Shown here: positions 1 to 64,000 of the stretch, piece after piece
Position numbering within the stretch: position 1 is the stretch's first letter
How the letters are laid out: each line of letters begins with the position of its first letter
Assembly: GCA_015956445.1 (NCBI GenBank)
Contig: WIUZ02000001.1
Location: forward strand, 682,001-746,000
DNA length: 64,000 nucleotides
DNA from: Thelephora terrestris
Taxonomy: Eukaryota > Basidiomycota > Agaricomycetes > Thelephorales > Thelephoraceae
Direction of reading: 5' to 3'
Translations under genes and position numbers: made by a program
Notes under the pieces: generated by a model
Databases searched by the model: none
What the model was told of the DNA's origin: nothing
Seen by the model: the letters and a program-made list of their open reading frames with translations, nothing else

Positions 1-807
1 TCGGGGCAATAGGTACCTTGAAAGACAACCCTAGTGGAGGGGTTAGCTTGCACCATTAGGGTATAGAACCCTTTCCTGGGCACGAAATTATTGTTTATGA
101 TGTACGAGCGGCCCTGGCTCCTGGCCTCGGAGTCACGGCGGGTCCTAAATTAGATACATCGTAATGTCTTCGACTTACACACCGCTCAGTTAATGCTTAC
201 ACTCCCCAGTTTCACACATGGCGAACGCGATGCGAGTGACAGATAGAAGAAAGGTATTCACTGGGGTCCGTACTACATCAACACTTTCGTGATACTCACC
301 GACAGAGATCTGGGTGACGAGGATTCGTACGCTGGGATCCAGCCTCAACTTTAGAGGAGGGGAGGGGGATTCTTAGAGATGCGTGCGTTATCAACTCCAC
401 TCCACTCAAGCCTGAGCGACGTATCCAAACGAACGATGTTTCACCGAGCCAATTGACTATCGACCAGCATCAACCGTGATCTTCCCACGATTGCAACTGC
501 TTTCGGTTCCGAAACCCTCACCTCAGCAAATCCTTGACGACGGCAATCTGTAACAGTCCGGTAAAATTTACAGCTGCGGGGATGACTGAGCGGGGAATAC
601 GTAGTAATAAAGGACTGCAGTGCGGTCGAAACGGTATCTATGGCAAAATCTTCGTGAATAGATTGGCAATACAACAGAATTGAGAAAGTTTTGTATAGGA
701 AAGCGGAAGTGAAAATGCATCGCGCTCCGATGGACATCCGCTCCCCATTTTGGGCAGTGGTCGCCATACGTTTGAAGAACCTGGACTGTATCGCCGGGAA
801 GACTCGG
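1..807. other. No gene recognised at left edge
   Basis: I see no protein with recognisable motifs on either strand. Open frames are short and of low complexity. The stretch lies downstream of the convergent YeeE/YedE-like gene and may hold its 3' UTR. Confidence 0.5.
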
Positions 808-2108
808 TCAAAGCGGAATTATTTCCGCCAGAGCACCACCGAGGACAAAGGAAGCCAACCAGCCGGCCAACGGCCAGAACGTTGAATTACTCTGGATGGC
901 AGTGATTCCCAGATTCACCAGTACCGGTCCCGCTATACGAAAACATCAAGACGTCATGTCATGCGCGGGGCTACGTGTCAGACTTACGGCAGAGACCCTC
1001 AATGCCCCATCCGATCCCAAAGATCGCAGCTCCAACTAGCAACCGACCGTCGACTTCACCACCCTTAGGAATGGTCCATTTCCCACCGAGTCGCGGCTTC
1101 TCTTCACCCCTCCCATAGAAATAGGAGATGGTAGCAACTGGCAAGGCACCCAGGGCGAGGAAGAGAAGTGTGGGATCGAAGTCACGGTGGAACGGTGTGA
1201 CAAGGAACTGGATAACTCGGCTGGGAACTGTCAGGGAAGAATAGTGAAGGCCAAGTCCGAATTGGACGGCTGTCAAAAACGAAGCAAAACGCCTGTGGGT
1301 CGGTAAATCCACAAGGTCCCCATCGGGATTTTGTTGTGGTGTTTGTGTCTGTGTCCAGACTTGAGCCTCGTACTATCAGACCGTGTATAAAGCACACTCA
1401 CTGCTTTGTGGAGGCACAAGGATGTTAGGAACAACCAGGCCTCAGCAATGGCAAAAGTGCTGGCAAATTCACCCAGTGACCAATCCAATGCACCGAGCGG
1501 AAATTCCGACTGCCCATGGATGATGGTAGCAGTGATGGAACCAGTGAGCATGAATGCCAAGGTCGCGGCTATGGACCTGGGAGGACGGCGCTTAGATCTT
1601 GACATGGGAAATGGTCTGCCATATCTGTAGAACTGTACATACCTCGGAGAGAAGCGCGACAGGCCACAAACCATGTGTCTGACGGCGAGTCATGGGTTTT
1701 AGTTCCCAGTCGCGAGCTAGTCGGCAAAGGGTACTCACCCGGAGGTACAACCGTTGGATAGCTGCGAATCGGTGATTGCGTCAGTAACCGCTGGGCTGGT
1801 GACATCTTGCGTGATTTCGAACAAACCTTCGTTCCCAACCCCACAAGAAACCCAGAGGCTGCGATAATGGGAAGTTTATTGACGATGGGTAGGATTGACG
1901 GTGGCACGGTCGATCTCAATGCGCCTATGGCCACGCCCCCGAGAACAAGACCTCCAACGGAGAAGACAGGCTCTACGGCGCCGTGGTAGCAGCGGTGAAT
2001 GAACCCAGAAATACCGAAGACAGAACCGTTGAGTAGGAGGAGGTCATAGCTGGCCAGAGCGATACCCACACCCCCAACAAAAGCTCGGAGAGGTACGGGA
2101 TTCGACAT
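808..2108 (-). CDS. YeeE/YedE-type (sulphur-transport domain) membrane protein
   Basis: A polytopic membrane protein of the YeeE/YedE family, whose bacterial members import thiosulfate or other sulphur compounds; a similar role here is inferred. Six exons are visible. Exon 1 (2108-1827) encodes hydrophobic helices with NGSVFGISGFIHR. Exon 2 (1761-1739) gives LSNGCTSG and exon 3 (1678-1643) HMVCGLSRFSPR; together they form the family signature G-x-G-T-K-L-x-N-G-C-T-S-G-H-x-V-C-G-L. Exon 4 runs 1576-1402. Exon 5 carries HRDFDP and GIGWGIEGL, and exon 6 (932-808) completes GLCPGPVLVN. The 55-bp last intron (987-933) keeps phase exactly, so the signature is split by splicing and not damaged. The exon 4/5 junction near 1265-1401 is the only one I could not phase cleanly. 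It shares a 425-bp upstream region with the divergent MFS gene. Confidence 0.85.
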
Positions 2109-2533
2109 TAGGAGAAAGCGAAGAAGGAGAAACGGGAAATTCCATTCCGTTCCCGTTGCTTTGCTTAAGGAATAGAAGGGCGGCGTTCACGTGCTTGAAG
2201 TGTGCAGGGTTTATAATCCGAGCATGACCACCGCGAATTCTTCGGAAATACTTCTCAACGATCGGATTATCCTAAGCAGGTGATGTCATCGTGCTTCGCC
2301 AAGTTGAATTGAGGTTGATCCCGAGAAACGTGGAAATAAAATGCGTGCGCTGGCCAGACCCACTCAATATCCGTGGGTGACGAGATTCACTGCCTGTCAT
2401 GCCAGGGCTTGCAAATGGGAGGCCGCGTGCCACAATATCACGCAGCGTTTCCGCCGCTTACCCACTCATCCCCGTATCTTCCTCTCAGAACTCTCTCAAC
2501 GACCACGAGCCCGACAGTGGCAACCACCAGCAA
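2109..2533. promoter_or_regulatory. Shared divergent upstream region
   Basis: This 425-bp gap separates the start codons of the YeeE/YedE-like gene (-) and the MFS transporter (+). By geometry it must hold both promoters. No specific box was identified. The transporter start could lie further left, at an in-frame ATG at 2399, which would shorten the region. Confidence 0.45.
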
Positions 2534-5107
2534 ATGCCTCGCCCACCCAATGACGGATCGGCTCATTCCCCCATTCGACGCGGCCGCTCACGCCCACGCC
2601 AGGCACATTATCTTCCACTACCGTCTGATATCCCCACCAACCCCGACAGTCCCGTAAGCGAACAGGCTGCAGAACTCATTCACGAGTTCGTCCACCCCCA
2701 CCACCCTCACTATCTACAAGAGCACTTGCCCGACGCAGAGGAAGAACTCGATGACGCCAGTGGCGATGCACCTGTCATCGCTAAAGAGCTTGAGGAGATG
2801 CAAGGTCGCGTTTGGTGGAAGCGACCTTCAGCCCTCTGGTACGCTTTCTATTCACCCGCCCCTACACCTGCTTGCGCGATTCGTTGCTCTTGCGTCACGA
2901 CCAGAGTATAGAGTCCTAACCACTCTTTCCCACCTAGGTTTTTATGTTTGATACCCTTCGCATTGGCGGCTTCTACCTCGACTGCCGCCCCCAAAGTACA
3001 AGTGGTCACTTATCTCGTGTGCAAAACTCTTCGACCGGGGTACACAGATCGATCTGGCACAAACCGGCCTTCCGCCTTCTTCTCCGCACCTCGCGATGAG
3101 GAGACCAGACTCTGTAACGCTGACCCGGTCGTACAAGCAGCCTCTGCTGAGTTCCTCACGTGTAAGCGTCTCACAAGATACCCAGTTAGAGCGTATGAAG
3201 ATAACCTCACTTTCTCCGAAGTAATTACTACTGCAACAGGCATCCTGAGTTGCTTAACCACTGTGTATTGGGGATCAGTAAGCTTGTGCGCTACCTACCT
3301 CGTTTCTTCAGCGTCTAACGTGGGCGCTGTGATTGCGGTTGTGCTTGGTTCCAGCGCTCGGATCGCAAGGGCCGCATCAACACCTTGAGGATTTGTATGT
3401 TCGGCAATCTCGTCACGGACCTTACGTACCTGCTCGTGTATTCTTTCTTGAGGGATCGAAAGGGCGCCTACTGGTTTCTCCTCATCACCCCGCTCATTGA
3501 AGGTTCGCTGGGAGGTACGCCAAACATTTTCGTGGTTTCAATGATTCCACTGAAGCCCACCGCACAGGCCTCAGTGCAGCCTCCGCAAACATTCACGCCT
3601 ACATCGCGGACTGTACGGATGCCCCGCGTCGGTCCAGGGTTTTCTCGATCTATCTGGGGTTGGTGTACATCGGCATGGCCATTGGGCCTGCATTAGGTGG
3701 TCTCTTGATCCGGCAGTCGGGCGATATCTTAACGGTCTTTTACTATGCCTTTTCGACCCACCTGACCTTCGCATCTATGATTTGGTTCGCTGTACCTGAG
3801 TCGCTCGCCCCAACACAGCTTTCTAGAGCCAAAGCTGCGTATAACGAGGTCAAGTCCCAGGCTAGTGGCGGTGTATTGTCCCACATTGTATCATTCTTGG
3901 CTCCCCTCAAGCTGTTCATCCCTGTCACGGTTGCGGCGGGTGATAACCCATCGAAGACACGGAAGGACTGGAATCTGACACTCTTGGTCGTGGCTCATGG
4001 ACTTGTACTTATGTTAGTCGTAAGTGGATCTTCGACGGGCGTGGTGATGGATACGGGATATTGATCTTGTTCGATCGCAGGGGGCATACTCGTTCAAATT
4101 TCAATACGGTGGGTGTTTGCTTCGGTTTATTGGATTGTACACTGCTGACAAGAGTATTTTAGCGGCATCGACTTTTGGTTGGAGTACAGAGATCGTGAGT
4201 ATCTCGTATAATTGTCCAATAAGTCTCTCCCTCACACTCTGTCGCAGCTTGGATACTGGATGAGCGTTGCTGGCCTCACTCGCGCGATTGCTCTTGCCTT
4301 CATTGTTCCAGGTCACTCCGTTCGCTCGCCCCCATGGTCGTCACTGACGTAGCAGATCAGCAATAATATCTCTGTTCAAGAAACTACCGTCACCCATCCG
4401 ACTCTCTAGTCCGGCGACTAGCACCACCCCTCTTCCATCCGTGATGGAGGACCCAGAAATCCCACAAAGCCCTCTAGCGCAACCAACCACACCAACACCG
4501 CCTACTCAGCGGTCCGCCGTCCTGGAACCCCCTACCGGGGCGGCTTCTTCACACAGAACTACTCAAACGAACGGAAATAAGGATGCTTCACCTCGCCTGG
4601 ACCTCAATACCGCCCGAGTTTCTTTGGTCATGGAGTTGACCGCTTACGCGTTGATGGCAACCGCGAAGACCGGGACGATGTTTACGGTCTACACTGTTTT
4701 GGATAGCCTCGCGGCCGGATATATGCCTGCTGTGCAGAGCTTGGCGTTGGGCATCTACGCCAGCAGGGGAGGAGAAGAAACCGGCAAATTGTTCGGGGGG
4801 TTGAGTGTGGTACAGGCTTTGGGGTACGATTCCACTTGTTCGCACCGAGGACATGTTTTTGACGACTTGGGGTTGCAGCGGTTCCATCATCTCTCCGATG
4901 CTCTTCGGCTTCACATACTCCAGGACAGTCGCGACCTTCCCCCAGGCAATGTTCGTCGTCGCGGCTTCGGCTGTTGCACTCGCCCTCCTATGCACCCTCT
5001 TTATTAGGCTCCCCAAGAACGGAGCGGGCACGTTTGTCGTCGTGAAAGGAGATGGGGCTGTCGACGAGGAGGAGAGGGAGAGGTTGGTCTCTGGCGATGA
5101 AGAGTGA
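2534..5107 (+). CDS. Major facilitator superfamily transporter
   Basis: A 12-TM-type MFS permease with an acidic cytoplasmic N-terminus. About nine exons join in phase. Exon 1 ends at 2838 inside RPSALW and resumes at 2938 as FLCLIPFALAAS. A later exon gives the motif-A loop SDRKGRINTLR (about 3350-3390), followed by IHAYIADCTDAPRRSR and YIGMAIGPALGGLLIRQ. Small exons near 4080-4310 add AYSFKFQY and FGWSTEILGYWMSVAGLTRA. The long central loop and the second helix bundle follow, ending ERLVSGDEE. The layout resembles fungal TetA/zinc-induced-facilitator-like drug:H+ antiporters. Substrate unknown. Every apparent frame change coincides with a GT...AG intron, so the gene looks intact. An alternative start is the ATG at 2399. 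Confidence 0.85.
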
Positions 5108-5511
5108 ACGCATCAGAAATGCTATCAGCTTCTTCTCCGGTCTGGAAATCTTGATTTGTCACTTTAAGCTTATTCTATTTTTACTACGAACGCCTGTGGC
5201 TCGTATGGACTTCCTCTTTGTGCAGGCAGCTTACCGTTCTTGGTTTGTATCGTATTATAATATATAGAGATGGGAGACCGTTAAAGGGATCAACGCAGGA
5301 TACCACCTCAGATAGGAGGGTCGAGTTCGGGTAATCGAGTTCCGATCTCGACTCTAGCCTCTCCATTACATTACGAGCTTCTGTAGATGAGTAGCGCATA
5401 TCATGGATTCATGAATACATGTTGTTATGCGAATGGAACGCCCGAACCCCACGTGTACTATATCGAGCCTGGCCACCAAAATAATCACAATCCAAAAACA
5501 TCGAAAGAAAG
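5108..5511. other. Convergent intergenic, no gene seen
   Basis: The 404 bp lie between the stop codons of the MFS gene (+) and the kinase (-). They probably hold both 3' UTRs. No RNA gene or coding signal was recognised. Confidence 0.5.
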
Positions 5512-8500
5512 TCACCGTTTCGACTTGGTAAGGAGCCTCACGTCTCGCTTGCTCCCTTTCTTCTTCGCCCCCACCAATCCTCCCAGGAATGTTGAAATTT
5601 CGCTAAACTTTCGCTCCCGACCTTGCCCAGAACCAGCGACAGGCGTGTCGATCGACTCGATCGTAGCCATTGACATGGAGGGGGAGGGATGATCATTCTG
5701 TACCTGTGTTTGTGCGCAGTGCTGCGGCTTGGAAGACTTGCGGGTGATTTTCTTCAGCAGGTATCGAATGGGGGATGATTCGAAGGAGGGGCGCTGTGTT
5801 GCGGCCGAGACTGCGTTACGAGGCGTGCGTTTCGACCCTGCCTTGTCCTGGGAACTCTCCTCGACCTCGCCCGACACGGAGACGTAGTCGGTCGAGTTCG
5901 ACATATGAGAACAGTCGTCTATCTCTATCCCCTTCTTCGTGCGCTCGTCCTCAGCCGTTCCTTCCCTTCCATCGCAACTCGGCACCACTCGCCTCCCATC
6001 CCCTTGAGGAAAGGTGCTCGGATCTCTGCTACCTGGAGTAGTGGAAGCACTCGCTCCAGATTTACGCCTCAACCCTGCTCGTACCGTGTTCGCAGATGTA
6101 GGGGTTTTGCCCTGGGAGCTCTCCTCGACCACGTCGACGTAGTCGGTCGAGCTCGACATGTGAGACCAGTCGTCCGTCTCTTTCCCCTTCTTCGTGCGCT
6201 CGTCCTCGGCCGTTCCATCGCCACCATCGCAGCTCGGCACCACTCGCCTGCCACCCATTCGAGGGAAGATGCTCGCATCTCTACTAGTTCCGACATCCTC
6301 TCGTTCGTCAAGACTCGCCAATCTTGACCCAGATGAAAGCCCGGACTCGTGCCCTGGGGTCGTGGAAGCACTCGCTCCAGAAAAAAATCTCGGCGAGCCA
6401 GCCACGTTTCGTGGAGGTCGCAAGAACGAGGTCCTAAATCCATGCCTCGGCGGAGCGTCCGTGGTCGCCCTTGGGTCGCTTCGGGACACTGGCGTGCGCT
6501 GAATCGGAAATTGGTACCTGGCGCTCCCTTGAAGAACATCTCGGACCACCCTACGAAATGGACCGGCCGAGTCGCTGGGGCGTGAACTCGACGTGGAATA
6601 AATGACCCGGATGGCCGCAGCCGAGTCGAATGGCCGTCTGTCCACGACCTCACCACTTCCACCAGGAGTGTAGAAGGCAGTCCCGGGGCTGTTGGAGTTC
6701 CTCGATCTCACCGGCGCGATTGTCGTAATCTGAAGGCGTGGTTTCCCCCTGGGGGGGCCAGGGCGAGGGGGTCCTTGGGCTGGAACTTGAGTCAGGTCCA
6801 CGTGCGATGTGTCATAGATAGTAGGCTCGAGTTCAATATCGTCATAGTCGTGTTGGGGAAAAACGGGACCATGGCCTCGAGGAATAGCAACCCAACCCTG
6901 ATTGCGAGCGCGGCTAGAAGTACCAAGATCATCTGTCGAATCTGCGACGATCGTGGTAGAATTGCTCATGTTCGAGGCCATACGAGAGAGTGTCTCAGAT
7001 TCAGGTGGCTTTGCTTCGGATCTGGTCTGTGAATTCCCGGGGGACGTGATGGCACTGAGATCTTGTGGGCCAACCGAGAATAACGAACTCGCTGCAGCAA
7101 TGAGGAAAAGAGGGTAGGTGTCAATCACCCAATACCAATCAAAAGTGACGGAACCTACCAGGGTCCCGGGTTTCATTGCTTGGATATTCTTCCAGGTCCA
7201 CAGGACTTCTAGGCAAGGAGAATGGTGGGTAATCTGATCACGTCACATCAGCATCAAAGCATTCACCATCCAGCACCAAGAGTGGCATACCTTCAACTGG
7301 AGTATGCTGGTCTGCTGTATAAAACACTTCGCCAACATACGAATGAGCACAGGAGTACAATAGCGTAGAATGCGAGCCATTACCGTATTTCTGTGTCCCT
7401 GATTCTGGGAGACTCTCCTCGCTGGGAGACGGGTGAATTTTCCAAGGGGGGAAAATCGTCCCCCGTGCGGGATCGTTGGAAAGATGCTGAAACACCACTT
7501 CGATCCGCGGACGTTGCGTGGAGTCGGCGAGCCAGCATCTGCCAAGGAGATCCCAAAGATCCTGTGATATGCCCATTGTTTGTGCGTCTTCTGGCATCTT
7601 AGGACGTTCACCCTGGATGACCTTGTACGAGATCTCCGTGTGCTGGAGTTTACGAAAAGGAATCAAGCTAGTTAGCACCTAGATGTGACTCCGTGCTTTA
7701 GCTCGCAGTTAGGTATCTCTACGGATGAATGCACACCTGTAGGATCACCATCCCGAACGCGTACACGTCTGACTCCTTCGAGACCTGACATCTAGGTTTA
7801 TTAAAATGGGATGGACACAGCAACTCCGGAGCCATGAATGGTACAGTGCCCCCGCCGAGCGCCGAAGTGATCCCGGGATCGTTGGGATCGTCGTTGACGA
7901 TCGTCGTGAAACCAAAATCGGCTAGACAGGCACGGACGGGGTTATCAGAAGTGATGAGAGTGTTTGCCTAGGGACAAACACAAGATGAGTCGGTGAAGCA
8001 ACGAATCTGTCAGGGAATTGGCCGTACGCCCTTGAGGTCACCATGAACAAGGCCCATGCGGTGAATATGTTGCACCCCCCTTGCACAATCGATAAGCTGA
8101 AATTTTTGTCAGCTCCTGACAAGGGATGAAGCACTCTCACGTACCAGCTGCATACGCTGGCATGCATTGTTTTTGGTATACTCGGTGATGTTTCCGTTTG
8201 ACATCCATGGAGAGACCATAGTGAGCCTTGCCTCAGGCGTATTGTCCCAACGGCAAACCCCAACGAGTCCCAGTATATTCGGATGGTTCAACGATTTCCA
8301 TAATATCACCTCCTTACAGAATCTTCTCTGAAACAATAAAGGTACGTCACGGGTGTACCTTGTCTAGGGAATATTTCATATCTTACCTTGCGTTTGAGGC
8401 GTGTTGCGTCATCAACCTGCGTGCTTCTTCTGAGGGTTTTGAACGCCACATCTATCCCTTCGTACGTGCCCTTCCAAACATCCGCGAATCCTCCAGCTGC

Positions 8501-8968
8501 GTGGTGCGGATCGGAAGTCTTGAACTCAATCGGGAGGATGCAGGATCTGGGTAAAGTCTCCTGGGAAGCGCATAATTGTCGTAAGGTCCATAACACATAT
8601 CCTTTGTTGAGATTGAGGGTATTCTCGTGAGACTTTAAAGCCTGGCAAATAACGTCTCAGTCCTCGCACAAGAGGCATGGGAATAGAGAGATAATTACCC
8701 AGTCGAACAACTCTATCAATATCAGTGCTTCGTCCCTAGCTTGATTCATGAGCAACCTCCTCCCTTCCTTCGCAAGAAGAAGTGGCTTGAGAGCGAGGAT
8801 GCACGCAGAGGGGTCCGCGTGAGCCCGGCTCAACGGTATCTCTGAGATTACGCGTTGCATCTCATCATCTGTCATGGCTGTCGTTCGTTGCGCTGAGGTT
8901 GGTTCCATCCTCGACGAATTGGCACAAACAGCGATAGACCGTGGGCTGACCACTGGGGCCGGGGCCAA
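5512..8968 (-). CDS. TKL-like protein kinase with long disordered C-terminal tail
   Basis: Fungal Ser/Thr kinase of the tyrosine-kinase-like type expanded in Agaricomycetes. Visible motifs: glycine loop AAGGFADVWKGTYEG, lysine in DVAFKTLR, catalytic loop HRMGLVHGDLKG (Gly replaces the Arg of HRD), LADFGF for DFG, PFMAPELL for APE, and a C-lobe ending WLADSTQRPRIEVVF. The kinase is carried by exons from about 8968 to 7390. Two small exons (about 7311-7291 and 7235-7160, the latter giving DYPPFSLPRSPVDLEEYPS) then join in phase 1 to the 1.6-kb last exon. The tail therefore belongs to the same protein and is not a separate gene. It is rich in Ser/Pro/Arg and contains a direct duplication (about 5880-6010 and 6134-6270) sharing RRVVPSCDG, GTAEDERTKKG and STDYV. 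Start may instead be the Met at 8908 or 8875. Confidence 0.8.
5880..6270 (-). repeat. Direct repeat inside the kinase tail exon
   Basis: Two copies of about 130 bp (5880-6010 and 6134-6270) encode near-identical segments with GRRVVPSCDG, DGTAEDERTKKG, DD-SHMS-STDYV and EESSQ. The spacer also repeats GASASTTPG. The copies differ at scattered positions, so the duplication is not brand new. Confidence 0.8.
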
Positions 8969-9362
8969 AGTGGAGGTGGAACGTAGAGGGGGGAGATGAT
9001 GACAATCTCAGAAGCCGCTTTTTAAAGAAGGGCAGGAAGCCATGCTTTGTGAACAGACCCAAACAGGGTTATACACGCGAAGAACACGAGGTGAAAATCT
9101 TCACCGAAACCAAGCGACGTAACAAATTGCTCATGCTAGTCTTGTGTTTCCGCAGTTGGCATTGGGTCTGAAGAGTGAGAGTCATGTTTCACCTTCGATG
9201 CTCACACAATATTTGCCACCCGGCGCACTGGGGTTCACGAAGAGACGCGAGACTGTGTGATAGTCCCGATACATGACCTTGGAGGCGGCTTGCCTTCAAG
9301 ATCTATACATAAGCGCTTAAACGCACAGATGATACATGAGACGAGGGACCAAACCGTGAATA
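8969..9362. other. Intergenic, no gene seen
   Basis: The 394 bp between the start of the kinase and the stop of the 5-phosphatase (both -) probably contain the kinase promoter. No coding signal recognised. Confidence 0.45.
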
Positions 9363-10975
9363 TTAAACATCAAACGCGGTGCCCGCACCTCTCCTCCAGA
9401 AAGTTAGTACGCTCACACCAAGGACGAAGTTCCCGACTCCGACCATTGTTGAGCCGGCACCGAGTAGGGTCAATAGCGAAAGGCCATATCCGAGGATCCT
9501 GTCGAGTATACTGCCGATTACGCATTTCAAGGAGGTGTATCGCATGGGAACGGGCTTGAAGTCTGCAGGGAGTTTGAGAACCGGTATCCCTTTTAAAGCA
9601 ACTGATATGGATGGATGTGGAAGGAGAAGAAGAGCGATGACAGGTTTCTGTACGGCCAGCTTCAGTCAGGCGCTTGGAGGACGTGATGACGTAGAAATGG
9701 TTTACGTGGTCAGAAGTGGTATATCCTGGGACAGAGGTATACAACAGGTTTGTAATGTTCGACTTCTCCGGGGTGTCCGGATCATCAGAATAGGTAGCGT
9801 ACAGCACCCTATCCGTCCAGGATGGTACTCTGAGGGAGCTTTCGTGACCGGTTCAGCACCATTTAAATGTAATAGGATATCGCATCTACCTGTATTTGTC
9901 AACTTCGCCAATCTCATACTTGTACGTGCACTGCGGGACAAAGACATCGGTGAATCCCCCGCTGGTCGTAGCCCGGATAGAGCGAGGAAGGCAAACCTTG
10001 AACTTCCAGAATTCACCTTCTCTCAACCCCACAAACGCAGTCCCTTTCTTCCGCTCCACCCTCAGTTGGTCGTACTCTTTTAACTCTCCTCGCTTGTCCT
10101 CACTATCGAGTGCGGAGGCCAAGTCGTGGAGGTTGTTTGGTCCGTGTAAGGGATGCGTCTCCGGGAGATCGAGGCGAAAGTTGAGATCACCAAAGAAGAA
10201 GAGGTGGGAGGTATCGTAGATGGTAGTTGGCGCAGTCGAGGATTCGCCAGCAGTGGAAGGATGGGTGGGGAGGGGAGGGAACACAAGTGAACCTACTATG
10301 TGGTTGTGGTCCGCGATTCGTTGAGCCAGCTTGCGCTCGTGCGCCGCGAGATGGGCGCAAACAAACCTATTCAACGGAAAGCGATATGAACACTCCTCGC
10401 AAGCTATGACACATATGGACGGACTCACGTCAATGTTTCACCCAACCCGCCATCGAATTCAGTAAGCCTGAACCTTACGCCTACCGCACCCTTGTTCCCG
10501 AGATAGAGAGGTCCACAACCGGTGTATGAAGTTTGAACGTCTGCGACTCGAGCAAAGTGCTCGTCGAGGATGTAGACCAATAAGGCAACGCCAACGTGTA
10601 CGACCTTAGCGACGAGAGAGTATTTCTCCTTGTTGGGGGCATGGGATTCGATTTGGGAGAGTAAGAGGGAGTTGCGGTTTTCAATCACGCTCTTTGACAG
10701 ACCGGCGACTGATAATGAGTGCATCTAAGGCGCGGTTCGGACAACTTATGAGTGAACTCACAGCCAAGGTGCAGAGGTAAAAGCTCTTGAAAACCGACGG
10801 CTACGATGTCCGGAGCCCTAGGTTCCTTTGCAAGGAAGTTGGAGACTTGAAGTGTCGGAGACAACCAATCAACAAGATCCTGTGGGACGCCCGAATCTCC
10901 CTGCAAGTTGGTATTGTATGATGCGGTTTGAACGAGTAGCCGGTCTTTGGGTATAATCCTTGGATTTATCGCCAT
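9363..10975 (-). CDS. Tail-anchored inositol-polyphosphate 5-phosphatase (INP54-like)
   Basis: Member of the endonuclease/exonuclease/phosphatase fold that removes the 5-phosphate from PI(4,5)P2 or soluble inositol phosphates. The protein starts MAINPRIIPKDRLL. In order it shows PDIVAVGFQELLPLHLG, LGNKGAVGVRF, CAHLAAHERK, the signature FFGDLNFRLDLPETHP, then PSWTDRVLYATY and TSDHKPVIALLL. The last two pass through introns that keep phase (SDH|KPV). The C-terminus has a hydrophobic helix (GLSLLTLLGAGSTMVGVGNFVLGVSVL) and a short basic end RRGAGTAFDV, as in ER tail-anchored yeast Inp54. All catalytic motifs are present, so it should be active. About six exons. Confidence 0.9.
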
Positions 10976-11148
10976 GGCGTTGGTCTAGGTATTGGGCGAG
11001 GGATAAGTCGAAGACTCAACGTGGAGAACGACAACGAACATCATGATCATGAGACGCCCTGTTGGAACCGTGACGGTAGAGGGGTGGCGATTCAAATGAA
11101 AGTCAAAGCAATGTGCCTCAAAAATAACCCAAAAATTAGGTAGGATAT
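10976..11148. other. Short spacer
   Basis: 173 bp between the 5-phosphatase start and the uL3m stop, both on the minus strand; the 5-phosphatase promoter must overlap the uL3m 3' end. Nothing else seen. Confidence 0.4.
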
Positions 11149-12295
11149 CTATTCTCTAGGTGTAAACGGGCTGGTAACGCGGTCTGAAGGTGCCTCGATA
11201 ATTGTTGGCAGAGTCTCAGCGAGCTCCGAAGTACCAGCAGGGAACGGTAAATCTGTCACCCCCTTTGGAAGCACCTTCTCGTACAGACCCTTGGCCTGGT
11301 TCGCCTTTGCTAAAGACTGCAACCTCTTTTTGGCATCACGGACCAAGACGTGGGCGTCATCGACGCCTGGCACACAACCTTTCACAAATATAAGGCCGAG
11401 GGAAGTATCGATGCGGACAACACGAAGATTTTGAGCGGTTGTCGTCTCTCCACCCATACGCCCGGCCATCTTTTTACCAGGCCAAATTCTACCTGGGTCC
11501 TATTCAAGAGTTAGCGGAAGGTCGAACTCAAAAACATGGGAGGACTGACCTGGTGACCACCGGTTGAACCGATGGAACGGTGCGAGACGGAAACACCATG
11601 ACTGGCCCGCAGTCCCTTGAAATTCCACCTCTTCATGCCGCCCTGGAAACCCTTGCCGATCCTGGGCAATCATTAATACTTAGTTGCACTTCGGGTCACC
11701 ACCTGCTCTAGCTCACGATTTGGCAACCACATCCACGTATTGACCCGGAACAAAATGAATGGCAGAGAGAGTGGTTCCTAGTATCCTCGGTGGAATGAGC
11801 CAAGGATCAACACCACGGGGCGTGGTAATTCTCACCGATTGGAACGTGAGCATCCGGAGTGACAGGAAACTCCTTCACGATACGCTTTGGGGAGACCCCT
11901 GCCTTCTTGAAATGTCCTCTCATCTGAGCTGTAGTCGTCTTGAGAGGTCTGTCGGCAGCAGCGACCTGGACGGCATGGTACTCTGTCTGATCAGGCCTGA
12001 CTGTTTTGACGTTTGCTGTAACTTGGCAATTCTCCAACTACAACAAAAACGCGCTCGGACTTGTACCAAACAAGCATGAGAAATCAAAACGTACCTGCAG
12101 GACAGTGACCGGAAGCCTGACACCGTTGTCATCGTACATGCTCGTCATCCCGCGTTTCCGCGCAATGAGTCCCGTACGAATCGAATTTGGGGTCCATTTC
12201 GGTGCGGCGTCCTTAGTGGGCGTTGCAAATTTCGCGACAGTTGAACTGAATTGCCTAATGCTGGCCGACGGAGACGAACTCCATAGTTTGAACAT
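11149..12295 (-). CDS. MRPL9: Mitochondrial large-subunit ribosomal protein uL3m
   Basis: Mitochondrial L3 of the large ribosomal subunit. The start at 12295 gives [18 protein letters not shown], an amphipathic Arg/Ser-rich presequence. Exon 1 continues [20 protein letters not shown], the usual N-terminal L3 block. Later exons carry [35 protein letters not shown], the core [21 protein letters not shown] with [23 protein letters not shown], and [15 protein letters not shown] near the end. All hallmark L3 elements are present. It is head-to-head with a SAM37-like gene: only 91 bp separate the two start codons. An upstream in-frame Met near 12436 is rejected because it would overlap the neighbour and bury the presequence. 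Confidence 0.93.
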
Positions 12296-12386
12296 CTGAG
12301 GGATGGTGGAAGGTTGGAGACTCGGAGGAAGGGTGGAAGAACGTTCCGATCTGGCCGGGACGCGTCTTGAACACACCTCAACGGTC
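12296..12386. promoter_or_regulatory. 91-bp bidirectional promoter region between two mitochondrial genes
   Basis: Only 91 bp lie between the ATG of uL3m (-) and the ATG of the SAM37-like protein (+). Both 5' UTRs and core promoters must fit here or overlap the coding regions. No TATA-like box is evident. Confidence 0.6.
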
Positions 12387-13696
12387 ATGTCTGCTTCCGA
12401 TGCAACGACCCCAGCTGCGAACGTCGTTCTGCACATCTGGCCTAGGGCATTTGGTCTGGCATCGATGGAACCGACATGTCTTGCAGCAGTGCTTTATTTA
12501 CAGCTGGTTATCCCGGGCAAGTTCACCCTGGAGGAATCAACTACCCCAGACTATTCTCCCAGTGGTGCGTGGCGAAATTTGGGCTATTCACCCCGAGCTG
12601 ATAAACGAATCTAGGACAGTTGCCATATCTCACACATGATCTCGTCACAATTTCATCCCTCCCCGGAATCATGACATATGTCTCTGGGCTTCCTGATTCT
12701 TCAAAATTGGACGGTCACCCATCCGCCAAGGAGAAAGCCCAGCGCACTGCTTGGAAGTCTCACGCAGCCTCCACCCTCGGTGATCTCGTGGTGAGCTTGA
12801 ACTGGTTCTGTATCTGGGCACAACTACAACCTCCATCCAGGCATATTCATTCTATACGTCCGCCAATTATTGGGGGCTCATCCGGCCGACGCTTGCAAAG
12901 ATGATGCCGATCCCGCAACGATACTATGTGCCGAACCGTATTAGGGAGCTGCATAAACTTAGGCTGGAAGCTGTAGGGCTTTGGCCAACAGAGACTGAAG
13001 AGCCGTCTGAGCAATCAAAACTGGGAGCTTCGCTGCTAGGCAAACAACCCTCAACTAAAGATCCCAAGGAGGTGGCAAGGAACACTTTCGCTCTTGAACA
13101 GGTACACTTTGACCATCCATTCACCTCCGATATTGTGTGCTCAAAGCCGTCCCAGACGCTCGAGAAGGCAAGGGCGTTTCTAGATACATATACAAGGCTT
13201 CTCAAAGGTCGCATGTTCTTCTACTACGAAAGGTGTGCCCTGTGACCCTCTTCATTTGCCCTTCGCATAACTCATTCCGCACAGGCCATCCACACTTGAT
13301 ATAATTGTAGCAGCTCATACTCTACTTATCCTCAGTCCCTCACCCCCGGACCCCGTTCTCAAAGACCTGATAATTGAATCCTATCCCTCCATCGCAGTTC
13401 ATGCTCGTCTGGTCCTTTCACGAGCTTTCCTTGGCCCTGCCACCTCCCCACTGACCTACCACACATCTTCCACAAACACGTGGTCAGCGCTCATCCCGAC
13501 CTTTGGTTCCAACACTCCGAGGCCAGAACCCAGCGAAGTCGAGAAAGAGTTCACAAATATGAGATGGGGGTGGGTTGGACTGGTGATCGTGTCAACGATT
13601 GGGTATCTGTGGCTGAACCCTCTGGTTGTGATCGTGCAGGTGGGGGATGAGGATGAAGGGGTGAGGAGCTTGGAAGATGAGGAAGTGGGCGAGTAA
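12387..13696 (+). CDS. SAM37: SAM37/metaxin-like mitochondrial outer-membrane assembly protein
   Basis: Component of the outer-membrane sorting and assembly machinery that inserts beta-barrels. It starts MSASDATTPAANVVLHIWP, followed by LACLAAVLYLQLVIPG-like text and, across an in-phase intron, SPSGQLPYLTHD, the thioredoxin-like Tom37 N-domain. A GST-C-like helical region follows: AYSFYTSANYWGLIRPTLAKMMPIPQRYYVP, then TRLLKGRMFFYYERPSTLDIIVAAHTLL. The C-terminus has a hydrophobic anchor (WGWVGLVIVSTIGYLWLNPLVVIV) and an acidic end, SLEDEEVGE. About five exons, all phases consistent. Sharing a very short promoter with uL3m suggests co-expression of two mitochondrial biogenesis genes. Confidence 0.87.
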
Positions 13697-13989
13697 TAGG
13701 CACTGGTGGACGTGGAACCTGAATATAGTGGTGTTGCAGAAGCATCTGCGGCTTAATTATGAGGCTTTCGCGAAGTTGACTTCTTCAAGTCAAACCTCCA
13801 CGTTCGAAGGAAAAACGTCCACGCGCTGTTTCAATCTTGAGTTGGTCGGATGCAGACTTCCCCGCATCCAACGCAAATGCAATGCGGGTCCAGAGCGCGG
13901 GAACTCAGTGTCGATGACCGGCGTCTGCACCTGCCATGTGGACTCCGAGAATCGCGCGGCAGATAGAGAGGCGTGCAGGAGCTACGACC
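13697..13989. other. Intergenic, no gene seen
   Basis: Downstream of SAM37. It contains a short hairpin (CCCGCAT...ATGCGGG around 13860-13890) but no coding or RNA gene I can support. Confidence 0.4.
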
Positions 13990-14574
13990 CTATCCTGCCA
14001 TTGCAATGAAAAAACAGACGCTAGCGCTGCAGTGTCATAGCAATTCGGATTGTGTGAGCCAATGCTATCGATGCATTGTAATCCCCATCCAGAAGTATTC
14101 ATACGCCAATAGCTCGTGGGAATTGTGTGTAAATTCCTCTTCAAGAAGTAGCAAATAACTGACGGTGCAAAAGGCGCACGACTCCGCAAGGATGGTGGCC
14201 AGAGTCGCGTACAATCTGTCGAGTCCGGCCATGGTGATCCTAGAAGTCCCTGCTACGCAGAAAGAGTCGTACGACGATCATGAGCGTAAGGGGCACGCTG
14301 AACGTATGGGATATTGACTGGGATGACATGCCGAAGTGGAAGCTAATGATGTCGTCCCCCCGTTGTGCTGGATAGCCGGAGGTTCTAGTACATGAACCCG
14401 GTCGATACTTAACAAGGCGTAACACTGTAGGCTTGCGGAGGACTCAAGCACTCACTGATAGTGGCGAGGTTCATCAGGCATAGGAGGGCAAAGTCCCAGT
14501 GATTCATGGCACAAATGATGCAGCAACGGGTAGAGCTTAAGTTTGACTTTCCTATCCAGGAGTTCGGCCATAAC
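13990..14574 (-). pseudogene. Possible seven-TM membrane protein relic
   Basis: Minus-strand pieces in more than one frame resemble the C-terminal half of the seven-TM proteins common in Agaricomycetes: MNHWDFALLCLMNLATI, then ISHTFSVPLTLMIVVRLFLRSR, then AGLDRLYATLATILAESCAF, then VSYLLL. The hydrophobic pattern and the FxxxLTLMIVVRL and LATILAESCA motifs drive the call. The pieces are not joined cleanly by introns and an N-terminal half is missing, so this is probably a decayed or partial copy. Family assignment is from memory and weak. Confidence 0.3.
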
Positions 14575-14907
14575 CGAGTGAGGGAGGCATGAGTTCCCGC
14601 GCTCCTAGTCCCGCGTTTCATGTTTCATTTGCGGTGGATGTGGGGTCGACTGTAGAGGTCTGCATCCAACAAACTCAACCGGTCGGTAGAAATCAGATGC
14701 TCGAGTTCAGAGATGCGAGCGTGGGCACCACGAAACATTTCGAGATTTCCGGCCAACAAAGTTTCCCGATCGGAAGACAGTGTATCTTACACGTGACGTC
14801 ATCTCGGGAGGGTGGCTTGCCGAGCTCACGTTCACGTACATCTTGATCTTGCGTACATCTCTGTCGGACAAAACTTCCCTCGCCCCCCCATTTCAGTCAG
14901 AACCGTA

Positions 14908-16169
14908 ATGGCGCAATTGCGACTTAGACATCCGAAAGGTGTCTCTACGATCCAGATCGACCTTGATTCCGCCACAGTCCAGGACCTCTTACAAGAGATT
15001 TACAAAATAACAGAAATACTGCCCTCACGACAGGATGGTACGTCAGCTACCTTCCGCTCGTCATAGCCCATCCTGATGCATCCTCCAGTAAAGGCCGGAT
15101 ACCCCCCTAAGGGCTTGACGTTGATACCAGAGCTACCCATCTCAAGTCTCGGATTGTCCAAGGGTGAACAACTGATTGTCAACCAGAACAGTGGAGGGCA
15201 AAGCACAAGATCTACCCCGGCCAGATCTGCCGCTGCAGTTTCCACCACTGGCGAGGTTCCACAACCTAATTCTCAACCATCAGGGCCGGTTCAGCCGACA
15301 AAGAACGAACCCGACTCCATCGAGGTTGAAGGGGGTTATTTGGTACACAGGGTGAGATTTCGAGTTGCCGTACATCCTTGCCATGTCGGGTCCCTGAAGT
15401 GTCTGGATAGATCGTACCGGATGATAATTCCTGTTTATTTTCTTCCGTTGCCATCGTGTTCGAGCAAAATATCGGAAAGGCTCAAGAAATTCGGAAAAGT
15501 CCGTGGATTCTTTGTCAGATAAGCTGTTTTTAACAATTCGCAGTCGTGGCAGACGAAATTCGGAAGGACATGGTGACATGGTCCGAGGCAATTCTTGGGT
15601 AGGTGCCTAGCCGATTCTCATAAACCACTTGGGGTGACGGCGATGTCATAGTCGACCGAGGGACGATTACATCTCGACAATACTGAAGTCTTCAACCTGG
15701 GGCGGAGCCATCGAACTTGCTATTCTGGCGAAATATTACAATACCGAAATATCCTCGGTCGACGTCGAGACTGGTCGGATAGATCACTTTGCGCCTTCCC
15801 CAGAGGCCGACTCCGGGAACAGGTCCATTTTGATCTATTCGGGAATTCACTACGACGCGGCGACTTTGGCGCCGATCAAGGATGCCCCCGCAGACTTCCA
15901 CCAGACGATTATGCCAGTCAGAGGGTCGACACCGGAGGTCGATCCTATTTTGAAGGCAGCCAAAGGCCTGGCGGATAAGCTCAGGGAAAAGAAGGCGTTC
16001 ACAAACACATCAACCTTCACTTTGAAGTGCGAGGTACGCACGCACCCTCTTGCATTCGTTCATCAAAGCCTGAATCTTGTCATAGAACTGCGGAAAAGGC
16101 TTGACGGGGGAGAAGGAAGCTCGCGCGCATGCCACAGAGACAGGCCATGTGAAATTTGGGGAATATTGA
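14908..16169 (+). CDS. OTU1: Ubiquitin thioesterase OTU1 (YOD1 family)
   Basis: Deubiquitinase of the p97/Cdc48 pathway (ER-associated degradation). The N-terminus MAQLRLRHPKGVSTIQID begins a UBX-like Cdc48-binding domain that includes GYPPKGL. A Ser/Pro/Thr linker follows. The OTU domain opens with VPDDNSCLFSSVAIVF, containing catalytic Asp and Cys, and continues RPRDDYISTILKSSTWGGAIELAILAKYY. It closes with YSGIHYDA, containing the catalytic His. The last exon adds a C2H2 zinc finger: Cys in LKCE, spliced to NCGKG, then His in RAHATETGH, ending VKFGEY. All active-site and zinc residues are present. Five exons; one donor (GTCCGT near 15499) is weak. It converges on the AP endonuclease with 74 bp between stops. 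Confidence 0.93.
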
Positions 16170-16243
16170 TTACCACTCCAGAACGTAACGATCTTTTCGT
16201 TCACCAGGCTGCAGGAATAAGCCGGGGGTGACAACAGCCGTGT

Positions 16244-17613
16244 CTAGACAGCACTTGGATCTGTAGTTTCTATGGTCTCTGTAGCACTCACGATATCTGT
16301 GTCCTTCGCATAAACTGTATCTCCGAAGGTGTCATCGATCTCCATGACAATTGGGCAGTGGTCAGAGGCTCCATAAATCTCGCTCCGTATCTCGCACATC
16401 TTGACTTTCTCTAGCAGCCTCTCACTTATAACGACTAGAAAGAGGTGAGCAAGTTGAGTCGAATGCAGAGCAGGCCATCCTACGCACAGTGGTCTAATCT
16501 CCACCCGATCCCTTTCCCACGGCAGCCGAATCGGTAAGAGAAATATGTATAGTGGCGCAGTTCAGGATTTCTGTGCCTCCAAACGTCAACAAACTTGTTG
16601 ACTTCCTCGGCATTCCCATCTTCTGAGGCGGCGGGTGGCTCAAGGAGATTGCGATACCAGGAAGTCTCGGCTTCGGTGTAGCCGGCAGCCTTGTTCCAGT
16701 TTTTCTTTGCGTTCGTGAGGTCTGGAGACGGAAATGAGCCACGGCACAAACTATCTTATTGAAGCATGAACCTTTTTCACTTGGCGCCACGTTGAGGTCG
16801 CCCGTCCAAACTACCGGCTTCTTCTTGTCAAGCTCCCGTAGGTGAACTTCCAAGTGTTCGTTCCATCTTTTCTTTTCGTCAAGGGTCTGAGAGCGCTGTC
16901 AGTGTGCAAGCCTCGCCCTGAATCGCGGAGCGCACCTTCAGGCCGTCTCCAGCATTGACGACGTATGTGCCGACAAGATAGAAGTTAGAATACTCGAGTG
17001 TGATGATACGGCCCTTCCAAATGGTAGCATTCGGATGGCCAGGCAGAGTCTTGTCAACGCTTAAGGGTTTATGTTTTGAGAATATTGCGGTTCCAGCTAT
17101 GCCCTGTGAGTATGTAGACGCGAGCGTAAAACGTTAACCATACAGTATCCTTTCTTCTCCGCAATTGACCAATATCGAAACGGGTATTTTTTCGCGATGG
17201 TTGGATCCATAGGCTCGTCGTTGACCTACACAGTGGATGAGCAATGATAGTGAGTGACGTGAGTTTACGGACCTTAGTCTCAGTAAGCACCAGAATGTCT
17301 GCGTCCTCCGCTTCTACATACCGGGAGAACCCCTGAAACGGCCAACAATCAACAAATCCACAGATATTCGAGTCGTATGCCTGAGACCAACCTTCTTGTG
17401 CGATGCAGCCCAACTGCAAATATTCCAGGCAGAGATGCGTCTTGTGCCGAGTGTGCGTTCTGGGAACGAAATCTCATCCGGCAGTTTCGTGTTCGTGGGT
17501 TGACCAGGCAGGTCAGTTTCTGAAGCAACGGACACCTTTGAACCCGTCTTCTTGACGCGTTTCGGAGGAGGCAGACCCTCCTCGGTCGCTTTACGCTTTA
17601 CTTTTGGAGCCAT
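16244..17613 (-). CDS. Exonuclease III-type AP endonuclease (APEX1-like)
   Basis: Base-excision-repair nuclease cutting 5' of abasic sites. It starts MAPKVKRKATEEGLPPPKRVKK, a basic nuclear-localisation-like N-terminus. Core motifs in order: ISAWNICSWAA (RISSWNVDG equivalent), DADILVLTETK (metal-binding Glu), GYSGTAIFSKHKP, KPVVWTGDLNVAPSE (catalytic Asp and Asn), GWRLDHFVVS-type text, and IYGASDHCPIVMEI (Asp-His pair). About eight exons. No C-terminal GRF zinc finger is present, so it resembles APEX1/ExoIII rather than full-length Apn2. The C-terminus ends in an acidic/Thr-rich stretch, TETIETTDPSAV. All catalytic residues are present. Confidence 0.93.
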
Positions 17614-18033
17614 GCCAGCGAGGTATCTGAGGGAAGAGGAGGGGAGTGAGACGCGCCCAGTAATTAACGCGGAACGGAGACACGGCGATCGTGTGAGAAA
17701 CAGCATGTGACGTTGGTCACACAAAGTATGTCACACAGCCACGTGATGTGGAAGATCGCGGGAGTTGAACTTGAAGTCAGGTCGATCGGCGAGTCCCCAC
17801 ACCATTCCATTCGCTCGTACCTTCTCCTTATCTTTCTCTCCTTCCAGGACTCAGTCCTCGGAGGTCAGCCACCTCGGTGACTTTGTGTCCCTCCTGCTGA
17901 ATCTACGCGCATCTACCACACTGCGGTCCGGATAACAGCAACAAAAACAGACGTTCGCCACGACATAACACCTCCGCTCGTTTAATCGGCTCCGACCCTC
18001 AAGACGAACTCCGCTCTCTACTATCGAAGAAAG
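17614..18033. promoter_or_regulatory. Divergent upstream region
   Basis: This 420-bp gap separates the AP endonuclease start (-) from the DUF7918 start (+). The right half (about 17810-17960) is pyrimidine-rich, as is common near fungal transcription starts. No defined box was recognised. Confidence 0.4.
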
Positions 18034-19282
18034 ATGTTAAATTACGGAAAATTTTACGGTAATCTCCTTTTCAAATGTCAGTTGTCTCGGTTGCTAACAT
18101 CGTGAAAGCCTGGATCGAGTGCGACGCCAAATTGTTACCTGAGTACGATGTGTCGGTCTCCGGAAACAAGGTCACCTGCTGGGTTCCCAGCCAGCCAGGC
18201 AGAGACTTTACAATTAACTGGTGCGACTCCGGCTCCGGCATCGATTCACAATCCTTCATCGGACTGGACGGGATTGTCCTTCCCGGCAAGTACATCTATG
18301 GACACGGTCAAGCCAAGAGGTCTGGAGTCAGGACAGGTGACCAGACCGAAAAGCCATTCGCCTTCAAACAGATTGACCGTAGTCCGTACTTCTTCATCCT
18401 CGGTTTGGTTCGCCGTCACTAGCGCTTACTCTCACGCCTCGTAGATATCGATGATATACCTCTCGTCGGAAAGGAGAGCAGTATAGGCTCCATCATACTC
18501 AAGATCAAACTAGTTCGAAGAATCGCTGGTAGAGTCGCAAACTCCCCACTACTTGTCCCACGGCAAGTGCGCGGTAGGCGCCGGGTAGGGGACGATTGCA
18601 TTGGGTCCGTAGTTGAGTCAACTCCCCCATTTGGCACACAATCTGACCGCTCGCACAGCTATGGAGCAGAGCGTCAGGTTGCTCCACAACACAAAGCGAC
18701 TTGGCGGATACTTCCATGGGATATCACCAATCCTCACTCCCACGTCACTTTTGTATTCCGTTACCGGTCTGTTGGTGCGTAACCGATCCCTTAGCCCCCT
18801 CTGCCCGTTGAAGCCTCATGGGTTTTCAATGAACGATCAGAGTGGCTCACATCGGAAGGCATTATTCCTACTCCCGACGCACCGGTAATCCCGACCCCCG
18901 CCCAAACACCGGCGATACCTCCAACACCGGAGCTCTCGAACTCCAGCACTCCAGCGAATACAACCTACACTGTTCCTACCCCGAGCGATCGCGGCAAGAA
19001 ACGTGCAAGATGCGAAGCTGTGAGTCACTATGTTCCTCTGGTTTCGATGCGAATGTTGACGTTGGTGGCCATCAGGGCGCCTCGAATTCGAACGAAAACA
19101 GTGAACCGGATACCCCAATCCCGGGTACCTCTGTCCAAATGCCTTATCCAGGTCAATCGTTCATGTGGTTTAACGATAGTCCGTTCGCTTTCAACCACGA
19201 AAAGGCCCAGGAACTGCAGGAGCAAGCCCAGGGGCAACCTGCTGAACCACCAACGACCAACAAGAGGAAACGTAGAAGGTAA
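18034..19282 (+). CDS. DUF7918 family protein (copy 1)
   Basis: Function unknown; the family is widespread in Agaricomycetes. Exon 1 is only 25 nt (18034-18058, MLNYGKFY) and joins in phase to VSVANIVKAWIECDAKLLPEYDV. The DUF7918 beta-sandwich-like core follows: VSGNKVTCWVPSQPGRDFTINW, LDGIVLPGKYIYG, RSGVRTGDQTEKPFAFKQI. Then IPLVGKESSIGSIILKIKL, a Pro/Thr-rich linker, and a basic end NKRKRRR that may be a nuclear localisation signal. About five exons; exact junctions between 18380 and 18850 are uncertain. A second member lies at 49464-50641. Confidence 0.8.
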
Positions 19283-20882
19283 CAACCCTCGGCCGATTTC
19301 TTGGACCTCTCCTGCCGGACTCTATCGTGTCGGCCTGCTTGCCAGCTATCACCCTTGCTTCCATTCTCGTACTGTTTTCCTATCGACTCCAATTGCATCG
19401 CCCATGACCCACCACGCGCAACCCCGTCCACATCTTAATCACAACCTGCAATTCAGGACTCTAGCTTTCTTTACATGTTTTCTCCCCAGGAGGGCATAAT
19501 ACCATACTTCACCATGTTTTCTATCTTGCACCACTGGCTACCGCCGCTTTTCTGCACATATCGTCTTTAACGATGTCTCGTCCACCGTGTTGTCCTTATT
19601 TTAACCTATCTTCCTCTCATACGTCACCTCAATCTGTTGCTTCGCGCGTGCATGTGGTAGTCAGGATCTCCTCGTGTATATGTTTTCGATATGCAATATT
19701 GAAATGCTTATTTGCTGCAGTGCCCGCTCCTTGGTGGAGACCAGTCAAGGATGCCTGACTCGTCCTCGGGCTGCCCCCCAAAAACTAGCACACATTCCGA
19801 GGACATGCACCACTTCGTATGGGACATTTCGGAAGCCATACTGAGCGGTGCCGAAGAGGTGGGGGGGTGTTGAAGGCAGAGAGAAGTGCACAAAGTCAAC
19901 GGAGAGCAACGACGGTGATCGATGATCGCCATCTGGAGCCTAAAGTTTAAAGTCTAAACCTTTTCCAACACCCGCCCCGTAGCCCGCATATATGGAATAC
20001 AGATAAACCGAAGTATGTGCGCTTTCTTGTCAAGTTCATTAAAAGGTGGGGGAGCGAGTCTCAACCACGGGAAGCCCCAACGCTTCGGTTTCCGCTCTTC
20101 AAGCGGAATTGCTTCATTGCAGTGGGGTCCAAGACCCGTGTCTCCCTTGAGTCGGACCCAACGTCCTTGATCCTCAACCTTGCTTCCCCATATTGCGCAG
20201 AGGGGGTATGAGGTACATCAAGGGCCTGGAACCGCCGGAAATTGATCGTGGGTCAAGTTATCATTTCCACAAGCCCCGTTTGTCGAGGTAAAGGCTGAAG
20301 CGATGAAATTTCCATACTGCGAAAAAGCTGCATTCCTCATGCAAATTATGGGTGTTGAAATGTGGGCGGATGCTGGTGGGGGGGATGGGGCCCGTAGCAT
20401 ATTTTTCGGGGAAGAGGGGTCTGGATGTGTAGTGAGATTCGTTGTAAAGTGGAAGCTGTGGGGAGAAACCCGCGTGGCTCTCCGGCTATTGCCCGTGGAT
20501 AGCTTGAGAGAACCGTGCGTTTCTGGTGGTGAAATTACTTCTTACCAGCGATGGTAATTTCGCATCCGTCAATTGGTATGAGTTATATGCGAAAATCCCG
20601 TGGATCCAACAGACCACGAGCATCTCTACATTCCCCTTCAGCACGCCACTCAGAAAGTGGTTCAAGTACGTCAAACCTCATTTGGCTTCAGGGTACGGCT
20701 TCCATACAGAGTCTCCACCCTTTTGGGCTTGCTTTCAATGGTTGAATGCTCCCAATGGTCGGATACATAGTTAGCCACTTGCCGCAAGCCTGAGCAAAGG
20801 TGCAACCTCAACCGAACAAATTCACTGCGATTTGAGAAATCAATTTGACTCCTGATGCCTGGCCTGTGGAATAGAGAGCGAG
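19283..20882. other. 1.6-kb gap without a recognisable gene
   Basis: No motif-bearing reading frame on either strand. The left 250 bp are pyrimidine-rich and probably the 3' UTR of the DUF7918 gene. It marks the transition from conserved genes to the rearranged accessory block. Confidence 0.5.
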
Positions 20883-21565
20883 AGGTACCTCCTCGGATCG
20901 TACTCTGATGCGTTCTCGTGGATCTCTTCGTCCAAATGCACCGACCTCGTCATACAAACGATCTCGTCGTCTGTGTCGAAGCGGTAACCGCCAAACTCTA
21001 CCGGTTCCGTCACACGACGGATGGACATGACGGAGGCAGCGTATCGGAGCGTCTCCTGGATAGTTGACGTCAGAAGGGGGAGGATGGTCGTTGAGGCGAA
21101 CTCGTGGAGATGGTCCTCGATGTTTTGGCGGGGGTTTTGTTGTTTCCACGATGCGACGGCCTGGTCGATCTCCTCAGTCAGGGGTCAGTGGAGGCCGCCC
21201 TCTCGTTGGAGGTTCAGGACGATCAGCCGGTACCCAGTGTTGGGTGCGTTTGCCATCAGAGCGAAGAGGAATGAAATGAAGCACGCCCCGATGGTCTGAG
21301 AACCCTAGAATGGTGTTCAGTCGATGCCCGGAATTCCTTGCAGGTGTAGAACGGGAACGTACATAACCGTGGCTTCGTATGACCCGCTCGGTTTCCAACA
21401 CAAACTCCGAGGCGTCTTCGTGAGGGCCATCGAAATTCTCGAACAACCGATCTTAAATAGCCAACCCGTCGGCGTGCTTTCTCAAGAGAACCCGAGGGAC
21501 GCCAGCGAGCAACAGATGAAACGTCCTATCGAAGTCGTGGAACGGTTCGTAGGACTCCACGAAGG
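20883..21565 (-). pseudogene. Cytochrome P450 fragment (copy 1)
   Basis: A near-identical partial copy of the P450 at 28456-30310. Homology runs from 20883 (matching 28769) to about 21565 (matching about 29450), including the intron, so the copy was made at DNA level. It covers YEPFHDFDRTFHLLLAGVPRVLLRK through ETLRYAASVMSIRRVTEPVEFGGYRF to EYDPRRYL. The 5' half and the heme-binding loop are missing. A 3-nt insertion near 21185 relative to the intact copy creates an in-frame TGA. Sequence outside both ends is unrelated to the intact gene. Confidence 0.85.
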
Positions 21566-22609
21566 CTAGCCGAGTCAAGGTACTTCCACCTCACTTCTCC
21601 GATCAGAATTTTTTAATTTCCTAGTCGTATACCACCGGGTCTCAACAATCTCCATCAGATACTTACGATCGATATATACGTTTGGAAGAACACGTCCGTA
21701 ATACAAGACAAGGTCCTTGCTCAGTGAATCGGTTTGGTCCCACTGAACGTGGATTCTTCGTACTTCGAGTTTTAATCTGCCTCGCAAGACCAAGCAACAG
21801 ACCGTAACACGCTTGTGTTCAGATTGGACGTCACATATACGCGGAAACCTAAAGCTGCATCGGCTCGCGAAACGAAGAAAGCTGAACCTGAGCCAGAGGA
21901 TATCTGATACCACTCGCTTGTCATGTCGGGAGGCTTGACTTGGGAGCCACAGGGCGAACAAAGTGAAGTGTTTGCATCCAACCCACCCCGTCCGACGAAC
22001 GAAGACATTGTATGCTAAGTTATGGTTGGAACTCCATGCGATAAAGGGTGTCGGTAAATAACCCGCACAGTGAAGTCCAGTTGGTCAGTATCTGCCGGTG
22101 TTTCCTGCGACATGTTATTAAATATAACACCAGCTACCGCTACATACCACCTCCTGCCCTTGGCATTACTCAACCCCGAAAAGCTCGTACCCCCATAACA
22201 CGCGGATAAATTTCGGAAGCGTTTCTCTCCAGGCGTCACCGACGTTGATCCCGTCACGAAAGCGCTGTTCGTCAACGAGGGGAATCTGCGGAACGAGATC
22301 ATGAGGGGGGAGATTCTCCGACACAAGGAATTCAAACTCGAAGGTTGCGTCGGGCTCAGGCGTGTACGAGAGCGCTTGCCATCAGACTCAATAATATTTC
22401 CATTGTTATTGTCGCATGGTACTCCTCGGTAGCTTCACAACCTAGAGGTTCGCGTCTCTATCATAAGTACGTGAAAAGATGGACGAGTTGGGAGGAATTT
22501 GTAGCCAAATCATTAAAGTCCTTTAGACGTAGGAATTGGGGAACGGGGCGACCGGGAAGGCGGTTCGGTCACGACAACTGGGAATCCCGCTCGGGATGAG
22601 CCCGCGTAC
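21566..22609. other. Degenerate accessory DNA, no assignable gene
   Basis: Several minus-strand frames look protein-like in patches, for example PQIPLVDEQRFRDGINVGDAW near 22240-22300 and SSGSGSAFFVSRADAALGFRVYVTS near 21810-21900. They do not join through splice sites and I do not recognise the family. Probably decayed coding DNA. Confidence 0.35.
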
Positions 22610-22860
22610 GCTAGCCATTGCAGACGTCGGTGACTGTCAGCACCAGGGTGTGCCGGATCAATGATGAGGAAGAATATTTCGTGCAAGATTTCTACGGGGA
22701 TATCTCCGAAGTGGCGGGATGTGCGGGAAACTATAGAGGCCGCGAAATCGACGACTTCAAGTTCTTGTTTGACGGCAAGTAGGGTTTCCTTGCGCACCGT
22801 ATCGCCCGGTTTGACGATTTGCGCGTTCAGGCTTCTTCATCCGTAAGTTAACGGTCGTGC
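22610..22860 (-). pseudogene. F-box protein N-terminal fragment
   Basis: A minus-strand segment reads DTVRKETLLAVKQELEVVDFAASIVSRTSRHFGDIPVEILHEIFFLIIDPAHPG. The coiled N-terminus followed by DIPVEILHEIFFLI matches the layout of Agaricomycete F-box proteins (helical lead-in, then LPxEIL-x-EIF). No C-terminal leucine-rich part follows in a consistent frame, so it is taken as a scrap. It lies inside the rearranged block. Confidence 0.45.
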
Positions 22861-23747
22861 GCATCTTGCTAGTACTTAGCCCTGCCGCTGGTGTGGCGCG
22901 AAGTCGATCACTCTCCCCGCAGAGTCCTCGAGCCTAGCGGCCTTGAACTTTGAAGCCTCGAACCTCCCGTGTACCGCAGCGCGCGAGGCGAACAGCTGAG
23001 AAGCCGGACCGCCTTTCGTTATGGACTACAACTTCACAGTCAATTCACTCAGCAAGGGTGCGTAAAGGACTTATACCTCATCGAACCAAGTCAAGGCCTC
23101 CGCGTACTTTCCCAAGCGAAAATTAGATATACCGCGTTCGAAGGATGGTTTCCACTCGGCCATGGTCGTGATTTTCGCCATTGCAGCAGAAGAGGTGGGC
23201 CGGGCTGTCCGGTGGGCCGGTATGACTCAGCCTCGACACAAGGTCGTTCGATACCCGCTCCCTTTTTACCACGTCACGCGTCATGAGTTGGGGTGCAGCG
23301 CGCGATAACGAAGTGAACGTGAGTAACGGTAAACCACCATGAAATCCATTGGGAGCTCACGGTATCGATTATAGCTATCCGTTCCTTGGATCGTCCGGTG
23401 TGGATCCCGTATTGACTCGACCAAGAGGATAATTGCCGACATCGATGATCGGGTCGAAGAGTTGAATAGATGCGCGTTTGACTCTATTCCTCTATCCTCA
23501 GGCTGGAAGGTCTCGTCGGCCGGAGCGGTCCGTCTTCCACCGGATACTCGCTCTGTTCATACCCAATCGTGAACTATACGCCGGGTTACGCGGCCACAAA
23601 TGCCGGTACAGTGTCATATGTTGCCGGCCCTGGTTGGATGTCGAGTAGTGGCGTCTGAACCGGATCGTCGACGCCCACATCTTCCAAGTTACGTATGATA
23701 AGCGCTTGCACGAGGCGTGCACCGCCCGTCCACAGCGTGTTAGGGCT
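22861..23747. other. Accessory spacer left of NLR copy A
   Basis: No gene can be supported. Homology between the two NLR copies begins only at about 23748 (GGGCTAGGGTTCTTCC, also at about 30887), so this spacer is not part of the duplicated NLR unit. Confidence 0.45.
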
Positions 23748-23810
23748 AGGGTTCTTCCTCGCAGCCTCCTCGTTCCGTACCACTTTTTCGCGCCCACTTC
23801 CAGCTTCGAC

Positions 23811-26800
23811 GATGGCTACAGACTCCCCCAAACCGAAGGAGTGGGACGGTGTCGTTTCGACCTTGAACGTGTTCATCGAAGCTTTCAATCTTGCGAAGGA
23901 AATCTCGAGCGTCACTCCCGCCAGGGCCGTTTTTGGCTCGGTCGCCGTGATCCTGACGACGATTAAAGTGTGTTTCTTCCTTTCTATGCGACGGCGAGCT
24001 TACCCCTCGTCCTCGTCCAGGAATCGTTCGCCAACCGGCAGGACTGTATTGAGCTCGGGCAGACCTGCGTCGAGATTTGTTGTGTCCTGGACCGAGGAAC
24101 GAAGGGGAAAGAAGCCGAACACCTCAATCAGCTTGTGCGGGATGCGATAAACCGGGCGCAAACGTGGGTTGAACCAACGGCGCACAAAGTGGATAGCTGA
24201 CAGACATATGGTGCTCCCCATCTCAGAACTGTGGCGGAGATCGAGCGGAATGTCCAGAAACAGAGCAAGCGCAATGCAGCCTCTCGCCTCTTCCACGCGA
24301 AGAACGATAAAGACAAGATCGCGGGCTGGGTGTCGGATCTCAACAAGATCCTCCAGATTTTTCGCGTACGTTATCTCGCTCCTCCGCCCGCGTTGCTGAC
24401 CATCGATTTCCAGACTGAACTTGCAATCGATACCAATGTCACGGCTTCCGGCACTCACAAGATTGTTTCGGATACCCACGATGTCGTTTCGGACACCCAC
24501 AACGTCGTTTCAGAAACTCACAATTTCGTATCCGACATCCATCGTGCCATAGTCAAACCTCAAGGAGTGTCAGATGGTCAGGATCCGCCGGTAAGCAACC
24601 GTCATGTTCTGTTGGTCACTAGCTAATATACCCTCAACACTACTTAGGCTCACCCTAGGTTCGTAAATCCAATCTCACCACCAGTACACTAGATGTCTTA
24701 CGTCTGCATCCAGTGTAAGCGGAGAATCCCCCCCACAACCTCCGAGGGCGTGTTTTGGGCGCGATGAACTAGTCGAAGAAGTCGTCGGTCTTGCCGAAAG
24801 CCTGGAACCGTTCGCGCTCATAGGTGCCGGAGGGATTGGCAAGACGTCCATCGCGTTGAAGGTCCTCCATCACGATCGGATCAAGAAACGGTTTGGCGAT
24901 AACCGTCGATTCATTCGCTGCGACAAGTTCCCGGCGTCTCTCCCCCACTTTCTCAATCGCCTCTCGAAGGTCATCGGCGCAGGGATCGAAAATCCTGAGG
25001 ATCTAACTTCCCTGCAATCATTCCTGTCATCAAAGGACATGATACTGGTCCTCGACAATGCCGAGTCTATCCTTGACCCGCAGGGAACGGATGCACGGGA
25101 AATATACGAAACGGTACAGGAGTTGAGTCGGTTCAACAACATCTGCCTTGGGATCACCTCCCGCATTACCACCGTCCCCCCACACTTCAAGCGTCCGACC
25201 ATCTCCACGTTATCAACAGAGGCGGCGTGCGACATCTTCTACACCATCTACGAAAACGGTGGACGGTCTGAGGTGATTAGCGACCTCATCAAACAGCTAG
25301 ACTTCCACGCGCTTTCGATTACGCTGCTCGCAACCACGGCGTCTCACAACGTGTGGGATTACACCCGGTTGGCCGAGGAGTGGAACGCACAACGGGCACA
25401 GGTGCTCCAGACGGATTACAACGAGAGTCTTGCAGCGACCATCGAACTTTCGCTTGCTTCGCCAACGTTCCGCAAGCTCGGCCCCCACGCGCGTGACCTC
25501 CTCGAAGTCATCGCTTTCCTCCCGCAAGGAATCGACGAGAAAAACCTGGATTGGCTGTTTTCCACTATCCCTAATAGGAAGAACATATTCAACAAATTTT
25601 GTGTTCTTTCTTTAACGTCCCGAAGCAACAACTTCATCACCATGTTAGCGCCGATCAGGGACCATCTTCGTCCCCAAGACCCATCACTATCCCCACTTCT
25701 CTGCGTGACCAAGGATCACTACTTCACCCGGTTGTCAGTCTTTGTTAGTCCCGGGGAGCCTGGTTTTGAAGAAGCACGATGGATTGTTTTCGAGGACGTG
25801 AATTCCGAGCACCTGCTTGATGTCTTCACATCCATCGACACCAACTCGGACGTCGTTTGGGATGCCTTTGTCGGCTTTATGAGGCATCTGTATTGGCACA
25901 AACGCCGGTATACTGTGCTTGGGCCAAGAGTTGAAGGGCTTGCGGATGACCATCACTCCAAACCAACATGCTTGATTTGGCTCGCGCGATTGTCATACAT
26001 ACTTGGGAATTATTCAGAACAAAAGCGGCTTCTTTCTCAGGCCTTGAAGCTCGTGAGGGAGCGGGAGGATGACCCTCAGGTTGCTGAAACATTGTTCAAC
26101 CTGTCTGATGCAAATCAGGCACTAGGCCTCCACGACGAAGGAATACAACAAACAAAGGAAGCATTGGGGATCTTCGAACGTTTCGGTTACACAATGAAGC
26201 AAGCGGGTTGTTGGAATGACCTTGCCTGGTTGTTCTGTTTGGAGGGACGACTCGACGAGGCAGAAGAAGCGGGGTTGCACGCGATTGAACTCCTCCCGGA
26301 GAAAGGAGAAGAATTCGAGCTCTGCCAAACTCATCGGATTCTTGGTCGAATATATGGTGCCAAGAGGGAGAAGGAGAAGGCGATTGACCATTTCGAGAAA
26401 GCTCTTCGACTCGCGTCTGCTTTCGGATGGCCCGATCAACTATTTTGGAATCATTACTCCCTCGCAGGTCTCTTCACACATCAAGACGAGTTTGACGAAG
26501 CACATTCTCACATCGATCAAGCCAAGTCGCACGCAGCTGACGACCCAATCAACCTCGGTTGCGCGATGGAGTGGAAGGCTGAGATCTTCTATCAACAGCG
26601 CCATCTTGAAGATGCGCTCTCTGAAGCTTTGGGTGCCCTTGGGATCTACGAGAAGCTTGGGGCATCAACGGACATAGTGGATTGCAAAAGAATTCTCAAG
26701 AAGATAGAACAAGCAATTGCAGGTGAGTTTCAGAAATTTGTGCTGTTTCTTATTCCAGCTAAACCCCTTCCCAGAGCGCGATGCACCATCCAGCGGTCCA

Positions 26801-26824
26801 ACGACTACCTCTCCTGGTCACTGA
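23811..26824 (+). CDS. NLR-like STAND protein, MLKL-type N-domain + NB-ARC + TPR (copy A)
   Basis: A fungal NOD-like receptor architecture of the kind linked to self/non-self recognition and cell death; its role here is inferred. Exons 1-4 encode a four-helix domain like MLKL/RPW8-type N-domains: EWDGVVSTLNVFIEAFNLAKEIS, FGSVAVILTTIK, ELGQTCVEICCVLDRG, TVAEIERNVQ, IAGWVSDLNKILQIF. A linker with four VSDTH-type heptads follows. An 11-nt microexon (24648-24658) restores phase into the NB-ARC domain: P-loop GAGGIGKTSIA, Walker B ILVLDNAESIL, sensor GITSRITTVPPHF. The C-terminal 400 residues are TPR-like helical repeats (NDLAWLFCLEGRLDEAEEAGLHAIELL and similar). A last small exon gives ERDAPSSGP and stop. 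All junctions keep phase, so the gene looks intact. Confidence 0.85.
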
Positions 26825-27208
26825 CCACATACCCATGCAGATCTCCCATCCCCGAAGACAATATTCTCTGTCCTGATTTCTGCCTCTCACTCTCCCTAAT
26901 GCAATTGTCGATTGTACGGCCGACCCCCCGCATACATTCCCCCCTGCTTTGTCGTTTCATAGCTTGCCTTCTGTAATGGCCAAATCCATGTCTTCCTCTT
27001 GTACTTCATTTGCATTCTTGCGTTCACTGTGTACTGCCCGTAATTTTCGAGGATCTGGCTCTTTTTACATAATTATCGACGGCCGATTTCTGTTTCGTGA
27101 GTCCAACCTTTGTGGACCCTCGTATCAAGATTTGACAAAGACTTTGGTCAACGTACGGAAACAACGCGTCTCTCTCGGATTCACCGCCCCGCATCTTTTA
27201 ATCAACCA
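26825..27208. other. NLR 3' flank duplicated with the NLR
   Basis: The 384 bp downstream of NLR copy A are recognisably similar to the flank of copy B (33904-34328), with shared CTTCTGTAA-GGCCAAATCC and TCTGGCTTTTT blocks. It probably contains the NLR 3' UTR and the former LIN1 upstream region. Confidence 0.6.
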
Positions 27209-28362
27209 ATGGCACCTCGACCATCTGCTAAGCGACCTGCCTCCAAGTCGTTCACTTCAACTTTCAACAAAACACGATTTCTCGACCCCGAAGAAGATCC
27301 CACAAATCTCTCAGGACAGGTCGAATCTAATCTCGAGGATGGCCCTCGGACCGGTTGCTAAGGACGCATCTGTACAGAAGGCTACAGATCCGATCCAAGC
27401 GACGACGGTGAAGGGATGGTGAACATCCAAAAGCTAGCGAATGATCCTTAAGGTGACGATGAATTGTTGTCGCTTCTGCTGCCACCGAGGAGAATGAAAC
27501 CCGCGGAAAACGTCAAGAAGGAATGACATCAAGTTTTTTAGACTTGGAGATATTGAGGGCCATGAGTTCAAGTTCGGCTTGGGCAATGGATCCGAATCTT
27601 TGGGATCCGACGAGCCGGAAGGCGAAGACGACGTCGAAAGGCGGAAGGAAGCCGGTATATAAATGGGTTACGAATCGTCTTCTTTCAACGTGAGGGAGGA
27701 GATGGGGAAGGAAAGTTTTCTGCGGACAGGTCGGACTTCCATTGTCCGGAAGTTTGACCCTCACGCCGTTCACGATTGCTGGCTGGAGGATACGGACGAG
27801 AAAGAGATGAAGAAGGCGAGGAGAGTCCTCAAACAAAGAGAAGATGAAAATGGAGCAGCAGGAGGCGGAGGAGAAGGTAGGAGAGGAGTGGGAAGCTGGC
27901 CATCGAGGTACGGCTATTGACCAAGGTCAGGAGAGGCGAAACGGTGGGAGTTTTCATACGCCATGCAGACGTTCTACGTCTCACTACGTCTAAATCAAAG
28001 GTCAAGGGAAAGGCAGAAGAAAAGGCTTCCCCAGACCCCGTCCCAGACGAGACAAACCTTGCCACCCACCTCGCCTCGAGTCTCATGTCTTTGGGCGACA
28101 CCGAGTTACACTCCAAAACCTACGAACGAGTCGTTCGTTCCGATTATGCAGCCGTTGACTCTCAAATCCGGTTGGTAACCGCCATCCGCAGACGTCAAAT
28201 ACGAATACAAATGGTTTGGGCGTCGGACGGCCAGACTTTCGGGCCGTTCGACGAGGAAGAACTGAATTCTTGATTTAAGGCCGCTTACTTCGGGTCCAGG
28301 GGCGAAACCAAGCTCAGAAAGGTTGGAGGTAATGGGGAGACTGGGACAAAGTCGTATATTGA
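27209..28362 (+). pseudogene. LIN1: Decayed LIN1/CD2BP2-like (U5 snRNP 52K, GYF-domain) gene
   Basis: The relic spans the full length of the splicing-factor family. It begins MAPRPSAKRPASKSF, then GRICTEGYRSDPSDDGEG (family: TEGYDSDxSDDGEG), GDIEGHEFKFG, DEPEGEDDVERRK, GYESSSFNVREEM and the hallmark FDPHAVHDCWLEDTDEKEMKKAR. Then RRGETVGVFIRHADVL, THLASSLMSLGDTELHSKTYE and GYF-region remnants (FGPFDEEEL, KAAYFGSRGET). The pieces fall in different frames without introns at the switches, and in-frame stops interrupt it (for example TAA at 27359-27361). A functional LIN1 presumably exists elsewhere, or this locus was replaced. The N-terminal part is duplicated at 34329. Confidence 0.8.
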
Positions 28363-28455
28363 GTGTTGCTCGAGCGCTGTTGTTTGTAACACGACCAACT
28401 GTATCCGCAATCCTTCTATTGTATACCTGCAGGAAAGCGTCATCTAGTCGTTGTG

Positions 28456-30310
28456 TTACTTGCGCGCGTGCAGGATGACACGGAGGTCACCTCTTGGGTG
28501 CATGACGCCAGCACCCATCCGTTCCGACATGAACGTCGGACGCTCTGCAGACTTTGGATCAATCTCCAAAGTGTACCGCATGAGAAGGAAGATCATGAAA
28601 GCTTTGAGCTCCCTGGTTGCGAAATGCCTATTGAACGGGTTCGGTCAACCGAACTTTTGGGAACACGGAAATCGAGCAGACCTTCCCTCGCACATCGAGA
28701 CCCCTCCTCCCCAGACCATGGAATGGTTAGTGACGATCTTCCCGTTCTTGGTAGGTTTCCTCTCCGTCAGGTACCTCCTCGGATCGTACTCTGATGCGTT
28801 CTCGTGGATCTCTTCGTCCAAATGAACCGACCTCGTCATACAAACGATCTCGTCATCTGTGTCGAAGCGGTAACCGCCAAACTCTACCGGTTCCGTCACA
28901 CGACGGATGGACATGACAGAGGCTGCGTATCGAAGCGTCTCTTGGATAGTTGACGTCAAAAGTGGGAGGACGGCCGTCGAGGCGAACTCGTGGAGATGGT
29001 CCTCGATTTTTTGGCGGGTATTTTGTTGTTTCCACGATGCGACGGCCTGGTCGATCTCCTCAGTCAGGGGTTGGAGGCCGCCCTCTCGTTGGAGGTTCAG
29101 GACGATCAACCAGTACCCAGCGTTGGGTGCGTTTGCCATCAGAGCGAAGAGCATTGAAATGAAGTACGCCCCGATGGTCTCTGAGCCCTAGGATGGTGTT
29201 CAGTCAATGCCCGGAGTTCCTTGCAGGTGCAGAACGGGAACGTACATAACCGTGGCTTCGCATGACCCGCTCGGCTTCCAACACAAACTCCGAGGCGTCT
29301 TCGTGAGGGCCATCGAAATACTTCCCGAACAACCGATGTAAGGTAGCCAACCCGTGAACGTTCTTTCTCAAGAGAACCCGAGGGACGCCAGCGAGCAACA
29401 GATGGAACGTGCTATCGAAGTCGTGGAACGGTTTGTAAGACTCCGCGACTGGGCACGAACGGCCAAAGAAAGCGTAGGCGGAGGCTTGATAAAGCACGGG
29501 CAGGACGAAGTCGAGCAAGGTGGTGCTGGCTCCTTCGAGCCTGGAGCCTTCCGTCTCCAGTAGTTCCCAAACGGCAGTCGTGTAGGCTTCGACGATAGGC
29601 ACAACGCCTGTGGATGAGAGGTACTTGTGTTGAGAGGGGTAAAGGATTTTGGAAGTGATGTCCGACTTCATGAGGCTGGAGCCAATTAATCGCGTCAAGG
29701 AGTCGAAGTTAATCGGGTGGAGTGGTTACGCTTCGAAACTGAGTACTGACCTCGCAGGAATGTCGAAGCAGTCAATGCTCATGACGATTCGAATGTGATC
29801 GAAGTCATATTTCTGGTTAACGCAGGCGGCGTGTCATGGAATGAGTTCGAGGGAAGAACAGGCTCATTTTTGGAGGACGGACCTGTGCATTCCGATAAAT
29901 CTCGCTGATCAACTGCGCAAAGTAAAATCACAAGGTTCGGGTTAACGCCGACGAACAGCCTTCGAGGACACGAACGCACCGAAGGAGACACGACGTACGT
30001 GACGACTCTCCCAAACGCCTTCATGGCGAACACGTCTCCGTACTTCCTCCTTGGGGCGGATCAGTCCCGCAGTCACACACAAATAGATACAGTAGTTGGC
30101 AACTTACTGTGCGCGAACGAAAAACGCGTCTGGGTCTCCACCGATCTCCAGCGCGGATCCCACCCATGGGATGAGGTGCGAGACCATCGGAGCCCTCCGC
30201 TCCGCCGCACGTTTTCGCTTCCCGTACAAAGTCTGAGCGACAGTTGCGAGTAGAACCAACCCAGCGGCGAGAAACTTTGGATTAGACCATAGAGCTTCAA
30301 GTTGGATCAT
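28456..30310 (-). CDS. Cytochrome P450 (copy 2, apparently intact)
   Basis: Membrane-anchored microsomal P450, loosely CYP7/CYP8-like; substrate unknown. It starts MIQLEALWSNPKFLAAG with a TM anchor, then a Pro-rich hinge (RRAPMVSHLIPWVGSALEIG). Then FFVRAQKYGDVFAMKAFGR, SPSLISEIYRNAQ and KYDFDHIR. Then FHDFDSTFHLLLAGVPRVLL, the ETLR of the ExxR motif, FGGYRFDTDDEIVCMTRSVHLD, and heme loop WGGGVSMCEGR, which continues across an intron as HFATRELKAFMIFLL and ends RVILHARK. The stop in the genomic reading after FDIPAR (about 29745) falls inside an in-phase intron. Seven to eight exons. Closest relative in the window: 47326-49198. Confidence 0.83.
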
Positions 30311-30559
30311 GACCGTTCACGAAGTTGACTGGGCGTTGTTAGCACGGTGCGGCGGAGAGGTCTAGTTTTATGGTTCACGAGAAACAGCTCGCTTGTGATT
30401 GACGCACTCAATTGAAAATTGCACCACCTCGTTGACGGGCGAGTGCTGGGCGAGTGGGATAATAGGAAATGGAAAGTCGACCCACCAGAGGGCGGCCCGT
30501 GGCACAGGATAAATGACTGGCGGCGCCCATGGTACACGTCGTGCAACGTGCGGATCACC

Positions 30560-30720
30560 GTGGAGGCAAGTTCCGGGTACGTGGGAAACGGGACCCGAAT
30601 CCGGCGAAAAGGAGGAAAACCGAAGGAACCGAAAGCGAGGGGAACAAGTGGCCGACGTGCTGGAAAACGAACGAATCCAGCTTCTACCCTCAGAAAGTCG
30701 TGGTGCGACATGCAGAGGGA
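30560..30720 (-). pseudogene. Truncated copy of the RAD54 3' end (fragment 1)
   Basis: Reverse-strand sequence corresponding to the last codons and 3' flank of RAD54. Functional gene: [23 protein letters not shown]-stop. Fragment: HDFLRVEAG then FVRFPARRPL in shifted frames, followed by the shared non-coding TTCGGTTCCTT block. A short deletion and several substitutions are visible. It sits directly behind the P450 promoter region, as does the second fragment at 34935-35080. Confidence 0.75.
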
Positions 30721-30953
30721 TGGCGCTCACGCCTCATAGTACCCGATGTACGCCGGCCACACCCTGGACTCTTATGGTTCTCTGGGAAAAGATTGGTGGT
30801 CACTTGGACTCACTTGGTGTCCAATTCGGACTTGATGATTCCCATCTGAGGCTTGAGGGCTCTGCTTGCGCGAAGTACTTATAAGGGCTAGGGTTCTTCC
30901 TCGCAGCCTCCTCGTTCCCTACCGCTTTTTCGCAACCACCTCCAGCTTCGACG
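30721..30953. promoter_or_regulatory. NLR copy B upstream region
   Basis: Only about 66 bp directly before the ATG (30887-30953) match the upstream of NLR copy A; the rest is unrelated. If copy B is expressed, either the promoter is contained in these bases or it was acquired at the junction. Confidence 0.45.
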
Positions 30954-33903
30954 ATGGCCACAAACTCCCAACAACCGACAGAGTGGGACGGTGTTGCTTC
31001 GACCTTGAACGTCTTCATCGAAGCTTTCAATCGTGCAAAGGAGATCTCTGAAATCAAACCCGCCAGGGCTATTTTTGGCTCGGTCGCCGTCATCCTTGCG
31101 ACGATTGAAGTACGTTTCTTATTATTATATGTGACGGCGAGCTTACGGCTCGCCTTCGTCCAGGAATCCTTCCACAAACAGCAGAACTACATCAAACTCG
31201 GGCAGCACTGCGTCGATATCTGTAGAGTCCTTGACCGGGGAACAAGGGGGAAGAGAATGGAGCGCCTCAGTCAGTCTGTACGCGAGGCAATGGATCAGTT
31301 GATGACGTGGGTCGAACGAGTGGCGTACGGTTTGTATAGCTGACTGATGGATGCCCCCTATCGCAGGACTGTGGCGGAGATCGAGAGGAAGGTCAAGGAA
31401 CAGCGCGAGCGCAGTCTAGCCTCTCGCATCTTCCACGCGAGGCGCGATAGAGGCAAGATCGCGGCCTGGACGTCGGATCTCAAGCGGATCCTCAAGATCT
31501 TTGATGTACGTTTTCTCGCTTCTTTGCTTGCGTCGCTGACCATCGATTTCCAGACTGAACTTGCAATCGATACCAATGTCGCAGTTTCCAACACCCAAGA
31601 TATGGTACTCGGCATCCATCGTGCTGTGGTCAAACCCCAAGGAGCGTCCGATGGCGGGAATTCACCGGTAAGCAACTGTCATGTTCCGTTCGTCACTAGC
31701 TAATATACCCTCGACATTGCCTAGACTCACACAAGGTTCGTAATTCCAATTTCGCTATCAGTATACCCGATGTCTTATGTTTACATCTAGTGTACGCGGA
31801 GAATTTCCTCCGCAACCTCCGAGGGCGTGTTTTGGACGCGATGAACTAATTGAGAAAGTCGTCGATCTCGCCGAAAACTTTGAACCGGTCGCGCTCATAG
31901 GTGCCGGAGGGATTGGCAAGACGTCCATTGCGTTGAAGGTCCTCCATCACGATCGGATCAAGAAACGGTTTGGTGAAAACCGCCGATTCATTCGCTGCGA
32001 CAAGTTTCCAGCATCGTCTCTCCCCCAATTTCTCAATCGACTCTCAAAGGTCATCGGCGCAGGGATCGAAAACCCTGAGGATTTGACTCCCCTACGGCCA
32101 TTTCTGTCTTCGAAGAAGATGCTCCTCTTCCTCGACAATGCCGAGTCCGTCCTTGACCCGCAGGGAATGGACGCGCGGGAAATATACGAAACGGTGCAGG
32201 AGCTGAGTCGGTTCAGCAACATCTGTCTTGGCATCACCTCCCGCATCACCACTGTTCCCCCACACTTTAAACGTCCAATCATCCCCACGTTATCCCCAGA
32301 GGCGGCATGCGACATCTTCTACAGCATCCACAACAACGGTGGACGATCCGAGGTGATTAGTGACCTCACCAGACAGCTAGATTTCCATGCGCTCTCGATC
32401 ACGCTCCTCGCAACCACCGCATCTCACAACTTGTGGGATTACACCCGATTGGCCAAGGAATGGAACGTACAGCGAGCGCGGGTACTCCAGACAGACCACA
32501 ACGAGAGCCTGGCGGCGACTATCGAACTTTCGCTTGCTTCGCGAACGTTCCGCAACCTCGGCCCCCACGCGCGTGACCTCCTCGAAGTCATCGCTTTCCT
32601 CCCGCAAGGAATCGACGAGAAAAACCTGGACTGGCTGTTTCCCACCATCATCAATAGGGAGAACATATTCGACAAATTCTGTGTCCTTTCGTTGACATCC
32701 CGTAGCAACAACTTCATCACCATGTTGGCACCAATTAGAGACCATCTTCGTCCTCAAAACCCATCGCTATCCCCACTCCTTTGTGCGACCAAGGATCAGT
32801 ACTTCAGCCGGCTGTCGGTCAATGTCGATCCTCAAGAACCTGGGTTCGAAGAAGCACGATGGATTGTTTCAGAGGACGTGAACGCTGAGCACCTGCTCGA
32901 AGTTTTCACATCCATCGAAACAAACTCGGATGTTGTTTGGGGTGCCTGCATTGGCTTTATCAGGCATCTGTATTGTCACAAACGCCGGCATACCGTGCTT
33001 GGGCCAAGAGTCGAAGGGCTAGCGGATGACCATCCCTCCAAACCGGGATGTTTGATTGAGCTCTCGCGATTATCCTCCGTACTTGGGAATCCCTTGGATC
33101 AAAAGCGACTTCTTTCCGAGGCCTTGAAGCTCGTGGGGGAGCGGAAGGATGACTCTCAGGTTGCCCGCACATTGTGCCTCCTGTCTAAAGCAAACCGGGC
33201 ACTAGGCCTCCACGACGAAGGAGTAGAACAAACGAAGGAAGCATTGGCGATTTACGAACGGCTCGGCGACACGATCAACCAAGCGGATTGTTGGAAGACC
33301 CTTGCCTGGTTGTTCCATATGGGGGAACGACTCGACGACGCAGAAGCAGCGGGACTACGCGCGATTGAACTCTCTCGCGAGAAAGGCCGAGAATTTCTTC
33401 TCTGTCAATCCCATCGAAGTCTCGGCAATATCTATGGTGCCAAGAAGGAGAAAGAGAAGGCGGTTCATCATTTGGAGCAAGCCCTCGAGATTGCGTCTAT
33501 TTTTGAATGGCGGGGTGAACTATTTGGGAATAATTACGCCCTCGCAGCTCTCCTCACACGTCAAGACGAGTTCGACAAGGCACATTCTCACATCGATCAA
33601 GCCAAGGCGCACGCAGCTGACGACCCACTCCACCTCGGTCGCGCGACGAGGTTCAAGGCTCATATTTTGTATCGACAGCGCCAGCTTGAAGATGCACTCT
33701 CTGAAGCTTTGGGTGCCCTCGAGATCTTCAAGAAGCTTGGGGCCTCAATGGACACAACGCGCTGCAATGATCTTATCAAGCAGATAGAACAAGCAATTGC
33801 AGGTGAGCTCAGAATTGTATGCTGTCTCTCATTCTGGTTAACCTCTCTCTCAGTGCGCGATGCACCATCTGGCAGTCTAACAACTCCCTCTCCAGGTCAC
33901 TGA
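30954..33903 (+). CDS. NLR-like STAND protein, MLKL-type N-domain + NB-ARC + TPR (copy B)
   Basis: Tandem paralogue of the gene at 23811. Same exon plan: N-terminal four-helix domain (EWDGVASTLNVFIEAFNRAKEIS, FGSVAVILATIE, LGQHCVDICRVLDRG, TVAEIERKVKEQ), a short linker with a single VSNTQ heptad, and an 11-nt microexon (31725-31735). Then NB-ARC with CFGRDELIEKVV, GAGGIGKTSIA, LLFLDNAESVL and GITSRITTVPPHF. TPR-like repeats (KTLAWLFHMGERLDDAEAAGLRAIEL and others) and a final small exon, VRDAPSGSLTTPSPGH, complete it. Relative to copy A it lacks three linker heptads and has one extra Ser in FPASSLPQF. All splice phases are kept. Substitutions concentrate in the TPR part. Confidence 0.85.
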
Positions 33904-34328
33904 CCACATATCCCGTCGGATTTCCCATCCCTGTACATGATATCCTCTATCCCCGTTTTCGCCTTTCATTTCCCCCAATGGGATTCTCGATTGTACGACC
34001 AACCATTTGCATATATTTCCCTCTGTTTTGTCGTTTCGTAGCTCCCTGTTAATCCGCCTTCTGTAACGGCCAAATCCTTGCCTTCTCCGTTGTATTCCGT
34101 CTGCTTTTTGCGGTTGTTGTGGACTTTGATTCCTGAGGATATGATCTCTGGCTTTTTGACATGATTATCGATGATTAATTTTTATTTCGTGAAACCAGCT
34201 TTTGTGGATCCTCCCGCCTTCCATATTAAGATTCGACAACGCCTTTGGTAAACATGAACAAACAACTCTTGGCTTGATCGATCATCGACTCGGATCATCT
34301 CCCGCATCCCTTAACAGTTAACTGAACG

Positions 34329-34485
34329 ATGGCACCTCGACCATCTGCTAAGCAACCTGCCTCCGAAGCGTTCGCTTCGATTTCTAAAAAAACGCCTTTT
34401 CCCGATCCCGAAGAAGATCCCATAAAGTTTTCCAAACAGGTCAAATCTAATCTCGAGAATGACCCTCGTACCCATCGCAAGGGGC
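34329..34485 (+). pseudogene. N-terminal scrap of the LIN1-like gene
   Basis: Reads MAPRPSAKQPASEAFASISKKT then PDPEEDP, SKQVKSNLEND and PRTHRKGHVKD. It matches the first exon of the relic at 27209 but then runs straight into P450-derived DNA. The rest of LIN1 and the P450 3' two-thirds are absent, so an internal deletion of about 2.6 kb separates this unit from its sister. Confidence 0.8.
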
Positions 34486-34509
34486 ACGTCAAAGATACGG
34501 ACACACCGG

Positions 34510-34860
34510 TGGAAACACAACGTACGCGACAACTCTCCCAAACTCCTTCGTGGCAATCACGCTCCATATTTTCTCCTTGTGGCGGATCAGTCCCACGGCC
34601 GCACACACACATAGATGGCAACCTACTGTGCGCGAACGAAAAATGCATCTGGGTCTCCTCCGATTCCCAGCACAGACCCCACTCACGAATGGGTTTCGAG
34701 ACCATCAGAGCCCTCCGCTCCGACGCACGTTTTCGCTCCTCTAGCGGCATGGCCGCTCCCGAAGTTGACAACTGGGCGTTGTTAGCACGGTGCAACAGAC
34801 AGATCTCGTTTCGTACTTTACGAAAAAGCGCTCGCTTATGTCGACCCACTACCGGGTTAC
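34510..34860 (-). pseudogene. 5' fragment and promoter of the P450 gene (copy 4)
   Basis: Matches 29990-30400 of P450 copy 2: part of exon 2 (GVWESC), intron 1 with its ACACACA tract, exon 1 (RRALMVSKPIREWGL) and about 90 bp of promoter with GAAGTTGAC-TGGGCGTTGTTAGCACGGTGC. The start codon context is replaced and the rest of the gene is missing. Confidence 0.8.
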
Positions 34861-34934
34861 ACACCATGAATGGTACTCTTCCCAGGTAGACCACTGATGA
34901 TCACCGCGAAGGTGCTTACAAGCGTCGAGGCAAA

Positions 34935-35080
34935 TTGTGGGTGCGCGAGAAACGGTCACCCGAATAGAAGTCTGGTGAAAAGAAGGGAAACCGAAGATAC
35001 CGAAAGCCCAGGGGAACAAGTGGCCCACGTACTGGATCCAGTTTCTAGTCTCAAGAAGTTGTGGCAGTGGTGCCACATGC
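34935..35080 (-). pseudogene. Truncated copy of the RAD54 3' end (fragment 2)
   Basis: Similar to fragment 1 and to the functional RAD54 3' end and flank (36290-36440). It shares the CCACTTGTTCCCC and CTTTCGGT-TCTTCGGTT blocks with fragment 1, more closely than with RAD54. It is more diverged than fragment 1. Confidence 0.65.
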
Positions 35081-36357
35081 TGGGGATCGTGAGGACGGCC
35101 TCCGCCTGTCAATGCGCGGCTGAAACCCTTTGGACTCATCTAAGTATCCCACTATCTCACCACGCCGACGCGGAGTCGACGCCGTGATGGCTGCTAAATC
35201 TTCATCATCAGGCAGACTGCGTGGGCAGTTAACGCTCACGTGTTTCGCAAGAGAGGCGCTGGTGAAATCAAACGTCATCACTTTCTTCGGTGGGCTTCGT
35301 TCTCGATGGATAGCCCCCCTCTAGGAGAAGCGCACGCAGCTACTCTTGGGCGCATGCGCAGAGCCCCCGGAGACATGACGGCTATACCAGACCGACCCAT
35401 AAGGTGAAGGTATCCTCGGAAGGGAGGAGCATCAGCGTCAGTGGTTCATAGCAAATGGTTGAGCTGTGCGCTCGCACCTTGATCCCTCAAAGAAAGCGCC
35501 GTTTCGAACACTTGAGGGTATGGTAGCATCAATACTCAATTCCTGCTGCGGGGGACACTGCATCTAGACTCTTCAAATCTGTGCTCTCCGCTATCGCATC
35601 ACCTCTGCCACTTGACGTCGTTGTCACCAATAGGGATGCTGGTGCTGATTAGTATTTTGTGTTTGGGTGAGGGAGAGATGTGTGCAGCACATAGAGATTA
35701 TATTGAAAATTTCGTACTGACGGGTGGATTGGAGCACAGGAAATGGAGTCAGGGTGATTGACACTAGAAAAATGCCGACTTCGCGTCGGCAGAAACCTTG
35801 CTTGCTCAAAATCAAAATTTATGCCCTATTTTTATTTCTCCAGGGGTCATGCATCCCCGACACGTCTGGCCCAATCAAAAATCGCGTCCCATCGCGGGAC
35901 GATATTTTCTTTCCGCGCGGCCGCTGCCGGGTCAAGCACGTCTCGCGTAGAGGATGCAGGCGAAGCGATGCAGGGTTCCTTTGTAGACATAACATGTACA
36001 TGAATCCTATTTTTTACTGCTTCTCTGGTGAGTACAATTGAATACTCAATCCGGTGGCCATTGGGCGTCGAGTGAGCGTGTTCAGGCGCGTTCTTCGAGT
36101 CTCCTGCGGCTGATATATTTTTCAAGTCGGACCGGGAGTTGGCCGTGAGTAAATTATTTTAACATCTCAACGGTAAATATGTTCAGTAATACGGACGCGG
36201 CGCTTATAATTCAGGGGGGTCGAAGAAACCTTGCAAGCAAGGTAATGATGCAAGCGTTCAAAAGTCCATGAGGTAGGCAAATAGTGAAACAGGATATCCG
36301 TACAAAAGTCCGATGGTGGAAAGGGGAACCAAAGGAACCGAATGACAGCAGGTGAAA
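35081..36357. other. 1.3-kb gap between duplicated block and RAD54
   Basis: No gene recognised. The right end (36166-36357) is the RAD54 3' flank, part of which was copied into the two fragments on the left. The AT-rich middle (about 35680-35860) has no coding signal. Confidence 0.5.
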
Positions 36358-39354
36358 TCAATGGCTGACGAACTGGAAAACGAACGAAACCTCCGGTAAT
36401 CCAACTTCTGCCCTCAACAAATCGTCGTGATTGTTCTTCAATTCTCCATTCGTGAAATGGTTCCAAGTGCTAGCATCTCCATACAAGAGCGCGGAGGATT
36501 TGATGGTTTGTTTCCCGTTCTTGCATCGCTTGCATTTGAAAGTGTCGTGAGTTTCGCAAAGTGTGGTCTGATTGAACTGAAAAAGTTGTCGGAGAGCATC
36601 AATAGAGAAGTGGCGCTCGGTGTCTTCCTTCTCGTCAACGACGGCGGAGGACAAGGCTTGTTTGTTGGCTTGACGTTGGAAGATCTTCTCTTCGATAGTC
36701 CCGGTGGAAATGAACCGGTAGACAAAACCTGGGAGAACATGTGAATCTTGGCGGGATGGATAGAACATGACGGTTACTCACACTCTTTCTTTTGCCCATC
36801 ACGCCAGACACGAGCCAGTGCTTGTTGGTCAGCAGCTGGGTTCCAATCTATATAGCTCAAGTTAGTTAAAAGCTACCCCAGTGGCGCCCACAAATACCTG
36901 GGTCAAAGAGGATTAATCGGTTGGCACCAATCAAGTTGATTCCACATCCACCGGCTTTGCTGCTGAGCAAGAAAATGAACTCCTTCCCCTCCGGATTATT
37001 GAATTGGTCTACGAGTTTCTGTCGTTTGTTAATCGTCATTGTGCCATCGAGCCGAAAGAAACCATATCTGTGGGCGATGTTAACGCCACCAACCACGTTA
37101 TTATCGCTACGGTTCTCACTTTTTTGTGCGGCATAATTTCTCGAACAGGTCCAAGGTTTGGGTATAGTTGCTAATCAAAACAATCTTGTCATTTGTCTCG
37201 GTCCGAAGCCGATGCAAAAATCTGCCAGGTTTAACAACATTAGCGTAGATTAAGAGGGAGGTCGAAAGGACGGCAAACCTTTCCAGGACAACAAACTTCC
37301 CACCCCAATCACACCTGACGCTTTGATTCCTTCCACGATCCCTGGCAGACGCTCCAGCGCCACAGAACCCATCGGGTATAAGGTTATCGGATCCCTGCAG
37401 ATCATTTGGCAAGTCTAGCAGTTCTGGGTGATTGCAGAGCTTCTTGAGGATGTTTATGGCTTTCAAAGGTTGAGAGTTGGCGCCGCGCAACAGGGCTTTA
37501 ATATCCGGAGACTGGATGAACAGCCTATACAAGGCGAGTTGGAAGTCGGAAAGACCACAAAACACGACGTGTTCGTATTTCACAGGTACTGCAAGCGTAT
37601 TTGTCAGTGGACCAAAAAAGTGGGGGGAAAGGATCGGGAAACTCACAATACTTTGAAAGCAGGTCGTTCGTTCTTCGGATAATGAACTTTGTCACTAGCC
37701 CGCCGAGCTCCTTTAACTTCTTCTCGCATTGCTCCTTAACCTTGTCCGTCGCATCCGCATCACGGCCCCGAATAATGGCATTCTCGAAATTCTTCCTGAA
37801 ATCGCCTTTGGAACCAAGGAAGTTGGGATTCGCAAAGTTGAGCAAGGAGAAGTATTCCGAAAGGTCGTTCTGGATGGGTGTTCCGGAAAGAATGACTCGA
37901 CGTTGGACGTTGAGGCTGTTGAGCGCCTGGAATGTCAGAGACTCTGTAGACATTCCAAAAAATCAGTACAAATGTGCGACTAACGGGTAGACTGCCTACC
38001 GGAGTTCTTCAGCCTGTGTCCTTCGTCACAAAGTAGTAGTCCAATTTTGCAGTTGTTTAGATGGACAGTTAAAGTGCGAAGTGTCTCGTAAGACACAATC
38101 ATCACTATCCAACAGAGTCAGTTCTAACCACGGATGGGCAAAATGGGGCGCTCGTACCTGGTTGGGAAACATTTCTCCCACTGGAAGCTACCCATCGAGC
38201 GACTCTCTCCAACATCTCAGCTTTTCCGCCCTTCCCATCAATTGCAAGAGCGGAAATTGCATCAGGGCCAAGCCATTTCACTAGCACGCGATGAGAAATG
38301 GACGTCTGGAGACGTAGACGCCCAGCTCGCACCCACCGAGTTCATTAGCCCAGTTCTTGACCAAACTCGAGGGACATGCGATGATGCACTTCTCGATCGT
38401 AGGCTTGCGGGCATGCGGCGATTGTTTGAGGAGGGTCCACATGAGGGCAATGCATTGGAGAGTCTGAATTCGCCGAATTCAGCGAGGTTCGTATTCTGGC
38501 AAAAGCGCCTGCTGACCTTGCCCAGGCCCATGGCATCCGCCATGATACACCCGTACTGGTTCTCGACCATCATCCCGGTGGTGCACTTGTATAAGAACTA
38601 TCGGCATACAGCCACTTAGCATCGCATATAGGACCACGTAATGTGAATAACCTACCTGGACGCCTTCCACTTGGTGCGGTCGAAGGATCTTCGTCAACCG
38701 AGGGTCAATCACGACCGGAACCTTGTCGGTTATCTTCTTATCCTTACCCTCTCCAAGGAGCTCCTTCAGGCTCTTGTGGGGATTGAACTTACCCGTAGCC
38801 TTCTCCTTCGCCTCTTTTTCTGCCTTCTCCCTAGCTTCCTCTTTCTCCCTCTCCCGCCTCTCCTCGTCCGTCTCCCGGTCATTCACAGTAGGGTCATACA
38901 GCACAATCGCATGATCTTCCATCGGGTCGTGCAGAGGTCTCGGAATGATATTCGCCTGAGGTCTGATCCCAAGCGAAACACCGCTAGGTGTATGATGCAC
39001 CTCTTCCCCGTTCTTCCCCCTCATCGCTGGAATGGAGAACCCCTTCTTCTCTCCAAACGGCTTAGGTTTGAATACAGGAAACTTCTGCACGTTCTTCAGT
39101 AGATCCTCTGCGTCGGTGTAGTCCTTATCTTTGTCGCCTTTCTTCTTTTTCTTCTTCCGCCCGTTCTCGTCTTCGGAATCGTCATCGTCCCCGCCGGCGT
39201 CCTTGTAGGAGACACGTTTGCGCTTGCGTTGTGGTTGAACCCGGTCTGTGACTGTGGATGAAGCGGGGGGTTTGAAAGGCTTGAGGATGCGGTGGCTTTC
39301 TTGGGCCCTGTCGACGGCCTTCCCATCATTGGTGCGTGGTACCCGTCGTAACAT
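36358..39354 (-). CDS. RAD54: RAD54 homologous-recombination helicase/translocase
   Basis: SNF2-family dsDNA translocase that partners RAD51. N-terminus [22 protein letters not shown], then an acidic/basic low-complexity stretch and [26 protein letters not shown]. Motifs: Walker [21 protein letters not shown] (Ala where many have Glu), [20 protein letters not shown], Walker [134 protein letters not shown]. It ends [20 protein letters not shown]...FQFVSH, the RAD54-specific C-terminus. About ten exons, all in phase, so intact. Two copies of its 3' end lie in the duplicated block to the left. Confidence 0.95.
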
Positions 39355-39711
39355 TTCAGGGGAATAATCTGGTGGAGGTGGGTGGAGGTGGTCGTGGTAT
39401 GGGGGAAGGAGGGAAGGTACACGAGCTGACTCACGTTCGGCGCCGGTTACGGGGTAACACGCGAAAGTCCCACGCGATCCTTAATGAGTTCTCACGTGAC
39501 CGCGTTTGCACAAGAGAAAGGGGTGTACCGTAAAGGCAAGATGAATGATCAAGATGAGGTATTGTACAAGACGTGCCAACGCAATAGCGCGAGATTAACC
39601 ACGACTATCTCAAGGACGCAAGAGTAATAGTAAGCAAGGAAAAAACAGAAAGATCATCCGTGGCGCCTCGTGCCAACACATAAAATGGATGAAGAGAACG
39701 GAGAACGTGGT
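39355..39711. promoter_or_regulatory. RAD54 upstream region
   Basis: 357 bp between the RAD54 start and the stop of the chromodomain gene, both (-). It should contain the RAD54 promoter. It includes CACGTGAC (about 39493-39500), an E-box-like palindrome, and CACGCGAAAG (about 39459), close to the fungal MCB/SCB G1-S boxes; both are weak single-site matches. Confidence 0.4.
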
Positions 39712-42295
39712 TTACAACCATCGGGAGTTATCAACCATGTCAACGGCATCACTGTACCTAGACACGTCCTCGATATCGGTGGCAGAGACGATGACCTCCC
39801 GCCTCAACCCCGTCAGGATATCGGGTATGCCCATGGTCTTGCACGCCTCAATGTTGCTGGAGGCGACAAGAATGAGGAGATTGAACCCCGCTCCGATAAC
39901 AAACTATTCAATGATGATCAAACCCATATACGCAACATGAAAACAGGACTCACGGTATGCTTATTTTCAAGCCTATCCCTGAACTTTTCCCAATTTTTTT
40001 CGTGCTCTTCGTCTTCACCAGGCATGAGTTCCACCCTAGCGCACGGTCCACCCGTCTTCAGCGTCCCTAAGAGTAAGCTGCCAGCCTCAAAGTTGTAGAA
40101 TTTCCCTGGTGCGGAGGATGGGGTCTTCGAGAATATCTCCTTGAGTTCGAGACTCGCGACGGGGCCCGAGCCACTGCCAGCCTTGATATCTTGGAGAACG
40201 ACAGAAGCATCAACTGAGTTGTCCAGTCTGAGGGCGTACGCATTACGGTCGAGATTCCTACTGCGAGGTGCAGAAGAAAGCGTTGAAAGAAGACATGGAA
40301 ACGAAGCGGTAAGCCAAGACGATTTGGATGGAAGCGTTTTTGGTGAAAACTTACGACGACCCAGCGCCTCTGCCAAACGGTGAGCCATCAGAAGTTCCAA
40401 AGAATGAGGCGAGACGCTCGTACATTGATAACGGTCCGAAGATGCTTGGCCTTGCGAACAAGTTGGGCTTGGTGGTCGGCCTCTCTTCGTTTACGGGACT
40501 GTAGAAGTCATGGTCATCGAATCTTCAAATTTCGATTCTAATTGTGTGTATGCTCACACTTTATCGACACTCTCAACCATGATCTCCGTGACAGTCGTCT
40601 GCACAACTTCGGTCTCAACATCCATAGGCTCGTCGTTAAAGTCCGGGAGATTGTCAGCTTCGTTCTCCTTCAACCCAGCTATATCCATCAATTCCTTCCT
40701 TGTGATTTCTCCGCCTTGAGAAGGAGCTCGATCCTCGCCACCCTCCTCCATCTCCTCGTCGATGTCGGTGGCAGGGGGCAAAAGATGTTCGTCATTGACT
40801 AAGGTATCGTCCTGCGAGCTGGCGAGTCCACGGGAGGAGCGGCCAGGGCCAGGTTTCCTCCTTTTTGTCGATTGCGGATTGCTAGATGAGGGTTCGGAAG
40901 AGGACTTTCGACCACCTCCCGCGAATTTCGCTTTGGCGGAAATTGCACGCTCCATCTGATCAACCCTCTCTGCTGGCGCGTCAGGAAGTTCGTCGATGTC
41001 CATTGGTCGCACTCGAGGATTCGCTGCCCGGCGTCGGTGTTGAGGCGTCTTTGGTACTTGCACAGGTGGAGGAGGAGTGGCAGAAGTAGCCTTGATGCTG
41101 TGATCAGGGATGTCGCTTGGACTGAGAGCCTCCCGCGAGAGCGAGGTGAATTGGCCCGTCTGAAGTTCACGCCTGATGGGACTTCCCGCAATAACTGGCG
41201 TGGACCCGCCCTTTGGCGTATTGGTCACGTCGTTCTCGGTGGGCTGAGTCTCCGGATCTTGATGAGGCGGATCGTCGGTGGAGGGGTTTTCTAGCCCTGT
41301 GAACCTTTTCTTCAGTTGCCGCTTTCTCTTGCCAGGGGGTCCAATTTTAATCGGTTGGAGTGGCTTTAGAGGTTCCTCATCATCCTCCGCCGGCGAAGTT
41401 TCGTCAATCTCTTCGTTGGCCTTTCGTTTCTTGCGCGAACCTGTAGAAGGAGGCTTCCGCTGAGGGGATTTAGATTTCGACGCTGAAGTCTTTCCGCGGG
41501 TGGACTTCCTGTTCAAGGAAAGAACCGTCTGCCTCGGAGCACGGCCGCGTTTAGGGGGTGGCGGCGGGGATGAGGAATGCTCGGATTCCTGCTTCTCCTG
41601 ATCAAGAATAACCTCTACTTCAGACTCCTCACCCTGTGGCGAGGACTCGCGTTGAGGTTTGTGTCTAGCGCTGGATCTTCTCGCTACGAGTAAATGGTGA
41701 GCACAGGAAGAATGTGAGGTAGGTTGATCTTACGCTCAGAAACACGACGAACGATGTCTCCGCGCTCCCAATCACTAGGGGTCTGGTGGTGCCGCCCTTT
41801 CAGGTCAGCGTTCTCCCAAAAATCATCCATGAACTGTTCGGAGTCCTTGAAGGAACGGGAAGGTTCCCACCTGCAGATAAGCCGGGTCAACGCCGCGTAA
41901 GAAAGGAATGAACGAAAGACTAACGTGTCTTCGTTAGGGTTATCATACCCTTTCCACTGGTTCCGGAAGTTGAGAAAGGAACACCATCGGAGGGTATTCA
42001 GAGTGACGAACCTTAGTGAGAAAGGTCTGCGGACGGAGAAACATCAGGCTGCGGTAAACATGGAAGCCGGTGCAGGGCCGCGCTTACCCAGTGAACCCCA
42101 TCCTTTCGAACGACATTCACCTTCGCCTTGAGGATTTTCTCTAAAGACGCGTTGAGCGTTTGGACGCGTTCGAGCAGCGGCGACATCGAATAACATACCA
42201 ACGACATATTCATTCGCGGAGAGAGATTCGTCTTCAGATTCTTCCTTCTTCTTCGCTTTCTTGTTGGATTTAGATTTGGCCCTTGATTTGGCCAT
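39712..42295 (-). CDS. Chromodomain protein with long linker and C-terminal globular domain
   Basis: Probable histone-methyl reader. Start MAKSRAKSKSNKKAKKK; chromodomain assembled from four small exons as NEYVVEKILKAKVNVV, then KWKGYDNPNEDTWEPSRSFKDSEQFMDDFW. After an in-phase exon come about 400 residues of Ser/Pro/Lys-rich linker. One coding frame appears to stop at 40554, but a canonical 59-bp intron (GTGAGC...CTACAG, about 40558-40500) joins it in phase to VPVNEERPTTKPNLFARPSIFGPLSMYERLASFFG. The C-terminal domain continues LRLDNSVDASVVLQDIKAG, FYNFEAGSLLLGTLKTGGP, then (GTGAGT intron) FVIGAGFNLLILVASSNIEACKTMGIPDILTG, ending VDNSRWL. The C-domain is unrecognised; the end recalls the PIN-like end of Chp1-type proteins only in general layout. 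Confidence 0.75.
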
Positions 42296-42460
42296 GACGG
42301 AGGATGCTGCGGGGTATGCTGTTCGGGAGCAAGTGAGACTTGATGGGAAAGAAAGAGGGAACAGCAACGGGCGTCACACAGCAAACTGTAACGGACACCG
42401 TTCATTGACCTTCGTTCTATATAGTGGTCAATGTAATCCGCTCGCTACACTTATCTCTCC
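42296..42460. promoter_or_regulatory. 165-bp divergent promoter region
   Basis: Separates the start codons of the chromodomain gene (-) and the BRI3-like gene (+). It contains a TATATAG element (about 42418-42424) 37 bp before the BRI3-like ATG, a plausible TATA or 5'-UTR feature. Confidence 0.45.
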
Positions 42461-42963
42461 ATGATCATCAAGAGCGAGCCTGCTCTCGACCAGGATATAC
42501 ATGACATCCAACCGCCCCCAGAATACTCAGAAACTCTCCCCAGGCCCGGACCAGAACCCACACCTCCCCAGCGGCCTACCCCAGCAGCACGACCCCAGTA
42601 CCCTCCTCAGCCATCTCCACGCACCCGAGATAACCTCACTCCCCAGCAACGTGAAGTCCGTATTGGACAAGAATACAGGGACAGGTGTAAGTAATCCTTC
42701 TTACTATGCTCACTCAATTCTCAACGCCGGTATCCAGTGTTAGCCCAATGCGCGAACGGTGAACACGACGCAACCACTACGTTTGGTATATGCGGTATCA
42801 TCTGCGCCGTCTTGTTGTTTCCCATAGGTCTGCTCTGTCTGTGGTGAGTTTGCATCCCTGAAAAACCTCGCGTGTTCGTTTCGTCATAGTAGACTCAACA
42901 CGCCTTCTCGCAAACAGCGTCGATAATGAAACGAAATGCTCTCGCTGCGGTGCTCGGTTATAG
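42461..42963 (+). CDS. Small BRI3-like membrane protein
   Basis: Three exons. Exon 1 encodes a Pro-rich cytoplasmic head (QPPPEYSETLPRPGPEP, PPXY-like PPEY). Exon 2 encodes CANGEHDATTTFGICGIICAVLLFPIGLLCLC and exon 3 VDNETKCSRCGARL. This is the plan of brain protein I3 and related small proteins: Pro/Tyr head, CxxGxH segment, hydrophobic hairpin with CGIICA and FPIGLLCL, and a terminal CxxCG zinc-ribbon-like motif. BRI3 proteins are lysosomal/endosomal; a vacuolar or endosomal location is inferred. About 130 residues. Confidence 0.7.
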
Positions 42964-43117
42964 CTATATCTATATCTCTCTGGTTTGGGTCTAGTACATG
43001 GCTGCGGGCCTTTGTTTTATATTATGGTTCATGTTAGTATAGATTTTTCCGAATGCGACTGGCAACGTCAAGACACTTTCGTCGTTAAAGTGATCATCAC
43101 CCCTTAGCATCAGAGGC
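42964..43117. other. 3' flank of BRI3-like gene
   Basis: 154 bp up to the TIR element; no further feature seen. Confidence 0.4.
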
Positions 43118-44144
43118 TACTATCGATCACGTAGAGCCCGGACACCCCAAAAGGGGTGTTCGTAGATTAATTATGGGGGGCCACACACTCCACCTTGACC
43201 CTTGAAAATTTCAAAACCCAATGAAAATACCTTAAGCTACCTATGGTAAAATCCACGGCTCAGTGGAAGAAAGGGGTCTGGAGTTATTCACCTCTCAAGT
43301 CAAAACGAGAGTTCGGACACTCATGTGACGGATTCTGGCTGGGAGGTAACGCACGGTCACACGGATCAGTGAATGCCGCGTTCAAACTCAGCAGCTGCCA
43401 GTCAGGAAAATAAACCGGATTTTCGTACGAGAGGGCGACCGGACGCCCTCCTTTGTTCGATTCCCATCAATTCCTAGATCGGATGTATTAGCTGTGGGTG
43501 GGGTGCAAGCGCATTAAGATGTGTGGGTACAACTAACGAATCACGCTATGAACCTGTAGTTAATTAGGGAGAGAACTACCACAAAAGTATCACCTGTAGG
43601 TCAACCGTGAGGGGGGTATGAGTAGGAGGACGGGGTTGCAGCCAAACAGGATTGATGGCTGGACTGTCAGACCTGTCAGGCGTCCGGTCGTGTGTGGACT
43701 TTCCGATCGGACGAGAAAACTAAACCCTCGCCAGCGGAGCTTGAATAATCCTTCCCAAAGAGGGTGTCCGGACAGCCTTTTGTCACGCCCAAACCGTCTC
43801 CTCCTTTGCCACCTTGGATATGCCCCCTAACCAGATAGAACTCTCCGGAAATTTGGATTTCTGGCGGACAGCTTGCAACACTAATTGTTTCCCAAGTTTC
43901 AAGTGCTCCGTAAGGGTGTAGAATTAATCCGGTCAGATTCTGTATCAAAACTTGTGGATTTTGAGACATATTAATCCCACGAGCCCCAAGCACATAAAAT
44001 AAAATAAATCTGACTTGATACATCTCAAGCCTACGTATACTACTACACTAGTGAATATTTTCAGCAAGGCAGGATAGGTTTTGCATGAGATATGACCGGG
44101 TGTCCGAACTCTCGACGCGTCCGAACACTACGTGATCGATAGTA
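43118..44144. mobile_element. 1.02-kb terminal-inverted-repeat DNA element with TA flanks
   Basis: Ends are inverted repeats: left 43120-43143 and right 44119-44142 match at 21 of 24 positions, sharing the perfect outer core CTATCGATCACGTAG. Both ends are flanked by TA (43118-43119 and 44143-44144), as for Tc1/mariner-type target duplications. Internally there is a small hairpin (ACACCCC-AAAA-GGGGTGT at 43142-43159) and further CGGACAC-type motifs in both orientations (about 43315, 43768, 44098). No transposase-like frame was seen, so it looks non-autonomous (large MITE). It sits between the BRI3-like gene and GPI14, ending 6 bp before the GPI14 ATG. Confidence 0.8.
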
Positions 44145-44148
44145 TGCG

Positions 44149-45680
44149 ATGGCCACCACCATCCCCCCTTTCAAGACCTTCCTCATAGCAGCGGCCCTGC
44201 TGCGCGTCGGGCTTGTCCTGTACAGCGAATGGCATGATGCGAGATCTGTCGTAAAGTACACTGACATCGACTATCGAGTCTTTTCGGACGCGGCGCGCTT
44301 TACGCTCAACCCCAACCCCTCTATTGGAAACGTCGCTCAAGGTCCTCTCGCAAGATATTTTGGCCTGGGAGAGTGAGTTGCGCTTGCCCATAACGCCCTA
44401 CTGTCACCGGAGTTAAACGCATTTGCAGTCCATATCACAGGGCGACCTATCGGTACACTCCCCTCCTTGCTGTACTGTTGACTCCCAACGAGTTTCTTCA
44501 CCCATCATTTGGGAAATATCTTTTTGCTGCCTGCGACATCTTGGCTAGCATCATAATCTACAAGCTCCTCTCAAAGCTGATCCTCCCCTGGGCTAGTGCC
44601 AGAAGGCGTCCAGATACAAAGGCCTCCGAGGCAACTGAAGGCTCTACTTCTCGATCAACACAATGGGCCGACAAGGCAACCCTGTTGACTGCTATTCACC
44701 TTTTCAATCCGATGGTCTTTGCCATCTCTACCAGGGGTTCCTCAGAGTCTGTGCTCTCCCTCTTTGTATTATGTGTCCTCTACTTTTCTCTAACAGACCA
44801 CTGGGATCTCGCCGCAATCTTCCTTGGCCTGAGCACCCATTGGAAGATCTACCCATTCATATATGGATTTGCCTGTCTCAATGTTATATGCTCGGTCACT
44901 CCACGAAATAGTTGGTCATTGTTAGAAAGTCTAGGACGGATGATCAACCCACGAACTGTCCGATTCGCTGTCTTGAGCGCTGGAACATTCGTCCTTCTTG
45001 GGTTTGCCATGTATTCGATGTAGGCTATCATTTCGGTACCCCACAGGTTCGTGGCTGACCGGAAGCATAGATGGGGGTATCCCTTTGTCTACGAGTCATA
45101 TCTTTACCACCTTCAGCGAAGAGACCACAGGCACAACTTCTCGCCATACTTCTACCTCACGTACCTTACGTACCCTTCCACAGATGGGTCAAATGAGCTC
45201 CCTCCCCCCACAACCCTCGAAGCAATCGTTCGGTCTCCGTTGGTCAGCTTCGTACCCCAAATGGGGTTGTCCCTTCTCGCCGGATTCTTATTCGCGAGGA
45301 GGAAACAGGATCTTCCCTTCACGTGGTTTGTGCAGACTTTTGTGTTTGTCCTCTTCAATAAGGTTTGCACATCGCAGGTCAGCATATTAAAAGTTGAACC
45401 CACCTTTTGCGGAAGCTCAATCTTTGCACAGTATTTCTTGTGGTACCTCCTCTTCCTCCCCCTACTTATTCCCTGCCTCTCCCTCTCTGTAAGGAAAACG
45501 GTGGCTGTGGTCGGGGTGTGGACGGGTACACAAGCGCTTTGGCTGAGTGAGGCTTACAAACTGGAGTTTCTGGGAGAGGACGTATTCTACGGGTTGTGGG
45601 TGAGGGGGTTGATATACGTACTTGGGAACGCATGGGTTCTGGTCCAGATACTAGCTAGTTACGACCGGCCGCAGCCGTAG
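44149..45680 (+). CDS. GPI14: GPI mannosyltransferase 1 (PIG-M)
   Basis: ER enzyme adding the first mannose to GPI-anchor precursors from dolichol-P-mannose. The start MATTIPPFKTFLIAAALLRVGLVLYSEWHDARSVVKY leads to TDIDYRVFSDAARF, the luminal DxD-type motif of PIG-M. Exon 2 begins SPYHRATYRYTPLLAVLLTPN. Then FNPMVFAISTRGSSESVLSL, LGLSTHWKIYPFIYGF, FVYESYLYHLQRRDHRHNFSPYFYLTYL, LFNKVCTSQ|YFLWYLLFLPL and a C-terminal GLWVRGLIYVLGNAWVLVQ. Four exons in phase; many TM helices. Intact. An out-of-frame ATG 5 nt upstream, formed at the mobile-element border, opens a 14-codon overlapping uORF. Confidence 0.93.
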
Positions 45681-45793
45681 AACGCGCTCAGGTTTCACGA
45701 GCGCCCATGGCTGATCGTGGTCATAACTCGGAGGCTGTGGCGTCGTGATCGAGCTTCGAGCAAGATAACCTGCAAACACCAAGGACCACGAAC
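45681..45793. other. Short spacer
   Basis: 113 bp between GPI14 and the glia maturation factor gene on the same strand; must hold the promoter of the latter. It contains CAAGATAA and no clear TATA box. Confidence 0.35.
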
Positions 45794-46424
45794 GATGGTA
45801 CATCTCACGCTCCTTGATAACGTTCGTGGTTGTGACGTCTAACGTAGTCCCACACGGTCGATATTCCACAATCCGTCAAAGATTCCCTTCGGAAATTCAG
45901 ATTTACCCGCCGGGATGCTGGGAGCGCAGCCTTGGTGATCAAGGTCAACAAGGCGAAGCTGATCATGGAGGAGGTCGAGTTGTTTGACAACATCACTATC
46001 GGAGACTTGGCTGACGGTGCGTTCGTCCCGGCCAGTTCTAATATCCTCATGCTGACCCTACAAATATTGCAGAGCTGCCGGAAAACTCTCCGAGGTTCAT
46101 CGTCCTATCATACGAATACCACCACAAGGATGGAAGAAAGTCCTTCCCGCTCGTTCTGGTCAATTGGTCTCCCACTACAAGCGAGATCGGGATGTTGACT
46201 CTCCACGCAAGCGCGTTTCTAGATTTCCAGGCCACGGTGAGACGACGCCCTCTAACCTAATTAGCCTTTTGCTGATCGCGTCCTCGGTCCTGCTACCTGG
46301 TCCCATCGACGGTCTGGAACCCCTGGTCTCTCTCCGCAAGGCCGATGTGAGCAAGGTGATCGATGTGAGGAGTCCAGAGGAATTTACCAAAGCTGCTGTC
46401 GATGCGAAACTTTCCGCCTTCTAG
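45794..46424 (+). CDS. Glia maturation factor homologue (ADF-H domain)
   Basis: Actin-regulating ADF-homology protein that acts on Arp2/3 branches. The first coding exon is only ATG (45794-45796). A 51-bp intron (GTACAT...CGTAG) joins it to SHTVDIPQSVKDSLRKF at 45848. Then RFTRRDAGSAALVIKVNKAKLIMEEVELFDNITIGDLAD, intron, ELPENSPRFIVLSYEYHHKDGRKSFPLVLVNWSPTTSEIGMLTLHASAFLDFQAT, intron, and ADVSKVIDVRSPEEFTKAAVDAKLSAF. Every block matches GMF rather than cofilin. About 140 residues, the usual length. No other in-frame Met is available, because a TAG precedes the SHTV exon. Confidence 0.9.
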
Positions 46425-47325
46425 CCTGCACCGTACTACTCTCTAACTTGGCAGCTACACACGGACTCTCACAACAATCTTAGCAACCCTTGCTCTTTTT
46501 TACATCGTGCAGTCACTTGACTGTGTACCGTCCGCTGCATCGGTCCCCGCACCTAGACGTCCCTTGTTCACCACCAGTAATGAGGTCTTCTCGCGTTGAA
46601 GCAACGGAGATGGTCCAGCGAAATTCGAATCAGGAATACCTTGAGGTAAAATCAACGGGAACCACTCTCATCCACTGCAGTAGCCTGAACTGGAATACGT
46701 AGCATCTCCTCACCCGTTTACATGCTGATTAAAAGTTCACAGTCGACCCAAGATACATTCGACGAAACGCTCCGTGGTGTACTGAGCTTCAATCGGAGTT
46801 TGCTCGAGAGTGAACGCTAGCTAATTTTTTTATGTTGTCCCGCCCACAGGTGCGCGGGGGGCATGTTTACGGTGCTTCCAGCCCCGTATATGTTATTGTG
46901 GGTCAGTGGATTCCCGGTGTGTTCGATTTCTACATCGACCTGGTCCCTTTTTCCAGACTTCGGAAACGACGCCCAACTTTACGCCATACCGTTCTCGATG
47001 TTCCCTGCGCTGCTGTCTCACGTGTGTATGCCACTCGATGCGCATCTTAGCGGGTTCAGCACGGCAACCCGGTCGGGTTAGGATGAGAATGGAGTGTTGA
47101 ACATGATCACGGTGTCGTAACTGGAAGGAGTGATTCGGGGTCTCAACTTGGTCTCAACGGTTTGTGACCCTTATCGAGCCGCCAGTTGCTGATGCCGAGA
47201 TCTTTTCCTGAACCAAGTGGGCTTCGTGGAAAGTACGATCGTGTGGAGTGTATGCATATTTGTTGTCCGTAAACCTACGACAGCCACATAAAGACGTCCT
47301 TTTGAGAACGCCCGGGAATCGAAGG
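46425..47325. other. 0.9-kb convergent intergenic region
   Basis: Between the GMF stop (+) and the P450 stop (-). No recognisable gene; short open frames lack motifs. Confidence 0.45.
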
Positions 47326-49198
47326 TTACTCCCTCCCACGGATGATAACGCGAATATCACCCTTAGGATGCATGACACCCAGACCCATCCTATCCTCCAA
47401 GAAAACCGGCCGTTCGGTCGACTTGGGGTCCGCTTCAATCGTATACTTCATCAAAAGGAGAGCGATCAGAGATTTTATCTCTTTCTGGGCGAAATGCCTG
47501 GAAAGAAATGGGGAAACAGTTAGCAACGCAGAAATGCCCAGGGTCGACCCGGACTTCTCGTTAATTCTCACCTTCCCTCGCACATAGAAACTCCGCCTCC
47601 CCACGGTATGGAATGATTCATCACCGGTTTCTCGCCTTTCTTAAATTTCTTCTCGGTCATATACCTCCTCGGGATATACTCGTCCGGTCGCTCGTGGATC
47701 TCCGGATCTAAATGCACCATCCTTAACGCACACACGATCTCGTCTCCTCGGTCGAACGTGTATCCGCCCAACTCGATCCTATCCATAACGGCTCTGATAG
47801 ACATGGCTGAACCGGCAAACCGAAGGGTCTCCTGAATCGTCGAGTTCAGTAGCGGAAGTTCTACTTGGTTGATGAAGTCCACGAGGTTTTGGTGAGAGTC
47901 TAGGGGGAGGGATGGGTTCTTGGTGTTCCAACTGGCGACTGCCTCGTCAACCTCTGCAACGAACGGTTTGAGACCATCCTGGTGTTGAAGATTGAGCGCG
48001 ATGACCCAGTACGCTGCAAGTGGGGCGTTCGCTTCAAGGGCCCAGAGGAAACTAACGATGAGTGTAGCAGCTTCTCTAGTGTTCTGATGGGCACCACGTC
48101 AAGACGCAGTCAAGCCCTGTGTAGGAGACGACTCACGAATCCGTTGTCCCTCGTCGTCTGATCGTACGCTTTGACCATTTCAGAGGCGTCGTCGAGCGCG
48201 TTAGGTTTTGAGAGGTACTTCTCGTCGACGATTGTGGCCAATTCGTCAAGAGCCTTGACTGGGCCTTTCATAAACACCTTTGGAACACCCGCGAGGAGAA
48301 GGTGAAAGCTGGTATCGAAGAGTCTGAACGGCTTGAATAGATCCTCGAAGGGACAGGCTTTCCCAAAGAACGCGTGGCTAGACGCATCGAATGTCAGAGG
48401 GACGATGAAGTCCCTCAGGGGAATGTTCAACCCGTTATACTGGCTTTCTCGTTCCTCGAGGTATTGAGCGATTAGGGTGATGTACTTGTCGACAACTGGT
48501 TGCACGTATTTCTGAGAGAGAAGTTTTAGGCTCAAAGGGAAAATTGTTTCTTGCATCATCGGGGCGCGCGCGAGCCTGCAAGTCAAGATGTTTTACGCCT
48601 CAGTGATTGGGTAGAGGATGAACGGTTGGGAAAGTGACGAACTTGTCACTCATCATGAAGACGTTCGCGCCCACGTTCTCGCGTATCTGGAGGAAATCGT
48701 ATTTCTGAGATGGAAACCCGGATGTCAATGTGTCAGATGAGCGGGGACGGGGGGGCAATTCCACACCTGAGGGTTCTTGTACACTTCCGCAATCAACTGA
48801 TGGCAAGTGTCAACAGATACGCGTCACGGAAGGGAAAATCCTCACGTGTGGTGAAGTAATATAGGTGATACTCCGTCCAAAGGCTTTGACTGTGAAGATG
48901 TCCCCATGTTTGGCACTGAATACCGATGAACAGTCCATGGCATCCAAGCAAGTAAACAGTTACTTTTCACATACATGGCGCGTCGGAAGAATGCGTCAGG
49001 ACTCTTCCCGAGGTCAATGGCAGACCCAACCCAAGGAACAAGGTAAGAAACCACTGGTGGCCGTCTGGTGGATTGGTTTTTCTTGTATACCGCCCTGGCG
49101 ATAACAAGTAGCAGAATGCTGGCTACGACCACACTAGGGTCCTTCCATGGTTGGAAGACCATCTCTGGGATGTGAGCGAGGTGGCGAGAGAGTATCAC
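47326..49198 (-). CDS. Cytochrome P450 (copy 3, intact, diverged paralogue)
   Basis: Same subfamily and intron plan as the gene at 28456 but clearly diverged. Starts MILSRHLAHIPEMVFQPW (or the Met 13 codons later), TM anchor, then RRPPVVSYLVPWVGSAIDLG. Exons join in phase as IAKHGDIFTVKAFGRSITYITSPH, LIAEVYKNPQ, KYDFLQIRENVGANVFMMSDK|LARAPMMQET, DTSFHLLLAGVPKVFMKG, F|NTREAATLIVSFLWALEANAP, ETLRFAGSAMS (ExxR), YTFDRGDEIVCALRMVHLD, WGGGVSMCEGR|HFAQKEIKSLIALLL, ending GDIRVIIRGRE. All conserved P450 motifs are present. Substrate unknown; loosely CYP7/8-like. It stands apart from the duplicated block, so it may be the older locus. Confidence 0.87.
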
Positions 49199-49463
49199 GT
49201 CAGAAGGTCATTCTTGACGCACAAGGTACTGAGTGACGGCGCGATGGCGGATTCAATAAGATCCGTGGCATCAGCGCCGGTAACATCGAAGCAACAGGGA
49301 ATTGCAGTCAGTGACTAAGTAAACAGCGGAACCACAACATCAGTAGAGGGATAACAATACAATAAAACTAGGCATCCATAAAGTGCAAGAAACAGAAAAA
49401 AAAAACCGAGTGTTCAACGGAGTACTCGAGTAACCTCTGGCCGTGGGCGCGAACTCGCGACGG
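49199..49463. other. Spacer upstream of P450 copy 3
   Basis: 265 bp between two minus-strand genes; includes an A-rich run near 49395. Probably the P450 promoter. Confidence 0.35.
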
Positions 49464-50641
49464 TCAAGTAAGGTCGATGATATCATCGGCGGGTTCCCGC
49501 TTCACGGGCTTCTTTGCCTTTTTTCTCGCAATCCGGTCCTGGATTCGTTTGAGTTCATCCTGGATATGTCGCGTTAGAGATCTGAGAAGAATGGTGAAGT
49601 ATGCGCATCACCTGTAGAGTCTCAATGTCTTCATTGTCGGAGAAGACTTCAATCAAACCGCCGTCTCCATCCTCATCTCTTTCTCGCTTGACCCCTTTCC
49701 CTTTGTTCCTCAAACCCTTGTCCTTTACGGAGGGGCCAGGTAAGTTGACTGGGGGTGGAGGTGGGCTGGGGGATTGGGGAAGAATCCCCTGCGCTTTGAG
49801 GATATCTACAGCACGGCCCCGTTTAGAACCGGTGCGTTTTACACCAGAGGTCTCGTACCTCGTTTTCGATAAAGGAAGCGGAAGATCAGCAGGGGATTCT
49901 GGTCGATATAGTGGACACGGACAGGATTCTGCGGCTTATAGACAGCTTCTCCGAAACTAGATGACTAGGTCAAGTGCACTCAGTCTCAAACCTAGGAGAC
50001 TTACGCAACACGGTGGGATCCGGCCTTTTTGGACCGCTCGTGGATCGGGCCAGCGCTTGGTCCCGGACCCCTTTGATATCCAATGACTCCGGGTCCAATC
50101 CGAGCAGCTCTCATGAGTTCCACTTGAATGGTTCCTATGTGTTCGATGTTTGGGTCGTCCCTAGTCGCAACATCGTCGTCGTCTAGTTTTCATGGGGAAG
50201 GGTCAGACGAGCGGCTTATTGGGATAAGGCTATTGACGAACCGGTGGTATCTATGGGAGCAAAGACGTAGGGCCGGAGGATGTCGCCAACGCGCATCCCG
50301 CGAGATTTCAACTCCCCCATGAACTCGCCCCAGAGGCAATCCACATCCGGTCCGTCCATCTTAATCTTGACCACTCGACCATAAGTCTCGAACGGGGCGG
50401 GGAATTGACGTAAATGAGAGCCGTCGTCGTCAAAGTTCAGAGCGAATTCCTAGCAGACACTCCTTGTCAGCAGTCTGTTCGAATTACACAGGAGGTCTGA
50501 GGGTGGCCGACTGCTCACTTTCCCTTCCTCGCTACAAATGTAACATGAGATAACGTTACCCTTGATCTCGACGGCGTATTCTTCGAGAGGTTTGCCGTCC
50601 GATTCGACCCACGCACCGTAGCCGTGTAGACGAAGGACCAT
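49464..50641 (-). CDS. DUF7918 family protein (copy 2)
   Basis: Starts MVLRLHGYGAWVESDGKPLEEYAVEIKGNVISCYICSEEGK, the typical DUF7918 opening (G-x-x-AW-x-x-x-DG-x-x-L-x-EY). Later exons: EFALNFDDDGSHLRQFPAPFETYGRVVKIKMDGPDVDCLWGEFM, then RGMRVGDILRPYVFAPI, DDDVATRDDPNIEHIGTIQVELMRA and SFGEAVYKPQNPVRVHYIDQN. The C-terminus is acidic then basic (GLIEVFSDNEDIETL; RIARKKAKKPVKREPADDIIDLT); the DIIDLT end resembles SUMO-interacting sequences. About six exons. Head-to-head with the PQ-loop transporter (145 bp). Function unknown. Confidence 0.8.
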
Positions 50642-50786
50642 AGTCGGTGGTTGCCACCAAAGTAAAGGTTATCGCCACAGTGATCGCGACGTGCCGCGGG
50701 GTTGGTTTGTTTGTGTATTGAACGGAAACGGACATCTCTCTCCCGGATCTTAGCTGCGACCAATCTGGGGTTCTCCCTCTTCATCG
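50642..50786. promoter_or_regulatory. 145-bp divergent promoter region
   Basis: Between the ATGs of the DUF7918 gene (-) and the PQ-loop transporter (+). No specific motif identified. Confidence 0.4.
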
Positions 50787-52638
50787 ATGACAATGAGCTC
50801 TTGGACGCTGAGTGACGTCCTTGGCTACATCTCCATTTGCTGCTGGCTCGGCGCTCAGTTTCCGTCAGTAAAGTCCTCCGAGTGTTGTGTCAGTGACGTT
50901 TGTTCGACCTCGCTGACGACAGCTTCATTCCGCATTGATAGTCAGGTCGTCGAAAATGCGCGCAGAAAATCGGTAGAGGGGCTTTCTCTCCCTTTCTTGG
51001 CCAACTGGTTTCTGGGTGCGTGCCGTTCTAATCGGTGCGGGTCCGCCGTTGATGGGGTCGTGTCGGGGTACAGGCGACTTCACGAACCTGGTGGGGTGTA
51101 TCCTCACACACCAGCTGCCGTTTCAAGTGAGATGACCTTGCACACAAAACTATCTCACGCTAAAGTCCAGACCGTCCGTTCAAGACTTACCTCGCAACGT
51201 ATTTCGTCTTCGTTGACTTCAGCTTGCTTGGCCAATTCTATTACTACCGGAAACTCTCTCCGCCATCCACGCCTTACCTCAGAGCTCGCTCGACGTCATT
51301 CGGTGCCAGGACTTCTGAAGATCGTGGTCATTACCGAAGCCTGTCCGTGGCGGCTGCAAACGTTGCAGCCACCGCAGCGATGGCCGCTACCCAACAAGAA
51401 GTTTCAAGTCCCCGTGTGCTCCACAGGGTCTTTCGGAGAAGTATCGATGAAGTATCGGAGCCCGTTATAGAAATGTCCGATGACGAAGAATACGACGAAG
51501 AAGGCCTTGCGAGGCTTGCTGACAGCGTTCAGTCCGAGGGTGGGAGACCAAGGAAGCACGTATACTGGAATACGGTCTCACAGGAACGCCGCTCCGGAAG
51601 CCTTGACCCGACGACTCGGCAGACGCTTCCTTCCCGTCGTTTTATTCGACCCTCTCTCCAAATGACTGAGTCTTATGAAGGGGCATCTGATACACGAGGC
51701 AGATCGCAACGGCGGGAAGTCCACATAGACGATGATTGGAGGGAATCTGATAATCCAACCACCTCTACCCGTGCGCGGAAATCTGGTTCACGAGCTAGTA
51801 GGCGAGGTGCAAGCGTCGTTTTTCTCGCTTTCTGGGCTCTCTTCGGGGTTGGGACGTTGACCGGGAATCGCAGTGGTCTCCCGCCAGCCTCATCGATATC
51901 CATCGGTCGGGTCCTTCCTCTCGTGGATGATCAGTCTCTGGTCTTCGATCCTCCGAAGGTAATCAGATCGGATCATAGCCTTGAAGGCTCCAAACTGGTG
52001 AAGGTTTTGGTGGACATCAGCAGTACTAGCCAGGAAGATTTGCCATCTCCAGGGGAAAGCCCTCCTCTCCAACAGATAATCGGACGAATGTCTGCGTGGA
52101 CCTGTACAATCTTGTACCTCACTTCGCGGTTACCCCAAATTTGGAAAAACGTGAGTCCGATGGTATATCTGAGATTTTCTCCACCCTGATGTGATTCTCT
52201 AGTTCGTTAGGAGGTCTGTTGAGGGCCTTTCCATGTACCTTTTCATTTTCGCCTTCCTTGGAAACACGTTCTATGTTTCATCGATTCTCACGTCCCCGAA
52301 GCTGGATGTTCCTGGACCGGAAGCTTCGGCCTATATCCGAGAGAGTATTCCGTAGGTGTTTGCGATTAAAATGCTCAAAACTCCGTGCCTGACTTTCCAC
52401 AAGCTATATCCTGGGCAGTGCTGGGACACTCATGTTCGACATCACGATTGTTTCCCAATCCTTCCTATATCGGAAACCAATAGACAAAGAGAAGCTTGGC
52501 TGGCGCAACTCTCGTGTTGGCCGAGGATCGTCTGCAGAGGAAGAGGGTTTGCTGAGTGCAGGCGCCACTGGAGCTGGCGAGGGTTCCTCCCCTCAACACC
52601 GGAGGAGGGCCCTGAGCAATACCAGTCAAAATGTCTGA
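50787..52638 (+). CDS. PQ-loop vacuolar cationic amino-acid transporter (YPQ/PQLC2-like)
   Basis: Seven-TM PQ-loop protein that exports cationic amino acids from the vacuole. Start MTMSSWTLSDVLGYISICCWLGAQFP; the first PQ motif is completed across an intron (CC|T) as PQVVENARRKSVEGLSLPFLANWFLG. Next DFTNLVGCILTHQLPFQ and TYLATYFVFVDFSLLGQFYYY. A 200-residue acidic/Ser-rich cytoplasmic loop follows, as in fungal members. The second PQ motif is SRLPQIWKNFVRRSVEGLSMYLFIFAFLGN, then YLLGSAGTLMFDITIVSQSFLYR. It ends in a Ser/Arg-rich tail, LSNTSQNV. Seven or so exons, all in phase. Confidence 0.9.
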
Positions 52639-53034
52639 CATACGAAATGGAAAACTGCTTAATTCCCCTGCTCTGCATGTTTATCCACTGCTTTCTTGAT
52701 ATCCTCAGTACCTCTCTGGACGGTTTTTCTTGGTGACCTGATTTGTAAACGTAACTTATTCCCTGTTTTGTCGCATATCACTTCTTGCATTCATCCTGTC
52801 ATCAGGCTTATGTAGTCTTCCTCGCGAGTCATATGCATACCTGTCCGAGTCTGCCTTCGGATCAGTCGTGCGTGGGCATGAGTTGGGGTTGATGTCGATC
52901 AGGAATGATGGAGCTATCGACAGCTTCATTTCCTTCCGATCCCCCACGGTGCCAGTCCTGGTTGGCAACGAGTCTCCTCTACCACAACCCCCGTTCATCT
53001 TCGCCTGGATAACTACTTCCCTGGCTTTACGGTC
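52639..53034. other. Intergenic, no gene seen
   Basis: 396 bp between two plus-strand genes, probably the 3' UTR of the transporter and promoter of the LisH-CTLH gene. No coding motif. Confidence 0.45.
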
Positions 53035-54549
53035 ATGGATAGCGAGCTAAGGAAGGATCTACTGAAAGCACCAAGTACTTCTGTGTCTGCTGCGCTCGTA
53101 CGTCTTCTTGATTCGAAATCCCGCAGCACCCGAGGAGCGCACGACTAACGCCAAGTTCCTCCCACTGCTTTCTTTCGATTCTATGCTTATCGAAATCCAA
53201 TCTCCGACGGAATCACGAACTATCGCGGCCACTACGCTGAGGACTGTAAACAGCGAGCGGTTGTGCTAGACTTTCTCTGTCACGGTCCGTACACGAACAC
53301 CGCTAAAGCGTTCAGTCGAGAGTGTACGGTGAGGAATGTTAGCGTGGACGCTGATGGAGATGAGATTATGAGTGGATACGAGAGGGACGAGCTGGCGGGT
53401 CAGGAGGACACCGGCCTGATACTTTCCGAAGAAACCTTGAAGCAGATCGAGTTGAGGAAAGGTAAGCCCCATCTTTGGCACACACGACTTTTGTGCTGAA
53501 TGCCTATTATACGGCGTGCTCCGCCAGATATTCGCTATAAGATTCTTTCGGGGAGAGTGAGCGAAGCGGTGGATCTCCTCCATACCCATTTCCCAGCCGT
53601 CTTAACGAGGTCTCCCCTCGACGCTGAAACAGACGACGATCCCCACTTCTTTCCAAATCAGAAACGAAGGAAAGTCGAACCACAGACCTCATCTGGACCC
53701 ACCCCGGCCACAATCCAATTCCTGACGTCAACGACAGTCGACCCTCTCCATCTCAGTCTCAATTTGAGAATCCTTGCGTTTACCGAAGCGTGCAGGACTA
53801 TCCCGCGACCTTACCCTCCACCATCTGCTATATCGTCACTAACTGGATCTCCATCTCCTTCCGACCTCGACACTGATATAGATGATGCAGACGAGACTCC
53901 GGTCCCACCCTCCCGCTTGGTTCCGGACCAGGCGACCGACCCAATCGCGTATCAACAACACCTCTCAGACCTCATCGCGCGGATACAGAAACTGCACGCT
54001 CTCGCGAAAGCCCTCCCGAAGGAGAGTGATCGGAAGACATATACGGAGGAACTGAACCAAGTTGGTGGACTTTTGATATATAAGGTTCCCGAGGATAGCC
54101 CTTTGGCAAGGTATCTCAGCCAGGAACGTCGAGAGGCGGTCGCGGACCAGATTAATGCCGCTGTTCTCTGTGAGCCATCGAAGCTTGGGCTAGTAAAAAT
54201 CTCGCAGCGCTCTGACAAACCCTGGCAGATCGGACCCAACGTTCTGCGGTGTCTAAGCTCGAACTTCAAGTTCGGTACACTACCGCGTTGTGGGGATGGA
54301 TGCACGATATGAGGTATGAGCTGCCTCCGCAGAAGAAGTGGCCACATGGCGTGCAACCTCCCGGGAACCCGAGTACGATTTCGACCCCAACTATGGAGAA
54401 GTCGGCCACGCAAGCAAATCTCCCCGCCGAACAGAAAGAGGTACGTTTTCTTCGGCCGGCCTGGGAAGCAGTGGGGTTGAACTCTCATCATCACTCAGCT
54501 CGTCTCTCCATTCAATCTGGAAGAGTTGTTAGACACCAAGCCACAGTAG
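53035..54549 (+). CDS. LisH-CTLH-CRA protein (GID/CTLH-complex type)
   Basis: Likely subunit or relative of the GID/CTLH ubiquitin ligase. Exon 1: MDSELRKDLLKAPSTSVSAAL. Exon 2, after a long intron: RAVVLDFLCHGPYTNTAKAFSREC (LisH). Exon 3: RKDIRYKILSGRVSEAVDLLHTHFPAVL (CTLH), then a Pro/Ser/acidic insert. CRA region: DPIAYQQHLSDLIARIQKLHALAKALP and DSPLARYLSQERREAVADQINAAVL. Exon 4, joined in phase: YRTQRSAVSKLELQVRYTTALWGWMHDMRYELPP. A terminal exon gives LVSPFNLEELLDTKPQ. No SPRY domain, so it is not a full RanBPM; length about 420 residues. Confidence 0.85.
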
Positions 54550-54861
54550 TCGCCAGCACCAGATCGTGGCCATCCGTTGACCACCAGACGATCCGATCCC
54601 CCTCAATTTTTCTCAGTCGCACTGATCTCTTTGTTTTGTTCGCTTTTCCGACCGCGTGTTGATAATGTAAGCTAAAAGCATTTGGGGCACGAGCGAGACA
54701 CCACCGGGAAATTCCATGTAGCATATGTTCTCCGTCATTAGGCATCGGTATAGGTTCTAGACATGTGGTAACGATACAAAGGATACACTCTAAGATAGAA
54801 AGGTAGGTTCGCGTGGGTTTGATACGCTTCGCACGATGAACACGAACTCGCAATGAGATCG
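54550..54861. other. Convergent spacer, no gene seen
   Basis: 312 bp between the stops of the LisH-CTLH gene (+) and the leucine-rich protein (-). No RNA or coding signal recognised. Confidence 0.45.
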
Positions 54862-55806
54862 CTACGCAAGGAGAATCTGAACTTCCACCCATCGGTTTTG
54901 GTTCACGAGGTCCAATGTCACCTGATGCACAATACAGCCTCGCAATCCCAAAACGTGAAGATCGTCCCATTTATCCCAGTCTACGATCCCGAGAATCGCA
55001 TGCGAGCGATCTAGATCCTCAAGCCACGAGTTGAAGGAGAGGTCCAAAACCGTGATCGAAGGACATAGCGTTGGTAACCTGAATATCGGGGGCGGGGTAG
55101 AGATGTCGACCAGGGCGAGTCGCGTGAGTGAGCGGGGGAAGGAAAGGAGGGTCTGGAGTGCCAAATCGGTGGAGACGAGAGCAAGGGTTCGAAGTTCGAA
55201 CAAGTCCACGAATGGATCATCGGCTTCCCAGTCTTGGGAGTCGTCGACCGGGGTTTGTCGGTCGGGAGGTTTCAGAGCAATCGTTTCCGGACGCAGGCTG
55301 GCACCCGGACCGACTACGATGAGTTCCCCATTGATGTGCCCCGATTCTCCAACAAGGGCAGATAACCCCGGAGTGGAGAGTGGTGCATGGATGGCTGTAT
55401 ATCGTTGGAGGATGTGTCTCAAACGAGGAGGTAGGAAAGGGAGGAGTTCTTGTTCAAAATCCTCCGGCTCGGAAAACGCATCAAGGAGAACCCTCATGCA
55501 GAGTTCGCTCAAGGGCGGTACGGGCGTGCGGTTGACCGGAACTCCGTCCAGGACGAGCGAGAGCGCAGCCCCACGCCATTCGGGAGATTCTTTGTCTTGA
55601 GTCTTCTTGACTGTTCGCCAACTCTTGGGAACGGGACCGGCTGCGCTCCGTGCCTCGTTAGATAGCCTCGGTGTCCGATGATCGTCTGAGTCGAATTGGG
55701 CGAGGAGATACGGAGGAAGGGATTTCGTTGGGACGGATGCGTGATGTCGCGCTTTATCCTTCCGCACATTCTGGTCATGGCGAAATCGTTCTCCTCTATA
55801 ACCCAT
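54862..55806 (-). CDS. Leucine-rich-repeat-like protein, function unknown
   Basis: A single 314-codon open frame from MGYRGERFRHDQNVRK. The N-terminal 110 residues are basic and disordered. The middle has LSELCMRVLLDAFSEPEDFEQELLPFLPPRLRHILQRYTAIHAPLS. The C-terminal half shows LRR-like spacing: LFELRTLALVSTDLALQTLLSFPRSLTRLALVDISTPP, CPSITVLDLSFNSWLED, WDDLHVLGLRGCIVHQVTLDL. The LDLSFN repeat and LPP-x-LRHIL segment are like those in F-box/LRR proteins, but no F-box is evident. I do not recognise the family. An upstream exon cannot be excluded. Confidence 0.65.
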   Translation of the reverse strand: MGYRGERFRHDQNVRKDKARHHASVPTKSLPPYLLAQFDSDDHRTPRLSNEARSAAGPVPKSWRTVKKTQDKESPEWRGAALSLVLDGVPVNRTPVPPLSELCMRVLLDAFSEPEDFEQELLPFLPPRLRHILQRYTAIHAPLSTPGLSALVGESGHINGELIVVGPGASLRPETIALKPPDRQTPVDDSQDWEADDPFVDLFELRTLALVSTDLALQTLLSFPRSLTRLALVDISTPPPIFRLPTLCPSITVLDLSFNSWLEDLDRSHAILGIVDWDKWDDLHVLGLRGCIVHQVTLDLVNQNRWVEVQILLA

Positions 55807-56582
55807 TGACGTGAAGATGCTACATTCTTGTGCGATGCGGGTGCTGCACTAACCTGGCTCTGTGGAGCAACTCGTTAACAGTCTTCTCCGTCTTCGTTGT
55901 CAACATCCTTGGGAGTTTCCAGAGATTCTGTAGTTTACGGTGCGAAGTTCATGGCGGTTGTTGGACGTTGATGTAGGATCATGCGTGGTTTCCCAAGGTG
56001 TGATCGTCGTCTGAGGTTGGTGGCATGATCGGTACTGGACTACCTGGTTGACCGCAACGATAGACACTTAACTTCCGCTCAGGTTCCCCACACATCCCCG
56101 TATATCTCCACACCCGCCACAGCGTCAGGCACCATATCCGTTTAACCACCAGCCGCCGTCAATTTCCCTTCGTGCACTTTATGACCATCTTATCCATGTC
56201 TACAGAAGCGCTCCGATGAGAGCGACTGCCCTCCATTGTTTCCCAAACCTCCAGCCTTGTGGAACATCTCTAGGTCGAATCGAGATTTTGAGCCCTTGAC
56301 CCGGTCGTATGTCATGGGCGGCCTTTGACAGGCACAACTACACCATCTTCACCCAACAAAATGATGTCCCAATCCGTTCTATTACTCGGTGATAGGTAAA
56401 TCCCGGAAGGCGTGTCACCAGATGTGCAAGAGCGGTCCCTAGTGGGAGGATATGTCCATATAAGTGCCGTCCTGAGAGCGTCAAAAGTGCCTGGATGAAA
56501 GACTATCCCCTCCGTCAAACCCTTCCCCTCACAATCCGATATCGTTCTCTCCCCCGGATATATTTCACCCCCGCCAAACTAA
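55807..56582. other. 0.78-kb divergent intergenic region
   Basis: Lies between the leucine-rich gene (-) and F-box gene A (+). Nothing recognisable; it should contain both promoters. Confidence 0.4.
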
Positions 56583-58273
56583 ATGGAAGTCTACCCTGGT
56601 AGCGGTTTGAGCATCCCGCAATTGTTGCAGGCTCTCGAAAAAGCTGTCGGCCACTCCTTGACAGAAGCTAGAAGGTGCAGTAGACATCGTCCCAACCATC
56701 GGCGCATTCTCATCTGACCGCCTGTCCAGGACGACCTTTAACATGTACGAGGTTCGCTTCCAGTTCCACATCTAATCACGCCCAAAACTGACGGGCCTCC
56801 CAGACTAAATGGCGCCAGGTGGAGGTCTTAGAATCTTTCAACGGCATGAAAGCGCTCGTGAACGAGCTGAGCCCAATCAACTGCCTCCCACCGGAAGTCC
56901 TATCTGCCATCCCAACGTACTGGTCTGCAGACTCCCAAGGAGACCTGATCAGGGCTACCCACGTCTGTAGGTACTGGCGCACCACCCTCACCGCGTCTCC
57001 AAGTCTCTGGAACGACATCAAGAGCGGTAACGAAGCTCGAATGCGAGCTTGCATCCATCGATCTCAATCTTACCCTCTCTCCGTGGAGATCAAACATCCA
57101 GGTCAAGAAGGCGTCCTTTCGGATGCGGTCCTCTTCAGGCTGAAGTCGTTGACCCTCAGCCTTCCCGTGACGAACTTGACCAAACCACTCGGGCGACTAA
57201 TCTCCCCCACCCCGATGCTGGAGGAGGTCAGTATCACCTTGGCCGATTCCGGAGATTACCTCCCAGTTATAAAGACGGGGGATTTCTTCATGTTGTCCAA
57301 GCTTCACTTGGACGGCGTTCACGCGAACTTTGCGTGCCTCCCCGCCCCCCACCTGATGATCCTTCACCTCGAAAACCTCCAAAATAATCCACGCATGCCC
57401 GATCTCCTTCAGTTCCTTAATAGTACCCCCTGGTTGGAACGGATGGTGTTAGTCAACTCCGGTCCAGAAGGGGACAGGGAACCTTCCGAGCAAGTTGTGA
57501 GACTCATGTCTCTACGAGCTCTAACTCTCCGCGGCACCGTTGCCAAAGCCAAACTCCTCCAACACCTTGCCATCCCCGCATCCGCAGATATCGACCTGGT
57601 GGGTCGGTTCAACCAACGCCTCGATGGAGTAATGGAAGAGTTCCTCCCTCCTTGCCTCGACAACCTCCCCGTCACTTCAAACTTCACCTCGCTCAGCATC
57701 ACAAGCACCTCCAGGTCTTCGTGCGACATTAACTTATCCGGAAACCAAGGAAAATTGAGCGTTACCGTCAAAAACGAGCACCACAGGGGTATGCTTGGTC
57801 ACGGCCCATTGAGACCACCTACTGCGAACCTTTGCCTCCAACGCCTCACCCCGTTGGTCCTGGACACTGTCACTCACTTGACCATTCGACGTGACCCTTG
57901 GGGACAACAGGCTTTCCCCGAGATTTCGGCTTTCCGCGAATTCCTCCACCAGCTGCCATCCTTACAATCCATCGATCTCGTTCACTGCGACTTCAACAGT
58001 ATCCACGCGTTGAACCCAGTTGGGGTGAACCTTCCATTCTTCCGCTTCCTCAGCATATACGTCGCTCCGGATGCAAAAGTCCAGCTTGACTTGCTTTCCC
58101 ACCTCGCGAAATCGAAGGCATTAGTACAGTGTCCGTTGGAGAGGGTCAAGTTTGTGTTCGGCTCTGCGGCGCGAGTAATGTTCTCGGATTCGGAGATGAA
58201 TGGCCTCAAGGAGCATGTCCAGATGGTGGAAGTCGAGGCGGTCGATGGGAACAATGTTACCGGCGGGTTATAA
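56583..58273 (+). CDS. F-box protein A (Agaricomycete type)
   Basis: Probable substrate adaptor of an SCF ubiquitin ligase. A short first exon starts MEVYPGSGLSIPQLLQALEKA, matching the first exon of paralogue B (MEQYPGAGMTISQLLYALER). The main exon opens after a splice site near 56805 (TKWRQVEVLESFNGMKALVNEL) and contains the F-box-like core INCLPPEVLSAIP-YWSADSQGDLIRATHVCRYWRTTLTASPSLW. About 400 residues of irregular leucine-rich repeats follow (LERMVLVNSGPEG, LRALTLRGTVAKAKLLQHLAI, LPSLQSIDLVHCDFNSIHAL), ending VDGNNVTGGL. The exon 1/2 junction between 56640 and 56805 is not resolved; if it fails, the ORF still opens at 56819. Confidence 0.75.
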
Positions 58274-58408
58274 CATTGTATTTCAGCAACGCATCCTGCG
58301 CTTGTATCCTTTCTTGTAGCAAACGTGATACAAAGTGTTTCATTTCGAGACAATCCGTACAGCATGGCACGATCAACAACTACGACATGAAACCATAAAA
58401 CCTAGCAC

Positions 58409-59597
58409 CTAGTTCATCTGCCGGACGAGCTTGTTGATGTTAGCTTCCCGGTTACCAAAGTCACCACCCTGAACGTAGTGCTTGAATTTGCGTGTCCTCC
58501 AGCCACCGGTAGGGTTGGAGAGCTTGAAGGGCCACAGGAAGTTCGAAGCCTAAGATAAAATGTTAACCAAAGCTCTTACGTCTCAAATTTAGGTTCCTTG
58601 CCTGTTTGAAGTTAGGGCCAACAGTGAAAATTTCATGGACAAGGTCCTCGACGCAAAGAATGTCGTATTTTCCGAGTGCTTGCTCGATCACTTGGTTGTT
58701 GGAGAGAGGCACCCGCTGCTTATCAACCCTTCCGTAGCCGCGCTTGTAAACCAATTCGCGGACAGTTTTGAGGTTAGGCTCGCTGAAAATGGTTCAGCCT
58801 CTGTATGAGCATAAGCTTTCTAGAGATGACAGACCCATAGGTGATATATGGCTCAACAAGACGGAGCATCTGCTCGGTAGCCTTTGTGACCTTCACAAAA
58901 ACTCCATTGTTGATTTGCAGCAGACGGAGGAGCTGTAAGATTTTGCGGGGCTTGGGAGCAATCTCGTTGACACTACTCGTGAGATCAGACCTCGATCATC
59001 CCAGTGAGAAAGAATAGCAGGCAGGCATACCCCCGGATTCGAACAACAAAGTAGACTTTAGCCTGAGATGGAACGTAGAAGTTACCAGCTTGACGAGCAG
59101 CGCGCTTCAAACGGATTTCTTCCTTCTCCTTCGAGAGGTACTCTTTGACGTAGGCCTCGGCACGCTTGAACACTACTTTTCGCTTAGCTTTTGAAGCCTG
59201 ATAAAAGGGTGTTCAATACGAGGAACTCCAGCAACATTCGGAGATCAGTCCCGAAAGATGGTTGATTGAGGGCAGCACAGTGGAAGGTGTTCCCACTAGC
59301 CATTCAAAAGGAAATATGCATCATAAGAGCGCGGGTGGACGAAAAACTGACCTTGCGAGCAGCGGTCACGGCGGCAAGCTTGTCTTCCCGAGCCTTTTCG
59401 TTTTGTTTGCGTTTCTTGAGGAGAGTCTCTGGGACTTCGATGTCCTGGATGATCGGGAAATGAGTTTTTGGTCTCGCACTTTTGAACCGGTGATATTTAC
59501 CGTAGCGCTTGGGACCCTAGATAGAAAACCAGAAAGTCAGTATTTCGTCGGCAGGTTAGGAGACATTCGACAGAACATACGTCGTCGATGGGGCCAT
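58409..59597 (-). CDS. RPL7: 60S ribosomal protein L7 (uL30)
   Basis: Large-subunit protein of the cytosolic ribosome. Two tiny exons are needed at the 5' end: MAPSTT (59597-59581) and VPSAT, which join [31 protein letters not shown]. After a 154-bp intron (59351-59198): [116 protein letters not shown], and the last exon [45 protein letters not shown]. Full length, eight exons. The 154-bp intron is much longer than its neighbours and holds a probable snoRNA. Confidence 0.95.
59240..59330 (-). ncRNA. Probable C/D-box snoRNA in RPL7 intron (snR39/snR59/snR39b-like)
   Basis: On the RPL7 sense strand the intron has a box C (ATGATGC, 59324-59318; consensus RUGAUGA) and a box D (CTGA, 59248-59245). 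One nucleotide upstream of box D, ACCATCTTTCGGG (59262-59250) is perfectly complementary to CCCGAAAGATGGT, a universally conserved stretch of 25S rRNA. By the box D+5 rule the paired G of CCCG would be 2'-O-methylated (yeast Gm805; Am807 is two bases on). Yeast snR39 and snR59, guides for this site, live in RPL7A/RPL7B introns. Weak points: last base of box C is C, and no clear terminal stem or C'/D' pair was found. Confidence 0.7.
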
Positions 59598-59915
59598 TAT
59601 GAATACAGATCTTGCGTCCTGCAATGAACGGCCGTGAGGGAGGGTAAGGTGGCTTACCGGGAACTGCCGGTCGAGCAGTATAGTAGTAACTGATGCTTTC
59701 CCACACTTGCTGCCGCCTCGGATCGATCGGATCATTCGCTCCGCTCTGTGTGAGCTTGATCTTGTGTGTAAGCCAGCTGGGGCGCTAGGAAGCCGGATGA
59801 CTATCGCCGAGTCAATTTCCTGGGAAAGGAAGCTCTTATGACTCAATATGAGGTTCTCAGGCGGACCTTGAGCTTGATTGAACTCCCTTTGCCATAACCC
59901 TCCTTTGCGTATGCG
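59598..59915. promoter_or_regulatory. Divergent upstream region of RPL7 and acyltransferase
   Basis: 318 bp between the ATGs of RPL7 (-) and the acyltransferase (+). No canonical ribosomal-protein promoter box was identified with confidence. Confidence 0.35.
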
Positions 59916-61710
59916 ATGGTCTGGACACTCGTCGACAACTCGCCTTCCCCCAACCGCGTCTTTACGCGTCCACTAGACAATAACGAACTCGGGTTCTTCT
60001 ATGACGCCACGTTTAACGGTGTCGCCGACATAGCAGAGCACTACATCGTCGAGACAACGCGTGATTCCTTATTCGAGCTCTCAAACGTTACCAGAACTTG
60101 GATCGCCCTGAAGCGAATCTTTCCATTGCTCGGAGCGACCACGAGAGAGACGGATCGCGAAGCTCTTGGTGCTTCATTCACCATCGTGGAAGCCGACCTT
60201 GATGTTACCCGCCCAGGGGAGGTTTCCATTCTCTCCGCCACCTCAGAGGAGGAAGTCCACGAGTTTGTGGAAGATCTACTCTCTGGTCCACGACAGCTCT
60301 CTCCCGATCTCCTCTCCCGAGTCTACATCTATTCGCGGAAGGACAGCCCAGGATTGTATCATGCGGTGATCCACACTGCCCACTCGATTATCGATGGAAC
60401 TGCTTCACTATCTCTGATCCGGACATTCTTTGACATCCTGTCACTCCCACCGACGACGCACATTCCTCACCTGGAGGAACGGCTCGCCCTCTGCGTGGGA
60501 TCGGAGAATCTGAACCCTCATCGTGACCTACCACTTGCTCGTCGACGATGGAGAAGGGCTATTGGTTGGGTCATTCATCACATCAGAAACCCAAAAATTC
60601 AGGTAGGGGGTCCTCAACCTCACGAATCGCTTCATTCATCAACTTTCCAGGGTGGCATGTCTATTCCACGCAGAATCACAACGCATACGCCGTATCGACT
60701 TCCGAAGTCCAAGAGACTGGAGATCACCTTCCCAGAGGAAGAGTCGACCCTCATCATCGCCAACTGCAGAAAATACGGCACGACCTTCGGAGCTGCACTT
60801 CCCATTTTGGGGCAGCTGGGTAGTTCACGCCTCCTCCACAGAAGGTACATCCGCGGTGAAATCGGGAAGGATGAATGGGAGTGGCGCCGTATCCAACCGT
60901 GCAACACTATGGGACCCCTCAACTACCGACCGTACCTTTACAAGGATTGGTATACCAACGGCGGTTCAGAGGTCGTAGTCCTCGGCATCAACTACTTCTT
61001 CCTCGCACATTCTTTCATGCCTTCCGTTTCTGACGAATGGGTCGCCAACAACCGACATACCCTCGAGGATGGCGCACCACCGTTCTCTGCCTTACTATCG
61101 CAAGGCAGATTTGTTCTGCGGTCAAACGTAATCAAACAAAAAGTCAAGGAATTCGTCGCGCATCCCCTTCTATTCGAAATAGCCAGTTTCAGGTTCCCAG
61201 GTCGCATTTTATATCGAAAGCGGGCCGGAAGGCTCTGGATGGAGAACCGTGAAGGCGGTGAACTCGGTGAACCCGAAAAAGATGTGCCAAGTGTTCTGAC
61301 GAACGATCTCATATATCACAACGGTGGGGCGAGCCTAGGGAACGTGAGTATTGGATATTGAACCTGTGTCCTTGGGTAGTGAGGCTGACGGTTGCTCGCA
61401 TCAGATTGACCCCCTACGACCCACCGAATACCCAGTACTTCCATCCAGCCCTCTTTCCTCCCAAAAGTACTACCCCCAGCCGAAGACGGATGAGAATGTT
61501 TTGGCTGGCAAACCAGCCATCCGAGTTATCGACTCTTGGAGAAAGCTTTGTACCCGACCTGCCGAGCTCTACTTTGGCTCCCTCACCCAAAGCAAGAAAC
61601 TGACTATGTTCGTTTCGTGGGATGGGAATACCTATGAGGATTCCGTGGTTGAGGAATGGTTGAAGGAAGCGAAGCTCGCGACTCATCATTATCTTTGCCA
61701 ACCACTGTAG
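59916..61710 (+). CDS. HXXXD-type acyltransferase (condensation/CAT-like fold)
   Basis: Two main exons. Exon 1 starts MVWTLVDNSPSPNRVFTRPLDNNELGFFYDATF and carries the active-site motif as HAVIHTAHSIIDGTASL (HSIID, the HxxxD equivalent). It continues with KSKRLEITFPEEESTLIIANCRKYGTTFGAALPILGQL, CNTMGPLNYRPYL and FVLRSNVIKQKVKEF. A GTGAGT intron follows GASLGN. Exon 2 gives IDPLRPTEYPVLPSSP and ends SKKLTMFVSWDGNTYEDSVVEEWLKEAKLATHHYLCQPL, resembling the DFGWG-side strand region of the fold, though no DFGWG is present. About 570 residues. Substrate unknown; relatives act in secondary metabolism (alcohol O-acetylation). Confidence 0.75.
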
Positions 61711-61758
61711 AGTGCCTCCAAAAAGCCAGGACTTCTATACATAGCCAAACTATCAATC

Positions 61759-63447
61759 TTAGAAACTCGGTATACTGTCGTCCATCTTATATTCTACAAG
61801 TCCAACGTATGGTTTGAGAGCCATTACATTTGGAACGGGAACGACGACCTTTGGGGAGGTAATTGAGACCTCCTCGAACCTCGCACCATTGGACTCCCGA
61901 TACCTCACCAGCTCCATCAGCTCTTCACCAGAAACCTCCCTCTGTGGGTCGAGGCACAATTCAATCTTCCTGAGCTTTGGCATGGTGAGGTGCCGAGCGG
62001 GGTGTCTTAACCCTCGCAGAATAGCCGTGGTGTCGCAGTGGAGCATGAGGATATACTGAAGGTTTGGAAGTGATTCGAATGCTCGGGAGGCTGGCAGGTA
62101 AGAATCTCTAGGTGCCTGGTATCCCTGGATATAAATCTCCTCAACTTCGTCCGTGGGGAATGGCAAGAACGATTGGATCGATCCGACGAGGAGGTTATCG
62201 AGGTTTGGGTTCGTTATCGGCCATCGTGCCATGACCGTGACCTTTCCATTCTCCCCAGAAAACTGGAAAGCACATCTTCCATCAATGGGAAGGATTTTGG
62301 CGTGGATGCGCTTGACTCCCGACATGAAAGGAAGGCTGTCGGGGTACGGAGGGATGGCTTGCGCGATGGGGTTGGGCGATCCGTCCTGGATTAACAGCAT
62401 CACCGTCACGTCAACTCCCTTTGGTAATTCTAAACGGGCCAGGAGGCTATTGCCACCGTGCCCAACTAATCCGAAACCGCTGATGTAGAGGGTCTTCAGT
62501 GCCTTGAGCGAGACCCTCTTCTGACTTGGGGCGTCATGGACACAATCTCCGTGGAAGTCGATGCGCACCGCCTCAAGGAGGGGTGATCGTTCGAAGAAAG
62601 CGAGAAGGTTGGCAAGAGATATCAATATTGGGGAACTGGTGACACCGCTCATTTCGAAGTGAGTGAGGTTAGGCAGGACGAAATGTTCCAGGTCCGATGC
62701 GAGCCCTTGGAGAGCGAACGACCGTAAATTTGGGAGATTTCCGGTGAGCAAAGTCGATGGGACCGGACCGGCAGCGGAAGTGGAAGGATGACAAATGACT
62801 GTCAGCTTTTCAAGGTTCGGGGCAGGTTCCGTGAATCTCGCGAACACAGATTGTGCAACGGACCAACGCGGCTTGAGTTGCAGGGATTTCATTCGTTCGA
62901 TGTGTGGAGAAAGTCTCGCCAACAATTCGTCGTCGGGGATCTTCCTCACGCTGACGTGAAGCGGCGAACCCTTTGACCGGTGTAGACATGTGAGCGCTTC
63001 TGAAACTCGTGGGCAGTCGATGTTACACCAAAGCGGGCCGCAGGATATGAAAGTCGTTCGCCAGTAACGACAAACTTGCGTCGCTACGACTAAATCACGG
63101 ATGGGAAAGAATCGGGGGATTCGGGACAGGACCTCAGGCGGAAGCTTGTTGATAGGAGCTAGGACGTTCCGAAGCGCTTTGAACTTCGGAAGGAGGTTGG
63201 AGAAGTCCTGCTGCATTTTCCGAACCTATGCGCGTCTTTAGTCCCCAATCGTCACGCCACGTCCACAGCAACTCACATCTTCCTGCTTCAAATTTAGTGG
63301 AGGTGGTCTGAATTTTGCTGGTCAGCTTTAGTGAGATGCCGATGTGATGACCGTCTGACCTCCGCTTGTTCGTGACGTCGTCGAGCTCCCTCTCCAAAGC
63401 ATACAAGAGCTGGGAGATCGTCATCCCCGCTCCTGGATATTGTTCCA
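61759..63447 (-). CDS. F-box protein B (paralogue of A)
   Basis: First exon MEQYPGAGMTISQLLYALERELDDVTNKR...FEAGR, then an intron near 63280-63230 and a 485-residue main exon. F-box-like core LAPINKLPPEVLSRIPRFFPIRDLVVATQVCRYWRTTFISCGPLWCNID; leucine-rich repeats after (HVSVRKIPDDELLARLSPHIERMKSLQLKP, LRSFALQGLASDLEHFVLPNLTHFEMSGV, LKALKTLYISGFG, LPNLQYILMLHCD). It ends GLVEYKMDDSIPSF. Clearly homologous to gene A (same start, same VCRYWRTT and LPPEVLS motifs) but diverged throughout. Opposite orientation to A, with RPL7 and the acyltransferase between them. The exon 1/2 phase is unresolved. Confidence 0.78.
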
Positions 63448-64000
63448 TTGTAAACAAGAATTGAACTGGGGGTTGTTGGCGAGGGCAAGAAAGAAAGCAG
63501 AAAGTGACAGTGCTTACGCTGTCTGGGAGGCAATTTATGTAGAATTCATGACAGGTGGGCGGTGCGTGGCATTTATACACCGCCTTTAGCCGTTGTGTGC
63601 ACTCATGTGCCTTGTCGCTGTCTTCCTGGTTCGTGAAATGCGATGAACGTGGACGCCTACGTGGAAAAAATATTCAACGGGTTCCATTCCGCAGCATTGA
63701 CTCAAAGACGAGTCGGAGGGCGTAAAATTCTCACGAAGGTCACCGATCCGCAAGGCACACGATGCGGAGTTCACGGTTACACCCGAAGTCTAACTTATAA
63801 GTAAACAACCTGCGACAAAAATCATCTTGCACCGCTGTCCGTAGTAACTTTTATCCTCCCGACGTACCCCTTCAACGAAGAAATATCCCCTATAACGGCG
63901 CTGCCCGATGATAGGTCGAGACGCAAGCTCTCCAGCCTCTGACCACGTGATTTCCTGACTTTTGCCATCTTCCGAAGGTCCTCCGTCTGCACCCTGCATC
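63448..64000. other. Right-edge region, no gene recognised
   Basis: Upstream of F-box gene B. Minus-strand frames at 63586-63774 and 63790-63999 lack recognisable motifs. A gene entering from the right cannot be excluded. Confidence 0.4.

Follow-up and report, generated by a model that had tools for sequence, protein, structure and literature searches.

The third RPL7 intron in the window (the whole 64 000-nt stretch of DNA analysed) very probably encodes a C/D-box snoRNA that guides 2'-O-methylation of the G of CCCGAAAGAUGGU in 25S rRNA, the equivalent of yeast Gm805; from the sequence features described below, we give this reading a probability of ∼0.93. The link between an RPL7 intron and a snoRNA is not itself new. 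The arrangement has been reported across fungi in a 2021 survey, which gives the RPL7-intron position as kept in 82% of them (PMC8476143), and because of this the locus is real but ordinary. The suggestion in the initial annotation that the host–snoRNA linkage may be old had thus already been published. That annotation stood as regards a C/D guide on the sense strand of an RPL7 intron directed at Gm805, but its wording of a target conserved with that of yeast snR39/snR59 was not supported.

The RPL7 host gene and its introns

The host gene and the relevant intron are:

58409..59597, minus strand: RPL7 (uL30) host gene, for which the splice model gives one open frame of 250 aa in 7 exons
59198..59351, minus strand: RPL7 intron 3, bearing the candidate snoRNA, 154 nt, GTCAGT...TATCAG

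The RPL7 product contains the Pfam domains PF08079 (Ribosomal_L30_N) and PF00327 (Ribosomal_L30). Its closest PDB match is 7r81_I1, 60S ribosomal protein L7 (E 4e-116), and its best solved relatives are found in 7r81 and 7olc, the Neurospora and Chaetomium ribosomes, respectively. The splice model yields six introns of 64, 56, 154, 58, 52 and 52 nt, in gene order; intron 3 is indeed more than twice the local norm, as had been remarked, the other five being 52–64 nt long. Intron 3 is a phase 0 intron after codon 42, between K42 and A43, and presumably lies within ∼1 codon of yeast intron 2, given the yeast protein and exon lengths. Judged by these lengths and by the block of conserved sequence around K42|A43, it probably occupies the intron position of the yeast gene and of the 2021 survey. 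The host is, as first proposed, that of yeast snR39/snR59.

Two other features of the introns were observed. The last RPL7 intron (58550-58601, minus strand) has an apparent GC donor (GCAAGG...TTAG). In intron 3, box D and the base after it read CTGAT (59244-59248, minus strand), at a distance of 47 nt to the 3' splice site. A search with two simple branch-point patterns past intron position 100 returned only this CTGAT, which overlaps box D, and TTTAT, leaving CTGAT as the sole CTRAY-like branch-point motif in that part of the intron.

Elements of the candidate snoRNA

The elements located on the sense strand of intron 3 are:

59245..59324, minus strand: candidate snoRNA core, from the start of box C to the end of box D, 80 nt
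59318..59324, minus strand: box C AUGAUGC, 6/7 letters of the consensus RUGAUGA, final base C not A
59266..59302, minus strand: predicted internal hairpin separating box C from the guide, 11-12 bp and a single bulge
59250..59262, minus strand: guide ACCATCTTTCGGG (RNA ACCAUCUUUCGGG), 13-nt antisense to LSU CCCGAAAGAUGGU
59253, minus strand: fifth base before box D, a C, opposite the predicted methylation site, a G (sequence plus D+5 rule)
59249, minus strand: spacer A between guide and box D
59245..59248, minus strand: box D CUGA, the only CTGA on the sense strand of intron 3

Read along the sense strand, the intron thus consists of 27 nt, box C, the hairpin, the guide, one A, box D and a last 47 nt before the splice site, with 55 nt separating box C from the guide. 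Box C and box D (59324-59318 and 59248-59245) and the 13-nt perfect antisense one base before box D (59262-59250) were found as the initial annotation had described them, and RTGATG does not occur on the plus strand of the intron. C/D-box guides have box C near the 5' end, box D near the 3' end and an rRNA antisense of 10-21 nt just before D or D'; the candidate agrees with this, its elements following the expected order with canonical spacing. A terminal stem was not apparent when the flanks were compared with shuffled ones. Shuffled flanks paired as well or better in 548/1000 cases for the whole flanks, in line with the earlier remark that no strong terminal stem is visible, and in 892/1000 cases for the inner 16 nt. 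The inner 55-nt region folds at −13.8 kcal/mol, a stability equalled by 18 of 1000 base shuffles, and the fold of the entire intron has no extra stability over shuffles (z 0.65, 150/200 shuffles as good).

A route from intron to methylated rRNA can be proposed, and we infer expression, processing, RNP assembly and methylation at this locus as follows. The snoRNA would be co-transcribed with RPL7, spliced out with intron 3, and released once the lariat is debranched and its ends are trimmed by exonucleases. Its C and D boxes would then fold into a kink-turn bound by the Snu13/Nop56/Nop58/fibrillarin core, the 13-nt guide would pair with 25S rRNA, and fibrillarin would 2'-O-methylate the G of CCCGAAAGAUGGU. 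A fibrillarin gene is present in the assembly. Release from the spliced lariat is supported by work in Fusarium graminearum, where intronic snR39 drops on deletion of the debranching enzyme gene (qRT-PCR) and snoRNA-bearing lariats build up (PMC9606315).

The rRNA target and the predicted methylation site

The guide forms 13 uninterrupted pairs with the Rfam consensus for eukaryotic LSU rRNA (LSU_rRNA_eukarya), which at the target reads GGACCCG-AAAGAuGGUGAACUAugCc in the alignment of contig L003. There are two candidate nucleotides in 25S rRNA: the G of CCCGAAAG, which corresponds to Gm805, and the second A, which corresponds to the snR39/snR59 site. By the D+5 rule (PMC2780460), C59253 faces the G of CCCG within CCCGAAAGAUGGU, the yeast Gm805 position, and the placement of the methylation on this G in the initial annotation was supported. 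The published target of snR39/snR59 is A807, two nucleotides from the predicted G805, which does not support the claim of a target shared with those snoRNAs: two distinct things, the host of snR39/snR59 and the nucleotide of snR39b, had been merged. In PMC2806949, A807 is given as the site of snR39 and snR59 and G805 as that of snR39b, and PMC3511168 has the same two-nucleotide offset in its own numbering.

Two LSU patterns, searched with ≤2 and ≤1 mismatches, gave 0 matches in the assembly, which seems to be without rDNA; the fungus's own 25S target is for this reason deduced from general conservation. The end of contig L003 (3250-3430), catalogued as viral, aligns to LSU_rRNA_eukarya with 35.7 bits (E 2.1e-07), below the gathering score of 50, and because of this alignment L003 is possibly a cellular fragment.

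Comparison with Rfam families

No family was found in the whole window at Rfam gathering thresholds, so the prediction that the snoRNA would be missed holds for these thresholds; a search of the window to E 10 gave 4 matches, none at RPL7 intron 3. When a 251-nt stretch was searched alone, three matches were obtained, all on the minus strand and all below threshold: TtnuCD19 (RF02295) with 23.0 bits against a threshold of 70 (E 1.1, whole model aligned), SNORD2 (RF01299) with 16.3 bits against 37, and snR39 (RF01197), the family named in the initial annotation, with 13.6 bits against 40 and the guide and D alone aligned. All three models align to one guide+CUGA stretch. These sub-threshold matches, as sequence comparisons, point to a common guide and boxes rather than to family membership.

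Each of the three families resembles the candidate in part. Yeast snR39/snR59 are likewise C/D snoRNAs in an RPL7 intron with an overlapping 25S pairing site, and the RF01197 consensus also has its guide just before a 3'-terminal CUGA, in the same register; they differ in their published target, A807, whereas D+5 gives G805 here. SNORD2/snR39b shares the target G and has its guide CAUCUUUCGGG one base before CUGA. Its guide and CUGA, however, lie in the first half of the consensus beside box C, hence at the D' position, whereas here the terminal D is used. The human SNORD2 is hosted by an EIF4A2 intron, and yeast snR39b is an independent gene. Tetrahymena TtnuCD19 also has its guide before a 3'-terminal CUGA and the same UGAUGC, and the intron is identical to its Rfam consensus in two stretches, UAUGAUGCAUA at and beside box C and ACCAUCUUUCGGGACUGAU over the guide and D; the match gives no evidence of close kinship.

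Two published fungal snoRNAs, compared here by their descriptions, are also intronic and are predicted by their authors to modify the same G. Table 1 of PMC2780460 lists Neurospora crassa CD47 (75 nt) as an intronic D guide of the snR39b type for 26S-Gm785; its asterisk means, according to the legend, not detected experimentally, yet the same row lists northern and reverse transcription. The box C/D table of that paper, non-exhaustive according to its authors, has no snR39/snR59 homologue. Table 2 of PMC3890542 lists Trichophyton rubrum TRnc_2265 (87 nt, intronic) under RF01197 with the target 25S Gm808. A counter-example comes from PMC5033589, in which snR39 and snR59 were not found in Candida parapsilosis, Candida orthopsilosis or Lodderomyces elongisporus.

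Alternative explanations

Could the guide be a chance antisense within an unusually long intron? C...D pairs are common, with 15 at 45-110-nt spacing in the window, so the boxes alone are weak evidence. Chance figures were calculated from base composition, the generic ones for an assumed rRNA length of 5,200 nt with gaps of 0-2. For the exact 17-base guide+D motif the expectation is 0.005 per assembly and 9e-9 per intron; for a 13-nt antisense to any part of the rRNA, accompanied by box D and, upstream of it, box C, it is ∼4e-6 per intron and 0.003 per 64 kb. Of 20,000 base shuffles of intron 3, 2 reached 13 nt of complementarity to the target region when boxes were not required, while the longest such matches in the other five RPL7 introns are 5-6 nt. 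The 16-base guide+D pattern with ≤1 mismatch occurs once in the 40.6 Mb, exactly, at RPL7 intron 3 (reversed control 0); with 16 specified bases and one mismatch allowed, ∼1 chance match is expected in this length, so the strength lies in the exactness and location of the match and not in its being single. Target and host, moreover, match those of known snoRNAs. Chance is a poor explanation of guide and boxes, and we consider it extremely improbable. Nor is it at all likely that the locus is a decayed snoRNA, with a persisting guide whose RNA is no longer made. The altered box C (AUGAUGC), the missing terminal stem and the failure of any Rfam family to exceed its threshold would fit decay. A terminal stem closing the kink-turn is common among C/D snoRNAs, though not universal. 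Both guide and box D are intact, however, as is the UGAUG core within box C, the part that faces box D in the kink-turn; the Rfam consensus of TtnuCD19 also has UGAUGC, and the assembly has no other guide+D copy at ≤1 mismatch.

A somewhat less remote alternative, though still an unlikely one, is that the snoRNA methylates A807, like yeast snR39/snR59, rather than G805. The host gene is the same, those snoRNAs lying in RPL7 intron 2 and guiding A807 (PMC5295604), and the layout and register shared with the RF01197 consensus make common descent plausible, whichever base is modified. Against A807 stands the D+5 base, which faces G805; a guide for A807 would have to lie two bases closer to box D. 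The pattern in the Am807 register, CATCTTTCGNYTGA, also had 0 exact matches in the assembly, a search that a diverged guide would escape. Host and target region may accordingly be conserved with the methylated nucleotide two off that of the yeast RPL7 snoRNAs.

If G805 is the modified base, one can tentatively imagine a single old lineage of RPL7-intron snoRNAs in which the host was kept and the target moved. In this fungus it would be the only guide at the site and would make Gm805, as may also be true of filamentous ascomycetes at large; in the yeast lineage, the RPL7 copies would have shifted by two bases to Am807, with the separate snR39b taking over Gm805. We hold this history to be possible but doubtful, and a point against it is that the Rfam snR39 consensus, which ends ...CUUUCGGGGCUGA, itself also faces G805. 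Were the two-base target difference true, the label 'conserved snR59 in RPL7 intron' would mask a changed methylated nucleotide. The candidate Gm805 guide, which Rfam thresholds miss, extends a well-supported example of a snoRNA that has stayed with its host gene.

Searches beyond the locus

Among viral contigs, the guide+D pattern was found in five (L004-L008), all taken as chance matches: RTGATG is absent from the upstream 110 bases in L004-L006, and L007 and L008, identical over the stretch shown, have one ATGATG each. RPL7 relatives were sought in the contig collections; 27 viral and 96 genome pattern matches were obtained, and 0 encode a relative by tblastn.

Across the genome, RF01197 gave 0 matches with 55 of 4297 candidates scored (8/14 prokaryote controls matched, none over the cut-off). 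For RF01299, searched at E up to 10 (12/14 prokaryote controls matched, none over the cut-off), the sole match was in L013, which at 21 bits (E 3.33) outscores the RPL7 locus (16.3). This stretch (L013 1501-1572; G000:C10:512591-512662, plus strand), CATCTTGCGGGGCTGA, has a guide with a single mismatch, adjacent to the target base, ahead of CTGA. It is probably a chance match, and possibly a second, imperfect guide.

A candidate for an snR38-like C/D snoRNA was also noted, the one snoR38 match in the genome (L012 1501-1589; G000:C59:1058731-1058819, minus strand). At 42.7 bits it falls just below its threshold of 45, an indication that known C/D families can be under-called in this genome. It shares its strand with an exon of eEF1B-gamma (GST_C and EF1G domains) that begins just downstream; the open reading frame flanking it at the opposite end has no Pfam match, so an intronic place is at most likely. 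Yeast snR38 sits in a TEF4 intron, and the snR38-like element with eEF1B-gamma is likely another host–snoRNA pair below Rfam thresholds.
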